Below, piece after piece: positions 1 through 64,000 of a stretch of 64,000 nucleotides of DNA. Under the pieces are notes generated by a model, which saw nothing but the letters and a program-made list of their open reading frames with translations, did not search any database and was not told the origin of the DNA. How positions within the stretch are numbered: position 1 is the first letter of the stretch; each line of letters opens with the position of its first letter. The stretch is taken from the NCBI RefSeq assembly GCF_035581365.1, contig NZ_CP141590.1, forward strand, positions 1,364,001 to 1,428,000, written 5' to 3'. Source of the DNA: Tsuneonella sp. CC-YZS046 (lineage in GTDB: Bacteria; Pseudomonadota; Alphaproteobacteria; Sphingomonadales; Sphingomonadaceae). The position numbers and the translations under genes were made by a program.

Positions 1-174
1 GCGCACCAGGGCAAGCCACAGCACCAGCCAGATCAGCAGGAGCCCGCCACCCGCCGCCAGGACCCAGCGAAATAGCCTGCTGCCGCGCCAGTTTTCACGG
101 AACCATGCGATCGCACCCTGCGTATCACGCCGGATCCGGTAGCGGAAATTGGAAGTTTCGGTCTGCTCGGCCAT
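1..174 (-). CDS. mrcA: Penicillin-binding protein 1A, N-terminal fragment (partial)
   Basis: Only the first 58 codons lie in the window; the gene runs off the left edge. The start is the ATG at 174. The visible part is a short basic cytoplasmic stretch (MAEQTETSNFRYRIRR) followed at about residues 34-57 by a hydrophobic segment (WVLAAGGGLLLIWLVLWLAL). That is the layout expected for the membrane anchor of a class A penicillin-binding protein. The transglycosylase and transpeptidase domains lie outside the window, so the name rests on this anchor plus context: in sphingomonads a PBP1A gene usually follows the amidase gene beside rne. Another single-pass membrane protein cannot be excluded. Confidence 0.6.
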   Translation of the reverse strand, partial: MAEQTETSNFRYRIRRDTQGAIAWFRENWRGSRLFRWVLAAGGGLLLIWLVLWLALVR

Positions 175-258
175 GATCGGCGAGGCCCTAGCACGGGCTT
201 CCGGTTCTGCGCCAGATGCAACTGGCATTATGCCCGCGGCAGTTCACGCCCCGCTTCG

Positions 259-1125
259 TCATCCGGCTGTCCGGGCGAAATAGACGCGCACGGCGCGCGC
301 GATGGCTCTGGCAAAGGACCGGCGCCCCTCATCGGATGCAAGCCGGGCGGCGTCATCGGGGTTGGTGATATAGCCTACCTCGAACAGGACGGACGGCACG
401 TCCGGAGACTTGAGCACCACGAAAGCGGCGGAGCGATGCGGCGTTCGCAGGAATTTCAGCACCCCCTCCCCTTCGCGCGCGATAAGCCGCGCAAACTGCA
501 GCGACAATTCCTTCGTGTGGCGCTGAGAGAGATCGACCAGAATGGCGCTGACCGCATCGCTCTGCCCTTCGAGGCTTATCCCATTGATCTGATCGGCCCG
601 GTTTTCACGCGAGGCCAATCTCGCCGCGGCCTGATCGGATGCCTTGGCCGAAAGCGTATAAAGGCTCGCTCCGCCTATCTCAGCTTCCTCGCCCGCGGAA
701 TCCGCATGGATGGACAGAAAGAGATCGGCGCCGAGCACCTTGGCGATCTGCCTGCGCTCTTCGAGAGCCAGGAAACGATCGTCGCCGCGAGTCAGGGCAA
801 CCCTGACGCCGCCCTGTTGGACAAGTTCGTCCCGCAAGGCCTTTGCCAGACCGAGCACGACATCCTTTTCACGAAACGCAGATCCGCTCGCGCCTGGATC
901 GTGCCCGCCATGCCCCGGATCGATGACGATCAGCGGGCGGCTGGCATCCTGCGGGCCTTCGACCTTGGGCAACCCGATCTTTCGGCCCGCGTCCGGGAGT
1001 TCAATTCGCGCAACATAGCTTCTTCCGAAATGCTGCCAGGGCGAGGCGACAATCAAGCCGACGGCGCCGGCCAGAATGGCGACCGGCGCCAGAAGCAGCA
1101 AGATTGTTCGCGGATTCCCCAGCAT
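259..1125 (-). CDS. amiC: N-acetylmuramoyl-L-alanine amidase (Amidase_3 family)
   Basis: Periplasmic zinc amidase that cleaves the bond between N-acetylmuramic acid and L-alanine, normally at cell separation. The 288-residue protein has an N-terminal membrane/signal segment (residues 7-27) and an Amidase_3 domain from about residue 63 to the end. Zinc-ligand candidates are His72 in DPGHGG, Glu86 in FREKD and His140 in LSIHAD; the likely catalytic Glu249 is in VLFEVGY. The ATG at 1125 was chosen because it directly precedes the hydrophobic segment and has AAGG a few bases upstream; an upstream extension to 1167 is possible but unlikely. There is no AMIN domain, so it is a short form. It probably forms a cell-wall operon with the PBP1A gene downstream. 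Confidence 0.9.
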   Translation of the reverse strand: MLGNPRTILLLLAPVAILAGAVGLIVASPWQHFGRSYVARIELPDAGRKIGLPKVEGPQDASRPLIVIDPGHGGHDPGASGSAFREKDVVLGLAKALRDELVQQGGVRVALTRGDDRFLALEERRQIAKVLGADLFLSIHADSAGEEAEIGGASLYTLSAKASDQAAARLASRENRADQINGISLEGQSDAVSAILVDLSQRHTKELSLQFARLIAREGEGVLKFLRTPHRSAAFVVLKSPDVPSVLFEVGYITNPDDAARLASDEGRRSFARAIARAVRVYFARTAG

Positions 1126-1643
1126 CGGCCTTGAGTTATTCCCGGTAGCCCCAGCGGAACAAGACAAATTGCAGCGGGGCCGTAATATAGTTGCCCGCAG
1201 GCTTGGCCAATGCTAGCAGCGGAATAGCGGAAGGCAGCCCAGCCTTCTCGAAAATCCATAACTCCTGGCTGGCGACGTTGACGTTGGCCGGGTTAATGAT
1301 TTCTCGAGACCAAGGGCTCCACACGCGATGACGGGGGTTTTCTACTCCTCCCGAAGTTACAGGTTGACGCCCAAGATGAGAAATTCGTTCCAACACCCGT
1401 CGCCGCAGCCATTCGGCTTTGCGGCGGCTTTGCCGGTGTGGACGGCGCGATGCAGCTCGCCGATCGAGGCAGCCCCGCGCATTCGCTCTTTGGCAGACAC
1501 ATTGCGCCGCGCAGCATCATTGCTGCCCGGCCTGCTTCCATCACACCGAGCCGGGGCCATCGGCTGCCCTGGCGACCAAATAATCATGCTTATGCGCGCG
1601 CCCACCGCAATCGCGGGGCCTGGCCGCGCCCGGAGATATTATA
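1126..1643. promoter_or_regulatory. Divergent amiC/rne intergenic region with long rne leader
   Basis: This 518-bp gap is the only long non-coding stretch in the window. It must hold the promoters for amiC (minus) and rne (plus). A TTGACG hexamer at 1364-1369 looks like a -35 box, but no convincing -10 follows at 16-18 nt. On the minus strand TATATT (1184-1189) lies 15 nt from TTGGCC (1205-1210), a weak promoter for amiC. A strong hairpin sits at 1401-1426. The rne start has GGAG at 1632-1635, 8 nt before the ATG. Long structured leaders are known for rne in other bacteria, where the enzyme cleaves its own mRNA; autoregulation here is inference. No convincing small gene was found. Confidence 0.5.
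1401..1426 (+). promoter_or_regulatory. Stem-loop in the rne leader
   Basis: CGCCGCA-GCC (1401-1410) pairs with GGC-TT-TGCGGCG (1415-1426) around an ATTC loop, giving a 7 bp plus 3 bp stem with a two-base bulge. It lies about 220 nt upstream of the rne start codon. It may be a leader structure for RNase E feedback control, but that role is inferred. Confidence 0.4.
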
Positions 1644-4406
1644 ATGACAACGCGCATGCTCATCGATGCGCGCCACCCGGAAGAAACCCGCGTGGCCGTG
1701 CTCAAGGGAAATCGTATTGAGGAATTCGACTTTGAATCTGCTGATCGCAAACAGATCAAAGGCAATATCTATCTAGCGAAGGTAACGAGGGTCGAACCCT
1801 CACTTCAGGCGGCGTTCGTTGATTTTGGCGGCAACCGCCATGGCTTCCTTGCCTTCAGCGAGATTCATCCCGACTATTATCAGATCCCCAAGGAAGATCG
1901 CGAAGCGCTTCTGGCCGAAGAGGCTGCGCATGCCGAAGAAGAAGCGGCGTTGCGCGCCGCCGAGGAAGATGGCGCGGATCACGGCGGGGAAGACGATTTC
2001 CACGACGACGATGAAAGCCTGGCCCACGATCTGGCCGACCAGGACGATGGAGTCGAGGAAATCGATACATCGGAAAAGGACGACGTGGCGACCATCGAGG
2101 ATGGCCAGGTCAGCGATGGCGAGGATGAGGAAGCGGACGCCCCGCGCCCTCGCGGACGCCGCCGCCAGGGCGGGCGGGCACGCTCCAAGCAGGCCGACGA
2201 GCTTCGCGCGAAGCGCATGGCGCTGCGCCGCCGCTACAAGATTCAGGACGTCATCCAGCGCCGCCAGGTCCTGCTGGTCCAGGTGGTGAAGGAAGAACGC
2301 GGCAACAAGGGCGCCGCGCTGACCACATATCTCAGCCTCGCCGGCCGGTATTGCGTGCTGATGCCCAATTCCAGCCATGGCGGCGGCATCAGCCGCAAGA
2401 TCAGCTCGGCGAGCGACCGCAAGCGCCTGAAGCAGATCATTTCGGAGCTGAGCCTGCCCAAGAGCATGGGCTGCATCATCCGCACCGCCGGGCTCCAGCG
2501 CACCAAGACCGAGATCAAGCGGGATTTCGATTATCTTGCGCGCCTGTGGGACGAAATCCGTGAAAAGACCTTGAAATCGACCGCGCCGGCGATGATCCAT
2601 TCGGACAGCGATCTCATCAAGCGCGCGATCCGCGACATCTACAACCGCGATATCGAGGAAGTGGTTGTGGAAGGCGAGGAGGGTTATCGCGCCGCCAAGG
2701 AATTCATGAAACTGCTGATGCCCAGCCACGCGCGGCGGGTAAAACAATATGCCGATCCGGTCCCGCTGTTCCAGCGCTATGGCGCGGAAGACCAGCTTTC
2801 GGCGATGTATGATCCCGTCGTCCAGCTCAAATCCGGCGGTTATCTGGTAATCAATCCGACCGAAGCGCTTGTCTCGATCGACATCAACTCCGGCCGCTCG
2901 ACCAAGGAGCACGGCATCGAGCAGACCGCGCTCAACACCAATCTGGAAGCGGCGCGAGAGATCGCCCGGCAATTGCGTTTGCGCGATATGGCGGGTCTGG
3001 TCGTCATCGACTTCATCGACATGGAATACGGATCGAATATCCGAAAAGTCGAAAAGGCGATGAAGGATGCGCTCAAGCATGACCGCGCCCGGATTCAGGT
3101 GGGCCGTATTTCCGGCTTCGGCCTGATGGAAATGAGCCGCCAGCGGCTGCGCACCGGGGTCCTGGAGGCGACCACGCGCTCCTGCCCGCATTGCGACGGC
3201 ACGGGCCTCGTCCGCACCGCATCGAGCGCCGGGCTTTCCGCGTTGCGCCTGATCGAGGATGAAGCCGCCAAGGGCAAAGGCACTGTCATCTCCCTTTATG
3301 CCAGCACCGAAGCAGCCATTTATCTTCTGAACGCAAAACGCACCGATCTCGCCGAGATCGAGGAACGTTACGGCGTTGTGGTCGAGGTCATTCCCGAGGG
3401 AGAGAACGAAGGCGCCAAGATGCGCGTGGCCAGTTCCGGTCCGCGTCCGCAAACTCCCCCGCAATTCGCTCCGCTTGTCGAGGAAATCGAGGAGGAGGCC
3501 GAGGAGGAAGACTTCTTCGACCAGGACGACGAGGTGGAAGACAGCGAGGATGACGAGCGGCGCAAGAAGCGCCGCCGCCGTCGCCGCGGCGGACGGGGTA
3601 GGAAGCGTTTCGATCAGGAAACCGACGGCCAGGATGCGGCGGGCGAAGGCGCCGAAGACGAAGTCTCGGGAGACGAAACGGCAGAGGATCAGGCCGCTTC
3701 GGATGAACATGATGACCCCGAAGAGGAAGGCCCGGCTCGCAAGCGCCGCCGCCGCGGCGGACGCCGCCGTCGGGGAAGACGTGAAGATGGCGATGCGGAA
3801 GCAGCCGAAAACCCCGTTGACGAAACACTTCAAGAAACCTCTCTAGAGGCTGACGAAACGCCTCGAGAAGAGGCTGGACCTCTGGAGGATGAAGCAATTG
3901 CGGCTGCGGCACTCTCGGCCGAACCCGAAGCCGTAACGGAAGAAGAACCGAAGAAACGCACTCGCCGCCGCAGCAGGAAGGCGGAGGCCGCCGATGTTGA
4001 AGCGGCACCGGAATCCGTTGACCCGGAAGCCGTCGAAACGCCTGTTCCGGTCGAGGCCGACCTGCCTGCGGTATCGGAAGATGCGCCGGCCAAGCCCAAG
4101 CGCACGCGCCGCAAGAAAGCTGACGCCGACGCCGAACTTCCGGCGGAAGCCGTGCAGGCCGAAGCCGAGGCGGAAACCGAGGAAGCGCCGGTCAAGCCCA
4201 AGCGCACGCGCCGCAAAAAGGCGGAGCTGGCATCCGCGGAAGCGATCGAGCCTGCAGCAACTGCGGCGGTTGCCGCGCAGGAGATCGAACCCGCCGAGCT
4301 TCTTCAGGACGCCGAGCCGCAATCGGAAGCGGCCAACGACATCAGCGATACAGAAACCGATGGATCGCCGCGCCGTGGCTGGTGGCAACGGACTTTCGGC
4401 AACTGA
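1644..4406 (+). CDS. rne: Ribonuclease E (RNase E/G family)
   Basis: Essential endoribonuclease for mRNA decay and rRNA/tRNA maturation; 920 residues. The N-terminal S1 domain starts at about residue 35 and is split by an acidic insert (about 85-199) that ends in an Arg/Lys-rich stretch. The catalytic half follows: Asp413 (SIDINSG) and Asp456 (VVIDFIDM) keep the 43-residue spacing of Asp303 and Asp346 in the E. coli enzyme, and the zinc-link cysteines are Cys514 and Cys517 (SCPHCDG). From about residue 610 the protein is low-complexity, with acidic runs, Arg-rich blocks (643-655) and near-identical KPKRTRRKK repeats; this is the expected scaffold for RNA and degradosome partners. The start matches the conserved N-terminus MTTRMLIDA and has GGAG upstream. 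Confidence 0.97.
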   Translation: MTTRMLIDARHPEETRVAVLKGNRIEEFDFESADRKQIKGNIYLAKVTRVEPSLQAAFVDFGGNRHGFLAFSEIHPDYYQIPKEDREALLAEEAAHAEEEAALRAAEEDGADHGGEDDFHDDDESLAHDLADQDDGVEEIDTSEKDDVATIEDGQVSDGEDEEADAPRPRGRRRQGGRARSKQADELRAKRMALRRRYKIQDVIQRRQVLLVQVVKEERGNKGAALTTYLSLAGRYCVLMPNSSHGGGISRKISSASDRKRLKQIISELSLPKSMGCIIRTAGLQRTKTEIKRDFDYLARLWDEIREKTLKSTAPAMIHSDSDLIKRAIRDIYNRDIEEVVVEGEEGYRAAKEFMKLLMPSHARRVKQYADPVPLFQRYGAEDQLSAMYDPVVQLKSGGYLVINPTEALVSIDINSGRSTKEHGIEQTALNTNLEAAREIARQLRLRDMAGLVVIDFIDMEYGSNIRKVEKAMKDALKHDRARIQVGRISGFGLMEMSRQRLRTGVLEATTRSCPHCDGTGLVRTASSAGLSALRLIEDEAAKGKGTVISLYASTEAAIYLLNAKRTDLAEIEERYGVVVEVIPEGENEGAKMRVASSGPRPQTPPQFAPLVEEIEEEAEEEDFFDQDDEVEDSEDDERRKKRRRRRRGGRGRKRFDQETDGQDAAGEGAEDEVSGDETAEDQAASDEHDDPEEEGPARKRRRRGGRRRRGRREDGDAEAAENPVDETLQETSLEADETPREEAGPLEDEAIAAAALSAEPEAVTEEEPKKRTRRRSRKAEAADVEAAPESVDPEAVETPVPVEADLPAVSEDAPAKPKRTRRKKADADAELPAEAVQAEAEAETEEAPVKPKRTRRKKAELASAEAIEPAATAAVAAQEIEPAELLQDAEPQSEAANDISDTETDGSPRRGWWQRTFGN

Positions 4407-4412
4407 TGCTCC

Positions 4413-4449
4413 CTCCTTCCGGCCCATGATTGCGATGGGCCGGAAGGAG
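4413..4449. terminator. Perfect 15-bp hairpin between rne and the convergent methyltransferase gene
   Basis: CTCCTTCCGGCCCAT (4413-4427) is the exact reverse complement of 4435-4449, with a 7-base loop. It starts 6 nt after the rne stop and lies 7 nt from the 3' end of the convergent gene at 4457, so it can act as a shared terminator. No T-run follows on either side, so it may work mainly as a 3' end stabiliser or with Rho. Confidence 0.75.
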
Positions 4450-4456
4450 CCTGGCC

Positions 4457-5095
4457 CTAGCCCGTTTTCACCGCTTCTCCCCATTCCATCCAGCTGGCGA
4501 ATTTGGGCATCCTCGGCATATAGCCCTGGTCGATCGGCATCACCGCGAAGCCCTGGGCGCTTATTGCGTCCGAAATCGGCCGAGTCAGGTGGCACCCGCC
4601 AAGCAGCCTCTTCCAGGTCGGCTCGATTTTCGTCTGCCAACGCCGCACCTTCGGGTCTGGCGCGCGTCCATGCTCGAGAAACAGAAGGGTGCCGCCCGGC
4701 TTCAGGATACGGCGCAATTCGGAAAGCACGCGCCCGCTATCCTGCACCGAGCAGAGCGTATAGGTGCAGACCACCGTGTCGAATTCCTCGGCATCGAATG
4801 GGATATTCTCGCCGACGCCCTGCCTGATGTCCGCATTCCATCCCTTCCGCACAGCTTCCTCCCGCGCGTAATCCAGCAGCTTGCCCGAAGGGTCGATGCC
4901 GGCGAAGCCGGTGATCTTGCCCGGATCGTAAAACGGCTGGTTGATGCCGCCGCCGCAGCCGATCTCGAAGACCCGACCGCTGGCGCGCGGCACCACCTGC
5001 GCCCGCCTGTCCGCAATGGCATCCTGGCTGCAAGCCACCTTGATAAGGCGCGGGACGATATGCTCGTCATACCAGTTCTTCATGCCCATCTTCAC
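4457..5095 (-). CDS. Class I SAM-dependent methyltransferase
   Basis: A 212-residue Rossmann-fold methyltransferase. SAM-binding motif I is VFEIGCGGG at about residues 42-50, followed by the acidic residue in GIDPSG and by the later conserved segment FDTVVCTYTLCSVQD. The C-terminal part (EHGRAPDPKVRRWQ) resembles small phospholipid- or thiol-type methyltransferases, but the substrate cannot be read from sequence. The GTG at 5095 is preceded by GGAGGGGG and was taken as the start; ATG codons at 5089 and 5083 are alternatives. It is monocistronic, convergent with rne and divergent from sdhB, which it separates from any sdhCDA genes. Confidence 0.8.
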   Translation of the reverse strand: MKMGMKNWYDEHIVPRLIKVACSQDAIADRRAQVVPRASGRVFEIGCGGGINQPFYDPGKITGFAGIDPSGKLLDYAREEAVRKGWNADIRQGVGENIPFDAEEFDTVVCTYTLCSVQDSGRVLSELRRILKPGGTLLFLEHGRAPDPKVRRWQTKIEPTWKRLLGGCHLTRPISDAISAQGFAVMPIDQGYMPRMPKFASWMEWGEAVKTG

Positions 5096-5267
5096 GCCCC
5101 CTCCGTTACAGCCCGCAGACTAACCCTGCCGTCCGATCCGGCCAATCGGCAATTATCCGGAATTTTGCCGCGCATCCGATCTTGATTTTATGCCTGTGCT
5201 TGCTCCAGCCGCCGAAATCGTTAGATAGCGCCGCACAGGCTTATTGCACCGCAACAGGATTGACCAA

Positions 5268-6050
5268 ATGGCGACCTTCACCCTCCCCAAGAACAGCAAG
5301 ATATCTGGCAAGGGCAATGTCCATCGCGCGGATGGCGCCGCTCGGGTGAAGAAATTCAAGGTATACCGCTACGATCCGGACAGCGGCAGCAACCCGCATT
5401 ATGACATTTTCGAGATCGATCTCGACAATTGCGGCCCGATGGTGCTCGACGCGCTCATCAAGATGAAGAACGAGCAGGACCCGACCCTGACTTTCCGCCG
5501 TTCCTGCCGGGAAGGCATCTGCGGTTCCTGTGCGATGAACATGAACGGGCGCAACGGCCTCGCCTGCACCACCGCTATAGAGGATCTGTCCGGGGATATC
5601 CGGATAACGCCGCTTCCGCATATGGAAGTAGTCAAGGATCTCGTGCCCGATTTCACGCATTTCTATGCGCAATATGCTTCGATCCGCCCCTGGCTCCAGA
5701 CGGTTTCCACCACCCCTTCCGGCAAGGAACGGCTGCAAAGCCCGGAACAGCGCGAAAAGCTGGACGGATTGTATGAGTGCATCCTGTGTGCCTGCTGCTC
5801 CACTTCCTGCCCCAGCTATTGGTGGAATTCCGACAAGTTTCTCGGCCCCGCCATCCTGCTGCAGGCCTATCGCTGGCTGGCCGACAGCCGCGACGAAATG
5901 ACGGGCGAAAGGCTCGATGAGCTGGAGGACCCGTTCCGCCTCTATCGTTGCCACACGATCATGAACTGCGCCAACGTCTGCCCCAAGGGTCTCAGCCCCG
6001 CGAAGGCCATCGGGGAGATCAAGAAGATGCAGGCCGAGCGGCATATTTGA
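5268..6050 (+). CDS. sdhB: Succinate dehydrogenase iron-sulfur subunit
   Basis: Iron-sulfur subunit of respiratory complex II, passing electrons from the SdhA flavin to ubiquinone. The 260-residue protein has an N-terminal plant-type [2Fe-2S] ferredoxin domain with cysteines 80, 85, 88 and 100 ([12 protein letters not shown]), and a C-terminal domain holding the [4Fe-4S] and [3Fe-4S] ligands ([12 protein letters not shown] at about 170-182 and CANVCPKG near 230). The ATG at 5268 has ACAGGA upstream and opens the conserved [10 protein letters not shown]. No sdhC, sdhD or sdhA lies within 5 kb upstream; the next gene on that side is an unrelated antisense methyltransferase. zapE follows 45 nt downstream. 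Confidence 0.97.
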
Positions 6051-6095
6051 GGCAATGGCGCTGCAATACGCCTCACGGCCGGCAGCTTAGTTTCC

Positions 6096-7205
6096 ATGAC
6101 AAGTGTCCTTTCCCGCTATGAAGCGCTGGTCGCGTCCGGCGAATTGCGCGCCGATGACGAACAGGCCCGGGCAGCGCTTCGGCTGAACGAGCTTCAGCAC
6201 GATCTGGAAACGAGCCGCGATCGCGGGCTTTTCAGCCGCTTTCGGTCAAGGAAAGCCCAGCCCGTGCGCGGCGTCTATATCTGGGGAGATGTAGGGCGCG
6301 GCAAGTCGATGCTGATGGACCTGTTCCACGACAGCCTCAAGATACAGGAGAAACGCCGCATTCACTTCCATGCATTCATGCTGGAAGTGCATTCACGGCT
6401 GCGCGAGGAACGCAAGAAGGAAAGCGGCGACCCGATCCCGCCAGTGGCAAGCGCCATCGCCCAAGGCTTGCGGTGCCTCGCCTTCGACGAAATGGTGGTG
6501 AACAACAGCGCCGACGCGATGATCATGAGCCGCCTGTTCCGCGCGCTGATCGTCGATGAAGGCATCACCATTATCACGACATCCAATCGCGCACCGTCGC
6601 AACTCTACAAGGATGGCTTGAATCGAGAGCATTTTCTGCCCTTCATCGCGCTGATCGAGAAGGAACTCGATATCTTCACCCTCAATGGCCCAGTCGATTA
6701 CCGGCTCGATCGCCTGCGCGGCATCGATAGCTGGCATACGCCGCTGGGGGAGGAGGCAACGGCGCAAGTGCGTGAGGCGTTCTATCGCCTGACCGACTAT
6801 CCGCCGGAAGATGCCCACCATGTTCCTTCCGCCGAGCTGCAGGTTGCGGGGCGCAAGATTTTCGTGCCCAAAAGCCTCAAGGGCGTCGCCGTGTTCAGCT
6901 TCAAGCGCTTGTGCAGGCAGCCCTTGGGTGCCGCGGATTATCTTGCAATCGCACAGGCTTATCACACGATCATCGTCGTCGGCGTCCCTCAGCTGGGACC
7001 GGACGACCGCAATGAGGCAGCGCGTTTCGTCACCTTGATCGACGCACTTTACGAGAACAAGGTGAAGCTCTTCATCACCGCCCAGACCACGCCGGAAAAG
7101 CTGTATCAGGCGGGCGACAGCAGTTTCGAGTTCGAGCGAACGGTAAGCCGGCTGCAGGAAATGCAGAGCGCCGACTACATGGCCAAGGGCCACGGCGAAG
7201 CGTGA
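6096..7205 (+). CDS. zapE: Cell division protein ZapE (AFG1-like ATPase)
   Basis: AAA-type ATPase of the AFG1/ZapE family. In E. coli the homologue associates with the Z-ring and destabilises FtsZ polymers. The 369-residue protein has Walker A GDVGRGKS at residues 64-71 and a Walker B region LAFDEMVV, followed by SADAMIMSRLF and the sensor-like ITTSNRAP. The family motif RIHFHAFMLEVH lies after Walker A. It follows sdhB on the same strand with 45 nt between them, so the two may be co-transcribed; this pairing is common in sphingomonads. The length fits the family. Confidence 0.93.
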   Translation: MTSVLSRYEALVASGELRADDEQARAALRLNELQHDLETSRDRGLFSRFRSRKAQPVRGVYIWGDVGRGKSMLMDLFHDSLKIQEKRRIHFHAFMLEVHSRLREERKKESGDPIPPVASAIAQGLRCLAFDEMVVNNSADAMIMSRLFRALIVDEGITIITTSNRAPSQLYKDGLNREHFLPFIALIEKELDIFTLNGPVDYRLDRLRGIDSWHTPLGEEATAQVREAFYRLTDYPPEDAHHVPSAELQVAGRKIFVPKSLKGVAVFSFKRLCRQPLGAADYLAIAQAYHTIIVVGVPQLGPDDRNEAARFVTLIDALYENKVKLFITAQTTPEKLYQAGDSSFEFERTVSRLQEMQSADYMAKGHGEA

Positions 7206-7299
7206 AAACAATATACAGAGGGTAGGCTGAACGGCACCCAGGGGAACCGAGGATCACCTTACTCACCCTGAACCTCGCCCAAAACGCTCCGAGCCGGGG

Positions 7300-8259
7300 T
7301 CAGGCCGCGCGCGCGAGTTTCGCCTGCGCGGAGGCAAGGCGGGTCATCATCTTCAGATCCTTGTCCTGCAAGTGCAGCGCCGCGTCGGCCCAAAGATCGA
7401 CGATCGACTTCAGCTCATCGAGACACAAGGGAGAGCTTATGCGCTTTGCCTGCTTCGCCTTCACGAGGCCGAACTGGCGCCGCGCCGACTTGGCAATGAA
7501 TTCCTGGCAGGCGAGGCGCCCTTCCCCCGGCTCGGCCAGGATATGGACTATGCCGAGATCATACATCTGCTCGGCGGTGTAGGTCTCGTTGGAGAGGATG
7601 ATGCGTTCCGCCATGGCCGATCCCAGCTTGCGCGTGAGAAAGGCGTGCGCCCCCATGCCGGGAAACAGGCCGAACATGATTTCCGGCAGACCGAAGGTAG
7701 CGCCCCGTTCGGCCACGATGAAATCGAAGGAAAGAACCGCTTCGAACCCGCCGCCCAGGGCCGCGCCTTCGACCAGGCCGATGGTCAGCATCGGCAATTC
7801 GAGCGCCCTGATGTTGCGATCAAGAATTTCGACGCAGCGATAGCCGTAACGGATCAGACCATCCCTGTCCCCGGCCTGTATCAAGCTGTGAAAAAGCTCG
7901 AGATCGCCGCCGAAACAAAAGACGCCGGGCGCCCTGCTGCCTAAAACCAGAAAATCCAGTGGAATCTTGCCGGGTCCGAAACTTTCGCCGATCAGCCTTT
8001 GCCAATCTTCAAAGTCCCGCAACATGCCCAAAGTAAAACTCGGACGGCCCGGCGGGCGCATATACGTCCATAATGCCTTGGCGCCCGCATCATATAGGAC
8101 ATCGAGTTCATTCAATTGGAATAGAGCTTCGGGAATTGCGAGATGATCTTCGCTTTCCCTGACCAGGGCTTCTTCTCCTGGCTGCAAAATAATAGCGGGC
8201 TTTTCATCGCCCGAACAATTATCCTGGATGTGGCCTAGTCCCCCTGAGACCCGATCCAT
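7300..8259 (-). CDS. rpfF: DSF synthase-like crotonase (RpfF family)
   Basis: Crotonase-superfamily protein of 319 residues that closely resembles RpfF of Xanthomonas, the enzyme that makes cis-2-unsaturated fatty-acid signals (diffusible signal factor) by dehydrating a 3-hydroxyacyl thioester and releasing the free acid. Shared blocks include FGGDLELF near residue 117, GAALGGGFEAVLS and GLPEIMFGLFPGMGA. Glu173 and Glu193 are 20 residues apart, matching RpfF catalytic Glu141 and Glu161. This is unlike ordinary enoyl-CoA hydratases, which are shorter and lack the GDLELFHSLIQAGDR type segment. The ATG at 8259 has GAGGGTGG upstream; an earlier in-frame start at 8298 is less likely. It is monocistronic and divergent from the methyltransferase at 8518. 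No rpfC or rpfG sensor gene is in the window. Confidence 0.85.
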   Translation of the reverse strand: MDRVSGGLGHIQDNCSGDEKPAIILQPGEEALVRESEDHLAIPEALFQLNELDVLYDAGAKALWTYMRPPGRPSFTLGMLRDFEDWQRLIGESFGPGKIPLDFLVLGSRAPGVFCFGGDLELFHSLIQAGDRDGLIRYGYRCVEILDRNIRALELPMLTIGLVEGAALGGGFEAVLSFDFIVAERGATFGLPEIMFGLFPGMGAHAFLTRKLGSAMAERIILSNETYTAEQMYDLGIVHILAEPGEGRLACQEFIAKSARRQFGLVKAKQAKRISSPLCLDELKSIVDLWADAALHLQDKDLKMMTRLASAQAKLARAA

Positions 8260-8517
8260 ATTCCACCCTCGTATTAAAAGCCCTGCGTATATGAGCACTT
8301 CGCCAGAGCGGTGACAGCTTAAGCCTTCTATGAGTCCTCTGGCAATCAGTTATTGATCGGAGAGGATAAAAACATGCTCCAGAGCCGAATAATCACGGAT
8401 TGAGGCGAATTTACGATGCAATGGGAATGAATTCCTTCACCTTCGACACTCGACATCCCAGTTTGGCACGCGCGCAAGCCTATTTCCGGATATCGCGGCG
8501 ATGAGACTTGTCAGTTC
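8260..8517. promoter_or_regulatory. Divergent promoter region between rpfF-like and methyltransferase genes
   Basis: This 258-bp gap separates two divergent genes and must contain both promoters. It is more AT-rich than its surroundings. I see no secure -35/-10 pair and no clear operator palindrome. A good ribosome-binding site (AGAGGA, 8361-8366) precedes a nine-codon reading frame at 8374-8403, which could be a leader peptide but is too short to support. Confidence 0.4.
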
Positions 8518-9429
8518 ATGCCGACTGTGGACACTCTGCCCCAGATCGAATCGGGAGATTTCTTCGTCGTGACCGAAAACCGCGATATAAATCGTGAGCT
8601 TGGCGCTTTCGCAAATGTCGATGCCACCGACGCGAAAGACTTCATCAGCCGGCTCGACCGGATGCAGAGCGACGAGGGCTTCGGAGCCTACAAACGCCAG
8701 AATTTTCAAAGCCTGCAGCTTTCGCCCGGGGCGAAGGTGGCGGATATCGGTTGCGGCGCGGGCGATGACGCGGCCGCCTTGGCGGGCCTGGTCGGGCCGG
8801 AAGGCCATGCGACCGGCGTCGACATCAGCAGTTCCATGATCGAGGAAGCCGGCAAGCGCTTCGCGAATATCGAAAATCTCGACTTCGTGACCGCACCGGC
8901 CGACTCTCTCCCGTTTGAAACCGGCAGCCTCGATGCGATCCGCGCCGACCGGGTGTTGATTCATGTTCCCGATCCCCAGGCCGCGATCACGGAAATGCTG
9001 CGCGTGCTTAAGCCCGGCGGACGGATCGCGCTGAGCGAGCCGGACATGCTCGGCTTCTGGGTCGCGAACCGGGACCCGCAGATCAGCGCCGTGATCGCGG
9101 GCGCGATCGCGAATTCATGCCTTCATCCCAACCTGCCCCGGGATTTGAGCGTGCTGGTGCGCGACCTGCGGCTCGATGCGGTGAAGCATTGGGCGCTCGG
9201 CATGATAACCGACGATTTCTCCTTCGTGGATCAGGTCGTCCGCTTTGAAATGGTGGCGCAGGCGCTCGCAGCCAAGGGCGTTGCTCCGGCAGACCGCATC
9301 GAAGGCTGGGTTGCGGATCTTCTGGAGCGGCGCGAGAATGGGCGCTTTTGCGCGGGGCTTACCATTATCACCGTTGCGGCGGCCAAACCCGGCTCCTCGC
9401 AGGAAAGCGCCTTCCCCCAACTCGCCTGA
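8518..9429 (+). CDS. Class I SAM-dependent methyltransferase (UbiE-like)
   Basis: A 303-residue methyltransferase with an N-terminal extension of about 65 residues and then a Methyltransf_11 core: motif I VADIGCGAG at about 74-82, the acidic residue in GVDISSSM, the DAIRADRVLIHVPD segment, and RVLKPGGRIALSEPD. The substrate is unknown; UbiE-like folds act on quinones, lipids and many small molecules. It is the first gene of a likely three-gene operon with the hydrolase and the OmpW-type protein, and is divergent from the DSF-synthase-like gene. The ATG at 8518 has a weak ribosome-binding site, so the true start could be slightly downstream. Confidence 0.8.
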   Translation: MPTVDTLPQIESGDFFVVTENRDINRELGAFANVDATDAKDFISRLDRMQSDEGFGAYKRQNFQSLQLSPGAKVADIGCGAGDDAAALAGLVGPEGHATGVDISSSMIEEAGKRFANIENLDFVTAPADSLPFETGSLDAIRADRVLIHVPDPQAAITEMLRVLKPGGRIALSEPDMLGFWVANRDPQISAVIAGAIANSCLHPNLPRDLSVLVRDLRLDAVKHWALGMITDDFSFVDQVVRFEMVAQALAAKGVAPADRIEGWVADLLERRENGRFCAGLTIITVAAAKPGSSQESAFPQLA

Positions 9430-9473
9430 CAGGGTGGACGAAATCTTAACCATCTTCGGTGCAAGAAGATGGC

Positions 9474-10511
9474 ATGTTCGCAAGGAAGCATCCTGATACG
9501 GAATCCATCCATTTCGGATGGAGAGAGGCGGTCGCCTACGCGCGAACCGCCCTGTTCTTCCTGACGAGAAAGCGCCCGAAACTGTCGCTGACGGCTCTTT
9601 CCCGGATGAGCGCGATGGATGTCAGGACATTGCCTCCGATCCGGAGATTTACTGCAAGCGACGGCGAAACATTGGCTTACCGGACTTACCATGGCCCGGA
9701 AGAGCGGCAGATCGTGATGATACATGGCTCGGCCTGCTTCGGCGATCAGTTGCACAAGCTGGCCCGGCACATTGCCGAAGAATCCGCCGCGACCGTGCAT
9801 ACGATCGACATGCGCGGCCACGGCCATAACGCCAGAGGCTCCGCGCCCGCGGAAAGCTATGCCCGCGACGTCGGTGAATTCTGCGCGCATCTGAAACAGC
9901 ATCCGGCGCGGCCGCAGGTGATCCTGGCCGGCCATTCCGCCGGCGGCGGCCTTGTGCTGAACGCAGCCTATGGCCCTTATGTCCGCAACATCGACGGAAT
10001 GCTGCTGCTCGCGCCCTATCTCGGCATAGCGAGCGGATCGCTCAGGCCCTATTTCGGCGGCTGGCTGGTCGGCATCGCCTGGCTGAAACTGGCGGCCACG
10101 GCGGCGCTCAATCTGATCGGGGTCACTCGCTTCAACGATCGTCCGCTGGTGGCGTTCGACCGCGAAGCATGTCTTCACGACCCGCGCTTCGTTCGCGAAT
10201 GGTCCTTCGACACACTTCTCGGTTTCGGTCCGGGCATGACGCGCCCGGCATCGGCGGAAATGCTCGATTTCAGGATACCGATGCTGCTCATCAGCGGCGA
10301 TCGCGACGAATGCTTCCGGCCGGACCGCTACAAATCCGTCATGGACCGGATCGCGCCATGGGCGTCCATTCAATTGTTCCCGGGCCTTGGCCACTGGGAC
10401 ATTCTCGCAGATAATGGGGTCGCAACCTTCTGCGTGAATTGGCTCGAACGGCAGTTCGCCATCGAGCAGCGAGTGCAAAGAGGGAAAACAAAAGATGCCA
10501 AAATCGCTTGA
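9474..10511 (+). CDS. Alpha/beta hydrolase (lysophospholipase-like)
   Basis: A 345-residue alpha/beta-hydrolase. The nucleophile elbow is GHSAGGG with Ser155; the oxyanion region IHGSACFG is near residue 83; the acid is likely in LISGDRDECF and the base His in LGHWDIL. RGHG at about 114-117 is typical of the monoglyceride lipase/lysophospholipase group. A hydrophobic stretch near residues 18-31 may associate with the membrane. It starts about 44 nt after the methyltransferase (a GTG at 9459 is an alternative start) and its end overlaps the OmpW-type gene by 17 nt, so the three are probably one operon. The substrate is unknown; an acyl ester is likely. Confidence 0.8.
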   Translation: MFARKHPDTESIHFGWREAVAYARTALFFLTRKRPKLSLTALSRMSAMDVRTLPPIRRFTASDGETLAYRTYHGPEERQIVMIHGSACFGDQLHKLARHIAEESAATVHTIDMRGHGHNARGSAPAESYARDVGEFCAHLKQHPARPQVILAGHSAGGGLVLNAAYGPYVRNIDGMLLLAPYLGIASGSLRPYFGGWLVGIAWLKLAATAALNLIGVTRFNDRPLVAFDREACLHDPRFVREWSFDTLLGFGPGMTRPASAEMLDFRIPMLLISGDRDECFRPDRYKSVMDRIAPWASIQLFPGLGHWDILADNGVATFCVNWLERQFAIEQRVQRGKTKDAKIA

Positions 10512-11178
10512 AACCGGCCCGAGGCTGGCCATGCTGCCGCTGGCGCTCGCCGCGGGGATCGCCATTGCCAGCCCCGCTCACGCCGAAACCGAAAAGGGCT
10601 GGAAGGCCGGAGATGTCGTCCTCAAGCTCGGCGCGGCGGGGGTCCTGTTCAACTCTTCCGCCGACGTCGAAATTGCCGGAACCCCCGTCCCGGGCGGGAA
10701 TGTGAAGGTTTCCAACGACGTCACGCCCAGCGGCGAAATCTCCTATTTCTTTTCGCCCGCCATTTCGGCCGCCGTCAATTTCGGCATTCCGCCGAAAGCC
10801 ACGGTGGACGGCAAGGGAACCCTGACCGCCGCCGGAGAGCTTGGCCGGGTGCGCTATGGGCTGGGCGCGGTGACGCTGCGTTATCACCTGAACGATCAGG
10901 GAACCGTCTCGCCCTTCATCGGCGGCGGCGTGGGCCGTCTCTTTTCATTCAGCGAGGATGACGGCTCCGTGCTCGATCTCGAAGTGGACAGCGCCTGGGG
11001 CCCGGTCATCCAGGGCGGCGTGGACGTCCATCTGACTCCGAAATTCGGCCTTTACGCCAATGTCAGCTACTCGCCGATCGAAACCGATGCGAAGGGCATC
11101 ATCTTCGGCGCACCGACTGCCGCGGATGTGAAGCTCAACCCCACCATCGTGCAGGGCGGCGTTTCCTATCGGTTCTAG
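10495..11178 (+). CDS. OmpW-family outer membrane protein
   Basis: A 227-residue outer membrane protein with a signal peptide (about residues 1-30, ending in ASPAHA) and an eight-stranded OmpW-like barrel. Visible signs are GWKAGDVVLKLGAAGVLF after the signal peptide, PSGEISYFFSP, LRYHLNDQGTVSPFIGGGVG and the terminal phenylalanine (SYRF) used by the BAM complex. OmpW proteins form narrow channels for hydrophobic small molecules. The start overlaps the end of the hydrolase gene, which places a hydrophobic-molecule channel in the same transcript as a methyltransferase and a lipase-like enzyme. It converges with the XrtA operon, leaving only 5 bp between stop codons. Confidence 0.88.
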   Translation: MPKSLETGPRLAMLPLALAAGIAIASPAHAETEKGWKAGDVVLKLGAAGVLFNSSADVEIAGTPVPGGNVKVSNDVTPSGEISYFFSPAISAAVNFGIPPKATVDGKGTLTAAGELGRVRYGLGAVTLRYHLNDQGTVSPFIGGGVGRLFSFSEDDGSVLDLEVDSAWGPVIQGGVDVHLTPKFGLYANVSYSPIETDAKGIIFGAPTAADVKLNPTIVQGGVSYRF

Positions 11179-11183
11179 AGCGC

Positions 11184-13079
11184 TTATCCCGCCGAAAGCC
11201 TGTTCAGGGAACGCTCCAGCATCAGGAGCTGCCACAACAACCGGGAATGGTCCGATCTCGCGGAAATATGATCTTCCGCGAGATCGGCCAGCCTGGCCGT
11301 ATCGAACCAGCCCGTCTGCGCGAGCTGGGCGCTGGATGCGATCGCCCGCGCCTCGCTCGCCAGCGGCCCGCGCAGCCAATCCGCGATCGGGGTGACGAAG
11401 CCCTGCTTGGGCCGGAACAGGATATCGTCCGGCAGATAGCGGCGCATGGTGCGCTTCAGCAGGAACTTGCCCTGCCGGCCGTTCAACCGCATCCGATGAG
11501 GCAGGCGGGCGCCGAATTCCACCAGCTGGTGATCCAGCAGCGGCTCCCTTGCCTCAAGGCTTACCGCCATGCTCGTGCGGTCCACCTTCGTCAGTATGTC
11601 GCCCGGCAGCCAGAATTTCAGATCGGCATATTGCGCCCGATCTAATCCGGACTGGCAGGGCGCGTCGCGCATCAATGCGACGAGGGGCTGCTCCGCCCGG
11701 TAATCGCCGCGCAGACGGCGAAACTCGGGCGAATAGAGGCTCTCGCGGATTTCCGGCGGCGTGAACGCCAATGCGCGCGCATAGCCGGACGCGCCATCCT
11801 CGGCGAGCGACAGCAGCGTGGTCCTGGCGCGAAACGGGCGCGGCGCCCAATCCGCCTTGGGATAGATCGCGCCCAGCCCCCCGAACACTCTCCGGCGCAG
11901 GGGTGACGGCAAAAGCGCCCGCACGCTTTCTTCCCGGGCATGGAACATCTGGCGGCGATAGCCGGCAAAGGCTTCGTCCGCCCCGTCGCCCGAAAGGGCA
12001 ACGGTGACATTCTCCCGGGCGAGCTGGCAAACCCGCCAGGTCGGCAGGGCCGAGGCATCCGCGAAAGGCTCGTCGAACATCGCGGCGAGCCGGCCGATTT
12101 CCTGAAAATCGTCGGACCCGACGATCCGGCTGCGATGATCGGTAGCGAAGCGGCGCGCCACCTGATCGGCATAGGAAGTCTCATCAAGCGAGGCGACATC
12201 GAAGCCGATCGAGCAGGTCTTTACCGGAACGCTGCTGGACTCCGCCATCAGCGCCACGACGCTCGAGGAGTCCACGCCGCCCGAGAGGAACGCCCCCAGG
12301 GGAACATCGGCGACCATTCGCGAACCCACGGCGCCGCGAAGCAGGTGCAGTAATTGCGCCGAAAGATCCTCTTCCGAACCACGGCTGCGATGCTCGAAGG
12401 AGACATCCCACCATGATCGGGCGGCGGCCGGTTCCGCATCGTGGCGCAGCAGCCGGTAATGCCCGGCGGCGAGTTTCTCGACCGACTTCAGGATCGACCG
12501 GTGATCGGGGACATAGCCCCAGGCGAGATAGTCCTCGATCGCCAGCGGGTCGAACTCGCGCCGGAGCAGCGGATGGGCGAGAAGGCCCTTCAGTTCCGAA
12601 GCGAAAGCCAGACTGCCATCGCTCAATCGCGCGGTGAACAGCGGCTTCACGCCCAGCCGGTCGCGCGCCAGGAACAAGGTGCGCGCGCCGAGGTCATACA
12701 GCGCGAAGGCGAACATGCCATGCAGATGCTGGAGACAATCCACCCCCCAGCGCTGCCAGGCGGCAAGAATGACTTCCGTGTCGCCATCGGTATGGAATTG
12801 AGCGCCGCTTTCGGCCAGTTCGCGCCGCAATTCCCGGTAATTGTAGATTTCGCCATTGAAGACGATGACGGCGCGCCCGTCGGCCGAGCGCATCGGCTGG
12901 GGAGAGCCGGCAAGGTCGATGATCGACAGCCGCCGATGGCCCAGCCCTACCCCCGGCGCGGTCCACACCCCGCTGCCGTCCGGCCCGCGATGGACCATGG
13001 CGTCGCACATGCGCTCGACACGATGGGGATCGACCGGCTTCGGGGTGCCGCAATGGAAGATACCGGCAATTCCGCACAT
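11184..13079 (-). CDS. XrtA-associated amidotransferase (asparagine synthase-like)
   Basis: Glutamine-dependent amidotransferase of the asparagine synthase B type, recognised as the exosortase A-associated amidotransferase 1 group. It is 631 residues. The N-terminal class II glutaminase uses Cys2, exposed after Met removal; the ATG at 13079 was chosen for this reason over an earlier in-frame start at 13124. Glutaminase motifs include RRLSIIDL and FNGEIYNYREL. The C-terminal synthetase domain has the PP-loop SGGVDSSS and a later SGDGADE. It probably amidates a sugar acid or an acyl product of the locus; the substrate is unknown. It is the last gene of the XrtA operon, 10 nt after the exosortase stop. 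Confidence 0.92.
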   Translation of the reverse strand: MCGIAGIFHCGTPKPVDPHRVERMCDAMVHRGPDGSGVWTAPGVGLGHRRLSIIDLAGSPQPMRSADGRAVIVFNGEIYNYRELRRELAESGAQFHTDGDTEVILAAWQRWGVDCLQHLHGMFAFALYDLGARTLFLARDRLGVKPLFTARLSDGSLAFASELKGLLAHPLLRREFDPLAIEDYLAWGYVPDHRSILKSVEKLAAGHYRLLRHDAEPAAARSWWDVSFEHRSRGSEEDLSAQLLHLLRGAVGSRMVADVPLGAFLSGGVDSSSVVALMAESSSVPVKTCSIGFDVASLDETSYADQVARRFATDHRSRIVGSDDFQEIGRLAAMFDEPFADASALPTWRVCQLARENVTVALSGDGADEAFAGYRRQMFHAREESVRALLPSPLRRRVFGGLGAIYPKADWAPRPFRARTTLLSLAEDGASGYARALAFTPPEIRESLYSPEFRRLRGDYRAEQPLVALMRDAPCQSGLDRAQYADLKFWLPGDILTKVDRTSMAVSLEAREPLLDHQLVEFGARLPHRMRLNGRQGKFLLKRTMRRYLPDDILFRPKQGFVTPIADWLRGPLASEARAIASSAQLAQTGWFDTARLADLAEDHISARSDHSRLLWQLLMLERSLNRLSAG

Positions 13080-13089
13080 GGGATTGCGG

Positions 13090-14655
13090 TTAGCGAAGCT
13101 TGGCGATGCGGTCCATCCACGCATCGATCGGACCGGCGGCCTTGCGGAGAGCGGATATGCTTTCTTCCGGCGGGGGATGCCCGGCGCGATCCTCAGCCGA
13201 AAGGATCAGAACCATCGTCGGCTCATCGTCCAGCAGCAACCGCTGCCGCATCGTCGCCAGCTTGAGGCGTCCATTGCTGCCGGTCAGCAATCCGCCGGTG
13301 CGATAATAGGTCGCGGCGAGGCGCTTCACCTGGCCATTGGCAAGCAGGCGCTCGCTCTTTGCGTCGGGCACGGCCGGACCCGGCTCGAGCCAGCGCCATG
13401 GCGTGTCGGGAATCAGCGCGCCCTGGCCGAATCCGCCTGCTTCCTTGCCGTCTTCCTGCGAGGCATAGAGCGCGAAGAATACGTCGACCTTATGGCCGCG
13501 ATCATCCACATAGCTTGCCAGCAGCCGGTGATTTGCCCCTTCCGCGCGCGGCTCCCACCAGATTTGCGGCTCGAATTGCAGCAATTGCCAGCCCTGGACC
13601 TGGGGTAAGGCGATCTGCCGGGGCATTTCGGCGGAAAGGCGACCGGCCAGCCCCGCCCATAGCAACACCGTCAGCGCCATGGCGCCGATCTCGCCCATGG
13701 CAGCCACCCCACCGATGCGTCCGTCCGGTAGACGCGCGAGCCATGCCGAGCGCTCGATCGCATCCGCATTGATGAAGCGCGAATCGCTCGCGCGATCGAA
13801 AAAGCGCCACGCGATAGCCAGTATCACGGCAAGAATGATCGCAAAGAACACCCAGCCATAGATGATATGATCGAACCCGGCGGCGAACTCGATCCCCCGG
13901 AATTGCGCGATGTAGATCGTGCCCCACGCGCGCACCCCATTGGCGAGGATCGGCACCACGATGCAGATCGCCATGAAGGCCAGGCGGCGCCCCCAGCCCT
14001 TGAAGCAGACATGGCTGATGAGCACGCCCAGCGCCACCATCGCCACCAGGAACTTCACCCCTGAACAGGCCTCGGCCACTTCGAACAGGCCCACCGGCGT
14101 ATCGATGAACACCCCGTCCACTACCGCCGGAATGCCGCTCCAATGCGTAAGGGCGATGGTCAGCTTCGCGGTGACCAGTTGCAGCGGCGGAACCAGTTCG
14201 TCACCGAACGGGACCAGAAACAGCATGTAACACAACGGAAACAGCAATGCGGCTGCTACACGCGGCCCCAGCAGGGCCAGAACCGCGCCCTGGAGCATCG
14301 CCACCGCGCCGAGCTGCCGCGCCAGATTGAGGCCCGACACCGCACCCAGCAGCCACAGGAAGCAGGCGCCGGCAATGAACAACAGGCCCGGCCACCAGGC
14401 TCTGGGTGAAAGCCGCGCCAGCTCCGGAGCGCGCAGCATCACCAGCCATGCGACGATGGCGGGCACGAATATTATGTGATTGTAGGTAGAGCTGTTCCAC
14501 CACTGGTCAGCCATCGCGAACCAGTCCCGCCAGAAGGCGCCCATCAGCCCCATCGCCGCAACGACCAGGCATATCAAGGGCAGGCGCCAGACTTCCGGAA
14601 CCCTGCTCGCCACGCCCTGCTTCGGCCAATAAGGAAGCGCAGTGTCACGCGACAT
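13090..14655 (-). CDS. xrtA: Exosortase A fused to an EpsI domain
   Basis: Inner-membrane cysteine protease/transpeptidase that processes the C-terminal PEP-CTERM signal of exported proteins. It is 521 residues. The first 300 hold several membrane spans and the exosortase triad: Cys197 in EACSGVKF, Arg242 in NGVRAWGT and His263 in FDHIIYGW. From about residue 320 a further span leads into an EpsI-like periplasmic domain, a fusion typical of exosortase A. The ATG at 14655 overlaps the glycosyltransferase stop by 11 nt, indicating coupling. No protein with a recognisable PEP-CTERM tail is encoded in this window, so its substrates lie elsewhere. Confidence 0.95.
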   Translation of the reverse strand: MSRDTALPYWPKQGVASRVPEVWRLPLICLVVAAMGLMGAFWRDWFAMADQWWNSSTYNHIIFVPAIVAWLVMLRAPELARLSPRAWWPGLLFIAGACFLWLLGAVSGLNLARQLGAVAMLQGAVLALLGPRVAAALLFPLCYMLFLVPFGDELVPPLQLVTAKLTIALTHWSGIPAVVDGVFIDTPVGLFEVAEACSGVKFLVAMVALGVLISHVCFKGWGRRLAFMAICIVVPILANGVRAWGTIYIAQFRGIEFAAGFDHIIYGWVFFAIILAVILAIAWRFFDRASDSRFINADAIERSAWLARLPDGRIGGVAAMGEIGAMALTVLLWAGLAGRLSAEMPRQIALPQVQGWQLLQFEPQIWWEPRAEGANHRLLASYVDDRGHKVDVFFALYASQEDGKEAGGFGQGALIPDTPWRWLEPGPAVPDAKSERLLANGQVKRLAATYYRTGGLLTGSNGRLKLATMRQRLLLDDEPTMVLILSAEDRAGHPPPEESISALRKAAGPIDAWMDRIAKLR

Positions 14656-15889
14656 GGCGGCGTTCCGGTTCTGCGGGCCTGCGGCCCAGAAGCTCGGGCA
14701 GGCGGCACAGCATCGACTGCCAGCTGCGGTTCCGCACGACATATTCGCGCGCGGCCCTGCCCATCGCGGTCATGGCTTCCGGCGCCTCAAGCATTTCCAG
14801 CGCCCTGCGGGCCAGTGCCTCATCCGTATCGGCGACGGCGAAATGGACCCCATCCTCTCCGCCGATGCCTGTCGCCGCCTCCGGCGTGAGCAGGACGGGG
14901 CGGGCCATGGCCATCGCTTCCAGCACCTTGTTCTGTACGCCCCGGGCAATGGCGAGAGGCGCGGCAACGATATCTGCGGCAGCGATGAACGGGCGAATGT
15001 CCTCCACCGCGCCCCATACCCGGCAGCCATCGTGCCGATCATGCGCAAGCAGCGCCGCGCCGGGATTGCGCCCGACAATATGGCATTGCGCCTGGGGGTG
15101 GACCGCGCGGATTCGCGGCAGGATATTCTGCATCAGGCGCAACGCGGCCGCCGCGTTCGGAGCGTAATCCATCTGCCCGGTAAAGACGATGTGCGGCCCC
15201 CTGGCATAGGCCAGCGCGGGCGCGGGCTGACTGAGAACCGGATCGAAGAAGCCCGAATCTATGCCATTGCCCAGGGCGCTCACCCGCGCCCCCTCCGCAT
15301 CGCCGAGGCGCGATTTGAAGAGTTCCGCCTCGGCTTCGCTGACCAGCAATGTCTCATGGGCACGCCGCGCGAGCCGCCCTTCCTCGATGGCGAGAAGCCG
15401 CCCTTCCCGCGCGTCGATCCAGCGGCGCGGCCGAAATCCGGCCTGGGCATATGCTTCGAACTTGGCCGAATCGACATCGACCAGATCGACCAGGACACGG
15501 CCCGAATAATCATCCGGCACATATTGGCCCATCTGGCCGGAAAAGACGTAGATCGCGCCGATCCGCCGCTCCGCGATCACCTTGCGCACATAGTCCTGCA
15601 AGCGAACGTCATGGAAGGCAGCGAGGCTCACCGGCTTGCCACTGAAAAGCGCTTCCACCCCAGCCCGCCAGAGCGGCTTGTCGCGCCTTACCAGGCAATG
15701 GCTCTTCGCAATGCCGGCGAGATGGCCTTCATGCGACAAATCCCGCTCGTTCTCCGCGAATGTCGCGACATGCACAGGCGCGATCGCGGCCAGCGCATTC
15801 AGGACATGGTAGGACCTGATCTTGTCCCCGCGATCGGGGGGGAATGGCATGCGATGCGCCAGGAACAGGATTTCCGCCAGCTTCCTCAC
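14645..15889 (-). CDS. XrtA-system glycosyltransferase (TIGR03087-type)
   Basis: A 414-residue GT-B glycosyltransferase of the exosortase A-associated group. It begins KLAEILFLAHRMPFPPDRGD, the family's conserved N-terminus, and contains GNGIDSGFF, IVFTGQMDYAPN and the nucleotide-sugar binding region VAAPLAIARGVQNKVLEAMA. It should add one sugar of the polysaccharide repeat on the cytoplasmic side. The GTG at 15889 overlaps the FemAB gene's TGA (GTGA) and directly precedes the conserved N-terminus, so the longer in-frame extension to 16060 was rejected. It is the only glycosyltransferase in the locus, too few to build a repeat unit alone. Confidence 0.93.
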   Translation of the reverse strand: MRKLAEILFLAHRMPFPPDRGDKIRSYHVLNALAAIAPVHVATFAENERDLSHEGHLAGIAKSHCLVRRDKPLWRAGVEALFSGKPVSLAAFHDVRLQDYVRKVIAERRIGAIYVFSGQMGQYVPDDYSGRVLVDLVDVDSAKFEAYAQAGFRPRRWIDAREGRLLAIEEGRLARRAHETLLVSEAEAELFKSRLGDAEGARVSALGNGIDSGFFDPVLSQPAPALAYARGPHIVFTGQMDYAPNAAAALRLMQNILPRIRAVHPQAQCHIVGRNPGAALLAHDRHDGCRVWGAVEDIRPFIAAADIVAAPLAIARGVQNKVLEAMAMARPVLLTPEAATGIGGEDGVHFAVADTDEALARRALEMLEAPEAMTAMGRAAREYVVRNRSWQSMLCRLPELLGRRPAEPERRHVA

Positions 15890-16953
15890 CCCAGCCCCCG
15901 CGCGATGAGGGGGCCGATCCGGTTCGCGACCGGAAGCGGAAGGCGTTTCCACAGGGCGATGCGCGCCGCGTGGCGATCGCTGGTGGGATCGACGTCGCGC
16001 GCTGGCGCGCCGGGGGCGGACCATGTTCCATAAAGCAGGGGTTCCGGCGCGAACCCCCAATTGCGCTTGAAGTGGTAAGCGCCGCTATCGGTTTTCGAAC
16101 GGCCGAAATCGAAGTGGGTGCAGCCGCGTCGGCGCGCATGCAGCATCAGCTCGAAATACATGCGGTCATTGGCGCGCAGGCCGCGGGCGGCAAGCGTCCC
16201 GCCACCCCAGTAAGGCATCACCGCCCCCCGGTCATAGAAGGACAGCACACTCGCCACTGGCGCCCCATGATGCTGGATCGTGAGAATATCGACGTCCTCG
16301 CCAAACTCATCCATCATCGCATCGAACAGGGAACGCGGAAAAACCGGCGTGCCAAGATTGCGCACGCTTTCCGCATAGACGGCGTAGTGCGAGGCGCGAT
16401 CCGCCTCACCGCGCCCGACCCGTATCGTCAGATCCACGGCCAAGCCCTTGCGCACCTCGGCGCGCTGCTTGCGCGGAATGGCAAGCAGTTGCGCCTCGTC
16501 GTCATCGGCAAGCGGAGCGATGAAGCCGCAATGGGAATCGGCCTGTCGCGTCCAGTGCCAAGGAACGGGGCCTCCGCGCAGCTCGACCGTGGCGCAGCTC
16601 CACCGCAGCGCAAGCTCCTCCGACGCCGCCGTCAAGCGCAAGGCCACGCCATCACTCGCCGCAAGCGCGCCTCCCCCGACGGCAAACGGGCTGGAGACCA
16701 GCGCCCGGCCGAACACCGGGGAATGCATCTCGCTCAAGGGAAGCCAACCGGCGATCCCCGCGCCCTGCTCGGCCAGCAGCCCGATGGAACGCTGCCCCGT
16801 TCCCCGCTCCACCGCCCGCAGCCAGGCCGGGCGGTGAAACAGGCTGCCTTCGGCATGGGCCGCCACGAAGGCTTCTATCCGCGCGCACTCCGCCGGATCG
16901 TTCAGATCGGCCTGGCGCAACATACCAGCGGAGAGGGAAAACGGCGCATTCAT
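15886..16953 (-). CDS. FemAB-like GNAT protein of the XrtA system
   Basis: A 355-residue member of the FemAB/GNAT acyltransferase fold linked to exosortase A loci. Recognisable segments are LFHRPAWLRAVERG near the start, IPRKQRAEVRKGLA in the middle and YWGGGTLAARGLRANDRMYFELM with FDFGRSKTDSGAYHFKR toward the end. FemAB relatives transfer aminoacyl or acyl groups; here a modification of the polysaccharide or its lipid carrier is plausible but unproven. It overlaps its neighbours by 4 nt on both sides (ATGA with the deacetylase, GTGA with the glycosyltransferase), so the three are translationally coupled. Confidence 0.92.
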   Translation of the reverse strand: MNAPFSLSAGMLRQADLNDPAECARIEAFVAAHAEGSLFHRPAWLRAVERGTGQRSIGLLAEQGAGIAGWLPLSEMHSPVFGRALVSSPFAVGGGALAASDGVALRLTAASEELALRWSCATVELRGGPVPWHWTRQADSHCGFIAPLADDDEAQLLAIPRKQRAEVRKGLAVDLTIRVGRGEADRASHYAVYAESVRNLGTPVFPRSLFDAMMDEFGEDVDILTIQHHGAPVASVLSFYDRGAVMPYWGGGTLAARGLRANDRMYFELMLHARRRGCTHFDFGRSKTDSGAYHFKRNWGFAPEPLLYGTWSAPGAPARDVDPTSDRHAARIALWKRLPLPVANRIGPLIARGLG

Positions 16954-17822
16954 GCCGCATCCCGTTCAAGGGCGATCGCTTCCCGATGGGCGAGAACATC
17001 CATGCGGCCCCATTCGAATTCCGTAATCAACTGGCGCAGCTTCGCCGCCATGACGTCGATATTCGTGTAATGGCGCAGGCGTGACTTGAGCGGCGCGCCA
17101 GCGACCCGCGGCTGGTCCGGGTCGATCTCCCAGGGATGAAAATAGAAGATGGCGGATCGTCCGTCGCGGCGATTCACCTGGCGGATCGCCCAGCGCGAGA
17201 AGGCATAGGGCAGGACCCGGAAGAAACCACCGCCGCCTGCCGCGAGACGCCTTCCGGCAAATTCGGCCGTGGTGACGGGAATTTCAAGCAGGTCGGACCA
17301 GGGAAGCGGGCGGAATGCGAAACGCGGCGCTTCCTTCCAGCCGTAATGATCGTGCGCGACCGGAGCCACGCTGGAACTGTAGGAATAGCCATGCTCGGCA
17401 AGAACCATATAGGCCCAGGGCGTTCGCTGGTCGATGGAGAAGCTGGGCGCGCGATAGCCCGTCACCGCCACCCCCGCCGCGTCTTCGATAGTAGCGCGGG
17501 CCTTCGCGATGTCGTCCGAGAACCGTGCCCGATCCATGGTGAAGACACGGGCATGATCCCAGCCGTGGCTCGCCAGTTCATGCCCCGCATCCGCGATGCG
17601 GCGCATCAGCGGACCATGGCGGCGCGCAACCCATCCCAGCGTAAAGAAGGTCGCCTTGACCTGCGCCTCGTCGAACATCTCCAGAATGCGCGAGACATTG
17701 CATTCGATCCGGTCGGTCAAGCCATCCCAGCTGCCTCGCGCGATCACATCCTCGAACGCGCCGACATGAAACCAGTCTTCCACATCGACCGACAAGCCAT
17801 TGATAGAGCGCGCGATGTTCAC
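16950..17822 (-). CDS. XrtA-system polysaccharide deacetylase
   Basis: A 290-residue carbohydrate esterase 4 (NodB fold) protein of the exosortase A-associated deacetylase family. Motif 1 is LSVDVEDWFHV at residues 10-20, which holds the catalytic and metal Asp residues. Motif 2 is ELASHGWDHARVF with the two metal His, and motif 3 is TGYRAPSFSI. A late YFHPWEIDPDQPR carries the expected conserved His. It should remove N- or O-acetyl groups from the polysaccharide. No clear signal peptide is seen, as is usual for this family. It begins 12 nt after the ATPase stop. Confidence 0.94.
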   Translation of the reverse strand: MNIARSINGLSVDVEDWFHVGAFEDVIARGSWDGLTDRIECNVSRILEMFDEAQVKATFFTLGWVARRHGPLMRRIADAGHELASHGWDHARVFTMDRARFSDDIAKARATIEDAAGVAVTGYRAPSFSIDQRTPWAYMVLAEHGYSYSSSVAPVAHDHYGWKEAPRFAFRPLPWSDLLEIPVTTAEFAGRRLAAGGGGFFRVLPYAFSRWAIRQVNRRDGRSAIFYFHPWEIDPDQPRVAGAPLKSRLRHYTNIDVMAAKLRQLITEFEWGRMDVLAHREAIALERDAA

Positions 17823-17834
17823 CCAGGCCTCCTC

Positions 17835-19007
17835 TCAGGCCGCCATCGACCGGCTTGCATCGCTTTCGATCCACTCGATCAGCATGGTCAGGGTATGACG
17901 AATGGCGCGTTCCTGCTCGGCCATCTTCGCCTCGATCTGCCCCAACCGTTCGGCGAGCGCTTCGATCGCAGGCGCATGCGCGGCGGAAAGCCCGTCTTCC
18001 AGGCCATGGGAAAGCTCCACCACCGCCTGCTGGAGTTCGGCGATACGGGCATCGCGGGCAGACAGCATCGCTTCGACCAGCTTCGGATCGAAAGCTAGCG
18101 CCGCCGGCTGCCCGGTCGATCCGGCCTCCGGCTTTTCCGGCTTGGCGGCCTCGCCCGGCGTTTGCGCGGCCGGCGCGACGGCGTTGGAAATATTGTCGTC
18201 GGCGATCTCCGCCAGAACCGTGCGGAGCATCATCTCGTCGATGCGCGAGCGTTGCTCGACCGCGCCCAGCAACAGCAGCCTGTTGGCCAGCTGGTTGATC
18301 CTGCGCGGGATGCCGCGCGTCGCCTCGTAAAGCTCGGCGAACACGCCTTGATCGAATGAGGGATTGTCCCGCCAGCCCACGCGCGAAAGACGATGCTTGA
18401 TGTAGGGTTCGACCTCGCTCGCCTCCATCGCATCGAGATGATGCGTCGCGATGACGCGCTGGCGCAACTGCTCCAGATTCGGATGGGTCTGCAATGTCGT
18501 GCGAAATTCCGGCTGGCCCAGCAGCAGGGTTTGCAGCAGCGGATGCGAGCCTAGCTGGAAGTTCGACAGCATGCGCAGCTCTTCCAGCGCGCTGATCGCC
18601 ATGTTCTGCAATTCATCGACAACCAGCAGGCATCGCCGCCCTGCCCGCGCCTCGTCATGCAGAAAGCCTTCGATCGCGCCAAGGGCGGATGCCTTGTCAT
18701 GCCCTTCGATATCGAGGCCGAAGCATTGCGCGACCACATGGATGATTTCCTCGCCATCCAGCTTGCTGGTCACCACCTGCCCGACAGTCAGCCGTTCCGG
18801 GTCCACCGTGGAAGTCAAATGGGCGACCAGGGTGGATTTCCCCGCCCCGACCTCGCCGGTGATGACGATGAAGCCTTCGCCCTGCGCCAATCCATAACTC
18901 AAATAAGACAATGCCTTGCGATGCGAAATGCTCTCGAAATAGAAGGCCGGGTCCGGGGTGAGCTGAAAGGGCCTGCCGCTAAGCCCGTAAAAATCGTCGT
19001 ACATCAC
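17835..19007 (-). CDS. XrtA/PEP-CTERM-associated ATPase (ExeA-like)
   Basis: A 390-residue AAA ATPase of the ExeA/GspA type specific to exosortase A loci. The N-terminus YDDFYGLSGRPFQLTPDP is diagnostic. Walker A is GEVGAGKST at about residue 51 and Walker B is CLLVVDELQNM. An AAA C-terminal lid (GIPRRINQLANRLLL) follows. After about residue 280 comes a low-complexity linker and a predicted coiled coil rich in Glu/Ala/Gln (RDARIAELQQAVVEL, EALAERLGQIEAKM). The role is not established; it may power or time assembly of the export machinery. It lies between the beta-barrel and deacetylase genes with gaps of about 12-14 nt. Confidence 0.93.
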   Translation of the reverse strand: MMYDDFYGLSGRPFQLTPDPAFYFESISHRKALSYLSYGLAQGEGFIVITGEVGAGKSTLVAHLTSTVDPERLTVGQVVTSKLDGEEIIHVVAQCFGLDIEGHDKASALGAIEGFLHDEARAGRRCLLVVDELQNMAISALEELRMLSNFQLGSHPLLQTLLLGQPEFRTTLQTHPNLEQLRQRVIATHHLDAMEASEVEPYIKHRLSRVGWRDNPSFDQGVFAELYEATRGIPRRINQLANRLLLLGAVEQRSRIDEMMLRTVLAEIADDNISNAVAPAAQTPGEAAKPEKPEAGSTGQPAALAFDPKLVEAMLSARDARIAELQQAVVELSHGLEDGLSAAHAPAIEALAERLGQIEAKMAEQERAIRHTLTMLIEWIESDASRSMAA

Positions 19008-19021
19008 ATCACTCCTTGGGC

Positions 19022-20656
19022 TCAGAACGAATAACGCATGCCGAGGAGAGCGGTGAGGTAGCTGGAATCCTCCTCGATCTCCCTTGTTATGCCATCGAGA
19101 CGGACCGCCGCAGTGGCGCTCAGCCGGTCCGTCAGCAGGCGATCATAGGCCAGCCCGGCGCCCCAGGCAGTAACATCGCCACCGTTGGCAAAGCCACTGT
19201 TCAGCCAATTGGCCCGGATGTCTCCCGAAAGAGTCGAGCGCCGGTCCAATCGCAGGTTCGCATAGGCGGCAAGCCAGATATTCTCGTCGATCACACCGTT
19301 GGCCGAAGCCAGGATCGTGCCTTCCGCGGCGATGAATTTCCGCCGGTCGTAGCCCGCGCCTATGCCGGCCTGTATCCGGCCCAGATCGACCGCATAGCTG
19401 GCCGCGATACCACGCCCCCTGAAGGTCGCGGACCGCACCGAACCGAGTGCGCTGCCCAGGCAGGAACCTTGCTCCAGGCTGCCCACACAGCTGTTCAGAT
19501 CGCCCGTCAGCGCATTGCGGACGGCGTCGAAGCTGGTCGGCAAGGACGACAGCGCATTGTTGAGCTGCCCGCCGAAGCCGGCGACATTGTCATAGACCAT
19601 GACATTCACGCTGCTGCGCCGAGTCATCTGCCAGCCGAAACTGCCGTGATAGCTTGTCGCCCCATAGCGGCGGCCGACATGGGCCTCCAGGGTAGTGCGC
19701 ACGCTGGGCCGCCAGATCACGCCGACATCCCAGATCAGCCCCTCGACATCATAGGCCATCACGCGCGGCGCGCTCTTGTCCGTTTTCAGGCGGCCCTTGG
19801 AATCGAACACGGGATTGCCATCCGCATCGAACAGCGCATCGCGGCTGGAAATCTCGACATCCTCGTACCCCACGCCGCCGACAAGGGCGACGGTGCGGCT
19901 GACCGGCACGGTCACATCGGCCCGGATATGCCTGTCCTCCGCCCTCTGGTCGAGGTTGGAAATATCCTCGCGATACCAGCCAGCGCCGAGGCCCAAGCCG
20001 ACCGGAAGCACATCGCCCGGCTGCGTCCCGGCATGGAGAGTGGCCATATGAACGGTGCTGTGGTCGAACACATCGACCGGATCGCCATCCGGCCCCGCCA
20101 ATATGCCGTCCGGCCCTTCGAGACGGGTATAGCCGATCCGGTAATTGGCCGTCAGGGCCACATCGCCCGCATGGGTCTGGAGGCTGGGTCCGGCGTAGAC
20201 CGAATAGAGGGTGTTGCTGTCGCCATCGCTCGAGAAGGGGTTGAGAACCGAACCGCCATTGCCCTCGAAATGGGTCCGGGTCGCCAGCCCGCCCGCCTCG
20301 ATCGTGAGGGTGCGGGGGATGATCGACGCCGAAACGCGGGCAATGCCGGTTATCTCGTCCACATCGGGGGCGTCCTTGCCCCAGCCGATCGTCCGTGCAT
20401 AGCGAAGCGACAATTCGCCCGCGGTGTTGCGGCCGTTGATCGAGGTATCCACGCCTGCCGCCAGCCGGGTATAAGTCACCGTATCGTTCCCGGGGGACAA
20501 TTCCGCCGACAGGACCTGGGCCGCTTCGATATAGGGCCTCACTTCGATACGCTGCCCGCCTCCAGTGCTTCCGCCGCCGCCTTCGCGAGCGAGCGCCGGG
20601 GTGGCGGCAAGCGCCGCGAGAACCGGCAACAGCAGCAATTTCAAGCAAAATCGCAT
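19022..20656 (-). CDS. XrtA-associated outer membrane beta-barrel protein (TIGR03016-type)
   Basis: A 544-residue outer membrane protein with a signal peptide at residues 1-23 (LLLLPVLAALAATPALA) and a Gly/Ser-rich linker. It then has repeated amphipathic strands typical of a large beta-barrel and a terminal aromatic residue (LGMRYSF). The start IEVRPYIEAAQVLSAEL matches the PEP-CTERM-associated outer membrane family. It is probably the pore through which the polysaccharide leaves, working with the export lipoprotein. It begins 2 nt from the kinase stop in the same operon. Confidence 0.9.
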   Translation of the reverse strand: MRFCLKLLLLPVLAALAATPALAREGGGGSTGGGQRIEVRPYIEAAQVLSAELSPGNDTVTYTRLAAGVDTSINGRNTAGELSLRYARTIGWGKDAPDVDEITGIARVSASIIPRTLTIEAGGLATRTHFEGNGGSVLNPFSSDGDSNTLYSVYAGPSLQTHAGDVALTANYRIGYTRLEGPDGILAGPDGDPVDVFDHSTVHMATLHAGTQPGDVLPVGLGLGAGWYREDISNLDQRAEDRHIRADVTVPVSRTVALVGGVGYEDVEISSRDALFDADGNPVFDSKGRLKTDKSAPRVMAYDVEGLIWDVGVIWRPSVRTTLEAHVGRRYGATSYHGSFGWQMTRRSSVNVMVYDNVAGFGGQLNNALSSLPTSFDAVRNALTGDLNSCVGSLEQGSCLGSALGSVRSATFRGRGIAASYAVDLGRIQAGIGAGYDRRKFIAAEGTILASANGVIDENIWLAAYANLRLDRRSTLSGDIRANWLNSGFANGGDVTAWGAGLAYDRLLTDRLSATAAVRLDGITREIEEDSSYLTALLGMRYSF

Positions 20657-20658
20657 GG

Positions 20659-21720
20659 TTACCCCCCGTAACCGTAATAGGAACCGAAGCGCCGCCCGCT
20701 GGGGCTGAAACGCGCGCCGTTCAGAAGAAGCTTGATGTCGGGGCAGGCCGAAAGGAGGGATATCGCATCCTCCAGCGCGCTTTGCCCGGTCCGGTCCGCC
20801 CTGACCACGATCAGGGCCTGCCCCACATATTTCGCAAGCTCGGCAGCCGGAGAGGCCGCAAGAGCCGGCGGAGAATCGAAGATCACGATGCGTTCGGGCG
20901 CGCCCCGGGTCAGGCGGTCGAGGACTTCGCCGGCCCGCGAGCTTGCGAGATATTCGCTATCGGAATTGGTCCGGTTGCCCGCAGGCAGCACCCACAATCC
21001 GGGAATATCGGTGCGCAGGACGCAATCCTCCACCTTGATCGCGGGATCGGCCAGCGCGTCCATCAGCCCCGGCCCGCCGGCTATTCCCAGAGCGGAAAGA
21101 ATGGATGGCTTGGCGAAATCCGCATCCACCAGCAGAACCTCGCTGTCCCGCTCCGACGCGATGGAAAGCGCCAGGTTGACGGCGCAGAAGGTCTTTCCCT
21201 CACCCGGATGGGGCGAACAGATCAGGATGCGCTGGCCATTGGGGGCAGCCCGCCCTGCCACGGATTCCCTGGCAGTTTGAAGGAGTTGCCGCTTGATTAT
21301 GCGAAACTCTTCGAGCAGCGCCGTGACCGGCCCTTCCGGCTCGATAAGGCCCTGTTCCCGCAACCAGGCGCGCTTCACCGGGTGCGGCGCACCAGCAAAA
21401 TTGATGGGTTCGACCCGCTTCTCGGCAACGACTGCAGGCGTCTCATCCGAAGCAGGCGAGGCCGCCGAGGGAGCAGGCTGCTGCGGCTGGGGCGCGGCCT
21501 GTGGTTCCGCAGCATCGCGGCCCTCGGCGTCAATGGGGGGCCGATCATCGACCCGGGGCTTGCGGGATCGCAGGCGCTTCGCCAGCGGAGGAAGATCCTT
21601 CGGAACCGAAGCCGGCTTCAAGCCGGCAAGGTCGAAAGCCTCTGTCGCCCGTTCAAGCAAGGATTTGCTGGCGGGGTCCGCGCCATCTCCAGGCAGAGGG
21701 ATCTTGCTTTGATCAGTCAT
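20659..21720 (-). CDS. XrtA-associated tyrosine autokinase (BY-kinase)
   Basis: A 353-residue bacterial tyrosine kinase of the CpsD/CapB type associated with exosortase A loci. The first 100 residues are a Pro/Ala-rich low-complexity tail. The kinase core has the Walker A-like ICSPHPGEGKTF, A' motif VLLVDADF and B motif IVIFDSPP. The C-terminus RRFGSYYGYGG is a short tyrosine cluster where autophosphorylation is expected. It works with the separate membrane chain-length protein encoded just upstream (12 nt apart), so this system uses a split kinase/transmembrane pair rather than a fused Wzc. Confidence 0.93.
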   Translation of the reverse strand: MTDQSKIPLPGDGADPASKSLLERATEAFDLAGLKPASVPKDLPPLAKRLRSRKPRVDDRPPIDAEGRDAAEPQAAPQPQQPAPSAASPASDETPAVVAEKRVEPINFAGAPHPVKRAWLREQGLIEPEGPVTALLEEFRIIKRQLLQTARESVAGRAAPNGQRILICSPHPGEGKTFCAVNLALSIASERDSEVLLVDADFAKPSILSALGIAGGPGLMDALADPAIKVEDCVLRTDIPGLWVLPAGNRTNSDSEYLASSRAGEVLDRLTRGAPERIVIFDSPPALAASPAAELAKYVGQALIVVRADRTGQSALEDAISLLSACPDIKLLLNGARFSPSGRRFGSYYGYGG

Positions 21721-21731
21721 CCCATCCCTCC

Positions 21732-23252
21732 TCAGACCACCGAGCCGCGCTGGACGAATTCCACGACCAGCAGCACTATGAAGAGACAGCCCAGCCCCGC
21801 TGCGCCGCCCAGGAATTGCTTGAACCGCTTCGCTTCGATCAACCGCCGCGCATCGGTGAAAGTGAACGACACCGTCCCCAGAACGGGAAGATCGAGCGCA
21901 TCTTCGAGCTTGTTGGCGGTGGCGAAGGTCGAGCGCAGATGGCCCACCGCGAAACCCGCGCCCACGCCGGCGCCGATGCCAACGATCAACACGCCAAAAA
22001 GCAGCAGGGGCCGGTTGGGCGCGGACGGAATGCGCGGTGTCGTCGGCGGATCGATGATCTCGAACCGGATCGAGCTGTTCTCCGTCTCCACCTGACCACG
22101 CAACCGAAGTTCTTCACGATCTTTCAGAAGTTTGTCGTATTGATCTCTCAAGACATCGTAATCCCGGCTGATGCGCTGCGCTTCCGCCGCCACGCCGGGT
22201 TCCATCGTCTGATTGGCGATCATCGCGCTGATTTCGGCCTGGAGCGCAGCCTTGCGGGCCTGCAGCGCCTGGACATTGGCCTGCCGTTCCGTGCGGATGG
22301 AAATGAGCGAAGTATAGGCCGGGTTCGGCGTGCCGCCCGCTCCATCGCCGGCCGCGACCTGCTTGCGCAAGGATGCGATCTGCTGCTTGAGACTCACGAC
22401 ATCGGGGTGATTGTCGGTAAGTCCACGCGCCTTCATTCCGGCAAGATCCGCCTCGGCCTGCGCCAGCGTGCCTCGCGGCCCGCCGCCAACACCGGGGACG
22501 ATCAGGGTGGGCGGAGTGCTGCTCAACTGGCCGGTTATCGCGGCAAGCGCGCTCTGAGCGGCAGCCAGATCCGCATCGATGCTGCGCATTTCGGAGCGGC
22601 TCGATTCGAGCTTCTGGGCAATGGACGCGGCACCTCCGATCAATTCAGGATGCTGGGCCTCGAAGGCAAGGCGGCGCTGCTCCGCCGCTTCCAGCTGCTT
22701 CTGGCGTGCCTCCAGCTGCTGATCCAGAAACTGTATCGTCTCATGCATCTCGCCGCGATCGCCCGCGAGATTTTCCTCGCGGAAGATATCGAGCATCTTC
22801 TGAACGATATCCTGAGCAAGTCTGGCGTTTTCCGCGTCGGACAAATCGCTGCGCCCGGATTGGGCGCTGATCTCGAACAGATTGTCCTGCTGGCTGACGA
22901 TCTTGATCTGCTTCGCCAGCGACTGAACGGCGACCTCCATCTGCGAAGGTGAAACTATATCCTGGCCAATGCGGGTGGCGCGGATGACCTTCTCGAGATT
23001 GGTCGCGCTGGTAATCGTCTGGCGAACCCTTTCGATATCCTTCTGCCGGGTTCCAGCGCCGATGCCGATCTGCTGGGCCAGCACATCGTCGAGCTGAACG
23101 AATATCCGGGTCTTCAATTCGTAAGTGTTCGGAATGAAAGCGACCGCCAGCCAGCCAAGCAGACACACCGCCCAGCTTATGGCCAGCACCAGCCATCGGC
23201 GGTGCCAGATGGAAAAAAGCGCTGCGCGCAGTTCATCATAGATGGCGTTCAT
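21732..23252 (-). CDS. XrtA-system polysaccharide chain-length determinant (Wzz/GNVR)
   Basis: A 506-residue inner-membrane protein of the polysaccharide co-polymerase family. One transmembrane helix is near residue 20-40 (RWLVLAISWAVCLLGWLAVAF) and the second near 415-440. Between them is a long periplasmic domain with coiled coils (LDQQLEARQKQLEAAEQRR; SLKQQIASLRKQV). It controls chain length and partners with the tyrosine autokinase. The ATG at 23252 (MNAIYDELR) was chosen because it opens the conserved N-terminus; an in-frame extension to 23297 overlaps the upstream gene. Confidence 0.93.
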   Translation of the reverse strand: MNAIYDELRAALFSIWHRRWLVLAISWAVCLLGWLAVAFIPNTYELKTRIFVQLDDVLAQQIGIGAGTRQKDIERVRQTITSATNLEKVIRATRIGQDIVSPSQMEVAVQSLAKQIKIVSQQDNLFEISAQSGRSDLSDAENARLAQDIVQKMLDIFREENLAGDRGEMHETIQFLDQQLEARQKQLEAAEQRRLAFEAQHPELIGGAASIAQKLESSRSEMRSIDADLAAAQSALAAITGQLSSTPPTLIVPGVGGGPRGTLAQAEADLAGMKARGLTDNHPDVVSLKQQIASLRKQVAAGDGAGGTPNPAYTSLISIRTERQANVQALQARKAALQAEISAMIANQTMEPGVAAEAQRISRDYDVLRDQYDKLLKDREELRLRGQVETENSSIRFEIIDPPTTPRIPSAPNRPLLLFGVLIVGIGAGVGAGFAVGHLRSTFATANKLEDALDLPVLGTVSFTFTDARRLIEAKRFKQFLGGAAGLGCLFIVLLVVEFVQRGSVV

Positions 23253-23265
23253 GCCGCGGGCGCCC

Positions 23266-23910
23266 TCAGAACATGCTCTCGGGGATGATGACCACATCGC
23301 CCGGCATCAGCAGGACATTCGCCTTGCTGTCCCCCTTCTTGAGAAGGTCGTTCAGGCGCAGCTTGTATTCCTGCTGCTTCCCGCTCTCCTTGTCGAAGCG
23401 AACCAGCTTCGCCCGGTTGCCGGCCGCATATTCCGACAGTCCACCCACCGCGATCATCGCATCGAGAATGGTCATGTTCGCGCGATAGGGGATGGACGCA
23501 GGCTTTTCCGTGGCGCCCACGATCCGAACCTGCTGGCTGAACGTGCCCGCGAATTTGTTGACGATCACCGACACCAGCGGATCGTTGATATATTGGGACA
23601 ATTGCAGGCGAACATCTTCCGCCAGCATCGCCGGAGTCTTGCCGACCGCAGGCATGTCCGTGACCAGCGGAGTGGTGATGCGCCCATCCGGCCGCACCTG
23701 AACGCTCGCCCCCAGTTCGGGATTGCGCCAGACGTGAATCGTCAGCTCGTCCAGCGGACCGATCACATATTCTTCGCCCGGCCCCTCCTGCATCGCGACG
23801 AACTGCGCGGGCTGAAGCTCCCTCGTCGCAGTGCCGGCAGCGCACCCCGAAAGAGTCAGCCCGGCCACTGCGGTTGCGGCCAGCATGTGAGCGAAACGGT
23901 TCTTTTGCAT
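23266..23910 (-). CDS. Polysaccharide export lipoprotein (Wza/EpsE-type)
   Basis: A 214-residue periplasmic/outer-membrane export protein. The signal peptide ends in a lipobox, LTLSGC (lipidated Cys near residue 23), and a poly_export domain follows (YVIGPLDELTIHVWRNPEL). A SLBB-like domain comes next (IVGATEKPASIPYR, TILDAMIAVGG) and the ending is VLLMPGDVVIIPESMF. This is the short form typical of exosortase loci, lacking the long C-terminal barrel helix of E. coli Wza. The ATG at 23910 has GAGGAC 8 nt upstream. It is the first gene of the main XrtA operon, after a 191-bp gap with candidate control elements. Confidence 0.93.
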   Translation of the reverse strand: MQKNRFAHMLAATAVAGLTLSGCAAGTATRELQPAQFVAMQEGPGEEYVIGPLDELTIHVWRNPELGASVQVRPDGRITTPLVTDMPAVGKTPAMLAEDVRLQLSQYINDPLVSVIVNKFAGTFSQQVRIVGATEKPASIPYRANMTILDAMIAVGGLSEYAAGNRAKLVRFDKESGKQQEYKLRLNDLLKKGDSKANVLLMPGDVVIIPESMF

Positions 23911-23993
23911 CGGTGCGCGTCCTCGCGATTCGGCGGGCCGGACGAGGCGGGGCGCACATGCCCTATCCCCGTCCAGGCCCTGGATCCGAAATG

Positions 23994-24022
23994 CGGTATT
24001 GCGATAAAGGGTGAACATACCG
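23994..24022. promoter_or_regulatory. Inverted repeat CGGTAT-N17-ATACCG (candidate operator)
   Basis: CGGTAT at 23994-23999 is the exact reverse complement of ATACCG at 24017-24022, with centres 23 bp apart, about two helical turns. It lies 84-112 bp upstream of the export lipoprotein start, a suitable place for a dimeric regulator. No regulator gene is in the locus to pair with it. Confidence 0.35.
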
Positions 24023-24069
24023 TTAGCCTTTCGGCCAACGGCGCGGCTTTCGGCAGTTTATTACGAATG

Positions 24070-24086
24070 CGTCCCGAAAAGGGACG
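24070..24086 (-). terminator. Small hairpin after the decarboxylase gene
   Basis: CGTCCC-GAAAA-GGGACG forms a perfect 6-bp stem with a 5-base loop, about 15 nt after the decarboxylase stop on the minus strand. No clear U-tract follows, so it is a weak terminator or attenuator between the acyl-activation genes and the export operon. Confidence 0.35.
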
Positions 24087-24101
24087 GTGTGCCGGAGAAT
24101 G

Positions 24102-25328
24102 CTAAACCAGCAGCTCCAGCGCCGGCCCCTGCCCCAAAAAAGCCGCCGGGCTGGCGGTCGCGCCATAGGCGCCGGCGCAGAAAATGGCGACCAGATCGCC
24201 GACCTGGGCATCCGGCAGCATCGCCTTGTCCGCCAACCGGTCAAGCGGCGTGCAGAGACAGCCCACCACACTCGCCTCAACCGATGGCGAGCGGGTGAAT
24301 TGCGTCGCGATCGCCACGGGATAATTGCGGCGAACGACGGTGCCGAAATTGCCGGACGCCGCAAGCTGGTGATGAAGCCCCCCGTCAGTCACCAGGTAAA
24401 GCTCGCCATGGCTTTCCTTGCGATCGACGATGCAGGCCAGATAAACTCCCGCCTCACCCACCAGATAACGCCCCAGTTCGATACAAAATTGTGTTTTTGC
24501 AATCTCTTGAGGGATATTCTCAAAGCGATTTGACAACGCCTTGCCGACCGCTCCGATATCGAGCGGTTCGTCTCCGGCAAAATATGGAATACCGAAGCCC
24601 CCGCCCATGTTGAGATGAGGCAAGGGCGCGCCGATCTCCCGGGCCAGCCGGGCCGCGAGGTCCAGCGTGTTGCCTTGCGCCTCGATTATCGCTTCCGAAG
24701 ACAATGCCTGGCTGCCGGCGAAGATATGCAGGCCGCGCCATTCCGCTCCGGATGCGACGATCTTTCGCGCAAGCGCCGGCACTCGCTCCGTATCGATACC
24801 GAATGGCTTGGCGCCGCCGCCCATTTTCATGCCCGATCCGCGCAATTCGAAATCCGGGTTCACGCGGATAGCCAGACGGGGACGCTTGCCCAGATTCCCG
24901 GCGATGGCCAGCGCACGAGCCGCCTCGCCTTCCGATTCCAGGTTGAGCGTGACCCCGGCCGCGATCGCGGCTTCCAGTTCCCAATCACGCTTGCCCGGCC
25001 CGGCAAAGCTGACTGTGGCCAGATCGATGCCAGCCTTCCGAACCAGTTCCAGTTCACCGCCGGATGCAATGTCAAATCCATCCACCAAGCCTTTGATGGA
25101 TTCCAGAAGAGGAATATAAGGATTTGCTTTTACTGCATAATGAATCGAAAGATCATCGGGCATGGCAGAGCGAAGCTTGGCCACCCGCTGCTCGATCATG
25201 GCTTTGGAATAAACGAACAGTGGCGTGCCTCCGGCACGAGCGACGAGTTCGCTCGCCCGCACGCCTCCCACGGCAAGTTCGCCATCGACGGCATCGAAGC
25301 CGGAAGGTATCGGACCGAGCGGTTTCAT
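24102..25328 (-). CDS. PLP-dependent decarboxylase of the XrtA system (fold type III)
   Basis: A 408-residue PLP enzyme of the diaminopimelate/ornithine decarboxylase fold, in the exosortase A-associated subgroup. The PLP lysine is Lys67 in IHYAVKANPY. The phosphate-binding Gly-rich segment is LNMGGGFGIPYF, and the active-site motifs are ELGRYLVGEAGVY and VVGCLCTPLDRL. The likely substrate is an amino acid or an aminoacyl group, but this is not known. Its start overlaps the acyl-CoA ligase stop by 4 nt (ATGA), so the two are translationally coupled and may act in one pathway with the ACP encoded across the divergent junction. Short AT-rich patches (about 24481-24530) differ from the surrounding base use. 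Confidence 0.92.
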   Translation of the reverse strand: MKPLGPIPSGFDAVDGELAVGGVRASELVARAGGTPLFVYSKAMIEQRVAKLRSAMPDDLSIHYAVKANPYIPLLESIKGLVDGFDIASGGELELVRKAGIDLATVSFAGPGKRDWELEAAIAAGVTLNLESEGEAARALAIAGNLGKRPRLAIRVNPDFELRGSGMKMGGGAKPFGIDTERVPALARKIVASGAEWRGLHIFAGSQALSSEAIIEAQGNTLDLAARLAREIGAPLPHLNMGGGFGIPYFAGDEPLDIGAVGKALSNRFENIPQEIAKTQFCIELGRYLVGEAGVYLACIVDRKESHGELYLVTDGGLHHQLAASGNFGTVVRRNYPVAIATQFTRSPSVEASVVGCLCTPLDRLADKAMLPDAQVGDLVAIFCAGAYGATASPAAFLGQGPALELLV

Positions 25329-26851
25329 GCCGTCAGATCCCGCATTAATGCCGTGCGGTCAATCTTGCCGTTGGGATTGAGCGGCATGGCATCACGCCAG
25401 TGGATTACCTTGGGCTGCATGAAATTGGGAAGTTCCTTCATCAGCAAGCCCGGCAACCGCCCCTGCGGATCGTCCACGCCAACCACCGGCCGCACCACCA
25501 GATGGATGGCCTGGCCGAGCCGTTCATCGGGCACACCCAGCGCAACCGCTTCCACTACCAGCCCGGTCCCGCGCGCGACATCCTCGAGTTCCTGCGGGCT
25601 TATCCGATTGCCCGCACTCTTGATCATGGCGTCACGGCGGCCCACGAAATAGAGCAGGCCATCGGATGCGCGCCTGACCCTGTCCCCCGACCATACCGCC
25701 ATGCCGCCATACACGGACATCGGCGGCGCAGGCCGGAATCGTTCGGCCGTCCGTTCCGGATCGCGCCAATAGCCTTGCGCCACCAGCGGGCCGCAATGCA
25801 CGAGTTCTCCTTCCTCATCGGCCTCGGCCAGATCGCCCCGGTCATTGATGACGAGAACTTCCGCGAAGGGGATCGCCTTGCCCATGGAAGTGGGATGCAC
25901 ATCGACCAGGGCCGGGTCGAGAAAAGTGGAACGGAACGCCTCGGTAAGTCCATACATCGGGAAAATGCGCGCATTGGGAAAGGTGGATCGCAGGGCGGCG
26001 ACAAGATCAGACGTCAATGCGCCCCCGCTGTTGGTCAGCCGGCGCATCGAAGCGGACGCTTCTTCCGGCCACTCCTGCTCCACCAATTGGACCCAAAGCG
26101 GCGGAACGGCCGCAAGCGTCGTAACGCCATGCCTCAGGCATGCCTTGATGACGTCGCGCGGGGTGAGATAATCGAGCGGCACGACACAGGCTCCCGCCTT
26201 CCAGGCGCTCAAAAGCTGGTTTTGCCCGTAATCGAAGGCAAGCGGGAGGACGCCCAGCACGACGTCATCCGCGGCCAGATCCAGATAATGCGCCACGCTC
26301 ACCGCCCCCAGCCAGAGGTTGGCATGGCTCAGCACCACGCCCTTGGGCCGGCCCGTCGAACCGCTGGTATAGAGAATTGCGGCCATTTCTCCGGGATCTG
26401 CCGACGATGGCGGCAGGAAGCGATCGAGCACCTCCGCATCGGACCAGGCCTCGCCTTCTTCCATCTTGCGGCATGACGCCGGGATGTCGCCCAACTCCAA
26501 CGATGCCAGACGCGCCTTGTTGGCGATCAACAGAACGGCGCCGCTATCCGCCAATATATGGGCAACCTGGGCGCGCTTGAGCAAAGGATTGATAGGCACA
26601 TGCACCAGCCCCGCCCGGGCCGCGGCCAATGGCAGGAGACAGCTCAATTCGCCCTTTGCCATCCAGCTCGCGATACGCGCCCCTTTTTCCGGCGCGATCT
26701 CCGCGAGCCATGCCGCCAATACGCCTATACGCCTCCTTAAGGCCTGATAGGTAAGGGTCCGGTCGCGCAAGACCAGCGCGGATGCGCCATCCTCTCCCGC
26801 CTCGGCGAGATGATCGAGCGGTCGGGGCTGGAGATCAAGCGCAACGGGCAT
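25325..26851 (-). CDS. Acyl-CoA ligase / AMP-dependent synthetase of the XrtA system
   Basis: A 508-residue ANL-superfamily adenylating enzyme, exosortase A-associated. Core motifs are A3 YTSGSTGRPKG, A5 YGLTEAFRST, A7 SGDRVRRASDG and A10 NPNGKIDR with its catalytic Lys. It activates a carboxylic acid with ATP and should load CoA or the nearby acyl carrier protein. The ATG at 26851 (MPVALDLQP) was taken as the start; a longer frame to 26935 would run into the divergent gene. It is divergent from the GNAT gene with only about 36 bp between start codons, so promoters must overlap coding sequence. Confidence 0.92.
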   Translation of the reverse strand: MPVALDLQPRPLDHLAEAGEDGASALVLRDRTLTYQALRRRIGVLAAWLAEIAPEKGARIASWMAKGELSCLLPLAAARAGLVHVPINPLLKRAQVAHILADSGAVLLIANKARLASLELGDIPASCRKMEEGEAWSDAEVLDRFLPPSSADPGEMAAILYTSGSTGRPKGVVLSHANLWLGAVSVAHYLDLAADDVVLGVLPLAFDYGQNQLLSAWKAGACVVPLDYLTPRDVIKACLRHGVTTLAAVPPLWVQLVEQEWPEEASASMRRLTNSGGALTSDLVAALRSTFPNARIFPMYGLTEAFRSTFLDPALVDVHPTSMGKAIPFAEVLVINDRGDLAEADEEGELVHCGPLVAQGYWRDPERTAERFRPAPPMSVYGGMAVWSGDRVRRASDGLLYFVGRRDAMIKSAGNRISPQELEDVARGTGLVVEAVALGVPDERLGQAIHLVVRPVVGVDDPQGRLPGLLMKELPNFMQPKVIHWRDAMPLNPNGKIDRTALMRDLTA

Positions 26852-26887
26852 GATGACGTAATATGCTCCCGAGGAGATTCTGGACGG

Positions 26888-27877
26888 GTGATCGAGGCCA
26901 GCTATCACGACAAGGTTAATGTCCTGCAAGACCATAAACTCGCGAGCGAAGGCCCCTTCGACCGCGTGGAATGGTTCGCCTTGCTCGAAGCCAGCGATAA
27001 TGTGCGGCCGGTAACGATCAAGCTATCCGCCGAAACCGGACTGGCGGCCATGGTGCTCAAGAGGGGGAAAGATCGCCTCGAGCCGCTGGCCAACTGGTAT
27101 TCCTTCATCTGGCGGCCTGTTTTTACCGCCAACGCTCACCGCGCCGCCCTTCTCGATGCTGCGGCGCGATACCTGAAGCAACATGCCAGGCGCGTCACCT
27201 TATGGCCGCTGCCGGATGAAGACGGCAGCGCAACCCTGATCGAAGCCGCCTTCCGCAGGGCAGGCTGGGCCGTATTCCGCTCCGTATGCGACACCAATCA
27301 TATCCTGCGCGTCCAGGGCAGGGATTATGGAGAATATCTGGCCAGCCGCCCTGGCGCGCTGCGCACCACGCTGAAGCGGAAAGCCAAGAAGGTAGAAATA
27401 AATATTTCTAATTATTTTCATGATGATACATGGGAAATATACGAGGAAATCTATGCACAAAGCTGGAAGCCTGAAGAAGGCGACCCATCGCTTCTGCGCC
27501 ATTTCGCCCAGGCCGAGGGCGATGCAGGCCGCATCCGCCTCGGCATAGCGAGGCACGAAGGCTTGCCTGTGGCTGCCCAATTCTGGACGGTCGAGAACAA
27601 TACGGCCTACATCCACAAGCTCGCCCATATCGAGAGCGCGCAGAATCTGTCCGCCGGCTCGGTGCTGACAGCCGCGCTCATGAAGCATGTCCTCGACACG
27701 GACCGCGTGGAGATCGTCGATTTCGGCACTGGCGACAATGGCTACAAGAAGGACTGGATGGACGATGTTCGCCCCCGCTTCCTGCTGGACTGCCATGACA
27801 CCAGAAATCCACACTCCTGGCCTTACATACTCCGGGGAACGGCACGCCGGGTTGCCTCTCGTCTTCGGGCTGGCTAG
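26888..27877 (+). CDS. GNAT/FemAB-like acyltransferase of the XrtA locus
   Basis: A 329-residue GNAT-fold protein. Recognisable are GPFDRVEWFALLEA near residue 22, RTTLKRKAKKVEI, WTVENNTAYIHKLAH and VDFGTGDNGYKKDWM, which resemble the acetyltransferase-like proteins that accompany exosortase A acyl modules. The transferred group is unknown. A GTG at 26888 with GAGGAG about 11 nt upstream is the chosen start; an ATG at 26810 would overlap the divergent ligase gene. The centre of the gene (27401-27460) holds only 16 G/C in 60 bases, strikingly AT-rich for this genome. It heads a plus-strand operon with the ACP and two hydrolases. Confidence 0.8.
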   Translation: MIEASYHDKVNVLQDHKLASEGPFDRVEWFALLEASDNVRPVTIKLSAETGLAAMVLKRGKDRLEPLANWYSFIWRPVFTANAHRAALLDAAARYLKQHARRVTLWPLPDEDGSATLIEAAFRRAGWAVFRSVCDTNHILRVQGRDYGEYLASRPGALRTTLKRKAKKVEINISNYFHDDTWEIYEEIYAQSWKPEEGDPSLLRHFAQAEGDAGRIRLGIARHEGLPVAAQFWTVENNTAYIHKLAHIESAQNLSAGSVLTAALMKHVLDTDRVEIVDFGTGDNGYKKDWMDDVRPRFLLDCHDTRNPHSWPYILRGTARRVASRLRAG

Positions 27878-27922
27878 GGCGGCGGCGAGCAAGAATTCGA
27901 CCGGATGCAAGGCAACATCCCC

Positions 27923-28222
27923 ATGAACAGAACTTCCTTTTCCGATCACGGTGCCATGAACGGCACTGATGTGGACATCATCCTTCGGTCGATCATGGTT
28001 GACGTGCTGGGGCTTGGAGAAGCCCAGGTCGCCGGTTTTGACGCGGAAACGGGCTTGTTCGGCTATCTTCCCGAACTCGATTCCATGGCGGTGGCCACCC
28101 TGCTCACCGAAATGGAGGATCGTCTCCATATCGTCATCGACGACGATGAGGTCGATGGCGAACTGTTGGAAACCTACGGTGGCCTGCTGGCATTCGCACA
28201 ATCCAAACGCCCCGAAGGCTGA
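27923..28222 (+). CDS. Acyl carrier protein of the XrtA locus
   Basis: A 99-residue acyl carrier protein. The phosphopantetheine site is Ser54 in LPELDSMAVATLL, in the usual D-S-M setting, between an acidic helix I region and the acidic VIDDDEVDGE helix III region. A phosphopantetheinyl transferase encoded elsewhere must activate it. It most likely carries the acyl group adenylated by the divergent ligase and handled by the GNAT protein and hydrolases. The start is not certain: ATG at 27923 is used here, with 27905 and 27956 as alternatives. It is 45 nt after the GNAT stop and 9 nt before hydrolase 2. Confidence 0.88.
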   Translation: MNRTSFSDHGAMNGTDVDIILRSIMVDVLGLGEAQVAGFDAETGLFGYLPELDSMAVATLLTEMEDRLHIVIDDDEVDGELLETYGGLLAFAQSKRPEG

Positions 28223-28231
28223 TCGCACCCT

Positions 28232-28909
28232 GTGATCGCAAGCTGGCCCTGCCCCACGCCCGGCGGCGAGACACAGGCAGAGCTTGCCATCCGCTTCGAT
28301 CGGAAGCGGCCGAAAAGGCTTCTGGTCCTGCCGGCGCTGTTCGACGAGGGAAACAAGCTGCGCAAGCAGACCGTCGAGGTGATGCGGCGCCTTGCCCATT
28401 CAGGAATCGATTGCTTCCTGCCGGACCTGCCGGGCTTCAATGAGAGCCTGCAGCCTCTGGAAGCGCAGTCCCTCGAAACCTTGCGCCAGGCAGCCACGGA
28501 AGCAGCGCGCCATTTCAGCGCAACCCATGTGCTGACCATCCGGGCTGGGGCGATCCTGGCGCCGCAGGACCTTCCCGGCTGGCGCTATGCCGGAACCGGC
28601 GGGGCGAATGTGCTGCGCGCAATGATGCGCGCCCGTATCGTCGCATCCCGAGAAGCCGGCCGAGACGAGCAGACGTCGTCTCTGGCGGAATTGGGCCGCA
28701 GGGACGGTCTGGACCTGGCAGGATACCGGATCGGCCCGAAACTGTTCGCGCAGCTGGAAACCTCGCACCTGCCCGACACCGGCAGGCTGTCAGATGTCGA
28801 TCAGGAGACTGTCGGCGGCAGCGGCCTTTGGCTGCGGGCGGAACCCTCGGAAAGCGCCGGTCAGGCCGATGCGCTCGCCGCCATCATCGCCATGGGCCTG
28901 CTGGCATGA
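28232..28909 (+). CDS. Exosortase A-associated hydrolase 2 (alpha/beta fold)
   Basis: A 225-residue alpha/beta-hydrolase-like protein. The fold is suggested by LLVLPALFDEGNKLR near residue 30, the strand CFLPDLPGFNES near 61 and a nucleophile-elbow position at THVLTIRAGAIL. There the usual G-x-S-x-G is I-R-A-G, with Arg104 in place of Ser, so classical hydrolysis is doubtful. From memory, other members of the exosortase hydrolase 2 group also carry Arg here; this needs an alignment. It starts with GTG at 28232 and overlaps hydrolase 1 by 4 nt (ATGA), so the two are made together and may form a complex. Confidence 0.82.
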   Translation: MIASWPCPTPGGETQAELAIRFDRKRPKRLLVLPALFDEGNKLRKQTVEVMRRLAHSGIDCFLPDLPGFNESLQPLEAQSLETLRQAATEAARHFSATHVLTIRAGAILAPQDLPGWRYAGTGGANVLRAMMRARIVASREAGRDEQTSSLAELGRRDGLDLAGYRIGPKLFAQLETSHLPDTGRLSDVDQETVGGSGLWLRAEPSESAGQADALAAIIAMGLLA

Positions 28910-29682
28910 TGCGGAAGCATCTCGACTTCGATTGCGCGGGCCACAGACTTGCCGCCACTCTCGATGAAGCCCCGGGCAAGACAGGCCTTCTGATGGTGAG
29001 CGGAGGAAACGAGACGCGAGCCGGCGCCTTTTCCGGAATGGCCGCGCTTGCCGCTAGAATTGCCGATCATGGCTATCCCGTGTTTCGCTTCGATCGACGG
29101 GGTGTGGGTGACAGCGAGGGCCGGAATCGCGGCTTTCGCGACGCTGCGGCGGACATTGCCGCCGCCATCGCGGCATTCCGGGCCGAAGCGCCGCAACTTC
29201 AGCGAATTTACGGCTTCGGCAATTGCGACGGGGCAAGCGCCCTGATGCTTGCGAGCGGACAAGGGCTGGATGGATTGCTGCTGGCCAACCCCTGGACGAT
29301 CGAAAACGACGCAGGCGGGCTGCCCCCGGCTGCGATCCGCTCACGCTACATGGAGAAGCTCCGCGATCCGGCGGAATTGCTTAGGCTATTGAAGGGGCAG
29401 GTTTCGATTGCGAAGCTGGCGCGCGGGCTGCGCCAGGCAATCCGTCCGCCTGCCCCGCCCAGCTCGCTGGCAATGGAAATACGCAATGGCCTGGGTCAGT
29501 TCACCGGGCCAGTCATGATCCTGCTGGCGGAATGCGACCGGACCGCACAGGCATTCATCGCTTCATGGGACAAGAGCGATCCCCGGATCGCCCGATGCCC
29601 CGACGCCACCCATGCCTTTGCCGAGCCGCATGCGCGCGACTGGATTTTCAATCAGATAATCAAGGCATTATCGGACGAATAG
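28906..29682 (+). CDS. Exosortase A-associated hydrolase 1 (Cys-nucleophile alpha/beta fold)
   Basis: A 258-residue alpha/beta-hydrolase. The oxyanion region is VSGGNETRAGAF, the Arg-rich RFDRRGVGDSEG follows strand 4, and the nucleophile elbow is GFGNCDGAS with Cys107 where serine hydrolases have Ser. Asp211 (LLAECDRT) and His236 (DATHAFAE) complete a triad. A Cys nucleophile is typical of thioesterase-like or acyl-transfer chemistry, which would fit release or transfer of an ACP-bound acyl group; this is inference. The ATG at 28906 overlaps the hydrolase 2 stop. Its 3' end overlaps the convergent rlmD-like gene by 15 bp. Confidence 0.87.
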   Translation: MMRKHLDFDCAGHRLAATLDEAPGKTGLLMVSGGNETRAGAFSGMAALAARIADHGYPVFRFDRRGVGDSEGRNRGFRDAAADIAAAIAAFRAEAPQLQRIYGFGNCDGASALMLASGQGLDGLLLANPWTIENDAGGLPPAAIRSRYMEKLRDPAELLRLLKGQVSIAKLARGLRQAIRPPAPPSSLAMEIRNGLGQFTGPVMILLAECDRTAQAFIASWDKSDPRIARCPDATHAFAEPHARDWIFNQIIKALSDE

Positions 29683-30864
29683 ACTAGCCAGTTCAACATG
29701 GGTGGACCAGCGGAACTGCCCGACCGGGCGCAACTCCGCCAGACGATAGCCGGCCGCCGACAGGATCTGGGCATCTCGCGCCCAGCTGGAAGGATTGCAG
29801 CTGATATAGACGATCTTCGGGACATTGCTCTGGGCAAGCCTGCCGACCTGTTCGCGCGCGCCAGCTCGGGGCGGATCGAGCAGAACCGCGCTGAAGCGGT
29901 TCAATTCTTCCTGCAGCAGCGGATTGCGGAACAGGTCGCGATGCATCGCATGGACCGGGCGCCCACTGCGGTTCGCCGCCGCCTTGCAAGCAAGATGGGC
30001 ATCGCGAGCCGCTTCCACGGCCAGCACTTTCGTATCGCCCGCGAGCGCGAAGGCGAAGGTTCCCAGCCCTGAAAACAGATCGGCCACCGTTGCCGAGCCT
30101 GCCAGCCACTCGCGGGCCGCTGACGCAAGCGCAGCCTCCCCATCGGCGGTCGCCTGCAGGAAAGCGCCCGACGGGAATGAAACCGATACGCCCGACAGGT
30201 CGATGCTGACTGGCTCAGGCTCCCATAGAGCCTCCGGGCCATATCCCTGATCCAGCGTCAACCGGGCCAGCCCCTGATCCCTCGCGAAATCGAGCATCGC
30301 CTCCGTCTGTTCCAGACCTTCGACGGTCAATCTCCTCAGACCGAGATCGACGCCCTGCTCGAGCAGGGTGAGCTCGACATCCGCGGTGAACTTGCCCTTG
30401 CGCCGCGACAGCAGCTTTCGCAGCGGGGGAATTACCGCAAAGAGTTCGGGAACGAGTATCTCGCATTGCGCCATGTCGACGATCCGGTGCGCCCCGCCCT
30501 CGCGGAAGCCGAGCAAGGCTCTCCCCCCGCCATTCACCGCATGAAGCGTTGCCCTGCGGCGGCTCCTTGGAGGTGAAAGATGGGGTGATCTAATTTTTTC
30601 CGAAACGATTCCATGCGCTTGTCCAGCATAGATTACACGGTCGCTCACGAATTGCGCGAGAATGGTATCGTCGCAATGCTGAAGCTGGCAGCTCCCGCAA
30701 CGGCAGAAATGGCGGCAAGGGGGAGCGACATGATGCGGGCCATGCTCCAGCCTGCCATCCGCCAGCAGCACATCGCCCGGCACCGCGCCGGGCGCATGCC
30801 GCCCGTCCGCGGCCTGCCCATCGCCACGCGCGGCGATGCGCGTGATAAAAACCGGCTCGGTCAC
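29668..30864 (-). CDS. rlmD: 23S rRNA (uracil-5-)-methyltransferase, RlmD/TrmA family
   Basis: Class I SAM-dependent RNA m5U methyltransferase of 398 residues. An iron-sulfur cysteine cluster is near residue 50 (CRHFCRCGSCQLQHC). The SAM-binding motif is VADLFSGLGTFAFAL, the DPPRAG motif is present and the catalytic Cys lies in YISCNPSSWARDA. The N-terminal TRAM domain is short. RlmD versus a tRNA-specific relative cannot be decided from sequence alone. The GTG at 30864 overlaps the nnrD TGA (GTGA); a TTG two codons earlier is an alternative. It ends the ilvD-lipoprotein-nnrD-rlmD operon. Confidence 0.85.
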   Translation of the reverse strand: MTEPVFITRIAARGDGQAADGRHAPGAVPGDVLLADGRLEHGPHHVAPPCRHFCRCGSCQLQHCDDTILAQFVSDRVIYAGQAHGIVSEKIRSPHLSPPRSRRRATLHAVNGGGRALLGFREGGAHRIVDMAQCEILVPELFAVIPPLRKLLSRRKGKFTADVELTLLEQGVDLGLRRLTVEGLEQTEAMLDFARDQGLARLTLDQGYGPEALWEPEPVSIDLSGVSVSFPSGAFLQATADGEAALASAAREWLAGSATVADLFSGLGTFAFALAGDTKVLAVEAARDAHLACKAAANRSGRPVHAMHRDLFRNPLLQEELNRFSAVLLDPPRAGAREQVGRLAQSNVPKIVYISCNPSSWARDAQILSAAGYRLAELRPVGQFRWSTHVELASLFVR

Positions 30865-32261
30865 AGACAATTGGCGATCGCGGCGGAAATATGACCGGCG
30901 AGATCGCTGGCGGTGAACGGCGGCCTCACCAGCCGCGCCGCTTCACCGTGCAGCCACACAGCCTCGCTCGCGGCGGCAAAAGCATCTCGCCCGCTGGCCA
31001 GCCGGCTCACGAGCAGGCCGGCCAGCACATCGCCGGTTCCCGCGATGGAAAGCCAGCTAGTGGCGGGCCGAGCGAGGGAAAGCCTGCCGTCAGGCGCCGC
31101 AATGATCGTGTCCGGGCCTTTCGCGACGATGGCCATTCCACTCGCGCGTGCCAGATCCCGTGCCGCGGACAACTTGCTTTCGGCATCGACCGAAAAGAAC
31201 GCGCAAAGCTTTTCAAGTTCCCCTTCATGCGGTGTCGCGATCACCGGCGCTTTCCGGCCCGCCAGCATTTCCGGCCGGAGCAGCACCAGCGCATCCGCAT
31301 CCAGAACCGTGGGGCAATCACGCGCCAGCGCCGTGAGCAACCGTTCCCGTGACGCATTCTGCCGCCCCAGCCCCGGGCCGATGAGAAGCGCTGAAATCCT
31401 GGGATCTTCGAGGGCGATTTCCAATGGCTGGTCATTCGCCACCAGATCGATCGGCCGGTGCGCAGGCGGGCTGTCCGCCAGCAATTTGACGTAGCCGGCA
31501 CCGCCGCGCATCGCTGCTTCGCCCGCCAGCAACGCCGCCCCAGGCATGACGCCGCCTGCCACCGCCACGAGGCCGCGCGAATATTTATGCGCATCCACAT
31601 CGGGAGCGGCCAGCCTTGGCTTGTTGACGAGGGATGCTGCGCCCTCCACCGCCGCCACACCAATCGGAACCAGGTGCCTTTCCCCCATCATCGGCGAGGA
31701 CGGCATCAGCCAATGGGCATATTTCCAGGCCCCGAGCGCCAAGGTTAGATGATAGGCAGGGAGGCCGCCATTGAGCAGAAGCCCGCTATCGCTGGCGATC
31801 CCGCTAGGCATGTCTACGGCGATCCTGAAACGGTGGCCGGAAGCAAGCGCGACAAGCGTATCGCAGGCGGCACTTTCAAGCGGCCGCCCAAGCCCGCTGC
31901 CGAACAGGCAATCCACGAAGACTTCACCCTCGGGCCGCGTTCCCGCATCGACAATCTGTCCCGCGAATGCCGCGCGGGCATTGCGCGCCGCGTCGGTGCC
32001 CGGCGGATAGGGGGCAAGCACCTGAACCTCAACTCCACGCTCATGCAGGGTTTGGGCGATCACATAACCATCACCGCCATTGTTGCCCGGGCCGCAAAGA
32101 ACGGTGACCGTCCGGCCTGCGGCAATCCGCCAGACCCATTCCGCAGCGCCGCGCCCTGCCGTCTGCATCAGCGTGTCGACCGTTTCGCCACCGGCGATCA
32201 GGGCCTGCTCGGCCGCTGTCATCTGCGCGACGGTCAGTATCTGGTCACTTGCCTTCGGCAT
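30861..32261 (-). CDS. nnrD: Bifunctional NAD(P)H-hydrate epimerase / ADP-dependent dehydratase
   Basis: Metabolite-repair enzyme of 466 residues that epimerises and dehydrates damaged NAD(P)H hydrates. The N-terminal YjeF_N epimerase domain has VLCGPGNNGGDGYVIA and the later VDCLFGSGLGRPL; the C-terminal ribokinase-like domain has VLDADAL, ATPHEGELEKL and SIAGTGDVLAGLL. Both domains look complete. The start overlaps the lipoprotein gene end by 17 nt. It belongs to a tight operon downstream of ilvD. Confidence 0.94.
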   Translation of the reverse strand: MPKASDQILTVAQMTAAEQALIAGGETVDTLMQTAGRGAAEWVWRIAAGRTVTVLCGPGNNGGDGYVIAQTLHERGVEVQVLAPYPPGTDAARNARAAFAGQIVDAGTRPEGEVFVDCLFGSGLGRPLESAACDTLVALASGHRFRIAVDMPSGIASDSGLLLNGGLPAYHLTLALGAWKYAHWLMPSSPMMGERHLVPIGVAAVEGAASLVNKPRLAAPDVDAHKYSRGLVAVAGGVMPGAALLAGEAAMRGGAGYVKLLADSPPAHRPIDLVANDQPLEIALEDPRISALLIGPGLGRQNASRERLLTALARDCPTVLDADALVLLRPEMLAGRKAPVIATPHEGELEKLCAFFSVDAESKLSAARDLARASGMAIVAKGPDTIIAAPDGRLSLARPATSWLSIAGTGDVLAGLLVSRLASGRDAFAAASEAVWLHGEAARLVRPPFTASDLAGHISAAIANCL

Positions 32262-32643
32262 TGTCCCTGTTTTCCTCGACGCCTTTTATCGTGGCGGGGA
32301 AGCGATAGCGATCGCCCGCCACGGCAATCACCAGCGCATCCGATGCGACCTGCGCCTGCCCCTCATCGGCGCCATCGGCAACCGCCAGTCCCCGCCCATC
32401 CTTCAGCACTTCAAAGCGGCGAAAACCGCCATTGGGGTGATGCACGACAAGGAAGAGCGTGTCGCCTTGCCGGTCGCGCTCCACCGCGCATACAGGCTTC
32501 AATTCAGCGGCACCGCCAAGCGCGCAGGAAATGGCCTCACCCCCTGCCACGGAAGCCTTGTCAGGCACGCTTCCATCATTCTCCGAACACCCGGCCGCGA
32601 GCACCATCGTTGCCGCCAGCAGCCGGCTGCGCAAGGGGAGCAT
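32245..32643 (-). CDS. Small predicted lipoprotein, function unknown
   Basis: A 132-residue protein with a lipoprotein signal peptide: LLAATMVLAAGC with Cys19 as the lipidated residue. The mature part has two cysteines (SCALGGAAELKPVC) and a beta-rich pattern (DTLFLVVHHPNGGFRRFEVL, DRYRFPATIK). I recognise no named domain. The ATG at 32643 overlaps the last base of the ilvD stop; a TTG one codon earlier is possible. It sits between ilvD and nnrD with overlaps on both sides, so it is surely co-expressed with them. Confidence 0.75.
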   Translation of the reverse strand: MLPLRSRLLAATMVLAAGCSENDGSVPDKASVAGGEAISCALGGAAELKPVCAVERDRQGDTLFLVVHHPNGGFRRFEVLKDGRGLAVADGADEGQAQVASDALVIAVAGDRYRFPATIKGVEENRDNAEGK

Positions 32644-34499
32644 CAACGGCGCTTGAGCTGGGTAACGTCGCGCACCGCGCCGCGCGCCGCGCTGGTGGTC
32701 ATCGCCGCATAGGCCTGCAACGCCGCGGAAACCTGCCGCTTGCGCGGCTTCGCGGGTTTCCAGGCGGCAGCCCCTTTGGCTTCCATCGCGGCGTGGCGCG
32801 CAGCCAGTTCCTCGTCGCTAACGGCAAGCCGGATGGACCGATTCGGAATGTCGATCTCGATCCGGTCGCCATTCTCCACAAGGCCGATGGCGCCCCCTTC
32901 CGCTGCTTCGGGCGAGACATGGCCGATCGAAAGCCCCGAGGTGCCGCCGGAAAAACGCCCATCTGTGATCAGCGCACAGGCGGCCCCAAGACCTTTCGAT
33001 TTTATATAGCTGGTGGGGTAGAGCATTTCCTGCATCCCGGGCCCGCCACGCGGCCCCTCGTAACGGATGACGACGACATCACCCGCAACGACCTGGCCGG
33101 TGAGAATGGCCGTTACCGCCGCGTCCTGGCTCTCGTAAACCTTGGCAGGGCCAGCGAAGGTCAGGATCGATTCATCGACGCCCGCCGTCTTCACGATGCA
33201 GCCGTCGCGCGCAATATTGCCGGAAAGGACGGCAAGACCACCATCCTTGCTGAAGGCGTGATCGGCGGAACGGATCACCCCTTTCTGGCGGTCGAGGTCC
33301 AGCTCGTCCCAGCGGCGGTCCTGGCTGAATGCGGTCTGCGTCGGCACGCCGCCCGGCGCGGCGAGGAAGAATTCCCGAACCGCCGGATCATTGCTGCGGC
33401 CGATGTCCCAGGCGTTGAGCGCATCGCCCAGCGTCGGGCTGTGAACCGTGGGCAGATCGGAGTGAAGCAGCCCGGCCCGGTCGAGTTCGCCCAGGATAGC
33501 CATGATCCCGCCAGCCCGGTGGACATCCTCCATATGGACGTCCGCCTTCGCCGGGGCGACCTTGGAAAGGACCGGAACCCGGCGCGACAGGCGGTCGATG
33601 TCGGTCATCGTGAAATCCACCCCGGCCTCATAGGCGGCGGCCAGCAGATGCAGCACCGTATTGGTCGACCCGCCCATCGCGATGTCGAGGCTCATCGCGT
33701 TCTCGAAAGCCTCAAAGCTCGCGATGGAGCGCGGCAGGACGCTTTCGTCGTCCTGCTCGTAGTAGCGACGACACAGTTCCACGACCAATCGCCCCGCGCG
33801 CAGGAACAGGTTCTTCCGGTCCGCATGGGTGGCCAGCGTCGATCCATTGCCCGGCAGAGAAAGGCCGAGAGCCTCGGTCAGGCAATTCATCGAATTCGCG
33901 GTGAACATGCCCGAGCAGGAGCCGCAGGTCGGGCAGGCGGAGCGTTCGATGGTGGCGACTTCCTCGTCCGTCATGTTCTCGTCAGCGGCGGCGACCATGG
34001 CATCCACCAGATCGAGCGCATGTTCCTTGCCGCGAAGCACGACCTTGCCTGCCTCCATCGGACCGCCGGATACGAAGATCACGGGAATATTGATCCGCAA
34101 CGCCGCCATCAGCATTCCGGGCGTGATCTTGTCGCAATTGGAGATGCAGACCATCGCATCGGCGCAATGGGCATTGACCATATATTCCACGCTATCGGCG
34201 ATAAGGTCGCGCGAAGGCAGGCTGTAGAGCATGCCGTCATGCCCCATCGCGATACCATCATCGACGGCGATGGTGTTGAATTCCTTGGCGACGCCCCCCG
34301 CCGCCTCAATCTCGCGGGCAACCATCTGGCCAAGATCCTTGAGGTGGACATGGCCCGGCACGAACTGGGTGAAGCTGTTGACCACCGCGATGATCGGCTT
34401 GCCGAAATCCGTCTCCTTCATGCCGGTCGCGCGCCACAGGCCACGCGCACCCGCCATGTTGCGGCCATGGGTGGAAGTGCGGGAACGATAGGCAGGCAT
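32643..34499 (-). CDS. ilvD: Dihydroxy-acid dehydratase
   Basis: Enzyme of branched-chain amino acid synthesis that dehydrates 2,3-dihydroxy-3-methylvalerate and -isovalerate to the 2-oxo acids. It is 618 residues. Iron-sulfur ligands are visible in [10 protein letters not shown] and [17 protein letters not shown], and the late [15 protein letters not shown] motif is conserved. The length and the N-terminus [25 protein letters not shown] fit the [4Fe-4S] IlvD type; the longer frame to 34667 was rejected. It heads a four-gene operon running to the rlmD-like gene, an unusual setting since no other ilv or leu gene is near. Confidence 0.96.
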
Positions 34500-34579
34500 G
34501 GGTCGAACTCCAGTCGGGATATGCTCGGTCAGGCAGCAATGCTGCGCCCCTACCGCAGGATCACCTTCAGCCGAAGCGG

Positions 34580-34600
34580 AAAATGGCCGAATGCGGCCAT
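34580..34600 (-). terminator. Rho-independent-like terminator after the N-formylglutamate amidohydrolase gene
   Basis: On the minus strand ATGGCC-GCATTC-GGCCAT forms a 6-bp stem (34583-34600) followed by a short T-run (34580-34583). It lies about 10 nt after the amidohydrolase stop and before ilvD, so it can end the etfD-ispE-amidohydrolase operon. Confidence 0.5.
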
Positions 34601-34609
34601 CGCATTGTC

Positions 34610-35332
34610 CTACTCGCCAGCCTCGAGCGCAACCCTGTTGCAGATACGCACGAGGCGTTTCGCCCATTCCGCCTGCTGCGCGGGAGTGGCGATGCGATCC
34701 TGCCTTATCTCCAGCCCCAGATAGGGTCGCCCCTCCGCTTCCGCATGGCGATCCATCGTCGCGTTGAGCAGCTTGCCGGAATAGGGCTGCTGATCGCCAA
34801 CCTCCAGCCCCTCCTCCCCGAGCAGGGCGATGGCCAGACGAGAGGCTTGCTCGTTCGTATTATACAGCACCCCGCAATCCCACGGGCGCTCCTCGTCCGG
34901 CCTGCTCGCCAGCATGGGAGTGAAGCTGTGCAGCGAAAGGATCAGGGCTTGTGGAAACCTGTCAAGAATGACTGACAACTCATTGTGATATGGATGAAAG
35001 AATCGGTCTATTCTCGATTGGCGTACATCGCCATGATTGCCCGGTATGGTGTGGCCGTCACTTGCATGGGGAATAAGCCCATGATGATCCTCCTGCCGAT
35101 TGAAATCGCAGACCAGGCGGCTGACATTTCCCAGAAAGGCGGCGATGCCCGCGTGCCTGGCCATATGTTCGGCCACTCCAGCCACTCCCAGGTCGACCGC
35201 AATATGATTGTCGAGCAGGGCGGGATCTATGCCGAGGTCAATATCCTCCGGCACGCGATTGGACGCATGATCGGCAACGATAAGAATGCCGCCAAAGCGG
35301 GGCTGGCCAACCAGCCTGAACGCTTCGCTCAT
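34610..35332 (-). CDS. N-formylglutamate amidohydrolase family protein
   Basis: A 240-residue FGase-family protein. Conserved features are [13 protein letters not shown] at about residues 17-29, [19 protein letters not shown] and YLGLEIRQD. Family enzymes release formate from N-formylglutamate in histidine breakdown, but no hut gene is nearby, and this group is often annotated without a tested substrate. The ATG at 35332 overlaps the ispE stop (ATGA), so it is translationally coupled to an isoprenoid gene. A hairpin terminator follows the stop. Confidence 0.85.
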
Positions 35333-36153
35333 CGCAGGCTCCCAGGCATCCGCCACCAGCCGGGATGGTCGCTGGCAAGCCTTTGCGCGGCTTCGCGCAT
35401 GGCGTCATGGCTTCGGAACAGGCCGAAGCAGGTCGCGCCCGAGCCGGACATGCGCGTGAGGAAGGCTTCGGTTGCGTGCAGCGCGGCCAGCACATCGGCA
35501 ATGACCGGGCAAAGCGAGATCGCCGCGGGTTCCAGATCGTTGCGCCCTTCTCGCGCGATCCGGCTGGCGGAACCGCTGGGGAGAGCGCCCCGGTCAACCC
35601 CGTCCCAGGCGGAGAAAACCGCCCTGGTGGCAAGCGATACACGCGGATTGACCAGCAGCACCGCCACGCCGGAGAGGTCGCTTTCGATCGGCGTCAATTC
35701 GGTGCCGGTGCCCCTGCCGATGCAGCTGCGGCTCTCGACACAGGCAGGCACATCGGCGCCCAGCCTCGACGCGCGCCCATGCCAATCGCCCGGCAGGCCG
35801 TGGCTTCGCTCCACAAGGCGGAACACCGCTCCGGCATCGGCCGAACCGCCGCCAAGGCCGGCCGCGACCGGCAAGCGCTTCTCCAGATCGATCGCCATTC
35901 CTTCCGCGCGCGGCAAGGCCGTAAGCGCCCTGGATACGATATTCCCGAAAGGATCGTCGAGGTCCGGCGCGAACTCGCCCGAAACCGACAGTCGGTCCTC
36001 CGCGCTGTCATGCGCGGTCAAATGGTCGCCGTCATCCAGAAAGGCAAACAGCGTCTCAATCTCATGATAGCCATCCTCTCGCCGCTTGCGGACATGCAGC
36101 GCGAGGTTGATCTTGGCGTAAGCTGTTTCGCTGAAGGCCAATTCGGCCCTCAC
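35329..36153 (-). CDS. ispE: 4-diphosphocytidyl-2-C-methyl-D-erythritol kinase
   Basis: GHMP kinase of the MEP isoprenoid pathway, phosphorylating CDP-methylerythritol at the 2-hydroxyl. The 274-residue protein has the N-terminal AYAKINLALHV with its conserved Lys and the ATP-binding PVAAGLGGGSADAGAVF. A late MSGSGATCFGLF is the third GHMP motif. The GTG at 36153 overlaps the etfD stop (GTGA). It sits in an operon between ETF-ubiquinone oxidoreductase and the N-formylglutamate amidohydrolase, with 4-nt overlaps on both sides. Confidence 0.94.
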   Translation of the reverse strand: MRAELAFSETAYAKINLALHVRKRREDGYHEIETLFAFLDDGDHLTAHDSAEDRLSVSGEFAPDLDDPFGNIVSRALTALPRAEGMAIDLEKRLPVAAGLGGGSADAGAVFRLVERSHGLPGDWHGRASRLGADVPACVESRSCIGRGTGTELTPIESDLSGVAVLLVNPRVSLATRAVFSAWDGVDRGALPSGSASRIAREGRNDLEPAAISLCPVIADVLAALHATEAFLTRMSGSGATCFGLFRSHDAMREAAQRLASDHPGWWRMPGSLR

Positions 36154-37796
36154 ATATTCGGATAGTTCGGCCCGCCGCCACCTTCCGGCGTAACCCATTC
36201 GATGTTCTGGGTCGGGTCCTTGATGTCGCAGGTCTTGCAATGGACGCAATTCTGCGCGTTGATAACCAGCTTCGGATCGCCTTCCTCGATGCCGACAAAC
36301 TCATAAACGCCGGCGGGGCAATAGCGAGCCTCCGGCCCGGCATAGATCGGCAGGTTGATCGCTGTCGGAACCGTAGGGTCCTTCAACTGCAGGTGGCAGG
36401 GCTGATCTTCCTCGTGATTGGTGTTCGAGAGGAATACCGAGCTGAGCCGGTCGAAACTGATCACACCGTCCGGCTTCGGATAGGAAATGGGCCTGAACAG
36501 GTCGGCCCGCTGCGTCGCCGAGGCGTCGGTATGATGCTTCATCGTGATCGGCAGGCCGATCTTCAACACCCGCATCCACATGTCCACACCGGCCAGAACG
36601 GTACCGAGCGCACCCCCAAACTTGGCTACGGCAGGCTCTGCGTTCTTCACGAGCTTCAATTCGTCGGCGATCCAGCTGGAACGCACCGCCGCATCATATT
36701 CGCCGAGCGAATCCTTTTCGCGGCCAGCCGCGATCGCGGCGGAAATGCTCTCAGCCGCCAGCATCCCGCTCTTCATCGCGGTGTGGCTGCCCTTGATGCG
36801 CGGGACATTCACGAAACCGGCCGCGCAGCCCACCAGCACGCCGCCGGGGAAATCGAGCTTGGGCACGGATTGCCAGCCGCCCTCGTTGATGGCGCGGGCG
36901 CCATAGGAGACGCGCCTGCCACCCTCCAGGATCGCGCGGATTTCCGGGTGCTGCTTCCAGCGCTGGAACTCCTCGAAGGGATAGACATAGGGATTGGGAT
37001 AATCGAGCGCGGTGACGAAGCCGAGCGCGACCTGCCCGTTCGCCTGATGGTAGAGGAAGCCCCCGCCCCAGCTATCGCTTTCGGAGAGCGGCCAGCCCTG
37101 GGTATGGATCACCCGGCCCGGGACATGCTTTTCCGGGTCGATATCCCACAATTCCTTGATGCCGATGCCATAGACCTGCGGCTCGCAGTCCGCCTCCAGA
37201 TCGAACCTGTGCTTGAGACGCTTTGTGAGATGTCCGCGCGCGCCCTCTGCAAAGATTGTATATTTCGCGTGAAGCTCCATGCCCGGCTGATAATCGGGCT
37301 TATGCGAACCGTCGGCAGCCACGCCCATATCCTGCGTGGCGACCCCCATGACCGAGCCGTTCTCGTCGAACAGCACTTCGGAAGCGGGGAAGCCGGGGAA
37401 AATCTCGACCCCCAGATCCTCCGCCTTGGAAGCCAGCCAGCGGGCCAGATTGCCGAGCGACCCGGTATAATTGCCATGGTTCGAAAGGAACGGGGGCATC
37501 AGCAGATGGGGGACCGAAAATTTCTTGTTCCGCGTCAGCACCCAGTGCCAGTTATCGGTCACCGGGGTTTCCGCCATCGGGCAATCATCCTCGCGCCAAT
37601 CGGGCAGCAGTTCGTCGAGGGCCTTGGGGTCGACGACCGCCCCCGAAAGAATGTGAGCGCCGATTTCGGAGCCTTTTTCAAGGATGCAGACCGCGGTATC
37701 TTCGTTAAGCTGCTTGAGCCGGATCGCCGCGGCCAGGCCAGCCACACCGCCGCCGACGATCACCACGTCGTAGGGCATCGATTCGCGTTCGCTCAT
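36150..37796 (-). CDS. etfD: Electron transfer flavoprotein-ubiquinone oxidoreductase
   Basis: Membrane-associated flavoprotein that passes electrons from ETF (fatty acid and amino acid oxidation) to ubiquinone. It is 548 residues. The FAD-binding N-terminus is DVVIVGGGVAGLAAAIRL at about residues 10-27. The C-terminal [4Fe-4S] ligands are in CPAGVYEF and QNCVHCKTCDIKDP. The closing GGGGPNYPNM is family-typical. The ATG has AGGAAAG 7 nt upstream. The divergent plus-strand gene at 37881 leaves 84 bp for both promoters. Confidence 0.96.
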   Translation of the reverse strand: MSERESMPYDVVIVGGGVAGLAAAIRLKQLNEDTAVCILEKGSEIGAHILSGAVVDPKALDELLPDWREDDCPMAETPVTDNWHWVLTRNKKFSVPHLLMPPFLSNHGNYTGSLGNLARWLASKAEDLGVEIFPGFPASEVLFDENGSVMGVATQDMGVAADGSHKPDYQPGMELHAKYTIFAEGARGHLTKRLKHRFDLEADCEPQVYGIGIKELWDIDPEKHVPGRVIHTQGWPLSESDSWGGGFLYHQANGQVALGFVTALDYPNPYVYPFEEFQRWKQHPEIRAILEGGRRVSYGARAINEGGWQSVPKLDFPGGVLVGCAAGFVNVPRIKGSHTAMKSGMLAAESISAAIAAGREKDSLGEYDAAVRSSWIADELKLVKNAEPAVAKFGGALGTVLAGVDMWMRVLKIGLPITMKHHTDASATQRADLFRPISYPKPDGVISFDRLSSVFLSNTNHEEDQPCHLQLKDPTVPTAINLPIYAGPEARYCPAGVYEFVGIEEGDPKLVINAQNCVHCKTCDIKDPTQNIEWVTPEGGGGPNYPNM

Positions 37797-37880
37797 GAAT
37801 CCGTCTTTCCTAACTTCTTTTCTAGGTAAAACGCCTTGATTGCTGTGCCCTTGCAGGTCAAGACCCCGTTTTGATCAGCG

Positions 37881-38642
37881 ATGAACAAGCATACGCATCT
37901 TTCCTTCGCCGAAGCGCTCTCCGCCACGCAGCAGTGGTGGATGGATGCGGGCGTCGACCTGATCTTCGAGGATTCCCCCCAGGCCTGGCTGGACAATTCG
38001 CCGGAGGAGGAAGCATCAGCTGCCGCGCCGCAAGCACCGAAGGCATCCCCGCCGGCCGAAGCCGAACCGCCAAGGCCCCGGCTGGGCGGCGAGCCCGGCG
38101 ACTGGCCCCGGGATCTGGAGAATTTCATCGCATGGTGGCGAAGCGATCATTCCTTCGACACCGGGGGGATCGGCCCGCGCATCGGCCCGCGTGGACCGGC
38201 TGCCCCGCCACTGATGGTCCTGGTTCCGGAACCCGAGCCGGAGGATCAGGAAGCCCTGCTTTCCGGCCCGCAAGGGCGATTGCTGGAAAACATGCTGCGC
38301 GCGATGGGGATCGCGGCGCAGGACGTCTATCTTGCCTCTGCCCTGCCCCGGCGCACACCGATGGCGGACTGGGCCGGCCTGGCCGATGCGGGGCTGCGCG
38401 AAATCACCCTGCATCACATCGGCCTTGTCTCCCCGGAACGCCTGCTGGTGCTGGGAAGAAACATTCTGCCGCTCACGGACAACGATCCGACGAAAAACAG
38501 CGCAATTTTACCAGAAATTAACCATGAGGGTCCGAGCCCTGTGGTATTCGCCGGATGGGATCTCGCCACATTGCTCACAAGAGCAAAGGCCCGTTCCACT
38601 TTCTGGCGCGGGTGGCTCAACTGGACGGAAGGCAAAGCGTGA
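37881..38642 (+). CDS. Degenerate uracil-DNA glycosylase-like protein
   Basis: A 253-residue protein whose C-terminal half follows the family 4 uracil-DNA glycosylase layout: LLENMLRAMGIAAQDVYLASALPRRTP matches the region after motif A, and LHHIGLVSPERLLVLGRNI resembles the core strand. The catalytic GEAPG-type motif is replaced by PEPEPED, the N-x-x-x-R-P-P segment reads ASALPRRTP, and the HPS-type motif is missing. The N-terminal third is an Ala/Pro-rich linker after a short helical region. It may therefore be a non-catalytic relative. Its stop overlaps the start of the lytic transglycosylase gene (GTGA), so the two are coupled. Confidence 0.65.
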   Translation: MNKHTHLSFAEALSATQQWWMDAGVDLIFEDSPQAWLDNSPEEEASAAAPQAPKASPPAEAEPPRPRLGGEPGDWPRDLENFIAWWRSDHSFDTGGIGPRIGPRGPAAPPLMVLVPEPEPEDQEALLSGPQGRLLENMLRAMGIAAQDVYLASALPRRTPMADWAGLADAGLREITLHHIGLVSPERLLVLGRNILPLTDNDPTKNSAILPEINHEGPSPVVFAGWDLATLLTRAKARSTFWRGWLNWTEGKA

Positions 38643-40423
38643 AGCCGAAGGTTTGCGTGCGTTTCACACTGGGTTTACTCGCGGCGGGTTTACTCGCGAC
38701 CCCTGCATTTCCGGCGCAGGCACGGTCGGCGGCGGAGTATTTCCGCGCCCGTTCTGTCCAGAACAACGTGCCCAACGTCCTGAGCAGGAGCGAGCAGGAA
38801 TATTACGGCACCGCTTTCTCGGCTATCGAAAAGCAGGACTGGAGCACGGTCCAGCGCTTGCTGGGCGAACGCCAGGACGGCCCGCTGCACTCCGTGTTGC
38901 GCGCCAAATATTACCTTGCCCCCAACTCGCCGAAAATCGAGCTTGCCCAGATCCAGGATTGGCTGAAGACCGGCATCCAGCTGCCCGACGCCGCGCAGCT
39001 CGGCCGGCTGGCGCTCAAGCGGGGCGCCACCGAAATGCCCGCGCTCCCCACGGAGCAAAGGTTCGTCTCCCAGCCCTACGCGCCGAAGCGCGTGCGCCCG
39101 CGCTCGGTTGAAGATGGCACCATGCCGTCCTCCATCTCTTCCGCGATCCTCGACCGGATCAAGGCGGACGATCCCGATGGCGCCCGGCAATTGCTGGATG
39201 GGATCGACGCCTCGCTCAGTTCCGCCGCGCGCGCGGAATGGCGGCAGCGCGTGGCGTGGAGCTATTACATAGAGAACAAGGACACCGCCGCCCTGGCCAT
39301 GGCCCAGACCGTTTCCGACGGAAGCGGGGCATGGGTGGCGGAAGGCGAATGGGTCGCCGGGCTGGCCGCGTGGCGGCTGGCAGATTGCGAAACCGCGGCG
39401 AAGAGTTTCGAGCAGGCCGCCCGCCAATCGACCAATTCCGAGCTGACCGCCGCAGCCTATTACTGGGGAAGCCGGGCCAGCATTCGCTGCCGCCAGCCGG
39501 AAAAATCGGCCGGGCTGCTGCGTGCCGCCGCGCGTCTCGATGAAACTCTCTACGGGATGCTCGCCGCCGAGCAGCTTGGCTCGGCCCTTCCCAAATCCTA
39601 TTCCTCGCCGGACTTCTCGGAGCAGGACTGGCTCCAGCTGCGCGACACGCCGAATGTGCGCGTGGCGGTCGCGCTGGCCGAGATCGGACGCACCAGCCTT
39701 GCCGATCAGATCCTTCGCCATCAGGCGCGGATCGGCAATCCTCAGGACTATGCGGCGCTCACCCGCCTTGCACGCGATCTGGGCCTGACCTCCACCCAGC
39801 TCTGGATGGCCCATAATGCCCCCCAGGGCGGCCAGACGGAACCCGCCTCGCGCTATCCCACGCCGAACTGGACCCCGGTGAACGGCTGGCGCATCGATCC
39901 GGCGCTGGTCTATGCCCATAGCCTGCAGGAATCCAATTTCCGACCCGATGCGGTCAGCCCCGCCGGCGCGCGCGGCCTGATGCAGATCATGCCTGACACC
40001 GCGAAATATCATGCGCCCTCGCTCAATATGAGCGCATCCTACACGGAACTGTCCAAGCCTGAAGTGAACATGGCCTATGGCCAGCAAACGCTGGAATCTC
40101 TGCGCGATTCCTCCGGCACCCAGGGCCTGCTCCCGAAGGTTATGGCAGCCTATAATGCGGGCCTCAGCCCGGTTACGCGCTGGAACAGCGAAGTCCGCTG
40201 CCAGGGCGATCCCCTGCTCTGGATGGAATCGATACCCTATTGGGAAACGCGGGGGTATGTCTCCATCGTGATGCGCAATTACTGGATGTATGAGCGGCAG
40301 GCCGGTGGCGAATCCCCAAGCCGCAGCGCTCTTGCGCAAGGCATGTGGCCGAAGTTTCCTTCAGGCACCCAAAGCGGCGCGATCCGCCTGACCGCCAACG
40401 ATGTGTCCGGGCATGGCTATTGA
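38639..40423 (+). CDS. slt: Soluble lytic murein transglycosylase (Slt70-like)
   Basis: Periplasmic enzyme that cleaves peptidoglycan glycan strands to give 1,6-anhydromuramic acid. It is 594 residues with a signal peptide (FTLGLLAAGLLATPAFPAQA), a long alpha-helical superhelix domain (about 60-410) and a C-terminal SLT domain. The catalytic Glu is in AHSLQESNFRPDAVSPAGARG, followed by GLMQIMPDTA and AAYNAGLSPVTRW. The GTG at 38639, with GGAAGG upstream, overlaps the preceding stop by 4 nt; the earlier in-frame ATG at 38555 lies inside the previous gene and would remove the signal peptide from the N-terminus. Confidence 0.93.
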   Translation: MKPKVCVRFTLGLLAAGLLATPAFPAQARSAAEYFRARSVQNNVPNVLSRSEQEYYGTAFSAIEKQDWSTVQRLLGERQDGPLHSVLRAKYYLAPNSPKIELAQIQDWLKTGIQLPDAAQLGRLALKRGATEMPALPTEQRFVSQPYAPKRVRPRSVEDGTMPSSISSAILDRIKADDPDGARQLLDGIDASLSSAARAEWRQRVAWSYYIENKDTAALAMAQTVSDGSGAWVAEGEWVAGLAAWRLADCETAAKSFEQAARQSTNSELTAAAYYWGSRASIRCRQPEKSAGLLRAAARLDETLYGMLAAEQLGSALPKSYSSPDFSEQDWLQLRDTPNVRVAVALAEIGRTSLADQILRHQARIGNPQDYAALTRLARDLGLTSTQLWMAHNAPQGGQTEPASRYPTPNWTPVNGWRIDPALVYAHSLQESNFRPDAVSPAGARGLMQIMPDTAKYHAPSLNMSASYTELSKPEVNMAYGQQTLESLRDSSGTQGLLPKVMAAYNAGLSPVTRWNSEVRCQGDPLLWMESIPYWETRGYVSIVMRNYWMYERQAGGESPSRSALAQGMWPKFPSGTQSGAIRLTANDVSGHGY

Positions 40424-40940
40424 TCCGGAACGGCAATTCAAGCCGATCAATATCGCGGTCTTGACCATCTCCGATACGCGAGGCCCGGAAGACGATACAT
40501 CTGGCGATATTCTTGCCGGGCGCGTCAAGAAGGCCGGGCACAGGCTGGCGGCCCGCGCGATCCTGCGGGACGATGCGGATATCATCACAGCCCATCTGAA
40601 CGATTGGATCGACGATCCGGACATCGACGCCATCGTCAGCACGGGCGGCACCGGCCTGACCGGGCGGGACGTCACCCCGGAAGCGCTGGACCGCGTGAAG
40701 ACCCGCGACATTCCCGGCTTCGGAGAAATTTTCCGCCTCATCAGCTTCAACACGATCGGCACCTCCACAGTGCAATCGCGCGCTTGCGCGGTGGTGGCGC
40801 GTGGAACCTATATCTTCGCCCTGCCCGGCTCCAACGGCGCGGTGAAGGATGGCTGGGACGGAATACTGGCCGAGCAGTTGGACAGCCGCAACCGGCCCTG
40901 CAACTTCGTCGAACTGATGCCGCGATTGAAGGAACCATAG
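40413..40940 (+). CDS. moaB: Molybdenum cofactor biosynthesis protein B
   Basis: A 175-residue MoaB/Mog-fold protein that adenylates molybdopterin, or acts beside MogA, in molybdenum cofactor synthesis. It has the signature VLTISDTRGPEDDTSGD, the MPT-binding STGGTGLTGRDVTPEA and FALPGSNGAVKDGWD. The ATG at 40413 overlaps the transglycosylase end by 11 nt, so it is the third gene of the 37.9-40.9 kb operon. Other moa genes are not in the window. Confidence 0.92.
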   Translation: MAIDPERQFKPINIAVLTISDTRGPEDDTSGDILAGRVKKAGHRLAARAILRDDADIITAHLNDWIDDPDIDAIVSTGGTGLTGRDVTPEALDRVKTRDIPGFGEIFRLISFNTIGTSTVQSRACAVVARGTYIFALPGSNGAVKDGWDGILAEQLDSRNRPCNFVELMPRLKEP

Positions 40941-40987
40941 CGCCGGGCACAGTTGCCTATGTTCTCTAAATGTTCTAATTTCGGCAT

Positions 40988-42073
40988 ATGTCGAAAAGAA
41001 AGCCGCCTGCCGTTCATGGGCGCGGAGCCCAATCGGATTCTCTCTCAAGCCGCTTCGGGCTTCCCGCGAGGGAAGTGGGTGGCGACTGGCTGGATGCGAG
41101 GACGGAAATAGATGGCGCGGCACCCAAACTGCGGACCAGCGTTACCGAAGAGCATCCGAAAACCATCCTGACCTTCAATCAATCGCCGGACATTGCATTC
41201 GATCGATCCATCAATGCCTATCGGGGCTGCGAGCATGGCTGCATCTATTGCTTTGCGCGCCCCACCCACGCCTATCACGATCTGTCCCCCGGCCTCGATT
41301 TCGAGACCAGGCTGTTCGCCAAGCCCGGCGCCGCGAAATTGCTGCGCAAGACATTGGCGAGGCCGGGCTACAAGCCCCGGCCGATCGCGATGGGGACAAA
41401 TACCGATCCCTATCAGCCCATAGAGCAGCGCTACCGCATAACGCGCGCCATTCTGGAAGTCTGCCTCGAAACCCGGCATCCGGTGACCATCACCACCAAA
41501 TCCGCGCGCGTCCTGCGCGATCTGGATCTGCTGGTCGAAATGGCCCGGCATCGGCTCATTGCCGTGGCCTTGTCGGTCACCACCCTCGACCCCCGGCTTT
41601 CCATCCTGCTGGAACCCCGCGCTTCGGCACCGCTCAAGCGGCTCGATGCGCTGGCGCATCTCGCGGAAGCGGACGTGCCGGCGCATTGCTCCATCGCGCC
41701 GGTCATTCCAGCCATTACCGATGAATTCATGGAGCGGGTGCTGGAGGCAGTGGCCGCGCGTGGCATCCGCTCCGCCAGTTGGATAGCGCTGCGCTTGCCG
41801 CATGAGGTTGCGCCGCTGTTCCGGGAATGGCTCCAGGTGCATTTCCCCGAGCGCGCGGCCAAGGTGATGGCGATCGTCCGTTCGATCCGGCAGGGGAAGG
41901 ACAATGATCCCAACTATTTCAGCCGGATGCGGCCGACCGGGGTCTGGGCGGACCTGTTCCGCGCCCGCTTCACCCTGGCATGCAAGCGATACGGCATCGG
42001 CAAGGGCAACTTCCACCTCGATTGCAGCCAATTTCGCCGCCCCGCCACGGACGGGCAATTGCAGTTGCTTTGA
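40988..42073 (+). CDS. PA0069-type radical SAM protein
   Basis: A 361-residue radical SAM protein. The [4Fe-4S] motif C-x3-C-x2-C is YRGCEHGCIYCFARPTH near residue 80, in the variant form of the PA0069/Rv2578c family that is distantly related to spore photoproduct lyase. Family-typical segments follow: AMGTNTDPYQPIE and TKSARVLRDLDLL. The function is unknown; DNA repair has been suggested by similarity only. It is 47 nt after moaB, with a probable start at the ATG at 40988. It converges with the acyl-CoA ligase, leaving 3 bp between stops. Confidence 0.9.
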   Translation: MSKRKPPAVHGRGAQSDSLSSRFGLPAREVGGDWLDARTEIDGAAPKLRTSVTEEHPKTILTFNQSPDIAFDRSINAYRGCEHGCIYCFARPTHAYHDLSPGLDFETRLFAKPGAAKLLRKTLARPGYKPRPIAMGTNTDPYQPIEQRYRITRAILEVCLETRHPVTITTKSARVLRDLDLLVEMARHRLIAVALSVTTLDPRLSILLEPRASAPLKRLDALAHLAEADVPAHCSIAPVIPAITDEFMERVLEAVAARGIRSASWIALRLPHEVAPLFREWLQVHFPERAAKVMAIVRSIRQGKDNDPNYFSRMRPTGVWADLFRARFTLACKRYGIGKGNFHLDCSQFRRPATDGQLQLL

Positions 42074-42076
42074 CGG

Positions 42077-43702
42077 TCAGGATTCCAGCCGATAGCCGGC
42101 GAACCGCGCGCGCAAATCCTTCTTGCTGATCTTCCCGGTGCCGGTGTGCGGTATCTCGTCGACGAACTCGACGGCATCGGGCAGCCACCATTTCGCCACC
42201 TTGTCCGCAAGAAAGCTGCGCAATTCGGCCTCGCAGACCGAACACTCGGGCTTTTTCACCACTACCAGAATCGGGCGCTCGTCCCATTTGGGATGCGGCA
42301 CCCCGATCGCCGCCGCTTCCGCCACCCCCGGATGAGCGACAGCGGCATTTTCCAGCTCGACCGAGCTGATCCATTCCCCGCCGGACTTGATTACATCCTT
42401 GGTCCGGTCGGTCAGCTGGACCGTGCCGTCGGGATGAATGACGGCGACGTCGCCGGTATCGAACCATTGGCCCGCCTCCTGCACGGAGTCCGTCTCGGCC
42501 TTGAAGTAGCGCTTGATGACCCACGGCCCGCGCACCTGCAGCGCGCCCGCAGATTTTCCGTCGCGCGGCAAGGTTCGGGCTGGATCGTCGAGATCGACCG
42601 CACGCACTTCGGTTCCGAACAAGGCGCGTCCCTGGCTGGCCTTGAGCCGGACGCGATCTTCAAAGCTCATCCTGTCCCAATCCGCAGGCTCATAGGTAGC
42701 GGTCGCGATCGGCGAGGTTTCGGTCATGCCCCAGGCGTGGGCCACTCTCACATCAGCGCGCATCAGCCGCTCGATCAGCGCGCGCGGCAGTGCCGAACCG
42801 CCCGACAGGGCCTGCCGGATCGGGGGCAGCTCCTCGCCCGCCGCGTCGAGACACTGGAACAGGCTCAGCCAGACGGTCGGCACGCCCGCCACATGGGTTG
42901 CCCCTTCCGCGCGCATCAGCCGGATCAGCCGCTCCGGCTCGTTCACCGCGCTGAACACCATCTTGGCCCCCATCGCCGCGCTGGCCCAGGGAAGCCCCCA
43001 ATTATTGGCATGGAACATCGGAACGACCGGCAGCACCACCGATCGCGCATCCATCGCCATCACCGCGGAAGAAGCCACCGCATAGGTATGCAGGATGGTG
43101 GAGCGGTGTTCATACAGCACTCCCTTGGGATGGCCGGTCGTCCCGCTGGTATAGCACAACATGCAGGGATCGCGCTCGCTACCCCGTTCCCACTCCGCCT
43201 CTCCCGTCTCGGCCCCGATCCACTCCTCGAACGACATGGGCTGCTCGCTGGCGGAGGGCGGCGGATCGCCTGCGGGATCGAAGCAGATGTAATGCTCGAT
43301 CGTTTTCCAGCGCGGGCGCATCCTGTCCACGATAGGCTGGAACGCCGCGTCGTAGATCAACACCCGGTCCTCGGCATGGTTGGCGATGTATTCGAGCTGA
43401 TCGTCGAACAGCCGAGGATTGAGAGTGTGAACGATCGCACCGGCGCCCGGCACGCCGAACCAGCAGACGAGATGGCGGCTGTGGTTCATCGCCAGGGTTG
43501 CGACCCGATCCCCGCTGCGGATGCCAAGCCGCCGCAAGGCCTGGACCAGCCGCAGGGCATCGCCGCGAATGCCGGCCCAATCGGTTCTGGTTTCCCTGCC
43601 GTCGGCCCAGGCGGTGACGATCTCGCGGCTGCCGTGTTCGCGCGCGGCATGCTCCAGCAAACCCGTGACGCGTAGCTCCCAGTCCTGCATAGCACCCAGC
43701 AT
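42077..43702 (-). CDS. Medium/long-chain fatty acid-CoA ligase
   Basis: A 541-residue ANL-superfamily acyl-CoA synthetase, closest in layout to AlkK/DmdB-type medium-chain ligases. Motifs are A3 [13 protein letters not shown]5 [11 protein letters not shown]7 [14 protein letters not shown] and A10 [12 protein letters not shown]. It activates free fatty acids for beta-oxidation or lipid synthesis. The ATG at 43702 has GGAG 6 nt upstream. It lies downstream of dnaE on the same strand but behind a 218-bp gap with a hairpin element and a 12-bp palindrome, so it likely has its own regulated promoter. Confidence 0.92.
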
Positions 43703-43799
43703 CGATGTCTCCCCAGTCCGCGACCGCCATCATGCGTATGTCGCGGATTCCCGCAAGCCAGGATCAATCAAACGAACAGGATCCGGCCCCCTGATATAA

Positions 43800-43811
43800 G
43801 CTTGTACAAGC
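43800..43811. promoter_or_regulatory. 12-bp perfect palindrome GCTTGTACAAGC (candidate operator)
   Basis: GCTTGTACAAGC is self-complementary and lies 98 bp upstream of the fatty acid-CoA ligase start. Its size and place fit an operator for a TetR- or GntR-type fatty-acid regulator. No such regulator gene is nearby, so this is a candidate only. Confidence 0.4.
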
Positions 43812-43826
43812 AGCGATTTTCCTAAA

Positions 43827-43870
43827 GCGATTTCGCAGCGAGTGGAATCCCTTGTTCACTCCGAAATCGC
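43827..43870. repeat. Interrupted inverted repeat after dnaE (REP-like or terminator)
   Basis: GCGATTTCG (43827-43835) pairs with CGAAATCGC (43862-43870). After a four-base bulge GAGTG (43840-43844) pairs with CACTC (43857-43861) around a 12-base loop. It begins about 50 nt after the dnaE stop on the minus strand and is followed there by TTTAGG. It could terminate dnaE transcripts or be one copy of a genome-wide palindromic repeat. Confidence 0.55.
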
Positions 43871-43920
43871 GGAAAAACAGGCAAATCCCGGACTCCGGTC
43901 CAGCAGGGAGCGAACCCAGC

Positions 43921-46900
43921 CTAGGCCACCAAGCGGAGATGTCCACTGGCCGGCTTGGCTCGCAACGACACATTGGCGATGCCCGGAACATCCTGCAAGC
44001 GTTCGGCCAGTTCCCCGTCAAGGCGAAAATTTTCACCCAGCCGCAGAAGCGGATTTTCCCCTGCTCCCGTGCGCAGGCGAGCCAGCACTTCCCCTCGGGA
44101 TTCCGGATCGGGCATCAGCATGGCGGCAAGGAGCGCCAATCCCTCCGCATCGGTGATCTCGAGGCTGAGTTGCATCTGCGCCGCGCTCTTGACCTCGGCG
44201 AGCGGGCGCGCGCCGCGAACCGTCACCCGAGGCGGCTCATCCGCGCTCGGGCTGTCCAGCTCCACATTGAGCAGGATGCAGGTGCCGTCCTTCGCCCATC
44301 GCACAAAGGATTCCACCAGGGATTCCTCGAAACATGCGGCGCTGAACTGCCCGGAACTGTCCGAGAAATCCGCCCGGACGAAATCCTTGCCCTTGCGGGT
44401 CTTGCCCCTGTTCACCCCTTCGACCATCGCAGCCATCACCGCCTGCTGCCGACCCCCGCCGGGAACTCCGCCCTGCATCAGGCTGTCATAGCTGCGCGCG
44501 CCGTTGGCCGAAGCGATGGCGCGGTATTGTTCCACGGGATGCGCGGTGAAATAGAACCCGAAATTTTCCCGTTCCGCCGCCATCCGCTCGGACCGCGACC
44601 ATTCGGCGGCCGACGCCAGGCGCATCGAAGGTTCGGCATGATCCTCGCCGCCGAACAGGCCCGCCTGGCCGCTCGATTTCTCTCTCGCCGCCGCATCCGC
44701 CACCGCCAGCAGCATGTCGGCATTGGCCAGGATCAGCGCGCGATTCGGCTCGATGCTGTCGAACGCGCCTGCTCCTGCCAGCCCTTCGAGCTGACGGCGG
44801 TTCATGGAGCCGGGCGGAAGCCGGCGGAACAGGTCTTCAAGGCTGGCAAAGCGGCCGTTGGCTTCCCGTTCCGCCACCAGCGCTTCCATGGCCTTCTCCC
44901 CAACATTGCGAATGCCGGCCAGAGCATAGCGCACCGCATATCCCTCGTCCGTCTGCTCGACCGTGAATTCGGCTTCCGACCGGTTTATGTCCGGCCCCGC
45001 GATTTCAACCGCCAGGGGCTTTTGCCGTCGCGCATCGTCGATGAAAACAGCCAGCTTTTCCGACTGATGCATGTCGAAGCACATCGAGGCGGCGTAGAAC
45101 TCTTCCGGATAATGGGTTTTCAGCCAAGCCGTCTGATAGGCCAGCAATGCATAGGCGGCGGCATGGCTCTTGTTGAAACCGTAGCCGGCGAACTTGTCGA
45201 TCAAGTCGAACAATTCGTTCGCCTTGGCCTTCTCGATTCCCGAAACTTCCTTGCAGCCTTCGACGAAGCGGGCGCGCTGGGCATCCATCTCGGCCTGGAT
45301 CTTCTTGCCCATGGCGCGGCGCAGCAGGTCCGCATCCCCAAGCGAATAGCCGGCAAGGATCTGCGCCGCCTGCATCACCTGTTCCTGATAGACGAAGATG
45401 CCGTAGGTTTCCGCCAGAATGCCTTCCAGCTTGGGATGCGGATATTCGATCGCCTCCAACCCGTTCTTGCGGCGTCCGAACAGTGGAATATTATCCATCG
45501 GACCGGGCCGGTAGAGCGAAACGAGCGCGATGATATCCGCGAAGTTGCTGGGCCTGACGGCGGCGAGAGTGCGCCGCATTCCTTCCGATTCCAGCTGGAA
45601 CACCCCCACGGTATTGCCGGACTGGAGCAATTCGTAAACCTGCGGGTCATCCCATGCGAGCTTGTCGAGATCGACCGTAATCCCCCGCCGGCCCAGCAGA
45701 TCCACCGCCTTGCGCAGCACCGACAGCGTCTTCAGCCCGAGGAAATCGAACTTCACCAGGCCCGAATCCTCGACATGCTTCATGTCGAACTGGGTCACCG
45801 GCATGTCGGACCGCGGATCGCGGTAGAGCGGGACAAGCTGCGCCAGCGGCCGGTCCCCGATCACCACGCCAGCGGCATGGGTCGAACTGTTTCGAGGCAG
45901 CCCTTCCAGTTGCATCGCCAGATCGACGAGCCGCTTCACCTCCCCATCGGTTTCATATTCCCGGCGGAACTCCGCGGCGCCATTCAATGCACGCGGCAAG
46001 GTCCATGGATCGGTCGGATGGTTCGGCACCATCTTGCAGAGCCGGTCGACCTGGCCATAGCTCATTTGCAGGATACGTCCGCAATCGCGCAGCACCGCCC
46101 GGGCCTTCAGCTTGCCGAAGGTGATGATCTGGGCGACGTGATCATGGCCATATTTGCGCTGGACGTAACGGATGACTTCGCCCCGCCGGGTTTCGCAGAA
46201 ATCAATATCGAAGTCCGGCATCGACACGCGCTCGGGATTCAGGAAGCGCTCGAACAGCAGGCCCAGCCTGATCGGATCGAGGTCGGTGATGGTCAGCGCC
46301 CATGCCACCACCGATCCGGCGCCCGAACCACGGCCAGGGCCGACCGGAATACCCTGTTCCTTGGCCCATTTGATGAAGTCGGCAACGATCAGGAAGTAAC
46401 CGCCGAAGCCCATGCGGTTTATGATCTCGATCTCGAAATCGAGACGATCTTCGTAAGCCTTGCGCTCCTCGGGCGACAGTTCGCCATAAGGCTCGAGCCT
46501 TTTCGCAAGTCCGGCCCGGGCGTCTTCCGCCATCATCCGCGCTTCGCCATCCTTGTCCCCGGCCAGGCTGGGCAGGATGGGCTTGCGTTTCGGCGGAGCA
46601 AAGGCGCAACGCTGGGCGACAACCAGCGTATTGGCGAGCGCCTCCGGCAAATCCGGGAACAGCTCGGCCATCATCGGCGCGGATTTGACGAAGGAATTGG
46701 AGCTGGACCGGGGGCGGTCCACAGCATCCACATGGGTGGAATGAGCGATGCACAGCATCGCGTCATGCGCCGCCGTGAAATGAGGGTCGGCGTAATTCGC
46801 AGGGTTGCTGGCCACCAGCGGCAACCCCCGCTCGTAGGCAAGCGCGATCAGCCCATCTTCGGCCGCCTCCTCAACCGGATCGTTGCGGCGGGCGATCTCG

Positions 46901-47409
46901 ATATAGAGCCGCCCGGGAAACAGGGTTTCCAGCCTTTCCGCATAGGCGAGCGCCGCCCGGTCCTGACCCTCCGCGAAGAGCCGGGCCAAGGCCCCCTCGC
47001 CCGCGCCGGTCAAGGCGATCAGCCCGTCTGTCCTGCCTTCGAGATCGGCGAGCAGGACGTGCGGCTCTTCATGCAGCGGGCGATCGAGATGCGCGCGGCT
47101 CACCAGATGGCACAGATTGTTCCAGCCATCCTCGTCCTTGGCGTAGAGCGGCAGGAAATCGATCCGACTGCCTGCGTCCCCCTCACCCGTCGCGACGCCT
47201 AGCAATGCCCCCACGATCGGCTGGATGCCCTGGTCGCGGCAGGCAGCCGCGAAGGCAACCGACCCGTAAAGGCCGTTCCGGTCGCAAATCGCGATGGCGG
47301 GAAAGCTCCGCTCCTTCGCCAGCTTGGCGATTGCCTTGGGATCGATCGCGCCTTCCAGCATCGAATAGGAAGACAGGAGCCGAAGCGGGACAAAGGGCGC
47401 ATATGCCAT
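43921..47409 (-). CDS. dnaE: DNA polymerase III alpha subunit
   Basis: Catalytic subunit of the replicative polymerase; 1162 residues, full length. From the N-terminus it has a PHP domain, the C-family palm with catalytic aspartates in PDFDIDFCETRRGEV (about residue 398), the finger segments with YQEQVMQAAQILAGYSLGDA, a helix-hairpin-helix and an OB domain with FVRADFSDSSGQF. The PHP domain opens FVPLRLLSSYSML where metal-binding members have H-x-H-S, so its metal site looks lost; proofreading would then depend on a separate epsilon exonuclease. The ATG at 47409 opens the conserved N-terminus. Divergent from the Yip1 gene. Confidence 0.97.
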   Translation of the reverse strand: MAYAPFVPLRLLSSYSMLEGAIDPKAIAKLAKERSFPAIAICDRNGLYGSVAFAAACRDQGIQPIVGALLGVATGEGDAGSRIDFLPLYAKDEDGWNNLCHLVSRAHLDRPLHEEPHVLLADLEGRTDGLIALTGAGEGALARLFAEGQDRAALAYAERLETLFPGRLYIEIARRNDPVEEAAEDGLIALAYERGLPLVASNPANYADPHFTAAHDAMLCIAHSTHVDAVDRPRSSSNSFVKSAPMMAELFPDLPEALANTLVVAQRCAFAPPKRKPILPSLAGDKDGEARMMAEDARAGLAKRLEPYGELSPEERKAYEDRLDFEIEIINRMGFGGYFLIVADFIKWAKEQGIPVGPGRGSGAGSVVAWALTITDLDPIRLGLLFERFLNPERVSMPDFDIDFCETRRGEVIRYVQRKYGHDHVAQIITFGKLKARAVLRDCGRILQMSYGQVDRLCKMVPNHPTDPWTLPRALNGAAEFRREYETDGEVKRLVDLAMQLEGLPRNSSTHAAGVVIGDRPLAQLVPLYRDPRSDMPVTQFDMKHVEDSGLVKFDFLGLKTLSVLRKAVDLLGRRGITVDLDKLAWDDPQVYELLQSGNTVGVFQLESEGMRRTLAAVRPSNFADIIALVSLYRPGPMDNIPLFGRRKNGLEAIEYPHPKLEGILAETYGIFVYQEQVMQAAQILAGYSLGDADLLRRAMGKKIQAEMDAQRARFVEGCKEVSGIEKAKANELFDLIDKFAGYGFNKSHAAAYALLAYQTAWLKTHYPEEFYAASMCFDMHQSEKLAVFIDDARRQKPLAVEIAGPDINRSEAEFTVEQTDEGYAVRYALAGIRNVGEKAMEALVAEREANGRFASLEDLFRRLPPGSMNRRQLEGLAGAGAFDSIEPNRALILANADMLLAVADAAAREKSSGQAGLFGGEDHAEPSMRLASAAEWSRSERMAAERENFGFYFTAHPVEQYRAIASANGARSYDSLMQGGVPGGGRQQAVMAAMVEGVNRGKTRKGKDFVRADFSDSSGQFSAACFEESLVESFVRWAKDGTCILLNVELDSPSADEPPRVTVRGARPLAEVKSAAQMQLSLEITDAEGLALLAAMLMPDPESRGEVLARLRTGAGENPLLRLGENFRLDGELAERLQDVPGIANVSLRAKPASGHLRLVA

Positions 47410-47543
47410 GCTGCGAAATAATAAGATTAACGCCGTCCGATCAAGCCATCCGCCGCTTCCTATTGGGGATAAGACCGTCTTACTCCTTGAATAATCCGCA
47501 GATTATGATTTCATCCGGGAAACACGCAGGATGGGGATTAGAA

Positions 47544-48716
47544 ATGTCGGAAGAGCCGGTATCCACGAACTCTGCGCATGGCCTGGTTGATCGGGCCAAG
47601 GCCATCATCATGAAGCCCGCTGAAGAATGGCCGGTGATCGAGGCGGAACCCGCCACGGTCGGCGACATCCTCACCAAATATGCCATTCCGCTGGCGGCGA
47701 TCACGCCTGTTGCCAGCTTCATCGGCGGGCAGGTTTTCGGATATGGCGCCTTCGGCCTCAGCTATCGCCCCAGTCTCGTCGGCGCGCTCGGCACGGCGGT
47801 CATCCAATTCGTCATGGCGCTCGTCTCGCTTTTCCTGCTGAGCTTCATCGCCAATTTCCTGGCGCCCAAGTTCGGCGGAACGGAAGACAAGCTCCGCGCC
47901 TTCAAACTTGTCGCCTACAGCCTCACCGCAAGTTGGGTCGCCGGAATCTTCGGCCTCATCCCCGCCATCGGCTTCCTCGCCATTCTCGGGCTTTACAGCA
48001 TCTACCTGTTCTACACCGGCGCCACGCCGCTGATGAAGGTCCCGCAGGACAAGGCAGGCGGCTACACCGCGGTCACGGTTCTGGCGACCGTGCTGATCTA
48101 TCTGGCGGCCATGGCGATCACCGGCGCGCTCACGGCCATGTTCGTGGGCAATCCTCTTAGGGACGTGACCTACAGCAGCGACGACGGCGACTTGTCCGGC
48201 AGCGTGAACGTGCCCGGAGTGGGGACTATCGACATCGGCAAGATGGAACAGGCCGCGAAACGCATGGAAGATCAGGCCAGCGGCAAGGTCAAGCCGGTCG
48301 AGGCCGCGTCATTGCAGGCGCTTCTGCCGGCATCCATCGGCAATTATGCGCGCACCGCGCAGCAAAGCACCGCGGCCGGCGGAATGGGCAATGTCGAAGG
48401 CACCTATGAAAGCGGCGACAATCGGTTCGATCTTCGGATAACCGACACCAACGCGCTTGGCGCACTGGCGGGAATGGGCGTTGCGATGGGCGTGGAGCAA
48501 TCCCGGCAGGATGCCGAAGGTTACGAGAAGACGGGCGTCGTCGACGGCCGGATGCAGACCGAAAAATGGAACAATTCAGGCAATCGCGGCACCTTCGGCG
48601 TGATGATCGGCGAGCGCTTCATGGTCGAAGCGGAAGGAACGGTGCCCAATATCGATGTGCTCAAGGCGGCGGTTGCGTCGGTCAACGAGGGAAGCCTCGC
48701 CGCCCTGGCGAAGTGA
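47544..48716 (+). CDS. Yip1-family integral membrane protein
   Basis: A 390-residue membrane protein. After the short N-terminal segment VDRAKAIIMKPAEEWPVIEAE, five hydrophobic spans (about residues 45-220) make up a YIP1 domain. The C-terminal half is soluble, with Gly-rich segments (GGMGNVEGTYESGDNRFDLRI, LGALAGMGVAMGVEQ). Function in bacteria is unknown. The ATG at 47544 was chosen because it opens the conserved N-terminus; the frame is open far upstream, but that part overlaps dnaE and reads as non-coding. It stands alone on the plus strand between dnaE and the lolCD group. Confidence 0.82.
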   Translation: MSEEPVSTNSAHGLVDRAKAIIMKPAEEWPVIEAEPATVGDILTKYAIPLAAITPVASFIGGQVFGYGAFGLSYRPSLVGALGTAVIQFVMALVSLFLLSFIANFLAPKFGGTEDKLRAFKLVAYSLTASWVAGIFGLIPAIGFLAILGLYSIYLFYTGATPLMKVPQDKAGGYTAVTVLATVLIYLAAMAITGALTAMFVGNPLRDVTYSSDDGDLSGSVNVPGVGTIDIGKMEQAAKRMEDQASGKVKPVEAASLQALLPASIGNYARTAQQSTAAGGMGNVEGTYESGDNRFDLRITDTNALGALAGMGVAMGVEQSRQDAEGYEKTGVVDGRMQTEKWNNSGNRGTFGVMIGERFMVEAEGTVPNIDVLKAAVASVNEGSLAALAK

Positions 48717-48723
48717 TCACCAA

Positions 48724-48996
48724 TTAACGAGGGTAATCGCTCCGCGCCGCCAGGGCGTATATCTCGCCTGTATCGAGACGGTGGTCGCCCGATTTTTCAA
48801 TGACGTAGTCGCCTCTCTCGCTTTCCGGCAAATTCATCACGAAGCGAACCAGTTCGCCGAGCGTTCCGCCCCGCAGCGCCTTCATTCCGTGCAGCACCCC
48901 CTCTCCATCGCCTTTGCTGTGCAGGGTCGCATGATCGTTCCAGTTGATGCCGACAGGCACATGGCTGGCATTCGAGACGGCGGGATGGTCTGTCAT
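48724..48996 (-). CDS. Small conserved-looking protein of unknown function
   Basis: A 90-residue soluble protein with no signal peptide or membrane span. It is mildly acidic and His-rich near the start (GINWNDHATLHSKGDGEGVLHG), with a central helix (GTLGELVRFVMNLPESER). No domain is recognised. It lies 44 nt downstream of lolD on the same strand, so it is probably the last gene of the lolC-lolD operon. Its stop is 7 nt from that of the convergent Yip1 gene. Confidence 0.6.
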   Translation of the reverse strand: MTDHPAVSNASHVPVGINWNDHATLHSKGDGEGVLHGMKALRGGTLGELVRFVMNLPESERGDYVIEKSGDHRLDTGEIYALAARSDYPR

Positions 48997-49040
48997 GGCA
49001 AAAGAACGCCTTGCCGTGGCGTTCGTTCCTGCCTTGCCGG

Positions 49041-49721
49041 CTATTCGAGCAGGCCTTCATGCAGGCGGACCACCCGATCCATGGATCGGGCCAATCGTTC
49101 ATTATGCGTGGCCACCAGCGCAGCGCTTCCTTCCCCGCGCACCAGCTTGAGGAATTGTTGAAGCACCTTATCGGCGGTCACTTCATCCAAATTGCCGGTA
49201 GGTTCGTCCGCCAGCACCAGTTCCGGGCGATTGGCGAGAGCGCGAGCGACGGCAACGCGCTGCTGCTCCCCTCCGGAAAGCTGGCTCGGCCGGTGGTCCA
49301 GCCTCTGGCCCAGCCCGAGCGCATCCAGCAGTTCCCGCGCCCTCTCCTCCGCCTGCGAACGGCTGCGTCCGGCAATCAGCTGAGGCAGAACGACATTTTC
49401 CTCGGCCGTGAAATCGGGCAGCAGATGATGGAACTGGTAGACGAAGCCCAGATGATCCCGGCGCAAGGCCGTGCGGTCGTCCCCGGAAAGCGTGCTGGCA
49501 TCGGTGCCCGCGAGCTCGATCCGGCCGCCGAACCCTCCCTCGAGCAGGCCGACCGCCTGGAGCAAGGTGGATTTCCCCGCCCCCGAAGGCCCCAGCAGGG
49601 CAACGATCTCGCCCGGGCGGATGGCAAGGTCCACTCCCCGCAGGACATCGATCCGCACGCCGCCTTGCTCGAAGCTGCGGGTCAACTGCGTAAGCCGCAC
49701 GACCGGATCATGATTATTCAT
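49041..49721 (-). CDS. lolD: Lipoprotein-releasing system ATP-binding protein
   Basis: ABC ATPase of the LolCDE complex that extracts lipoproteins from the inner membrane for transfer to LolA. The 226-residue protein has Walker [11 protein letters not shown], the Q-loop in [16 protein letters not shown] (the LolD-typical segment), signature LSGGEQQ, Walker [13 protein letters not shown] and the switch His in VATHNE. The ATG at 49721 overlaps the lolC stop by 8 nt, so the two are coupled. Confidence 0.95.
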
Positions 49722-50955
49722 AGCGCAGCACCTGCACGGGATCGGTGCCGGCCGCCTTGAGCGCCGGGTAGAGGGTCGCCAGGAAGCTGAAGACAAGCGC
49801 CATGACCGATATGACCGTCACTTCGGCGGGGTCGGTCCGGCTCGGCAATTCCGTAAGGAAGCGAATGGACGGGTCCCACAAATTCTGGCCCGTGATAATC
49901 TCCACCACCCGCACGATCGGCTGCCGGAAATACAGAAACACAAAGCCGAGCATCAGCCCGGCCACTGTGCCGAGAGCGCCGATGATGAAGCCGGTGGTGA
50001 CGAAGATCTTGAGAAGCGAGCGCCGCGTGGCGCCCATTGTGCGCAGGATGGCGATATCGCGCGTCTTGGCGCGCACCAGCATGATGAGCGAGGACAGGAT
50101 GTTGAACACGGCCACCAGTACGATGATCGACAGCACGACGAACATCGCCACCCGCTCTACCGCCAGGGCTTCGAACAGGCTGGCATTGATCGTTTTCCAG
50201 TCCTGAATGACGGCCTGCCCGGCGAGCTTCCGGCCGAGCGGAGCGAGGATTTCGGCCACCTTGTCGGGATTGACGGTCTTCACCTCGATCATCCCGATGG
50301 TGTCCCCGGTCAACAGCAGGGTCTGCGCGTCGCGCATCGGCATGACCACGAAGGCCTGATCGTAATCGTAAACGCCGATCTCGAAGATGGCGGCCACGGT
50401 GTAGCCGATCTGGCGAGGAACCGTGCCGAAGGGAGTCGAGCGCCCCTGCGGGTTTATCACCGTGATCACGTCCCCCACCCGCGCGCCGAGATTTTCCGCC
50501 AGGCGGGCGCCGATGGCGACATTCCCAGCGCCCGGCTTGAGCGGCACCAGGCTGCCCTGCACCATTTGCGGTTCGAGCCTTCGGATGTCCTGCGAGGTGT
50601 TGCCACGCACCAGGATCGCTTCGACCCGGCCATTGAAACTGGCCAGAAGCGGCTGCTCTATCAGCGGAGATGCCCGCACCACTCCCGGGGTCGAGCGGAC
50701 TTCCTTCAACACGCCCTGCCAGTTATCCAGACGCCCGCCATAGGCCTGAATGATGGCATGGCCGTTCAGGCCCACGATCTTGTCCAGCAGTTCGGCGCGA
50801 AAACCGTTCATCACGCTCATGACGATCACCAGGGCCGCGACGCCGAGCATGACCGCGGCCAGGCTGATGCCCGCCACGAGAGCGATGAATGCCTCGCCGC
50901 GCCCGGGCAGCATGTAACGCTTGGCAATGGTCCATTCGAAGGGGGAAAGGATCAA
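49714..50955 (-). CDS. lolC: Lipoprotein-releasing system permease
   Basis: Inner-membrane FtsX-like permease of the Lol system; 413 residues. One membrane span is near residue 25-50 ([20 protein letters not shown]) and three are in the C-terminal third, with a large periplasmic domain between. Since only one permease gene is present, it may form a homodimer (LolF-like) rather than a LolC/LolE pair. The start is an uncommon TTG at 50955; it is preferred because [22 protein letters not shown] is the conserved N-terminus. No strong ribosome-binding site precedes it. Divergent from purF. Confidence 0.93.
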
Positions 50956-51126
50956 GGGACAACTTTTCGCATGCGGTTTGGTCGTCGCGAGGTCTAGGGG
51001 CCGGAGCCTCCATAGGCAACACGCTTTATCCCTTGTTGGAGCCGCTCTCGAATCCTACCTTGTAATCCGGCTGCAATATCGCCATTGCGAAATCGAGAGC
51101 GGGCAATCTGCGAGCCTTCCAGGACC

Positions 51127-52599
51127 ATGACCCTTACCCACCCCTTTTTCGACGCGGATGGCGACAAACTCCGTGAAGAATGCGGCATCTTCGGCGTCAT
51201 AGGCGTCAACGATGCCTCGGCCATGACCGCGCTAGGTCTTCATGCCCTGCAGCATCGCGGGCAGGAAGCGGCGGGAATCACCAGCTTCGACGGTCGGGAG
51301 TTCTATTCCCGCCGCGGGACGGGCCATGTGGCCGAGAACTTCTCCAGCAGCGAGGCCATTCGCGAACTGCCCGGCCATATGGCCGCCGGCCATGTGCGCT
51401 ATTCCACCACCGGCGGCGCGGGCCTGCGCAACGTCCAGCCGCTTTACGCCGATCTGGCGTCCGGCGGTTTCGCGGTCGCGCATAACGGCAATATTTCCAA
51501 TGCCATACGGTTGCGACAGGATCTCGTGCGCAAGGGCGCGATCTTCCAGTCCACCTCCGATACCGAAGTCATCATCCATCTCGTCGCGACAAGCCGCTAT
51601 CCCACGCTGCTGGACCGTTTCGTGGATGCGCTGCGCCTTGTCGAAGGCGCATATTCGCTGATCTGCATGACTCCGGAAGGGATGATCGCCTGCCGCGATC
51701 CTCTCGGCATTCGCCCCCTGGTAATGGGCAAGATCGGGGACGGCTTCATCTTCGCCAGCGAAACCGTGGCGCTCGATGTGGTGGGCGCCGAATTTCTCCG
51801 TCAGGTGGAGCCGGGAGAGCTGGTGCAGGTCGATTTCGAAGGCAATGTGTTCTCGCACCGGCCTTTCGGCCAGATTTCGGCGAGGCCCTGCATTTTCGAG
51901 CATGTCTATTTCAGCCGCCCGGATTCGATCTTCGATCGCCGGTCGGTCTATTCCGTCCGCAAGGAGATCGGCGCGCAGCTTGCGATAGAAAGCCCGGCCG
52001 AGGTCGATCTTGTCGTGCCGGTTCCCGACAGCGGCGTGCCGGCGGCAATCGGATATTCCCAGCGCTCGGGGATTCCGTTCGAGCTTGGCATCATCCGCTC
52101 GCATTATGTCGGGCGGACCTTCATCCAGCCTTCCGACAGCCAGCGCCATTCGGGCGTGAAGCGCAAGCACAATGCCAACCGCGCGCTGGTCGAAGGCAAG
52201 AAGCTCGTCCTGATCGACGATTCGATCGTGCGCGGCACCACCAGCCTCAAGATCGTGGAAATGATGCGCGAGGCCGGCGCCAAGGAAGTGCATATGCGGA
52301 TCGCCAGCCCGCCGACGATGCACAGCTGCTTCTATGGCGTGGACACGCCCGAACGCTCGAAGCTCCTCGCCGCCCAGATGGATGTCGAGGCCATGCGCGT
52401 CTTCATCAAGGCCGACAGCCTCGCTTTCGTCTCGATCGACGGCCTCTACCGGGCGGTGGGCGAAACGGGGCGCAACAACACCTGCCCGCAATATTGCGAC
52501 GCTTGCTTCACGGGCGATTACCCCACCAGCCTGACAGACCTTGCGGACCGCGAAAGCCCGCCCGCCCAGCTTCCTTTTCCGGTCAACCGAGTCGCCTGA
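51127..52599 (+). CDS. purF: Amidophosphoribosyltransferase
   Basis: First committed enzyme of purine synthesis, forming 5-phosphoribosylamine from PRPP and glutamine. The 490-residue protein has a short propeptide ending at KLREE, so the glutaminase nucleophile is Cys19 (ECGIFGV). The C-terminal phosphoribosyltransferase domain has the PRPP motif LVLIDDSIVRGTTS. A Cys-rich tail (NTCPQYCDACF) fits the iron-sulfur type of PurF. The ATG at 51127 is the start that gives this propeptide. The SDR gene follows with no spacer. Confidence 0.96.
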   Translation: MTLTHPFFDADGDKLREECGIFGVIGVNDASAMTALGLHALQHRGQEAAGITSFDGREFYSRRGTGHVAENFSSSEAIRELPGHMAAGHVRYSTTGGAGLRNVQPLYADLASGGFAVAHNGNISNAIRLRQDLVRKGAIFQSTSDTEVIIHLVATSRYPTLLDRFVDALRLVEGAYSLICMTPEGMIACRDPLGIRPLVMGKIGDGFIFASETVALDVVGAEFLRQVEPGELVQVDFEGNVFSHRPFGQISARPCIFEHVYFSRPDSIFDRRSVYSVRKEIGAQLAIESPAEVDLVVPVPDSGVPAAIGYSQRSGIPFELGIIRSHYVGRTFIQPSDSQRHSGVKRKHNANRALVEGKKLVLIDDSIVRGTTSLKIVEMMREAGAKEVHMRIASPPTMHSCFYGVDTPERSKLLAAQMDVEAMRVFIKADSLAFVSIDGLYRAVGETGRNNTCPQYCDACFTGDYPTSLTDLADRESPPAQLPFPVNRVA

Positions 52600-53328
52600 A
52601 TGCCTGAATCCGTAAAAGCGCCGTTTTCCGGCCAGATTGCGCTCGTCACCGGCGCAAGCCGGGGGATCGGCGCCGCCACCGCGCAGGCATTCGCCGCCGC
52701 GGGCGCGCATGTCATCGTCACCGGCCGCGACACGAAGGCGCTGGAGGCGGTCGAAGAAGCCATTCACGAAGCTGGCGGGTCTTCCACCATCGCTCCGGTC
52801 GACCTTTCGGAACCCGACGCGATCGCGCGGCTCGCGGTCGCCATTTCCAATCGCTGGGACCGTATCGACATCATGGTTCTCGCGGCGGCCTTCTTCCCGC
52901 CGCTGACCCCTGTGTCGCAGATGGACCAGAAGGATCTCAACCGGGCGCTGACGGTCAATGTTCTGGCCACGCAAGCCTTGCTCGCGGCCTTCGCCCCACT
53001 GCTCAAGCGCAGCGACGATGCCCGCCTCATCGGCCTTACCAGCAGCGTCGCACAAAGCCCCCGCGCCTATTGGGGGGCATATGCCGCCAGCAAGGCCGCA
53101 TTCGAAGTTCTTCTGGAAAGCTACGCGCAGGAAATCGCCAACCTGTCTTCGACGAGAGTTGCAATAATTGATCCGGGCGCCACGCGCACCGCGATGCGCG
53201 CCCGCGCCTACCCCGGAGAGGACCCGGCAACGGTGAAACTGCCCGAAGTGGTGGCGGAACGGCTCGTCGAATTGCTTCAGGAACCCTTCGCCACAGGCTA
53301 TCGCGAGCGCGTCGGGGCCGCGCGTTAA
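52600..53328 (+). CDS. Short-chain dehydrogenase/reductase
   Basis: A 242-residue SDR with the cofactor motif VTGASRGIGAATAQ at residues 16-29, the NAG-like region MVLAAAFF, Ser in GLTSSVAQS and the catalytic Y-x-x-x-K in YWGAYAASKAAFE near residue 155. The replacement of the usual NNAG by VLAAAF is slightly unusual. The substrate is unknown. Its ATG directly follows the purF stop codon (TGA then ATG), so it is translated by coupling from purF; this pairing is common in sphingomonads. Confidence 0.92.
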   Translation: MPESVKAPFSGQIALVTGASRGIGAATAQAFAAAGAHVIVTGRDTKALEAVEEAIHEAGGSSTIAPVDLSEPDAIARLAVAISNRWDRIDIMVLAAAFFPPLTPVSQMDQKDLNRALTVNVLATQALLAAFAPLLKRSDDARLIGLTSSVAQSPRAYWGAYAASKAAFEVLLESYAQEIANLSSTRVAIIDPGATRTAMRARAYPGEDPATVKLPEVVAERLVELLQEPFATGYRERVGAAR

Positions 53329-53379
53329 CCAGATCCGGCAAATCTCCGGAAACCGGAATTCAGGATTTTAGGGTCGAGC

Positions 53380-53403
53380 GTTCCGCGCCCGCCGGGCCGG
53401 AAC
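53380..53403 (+). terminator. Hairpin after the purF-SDR operon
   Basis: GTTCCG-C-GCCC (53380-53390) pairs with GGGC-CGGAAC (53394-53403) around a GCC loop with one bulged C. It begins 51 nt after the SDR stop and is followed by GGGGGTTTGTC. It may end the purF operon or lie in the leader of the PilZ gene 32 nt downstream. Confidence 0.4.
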
Positions 53404-53434
53404 GGGGGTTTGTCTGGACGAGGATGATCTGGCG

Positions 53435-53791
53435 ATGGTGGTTCGGAACACGCCAACGCGTTATCATGTCGCTGCGCAGGAAGATCGCAGCGCACCGCGC
53501 ACGCGGCTTGCCATACCGGCGCAGTTTCGCCAGTCCGGCGGGCGGGCATTCCAGGCATCCGTGCTGGATCTGTCGCTTTCGGGCTTCGCGGCATCTTCGA
53601 TCAGCCGCCTCCAGCCCGGAACGATTTGCTGGCTCACCCTTCCGGGGCTCGAATCGCTTCAGGCCGAAGTCGTATGGTGGGATGACGGAATCGCCGGCTG
53701 CGCCTTCCAGCAATTGCTCAATCCGATCGTCCACGACAACATCATCGCGCTCTACAGCGGGAGCGGAAGTGGTCCCCGCCCAGCGGCCTGA
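53435..53791 (+). CDS. PilZ-domain protein (c-di-GMP effector candidate)
   Basis: A 118-residue single-domain PilZ protein. The c-di-GMP motifs are present: R-x-x-x-R in DRSAPRTRL (Arg18 and Arg22) and the D/N-x-S-x-x-G type motif in VLDLSLSGFAA, followed by VVWWDDGIAGCAF. Small PilZ proteins bind c-di-GMP and steer motility, adhesion or polysaccharide output. Its partner is unknown and the XrtA locus is 24 kb away. The ATG at 53435 has GAGGA upstream; a GTG next to it is an alternative. It is convergent with cfa. Confidence 0.85.
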   Translation: MVVRNTPTRYHVAAQEDRSAPRTRLAIPAQFRQSGGRAFQASVLDLSLSGFAASSISRLQPGTICWLTLPGLESLQAEVVWWDDGIAGCAFQQLLNPIVHDNIIALYSGSGSGPRPAA

Positions 53792-53806
53792 TACGCACGG
53801 CCCCGC

Positions 53807-55054
53807 TCACGCCTGTACGGATTTGACGAGCGTTACCTGGCTGACTGTAATGCCCTCGCCTCGAAAGCCGCCTTCACAATACATCAGGTAATAGCGCCAC
53901 AGGTTGCGGAAGCGTTCATCGACATCGGGCGGCAATCCGCCTTCGGCCGCCGCGGCATCGAAATTCATCCGCCAGAGCCGCAAGGTTTCGGCATAGTCCA
54001 GTCCGAAATCCTGCTGATCCTCCCACGACAGCAGGCGTTCGGCCGCTAGTTTGCGAAATTCCTTCTCGCGGATCAGCAGCCCGCCGGGGAATATGTAGGC
54101 CTGAATGAAATCCGCGCTCGCGGCATAATGCTCAAACAGCGACTCCTTCATGGATATGAACTGGATCGCGGCCCGTCCGCCGGGCTTCAGGCACTGCGCG
54201 ATACAATCCATATAGGCAGGCCAGTATTGCCGCCCCACCGCTTCGACCATCTCGACACTGACGATCGCATCAAACTGCCCGCGAATGTCACGATAATCCT
54301 GCTTGCGGTAATCCACTAGCCCGGGCTGATGGCGTTTTGCCCATTCGAGTTGCTCATCCGAAAGGCTGATGGCCGTGACGCGCGCGCCACGCTGCGCAAT
54401 AAAACCGGACAAGCCACCCCAGCCGCAACCGATTTCCAGCAATGTTCCGGGCGAACCAAGCCGTTCAGCCAGGCGCGCCCATTTGCGTCTCTGGCCCTGC
54501 TCCAGCGTTCCACCCTGATCGAACAAGGCGCTCGAATAGCTCATGGTCGGGTCAAGCCATTGGGCATAGAAGTCGTTACCCAAATCGTAATGCAGCCGGA
54601 TGTTGCGCCGGGCCCCTTTCCGGCTGTTGCAATTCAACCAATGGATCGCGCGCGCCAGCAGGCGCCAGGGCCCGTGGGCACGCCCCGCATCCCCCAATGC
54701 CTCGCCATTGGCCATGAACAAGGCGAAGAGCGGAACCGGGTCAGGGCTATCCCATTCGCCCGCTTCCCATGCCTGATACCAGCCGACCGAGCCGGTGGTG
54801 GCCAGGCGCCACAAGGCTCTCCAATCGTGAATTGTGACCGTCGCCTCGAACCCGGGCTTGCGACCGCCCAGGGTCCGGATTGTTCCTTCGGGGAGGATGG
54901 TTCTGATCTCCCCATATTCCAGCCCCCGGTCGATCCGGTCGAGCAGGCGATGAAATCCGCCTGCGAAGATACGAGCCAGCCATGCGGGGCCTGCCCCGAT
55001 CCTGCCGCCGCCTTCGAGCAGCGCAATTCCTCTGCCCAACCCCTGTATCCGCAT
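53807..55054 (-). CDS. cfa: Cyclopropane-fatty-acyl-phospholipid synthase
   Basis: SAM-dependent enzyme that adds a methylene group across cis double bonds of membrane phospholipid acyl chains. The 415-residue protein has an N-terminal domain and then the methyltransferase core: HYDLGNDFYAQWLD, the SAM motif LLEIGCGWGG and FDAIVSVEMVEAVG. The ATG at 55054 (MRIQGLGRG) was chosen; the frame is open much further upstream but that stretch reads as non-coding and would overlap the divergent PAP2 gene. Confidence 0.92.
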   Translation of the reverse strand: MRIQGLGRGIALLEGGGRIGAGPAWLARIFAGGFHRLLDRIDRGLEYGEIRTILPEGTIRTLGGRKPGFEATVTIHDWRALWRLATTGSVGWYQAWEAGEWDSPDPVPLFALFMANGEALGDAGRAHGPWRLLARAIHWLNCNSRKGARRNIRLHYDLGNDFYAQWLDPTMSYSSALFDQGGTLEQGQRRKWARLAERLGSPGTLLEIGCGWGGLSGFIAQRGARVTAISLSDEQLEWAKRHQPGLVDYRKQDYRDIRGQFDAIVSVEMVEAVGRQYWPAYMDCIAQCLKPGGRAAIQFISMKESLFEHYAASADFIQAYIFPGGLLIREKEFRKLAAERLLSWEDQQDFGLDYAETLRLWRMNFDAAAAEGGLPPDVDERFRNLWRYYLMYCEGGFRGEGITVSQVTLVKSVQA

Positions 55055-55269
55055 GGGGCGATTATGACTCTCCTGCAAACCCCCGGCAAGCTCGGCGTTA
55101 TCAGATACTTGCTTCCCCTGCCGATGCCCCGCCCCGCATGCGTTTTCCCATGCAGTTGTCATCGAGTATGAAGGCCGCGACATAGCCACAGGATTTGAGG
55201 TGACGGCATGGTTTTCCGGAAATTGCCGGCAATGGATAAGCGCGGAACGGAACGATCGGGCCGATAACG

Positions 55270-55962
55270 ATGCAGCCTGATGCGCAAATTTCCCTGAGGC
55301 GCGACAAGGATTGGCGGATCGATCCGGTCTGGGCCTATGCGATTGCGGCGGCATGCTGGTCGGGCTTCGCAATCATGGCCTGGCTGGTCGCTCACGCGCA
55401 GACAGGCAGCCTCGATGAAGCAGGCTTGCTGCTATGGCGCATCGAAGCCACTCTCACCCCCGCCGGCCCCGGATCGCTGACCGGATTGATGCAGGGGATC
55501 ACCATTCTCGGGGGCGTTCCGGCCCGAAGCCTTGCCGCGGTTCTGGCTATCCTGGCTCTGGTGCGGCTGAACCGGCGGCGCGAAGCGACACTGCTCGGCA
55601 TAATGGTTGTTGCCGGCTGGATTGTAAACAGCGGGATGAAATGGATTTTCGGCCGTGCCCGACCGGATATTGTTCCCCACCTGACGGAAGCGGGCGGTTT
55701 CAGCTTTCCCAGCGGCCACAGCTTCAATTCAGCCGTGGTATATTTCGGAATCGCCCTGGCCTTCGCCGCGATCAGCAAGTCCGCAGCTATGCGCGGCGCG
55801 ATGATGGCGAGCGCGGCACTGCTGAGCCTCGCCATCGCCTGGAGCCGGGTATGGCTGGGGGTTCATTTCCCCAGCGACATCATCGCCGGCTGGCTGGCGG
55901 GAACGGGCTGGATATTCCTCGCCCATGCCCTCCTTGATCGGCGAGCAAGCATCAAGCCCTAG
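55270..55962 (+). CDS. PAP2-family membrane phosphatase
   Basis: A 230-residue integral membrane phosphatase with about six spans. All three PAP2 motifs are present: KWIFGRARP, FPSGHSF and SRVWLGVHFPSD. Such enzymes dephosphorylate lipid phosphates such as undecaprenyl pyrophosphate or phosphatidic acid; which one cannot be told. A role in recycling the lipid carrier for the polysaccharide is possible but unsupported. It is divergent from cfa and converges with korB, 2 bp apart. Confidence 0.9.
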   Translation: MQPDAQISLRRDKDWRIDPVWAYAIAAACWSGFAIMAWLVAHAQTGSLDEAGLLLWRIEATLTPAGPGSLTGLMQGITILGGVPARSLAAVLAILALVRLNRRREATLLGIMVVAGWIVNSGMKWIFGRARPDIVPHLTEAGGFSFPSGHSFNSAVVYFGIALAFAAISKSAAMRGAMMASAALLSLAIAWSRVWLGVHFPSDIIAGWLAGTGWIFLAHALLDRRASIKP

Positions 55963-55964
55963 CT

Positions 55965-56981
55965 TTATGCCTCCACGGTCCAGGTCTGGCCCTTCGCCAG
56001 CAGCTTGGCGAGATCGGCCTGCTTACCCTCGCTCGCCTTGGCGTTCTGGTCGATCACGCTCTGCTCGAACGTGGGGCGCGGATCGTCATAGATGACGCCC
56101 AGCGCCATCGGAAACGGGCCGAACGGCAGCTCGACCAGCATATGCGCGATGGACCGATTGGTCACATCATGCACGATCACGCCGGCCGATTGCCAATCGC
56201 CATCGACGACATCCACCACGGTCAGCGTCAGCTTCTCAGCGTCGAGCGCAATGCCCTTGGTGCCCTTGGCGAACAGCATCGGCTCGCCATCGTTCAACCA
56301 GAGCTGGTTTTCATCCGCGAACTTCTTCTCGGTGAAACCAGCGAAGACGTCCTTGTTATAGACGATGCAGTTCTGGAAGATCTCGACGAAAGCCGCACCC
56401 TTATGGGCGTGGGCCGCCTTCAGCACCGCCGGCAGATCCTTGGAAACGTCGAAGCCCCGCGCCACGAAGCGCGCGCCCGCGCCCAGCGCGAAGGCGCAGG
56501 GGCTGGCCGGGCGATCGACGGAGCCGAGCGGGGTGGACGGGCTGGTCGTGCCGACCCGGCTGGTCGGGGAATACTGCCCCTTGGTCAGGCCGTAGATCTC
56601 GTTGTTGAACAGCATGATCTGGCAGTTCAGATTGCGGCGCAGCAGATGCATGGTGTGATTGCCGCCGATCGACATGCCATCGCCGTCGCCCGTCACCAGC
56701 CAGATATCCAGCTCCGGATTGGCGAGCTTGATGCCGGTGGCGAAGGCCGGGGCGCGACCATGGATCGTGTGGAAGCCGTAGCTTTCCATGTAATAGGGAA
56801 AGCGGCTGGAGCAGCCGATACCCGATACAAACACTGTCTTGGCCGGATCGGCGCCGATTTCAGGCAGGGTCCGCTGGACCGCCTTGAGGATCGCGTAATC
56901 GCCGCAGCCGGGGCACCAGCGGACTTCCTGATCGGTTTCCCAATCCTTGAGCGTCGTGGTGATCGTGGTCATTTCGTTCAT
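55965..56981 (-). CDS. korB: 2-oxoacid:ferredoxin oxidoreductase, beta subunit
   Basis: Beta subunit of a two-subunit 2-oxoglutarate-type ferredoxin oxidoreductase; 338 residues. Iron-sulfur cysteines are in RWCPGCGDY, SGIGCSSRF and FQNCIVYN. The thiamine pyrophosphate motif is GDGDGMSIGGNH with NNEIYGLTKGQYSPTS. With KorA it oxidatively decarboxylates 2-oxoglutarate (or a related 2-oxoacid) and reduces ferredoxin. The start overlaps the korA stop (ATGA). No ferredoxin gene is adjacent. Confidence 0.93.
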   Translation of the reverse strand: MNEMTTITTTLKDWETDQEVRWCPGCGDYAILKAVQRTLPEIGADPAKTVFVSGIGCSSRFPYYMESYGFHTIHGRAPAFATGIKLANPELDIWLVTGDGDGMSIGGNHTMHLLRRNLNCQIMLFNNEIYGLTKGQYSPTSRVGTTSPSTPLGSVDRPASPCAFALGAGARFVARGFDVSKDLPAVLKAAHAHKGAAFVEIFQNCIVYNKDVFAGFTEKKFADENQLWLNDGEPMLFAKGTKGIALDAEKLTLTVVDVVDGDWQSAGVIVHDVTNRSIAHMLVELPFGPFPMALGVIYDDPRPTFEQSVIDQNAKASEGKQADLAKLLAKGQTWTVEA

Positions 56982-58918
56982 GGGTTGACTGCCTTCGGGC
57001 TGGGCAACTGGGTGTCGCTCGGCGGAACCTCGCCGCCTTCATTATCGGGAATGCCGTCGAAGAACTTGGCGATGGCCTCTTCCAGTTCCGCGATGGAGAA
57101 AGGCTGGCCGCTGGTCTTGTTGAGCGGCTTGGCATCGACCAGATACTGGTCGCGCAGCACCGTCTTGAACTGGCCCGTGTTCATTTCCGGCACGAGAATA
57201 TTGTCATAACCACGCAGCAACTCGCCGAGATTGGCCGGCAAGGGCCAGACGTGGCGGACATGGACATGGCTGACGTCCAGCCCCTTGCGGCGCGCGCGGC
57301 GGACCGCCTGGTGAATCGGCCCGAAGGTGGAGCCCCATCCCACGACGGCCAGCTTGCCCGACGGATTGCCGATCGCGACGTCCTGCGCAGGAATGCTCCT
57401 GGCCACACCGTCGATCTTGTCGCGGCGGGCATCCGTCATGGCCTGGTGGTTCTCGGGAGAATAATCGATATGGCCGGTATCGATGGCCTTCTCGATCCCG
57501 CCGATGCGGTGCATCAGCCCGGGCGTGCCCGGCTTGATCCACGGACGCGCGCCCTTGGCGTCGCGCTTGAAGGGAAGCAACTGATCGCCGGCATTCTTCT
57601 CTTCGAGGAAGCTCACCGGGAACGGTTCATAAGCGGAGGGGTCCGGCACTTTCCATGGCTCGGCCGCATTGCCGATATAGCCGTCGGTCAGCAGCATCAC
57701 CGGGGTCATGTATTGCACCGCGATGCGGCACGCCTCGATCGCGCATTCGAAAGCATCGGCCGGGCTGCGTGCCGCGATCACCGGCATCGGCGCATCGCCA
57801 TTGCGGCCATAGACCGCCTGATAGAGATCGGACTGCTCCGTCTTGGTGGGCAGGCCAGTGGAAGGCCCGCCGCGCTGGGAATTGACGATGACCAGCGGAA
57901 GCTCGGTCATGATCGCCAGGCCCATCGCCTCGCCCTTCAGCGCGATGCCGGGACCAGATGAACTGGTGACGCCCAGTTGCCCCGCATAGGATGCCCCGAT
58001 GGCGGCGCAGATCGCGGCGATCTCGTCCTCCGCCTGGAAGGTCGTGATGCCGAATTCCTTCAACCGCGCCAGATGATGCAGAATCGCCGAGGCGGGAGTG
58101 ATCGGATAGCCGCCGAAGAACATCGGCAGGCTTGCCAGCTGCGCACCCGCGACCAGCCCGAGGCTGATCGCCTCCGCGCCGGTGATGGTGCGATAGACAC
58201 CCGGCTCGCTTTCGGCCGGATCGATGTGAAGCTGCTTGAGCGGGCCGGAAATCTCCGCCGTTTCGCCATAGGAATGCCCCGCATCCAGCGCGGCGATATT
58301 CGCCTCGGCCAGTTCGGGCGCCTTGGCGAATTTCTGCTTGAGCCACTCATGAATCGGTTCGCGCGGGCGATCGAACATCCAGAGGGCGAGCCCCAGGGTC
58401 CACATGTTCTTGCAGCGCAGCGCTTCCTTGTTGCCAAGGCCGAACGGCTTCACGGATTCCAGCGTAAGGGCGGAAATATCGAACGCGAGCACATCCCACT
58501 TGGCCAGGCTGCCGTCTTCCAGCGGATTCGTGTCGTATTTGGCCTTCTCGAGGTTGCGCTTGTTGAACTCGCCGGTGTCGGCGATCACAAGCCCGCCCGG
58601 CTTGAGCGCCGGCAGGTTCACCTTGAGCGCCGCCGGGTTCATCGCGATCAGCACATCGGGCGCGTCGCCGGCGGTTTCGATCGAAGTCGAGCCGAAATTG
58701 ATCTGGAACGCCGAAACCCCGAACAGCGTGCCCTGCGGCGCGCGGATTTCCGCCGGGAAATCCGGGAATGTCGCCAGATCGTTGCCGGCCAGCGCGGTGG
58801 ACAGGGTAAACTGCCCACCCGTAAGCTGCATGCCGTCACCGCTATCGCCGGCGAACCGCACCACAACGGCTTCCGGAGTGGTTTGCCCGGCCTGCTTTTC
58901 GACCACAAGAGTCGCCAT
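56978..58918 (-). CDS. korA: 2-oxoacid:ferredoxin oxidoreductase, alpha subunit (gamma-alpha fusion)
   Basis: A 646-residue alpha subunit with the gamma domain fused at the N-terminus (VVRFAGDSGDGMQLTGGQF at about residues 20-38; DTGEFNKRNL). The alpha pyrimidine-binding domain follows (FFGGYPITPASAILHHLARL; GASYAGQLGVTSSSGPGIALK). The fused form is the KorA type common in aerobic bacteria and Mycobacterium. The ATG at 58918 has GAAGGTGA upstream. It is the first gene of a korAB operon whose promoter region holds repeats at 58938-58993. Confidence 0.93.
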   Translation of the reverse strand: MATLVVEKQAGQTTPEAVVVRFAGDSGDGMQLTGGQFTLSTALAGNDLATFPDFPAEIRAPQGTLFGVSAFQINFGSTSIETAGDAPDVLIAMNPAALKVNLPALKPGGLVIADTGEFNKRNLEKAKYDTNPLEDGSLAKWDVLAFDISALTLESVKPFGLGNKEALRCKNMWTLGLALWMFDRPREPIHEWLKQKFAKAPELAEANIAALDAGHSYGETAEISGPLKQLHIDPAESEPGVYRTITGAEAISLGLVAGAQLASLPMFFGGYPITPASAILHHLARLKEFGITTFQAEDEIAAICAAIGASYAGQLGVTSSSGPGIALKGEAMGLAIMTELPLVIVNSQRGGPSTGLPTKTEQSDLYQAVYGRNGDAPMPVIAARSPADAFECAIEACRIAVQYMTPVMLLTDGYIGNAAEPWKVPDPSAYEPFPVSFLEEKNAGDQLLPFKRDAKGARPWIKPGTPGLMHRIGGIEKAIDTGHIDYSPENHQAMTDARRDKIDGVARSIPAQDVAIGNPSGKLAVVGWGSTFGPIHQAVRRARRKGLDVSHVHVRHVWPLPANLGELLRGYDNILVPEMNTGQFKTVLRDQYLVDAKPLNKTSGQPFSIAELEEAIAKFFDGIPDNEGGEVPPSDTQLPSPKAVNP

Positions 58919-58937
58919 TTTAGTTCACCTTCAAGCG

Positions 58938-58993
58938 AGGCGCGTATAACTCGCGCCTTTCCTTCCCAATCGGACCTATGCCTCGCGCCTTTC
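58938..58993. promoter_or_regulatory. Repeat elements upstream of korA
   Basis: CTCGCGCCTTTC occurs at 58950-58961 and again at 58982-58993, 32 bp apart, about three helical turns. AGGCGCG at 58938-58944 is the reverse complement of CGCGCCT at 58952-58958, giving a 7-bp stem with a TATAACT loop. Together they look like a set of binding sites for a regulator of korAB or of the divergent rppH gene. Confidence 0.4.
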
Positions 58994-59098
58994 GCCCGCA
59001 ATAAACTTTTTCTGTAACGCGCAAAAACACACAAGTGGAAATCGACGAGATTTCGTCTTAATCCACTGCATAATGAAACATCCATGCAGTGCCCGCCC

Positions 59099-59581
59099 AT
59101 GAGCCGAGAGAAATCCCTGCCCTATCGCCCCTGCGTCGGCGTGATGCTGGTCAACCACCGGCGCCAGGCCTTTGTCGGCAAGCGGATCGACACCAAGGAA
59201 GGCGATTGGTGGCAAATGCCCCAGGGCGGAATCGACGAGGGCGAGGAGCCGATGCAGGCCGCGCTTCGCGAGCTGAATGAAGAGACAGGCCTGCAGTCCC
59301 GGCATGTGTCGCTCATCGCCCAGACGCGCGAGGAGCTGCTCTACGACCTTCCCCGCGAACTCCTGGGCAAGTTGTGGGGCGGCCGCTACCGGGGCCAGCG
59401 CCAGCACTGGTTCCTGGCGCGATTCACGGGGCAGGACAGCGATTTCAACCTTGCCGCCCACGACCCGGCCGAATTCTGCGACTGGCGCTGGGTCGACCCC
59501 GAGCAGCTGCCGCAGCTTATCATCCCCTTCAAGGCGCAGGTCTATCAGGCGATATTGGACGAGTTCCGCCCGCTGATCTGA
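59099..59581 (+). CDS. rppH: RNA pyrophosphohydrolase (Nudix)
   Basis: Nudix enzyme that removes pyrophosphate from mRNA 5' ends and so starts decay by RNase E. The 160-residue protein has the Nudix box GGIDEGEEPMQAALRELNEE (continuing TGL) and the RppH-type surroundings YRPCVGVMLVNHRRQAFVGKR and WWQMPQG. The ATG at 59099 opens the conserved SREKSLPYRPCVG; an upstream in-frame ATG at 59084 is possible. It is divergent from korA. Confidence 0.95.
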   Translation: MSREKSLPYRPCVGVMLVNHRRQAFVGKRIDTKEGDWWQMPQGGIDEGEEPMQAALRELNEETGLQSRHVSLIAQTREELLYDLPRELLGKLWGGRYRGQRQHWFLARFTGQDSDFNLAAHDPAEFCDWRWVDPEQLPQLIIPFKAQVYQAILDEFRPLI

Positions 59582-59620
59582 ACAGCGGCGCGGACAGTTC
59601 AGGTGCTGCCGACGCCGCGA

Positions 59621-60124
59621 TCAGTTTTGGGTAATCACCACTTCCGGCTTCACCGCCTCGGCGGTCACCACCGTCTGCGTCGGCCCGGTTTCGATGCTGG
59701 TTGCCAGCGTCCGCGTTTCCGAGCAGCTTTCCCCGCACAGGCTCTGCAGCTTGGTCAGGTTGCGCCGCGCCTTTTCGATCGCGCCCTTTTCCACCAGGGC
59801 CGCCCCCTCGCCGGAAAGCGCGGAAAAATTGGCCGGGTCCTGCTTCAACGCCTCACGGTAATAATGGATGGCCTTGCCCTGCAGCCCTTCCTTGCGGGCC
59901 GCACGGGCCAGTTCGAGATAGGTCGGCGTATAGCCCGGATCGACCGCCAGGGCCGCCTCGAAGGCATCCACCGCACCTTGAGTATCCCCCGCATCCAGCG
60001 CCACCCGGCCTTCTTCGATCAGGCGGGCTGCACGCGGATCGGGCTCGCCGGTCGCGCCCAGGCCCGCACTGGCCGTCACCGCGGCGAACAGCGAAAGGGC
60101 AAGGGCGGCAGGATAGTAGCGCAT
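59621..60124 (-). CDS. Tetratricopeptide repeat protein, secreted
   Basis: A 167-residue exported TPR protein. The signal peptide is residues 1-24 (YYPAALALSLFAAVTASAGLG). Two to three TPR units follow (ARLIEEGRVALDAGDTQGAVDAFEAAL; TYLELARAARKEGLQGKAIHYYREAL; FSALSGEGAALVEKGAIEKARRNL), then a short tail with two cysteines (LCGESCSE) that may form a disulfide. The partner is unknown. The ATG at 60124 has AAGGAG 6 nt upstream, which settles the start. It follows rsmB on the same strand, 59 nt apart. Confidence 0.85.
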   Translation of the reverse strand: MRYYPAALALSLFAAVTASAGLGATGEPDPRAARLIEEGRVALDAGDTQGAVDAFEAALAVDPGYTPTYLELARAARKEGLQGKAIHYYREALKQDPANFSALSGEGAALVEKGAIEKARRNLTKLQSLCGESCSETRTLATSIETGPTQTVVTAEAVKPEVVITQN

Positions 60125-60183
60125 CAAAAACTCCTTCAGGGCAGACGATGGACTATTCGCAGGCTCTGCCATGACACGAGATG

Positions 60184-61362
60184 TTAACACGGCGAAACGA
60201 GACGCGCGACGAAAAATCCATCCGTTCCGTCGTGAAGCGGCGTCAAGCGGATTCCTTGCCCGCGTTGGCGTCCGGCCGGCAGATCCGGGCGGTCTGCCCG
60301 CCAGCCGGGCCGGGCCGCGAGAAAGGCGTCCACCCGATCCGGCCCTTCCGCATCCAGCACCGAACAGACCGCGTAGAGCAGGCGGCCGCCCGGCTTGACC
60401 AGCCCGGCGGCAACATCCAGCACATGGGCTTGCGCGCGCGCAAGCCGCTCCAGTTCCCGCCGGTCGAGCCGCCAGCGCGCTTCGGGGTTGCGCCGCCATG
60501 TGCCTGTGCCGGAACAGGGCGCATCGACCAGCACGGCATCGGCAAGGCCAGCCCAGTCCGCCAATAACGCCGCCTCTTCCCCCGGGTTGAGCAGGCGCGT
60601 CTCGATCATGGCCGCACCGGCGCGCTCGGCCCGCGGCCCCAGGCGCGACAAGCGGGTGCGATCAATATCGCACGCCAGCAACCGTCCACGATTGTCCATG
60701 GCCGCCGCCAGGGCCAGGGTCTTGCCCCCTGCCCCCGCGCAGAGGTCGACAATCAACTCTCCGGGCATGGCGCCCACGGCTTCGCACACGAGCTGGGATG
60801 CCGTGTCCTGCACCTCGATAGCCCCGGCCTGATAGGCTTCCCATTGCTCGACACGCGTGCCGGTGGGGAAACGCAGGCCATGCGCCGCAAGCGTGGGTTC
60901 GCCCGGCTCCGGCAATTCATCCGCCCGGCCTTGCCGCAGGCTATTGATCCGGCAATCGAGCGGCGCGCGCTCCAGCAAGCCAGCCAGCTCGTCCTGGCGA
61001 ATGTCGGAACCCGCCAGCAATTCCTCCAGCCAGCCGGGCGCATGGCCCGCCCCTGCCACCGGCTCTCCATCCTGCAAGGGATAAGGCGCATGGGGCGATC
61101 CGTCGAACAATTGGCGGATGGAAGAGTCGCCTTCAGCCAGCCGCAGCATCGCGGCGCGGCCAGTTTCCGGAATTTCGCCGCAGGCGCGAATCGCTCCGTA
61201 GACCAGCTCGCGCACCGCCCGCCGGTCCTTGCTCCCGGCAAAGCGGCGAGTGCGGAACCAGTCCGCGATGAGACGGTCCGCCGAAGCCCCACCGCTGCGC
61301 GCGGCGGCAATGATAAGATCCAGCAGCTCGATCGCTGCCTGAACGCGGGCGGCAGGCGTCAT
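60184..61362 (-). CDS. rsmB: 16S rRNA m5C methyltransferase (RsmB/NOP family)
   Basis: A 392-residue RsmB-type rRNA cytosine-C5 methyltransferase. The N-terminal region (AAIELLDLIIAAARSGG, RRFAGSKDRRAVRELVYGA) is a NusB-like RNA-binding domain. The catalytic domain has the SAM motif IVDLCAGAGGKTLALAA, motif IV VDAPCSGTGTWRRNPE, and a second cysteine in LLYAVCSVLDAEG. The two cysteines are the usual release and nucleophile pair. It begins 18 nt after the guaB stop on the same strand, so guaB-rsmB-TPR may be one transcript. Confidence 0.92.
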   Translation of the reverse strand: MTPAARVQAAIELLDLIIAAARSGGASADRLIADWFRTRRFAGSKDRRAVRELVYGAIRACGEIPETGRAAMLRLAEGDSSIRQLFDGSPHAPYPLQDGEPVAGAGHAPGWLEELLAGSDIRQDELAGLLERAPLDCRINSLRQGRADELPEPGEPTLAAHGLRFPTGTRVEQWEAYQAGAIEVQDTASQLVCEAVGAMPGELIVDLCAGAGGKTLALAAAMDNRGRLLACDIDRTRLSRLGPRAERAGAAMIETRLLNPGEEAALLADWAGLADAVLVDAPCSGTGTWRRNPEARWRLDRRELERLARAQAHVLDVAAGLVKPGGRLLYAVCSVLDAEGPDRVDAFLAARPGWRADRPDLPAGRQRGQGIRLTPLHDGTDGFFVARLVSPC

Positions 61363-61380
61363 TTCCGGCGCCTGGCAGCG

Positions 61381-63932
<2,552 letters not shown>

Positions 63933-64000
63933 ACGCTCAGGGAACGCACGAGTTGGCGCGGGCGGAACGATCCTTGCGCTCATGCTGGCGGCCTCGCTGC

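Follow-up and report, generated by a model that had tools for sequence, protein, structure and literature searches.

The RpfF enzyme of Burkholderia is said to have been described by Bi et al. in 2012 as a bifunctional dehydratase-thioesterase, and sphingomonads are known mainly for acyl-homoserine lactones. For DSF signalling, two core perception systems, RpfC and RpfR, are distinguished in PMC4504480, where convergent order of rpfF and the receptor gene is given as a known arrangement for both of them. The residues E141 and E161 are critical for RpfF catalysis, according to PMC9040811. According to PMC6361424, RpfF cleaves C12:0-ACP, RpfR binds BDSF through its PAS domain and degrades c-di-GMP, and RpfF is restrained by the FI domain of RpfR. 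The BDSF-RpfR system is placed in beta- and gammaproteobacteria (PMC8846402), and a community study predicts rpfB/rpfF synthesis for 35 of 39 OTUs (PMC7498683). Among the matches listed for the open-licence literature, no title or abstract reports a sphingomonad DSF synthase with a membrane GGDEF-EAL partner, subscription journals and preprints being outside the scope of the search; the passages of PMC9040811 and PMC7498683 in which a sphingomonad occurs together with RpfF describe no such pairing either. The family of the synthase treated here is already known; what would be new is its pairing with a membrane GGDEF-EAL receptor whose sensor belongs to a new class, and the tailoring enzymes.

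The window, by which the whole analysed stretch of 64,000 nucleotides is meant, carries the synthase gene between zapE and a methyltransferase gene, close to an exosortase locus. The features that matter for the argument are the following.

6096..7205, plus strand: zapE, convergent neighbour of the synthase gene, a flank marker outside the signalling system
7300..8259, minus strand: RpfF-family crotonase (PRK08788 type; P0001), 319 residues from an ATG start, with catalytic-type E173 and E193
8518..9429, plus strand: SAM-dependent methyltransferase MT2 (Pfam Methyltransf_31/11/25), divergent from the synthase gene
9459..10511, plus strand: alpha/beta hydrolase (Hydrolase_4), coming after MT2
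10495..11178, plus strand: OmpW-family outer membrane protein (Pfam OmpW, 84.7 bits), overlapping the hydrolase gene
11184..13124, minus strand: XrtA/PEP-CTERM amidotransferase (asnB-like, TIGR03108)
13090..14742, minus strand: exosortase A (TIGR03109) of the exopolysaccharide locus, a neighbour with no shown part in the signalling system
G000:C1:1571302-1573278 (= L239:6303-8279), outside the window: candidate receptor, TM-GGDEF-EAL, 658 residues

An alternative GTG start of the synthase gene lies 39 bases upstream of the ATG and would give 332 residues. By sequence, tree and fold, the window gene is a member of the RpfF family. The crotonase scores 81 bits with Pfam ECH_1 and 337.7 bits with the NCBIfam family PRK08788 (NF006452, cut-off 177), by which the family score is reached, far above what chance would give, the family being named only 'crotonase/enoyl-CoA hydratase family protein'. 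The xanthomonad-type RpfF equivalog NF053515 is not reached (194.4 bits, cut-off 550); on this model L149 scores 580 bits and the Burkholderia/Cronobacter-type L153 scores 181 bits, and since L153 also misses the cut-off, the miss of the window crotonase is no argument against DSF synthesis. In a PDB sequence search, the closest solved chains are four distinct RpfFs (7zq7, 3m6m, 5fus and 6dgn, with E from 2.2e-52 to 5.5e-44), after which ordinary hydratases begin at E 2.9e-16, some 28 orders of magnitude away.

A tree of 96 rows was built from 90 BLAST relatives of the window crotonase (one of which, L183, is below the family cut-off) and six hydratases of its own genome. The 90 RpfF-family rows split from the six hydratases with an SH-aLRT of 100. 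The window crotonase falls in a 44-row clade (99) within a 77-row group that includes xanthomonad RpfF (85, not starred), and the Burkholderia/Cronobacter RpfF group (100) adjoins this 77-row group. L149 (648 bits to 7zq7 over all 289 residues, 507 bits to 3m6m) and L153 (431 bits to 6dgn, 429 bits to 5fus) serve as the references in this tree. The AlphaFold model of the window crotonase has a mean pLDDT of 82 and an uncertain N-terminus, with residues 1–27 below pLDDT 50. It matches five solved RpfF entries with Z of 35.0–36.5 and 1.6–1.8 Å over 261–270 residues; the next crotonase in the fold comparison comes at Z 28.3, about 7 Z units under the RpfF structures.

An earlier note on this DNA had taken the gene to be DSF-synthase-like, of the RpfF family, and sequence, tree and predicted fold support that reading; a grouping with non-RpfF hydratases, which by the same note would have refuted it, did not appear in the tree, where the crotonase groups with the RpfFs and apart from the hydratases. 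It was also right that Glu173 and Glu193 are both present, 20 residues apart and aligned with the RpfF pair, and that the FGGDLELF and LFPGMGA blocks are both found. It gave no strand for the gene, which lies on the minus strand and converges with zapE. Its use of the correctly spaced Glu pair as a mark of RpfF has to be abandoned, because the paralogues L001 and L007 of the own genome keep both residues with the same spacing and the pair is general to hydratase-type crotonases. Each of E173 and E193 is kept in 89 of the 90 family rows, some ordinary paralogues having them as well, and W290 is conserved in all 90. It is the LFPGMG block, W290 and the tree that indicate RpfF identity, and not the Glu pair. 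The production of a cis-2 fatty acid by the window enzyme is inferred, without enzyme data.

We propose that the encoded enzyme is an RpfF-family DSF synthase and that its product is perceived by an unlinked membrane TM-GGDEF-EAL receptor. We consider this explanation likely, with the activity and the ligand binding being inferred. By the mechanism of RpfF, which is carried over here by inference, the enzyme would dehydrate 3-hydroxyacyl-ACP to cis-2-enoyl-ACP and would then release the free cis-2 fatty acid as the signal. Most likely, the signal would be perceived by the 658-residue membrane protein, in which an N-terminal multi-TM sensor is followed by GGDEF and EAL, and perception would couple cell density to c-di-GMP turnover, much as RpfR, a soluble PAS-GGDEF-EAL receptor, does, except that the sensor domain here is an unrelated one in the membrane. 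The direction of the c-di-GMP change is likewise inferred, and exopolysaccharide and biofilm as outputs are guesses from the neighbour genes and known DSF systems.

Thirty loci of more distant relatives, hand-chosen from the family matches and none of them from the exosortase-linked crown, were compared, and all their reading frames were scanned with two TM-domain profiles, A1 (sensor) and A2 (RpfC TM). The A1 profile has seven rows, namely the neighbour proteins of L224–L228 and L214 and the own protein. In 16 of the 30 loci, 11 of which are A2 profile rows, the synthase gene directly converges with a gene for an RpfC-type TM protein. The A1 sensor domain is found beside the synthase gene in eight loci: the gene is convergent in L214 and in the f1 Sphingomonadales L224–L228, all of them profile rows, and on the same strand in L183 and L186. 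An RpfR-like GGDEF-EAL gene is present at L209, L211 and L212. The labels RpfC-like and RpfR-like for these neighbours are our presumption, based on the order of domains and on sequence; in NCBIfam the RpfR-type protein of L209 is called 'cyclic di-GMP phosphodiesterase' (PRK10060). Pfam scans of ten neighbour proteins gave GGDEF and EAL in eight and HisKA-HATPase-REC-HPt in two, and two of the eight, L222:2832-4979 and L227:3647-5992, are separated from the synthase gene by one gene.

Several hydrophobic segments make up the A1 domain, which is followed by GGDEF and EAL and has no Pfam match at 0.001 in any of the 11 proteins scanned. Pfam confirmed GGDEF and EAL in ten synthase-neighbour proteins as well as in the own protein, L183 and L186 being outside that scan. 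The idea that A1 is a divergent RpfC TM domain was rejected for lack of homology (hhalign probability 0.3%). In the proteins of L214, Methylobacterium and Bosea, PAS_7 lies between the TM domain and GGDEF-EAL, so that the PAS domain could be the sensor there, as in RpfR. Seven of 16 plasmid records with a synthase relative were opened, two of them (H6, H14) without usable annotation. Convergent A1-GGDEF-EAL genes that are not profile rows were found on plasmids of Sphingomonas parapaucimobilis YK209 (244 bits), Methylobacterium radiotolerans JCM 2831 and M. oryzae H33R-06 (197 bits each), and Bosea sp. RAC05 has an A1-type gene on the same strand beside the synthase (99 bits). The stretch of Methylorubrum extorquens AM1 with a 41% synthase relative gave no A1 or A2 match.

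The own genome (G000) has ten EAL proteins. The candidate receptor aligns over its full length with the synthase-neighbour proteins (53% to that of L228, 38–42% to those of L224–L227) and keeps the GGDEF, EALVRW and DDFGTG motifs. A Pfam scan of the candidate gave GGDEF and EAL with nothing before them, and no PAS domain was found by Pfam in it or in its f1 relatives. Its gene is 200 kb from the synthase gene, and the two genes are not adjacent in near relatives either. An RpfC elsewhere in the own genome was looked for with the A2 profile and none was found. As for an RpfR-type protein, the best own EAL match to the L209 protein (L232) aligns only from residue 271 on and not over the N-terminal part, a test that rests on EAL-protein matches without a dedicated FI profile genome-wide. 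The earlier statement that no RpfC-like sensor is nearby can be extended to the whole genome, as far as A2 tells, and the accompanying guess of a receptor elsewhere or of another type is borne out, at the level of a prediction, by a TM-GGDEF-EAL protein whose gene is unlinked here and convergent with the synthase in sister clades.

Compared with the xanthomonad RpfF/RpfC-RpfG system, the synthase is of the same family (in structural alignments, 35% to 3m6n and 39% to 7zq7), and in sister clades of the window gene a sensor gene is convergent with it as well. However, the own genome has no RpfC-type TM profile match, the candidate sensor is TM-GGDEF-EAL, and the window synthase gene stands beside an exosortase A locus. 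It is the same case for the synthase family of the Burkholderia/Cronobacter RpfF/RpfR system (32% to 5fus and 33% to 6dgn), with which a GGDEF-EAL partner, convergent in sister clades, is shared too. Different from RpfR, which is soluble with FI and PAS domains, the own candidate has a multi-TM part without Pfam match, has no PAS domain, and is unlinked.

Co-occurrence was counted in 246 genomes of the order Sphingomonadales. The synthase was scored as present over the NF006452 cut-off and the receptor at 100 bits or more to A1, a threshold chosen after seeing the list, with 11 genomes at 32–63 bits counted as receptor-absent. Six of the seven A1 rows (five f1 relatives and the own protein) come from these same 246 genomes and two A2 rows come from G181 and G153, all of which match by construction. 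The synthase is present in 43 genomes, the A1 sensor in 47 and the RpfC TM domain in 11. A1 occurs in 36 of the 43 synthase carriers versus 11 of the 203 non-carriers (Fisher p 1.8e-26), and 41 of the 43 have either A1 or an RpfC-type protein. Five of the seven carriers that remain have an RpfC-type match no more than about 3 kb from the synthase gene: the two genes converge directly in G181 and G153 and have that spacing in G072 too, and in G008 and G017 they diverge with one gene between them. G034 and G041 (78% and 64% complete) have the synthase without an A1 sensor or RpfC-type match. In the 36 synthase-sensor genomes, the pair is adjacent in seven, 194 kb to 1.6 Mb apart in 21, and on different contigs in eight.

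A genus-stratified calculation gives p 3e-10 and treats species as independent; a test on a tree is more reliable. Descent was corrected for on a quick tree of two proteins, ZapE and SdhB (SdhB found in 79 of 80), from 80 f1 genomes: all 36 with synthase and sensor, all 11 with the sensor only, and 33 with neither, mainly from the same genera. The three f1 genomes with synthase and RpfC (G181, G153, G072) and four carriers of other families were left out, and independent pairs were taken from starred branches only. In 13 independent pairs differing in the synthase, the sensor on average changes with it in 9.3, against it in 0, and not at all in 3.7 (median p 0.004, range 0.001–0.016). The synthase and the candidate receptor have been co-inherited after becoming unlinked.

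The sensor-GGDEF-EAL protein occurs without an RpfF-like gene over the cut-off in eleven genomes (G092, G141, G135, G078, G130, G051, G170, G150, G233, G101 and G020), which are possible listeners to signals of other species. In ten of these eleven, exosortase A and zapE lie on one contig, 2.1–4.2 kb apart. This is consistent with loss of the synthase gene from between the two, the receptor being left behind, as inferred from distances and not from alignment.

Is the TM-GGDEF-EAL protein really the receptor? The DSF synthase might be genuine and the protein co-inherited with it otherwise, for example through feedback on the synthase, or the sensor might be another EAL protein or a kinase. The number of EAL proteins in the own genome leaves room for this, DSF sensors vary, as PA1396, BCAM0227 and RpfS show (PMC4504480), and A1-like domains are found in further alphaproteobacteria in which no PRK08788 gene exceeds the cut-off. 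We nevertheless judge it unlikely, given the convergent position in sister clades, the full-length similarity, the coupling after unlinking, and the RpfC-type gene that stands in the receptor's place in five of the seven other carriers. Under the preferred explanation, with the TM-GGDEF-EAL protein as receptor, the A1 sensor still has no homology to the RpfC TM domain, so that fatty-acid binding rests on association alone; the eleven sensor-only genomes, together with the A1-like domains lacking a synthase, mean that A1 may sense something broader than the synthase product.

The XrtA/PEP-CTERM exopolysaccharide cluster occupies the minus strand from 11184 onward, with amidotransferase, exosortase A, glycosyltransferase, FemAB protein, deacetylase and ATPase over their NCBIfam cut-offs. 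An exosortase-A-associated decarboxylase (TIGR03099) and acyl-CoA ligase (TIGR03098), both above cut-offs, are encoded at 24102-26935 on the minus strand of the window. Genes of this sphingomonad locus are neighbours of the synthase in the window and in most of its close relatives, of which the best 80 of 125 found were used (59–72% identity; Sphingomonadales, as far as record titles are specific). Of these 80, 52 have the amidotransferase gene on the strand of the synthase and at most 400 bases upstream of it; it is farther off in 14 and was not found in another 14, some of which are short contigs. Wherever zapE was found, which is in 71 of them, it converges with the synthase gene. In 13 of the 80, mostly Novosphingobium by title, 4.6–5.2 kb separate the amidotransferase and synthase genes, and in the one locus scanned the intervening stretch (L015:5907-9864, plus strand) encodes an RbbA-like ABC transporter.

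The close and frequent linkage to the amidotransferase gene would fit an accessory enzyme of the exopolysaccharide locus, for example one that makes the acyl group of the polymer or of a lipid carrier, rather than a signal synthase. We regard this as improbable. The crotonase is present in just 37 of the 136 exosortase-A genomes used (of 161 over the cut-off), and G205, G235, G185 and G031 have it without exosortase A over its cut-off; basal family members adjoin a GGDEF-EAL gene. On the same 13 pairs, exosortase A differs the same way in 2.4, the opposite way in 0.5, and remains unchanged in 10.1 (p 0.5), that is, it is not co-inherited with the synthase. Because exosortase A is uncoupled in this test, the locus is weakened as a functional partner, and the place of the synthase beside it looks like an inherited position rather than a shared function. 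That the gene encodes an ordinary enoyl-CoA hydratase/isomerase for the degradation of fatty acids or aromatics, with RpfF-like blocks kept by chance, is very improbable: the crotonase fold and the Glu pair are indeed common to hydratases and the NCBIfam family name goes no further, but the tree, the E-value gap and the Z gap all separate it from them, receptor-type genes adjoin family members, and the synthase is coupled to a c-di-GMP protein on the tree.

With the gene read as a DSF synthase with a membrane receptor, the methyltransferase-hydrolase pair beside it suggests signal tailoring. MT2 was searched for in 72 of the 101 genomes over the synthase cut-off plus G609, and at E 1e-20 such a methyltransferase is present in only three of these 73, the own genome, G486 and G428 (there unlinked), so it is rejected as a general feature of synthase carriers. 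It was not found in the sequence stretches around the synthase of the best 80 relatives (of 125), and on plasmids there was no match at E 1e-20. In G486, of a lineage outside the class and with an RpfR-type partner, rpfF is flanked by homologues of MT2 (43% identity) and of the hydrolase (36%), in the order and orientation of the window. Since MT2 is rare and absent beside the synthase of close relatives, yet stands beside rpfF in G486, it is probable that the pair arrived by transfer and works together with the synthase. Our best guess, made by analogy, is that it may form and cleave a methyl ester; Ralstonia uses 3-hydroxy-ester signals. Whether the OmpW gene belongs to this module is uncertain, and among the loci compared the OmpW protein has one weak match only, in L227.

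Tailoring of another kind may occur elsewhere. Four genomes from other families of the order encode the synthase as a fusion with a Haem_oxygenas_2 domain (70–85 bits, cut-off 28.9).

L180:1994-3880, plus strand: RpfF-like crotonase with C-terminal heme-oxygenase-like iron oxidase (PF14518)
L182:6019-7911, minus strand: fusion of the same kind
L179:5989-8016, minus strand: fusion of the same kind
L181:6820-8886, plus strand: fusion of the same kind

PF14518 was found in nine of 44 genomes searched, in five of which it is fused to the synthase gene or overlaps it. The overlap is seen in L184 (G483, a distant lineage), with an RpfF-like gene at 6578-7561 and an oxidase gene at 7558-8280, both on the minus strand and sharing 4 bases. 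The own genome has no PF14518 protein, which rules out such an oxidase acting with the synthase there. UndA, the first functionally validated enzyme of the heme-oxygenase-like superfamily, decarboxylates fatty acids (PMC13108848). Around the fusions, an RpfC-type TM protein is encoded one gene away in L181 and L182; a SAM methyltransferase gene weakly similar to MT2 (L179:5049-5933, minus strand) lies directly downstream on the same strand in L179; and an RND-type transporter gene (HAE3/HpnN-like, below model cut-offs; L181:9011-11383, plus strand) comes directly after the fusion in L181.

Only tentatively, and with more doubt than confidence, we raise the wider idea that Alphaproteobacteria have a third core DSF system, made up of RpfF and a TM-GGDEF-EAL receptor with an undescribed sensor domain, the signal of which would be chemically tailored in several lineages, by methyltransferase and hydrolase in the window genome and by the fused or overlapping iron oxidase elsewhere. 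If true, a large group known mainly for acyl-homoserine lactones uses fatty-acid signals, for which a synthase and a candidate receptor can be named and c-di-GMP is the readout, and the chemistry of DSF signals extends beyond plain cis-2 acids; in the search for new signal structures, the methyltransferase pair and the fused oxidase offer concrete starting points.

A relative of the P0001 crotonase (36% over residues 101–306) was also met on a faecal Escherichia coli plasmid (L303, NZ_CP060058.1, 4806-5639), where its gene is clustered with genes for an FtsX-like permease and for lipoprotein sorting.
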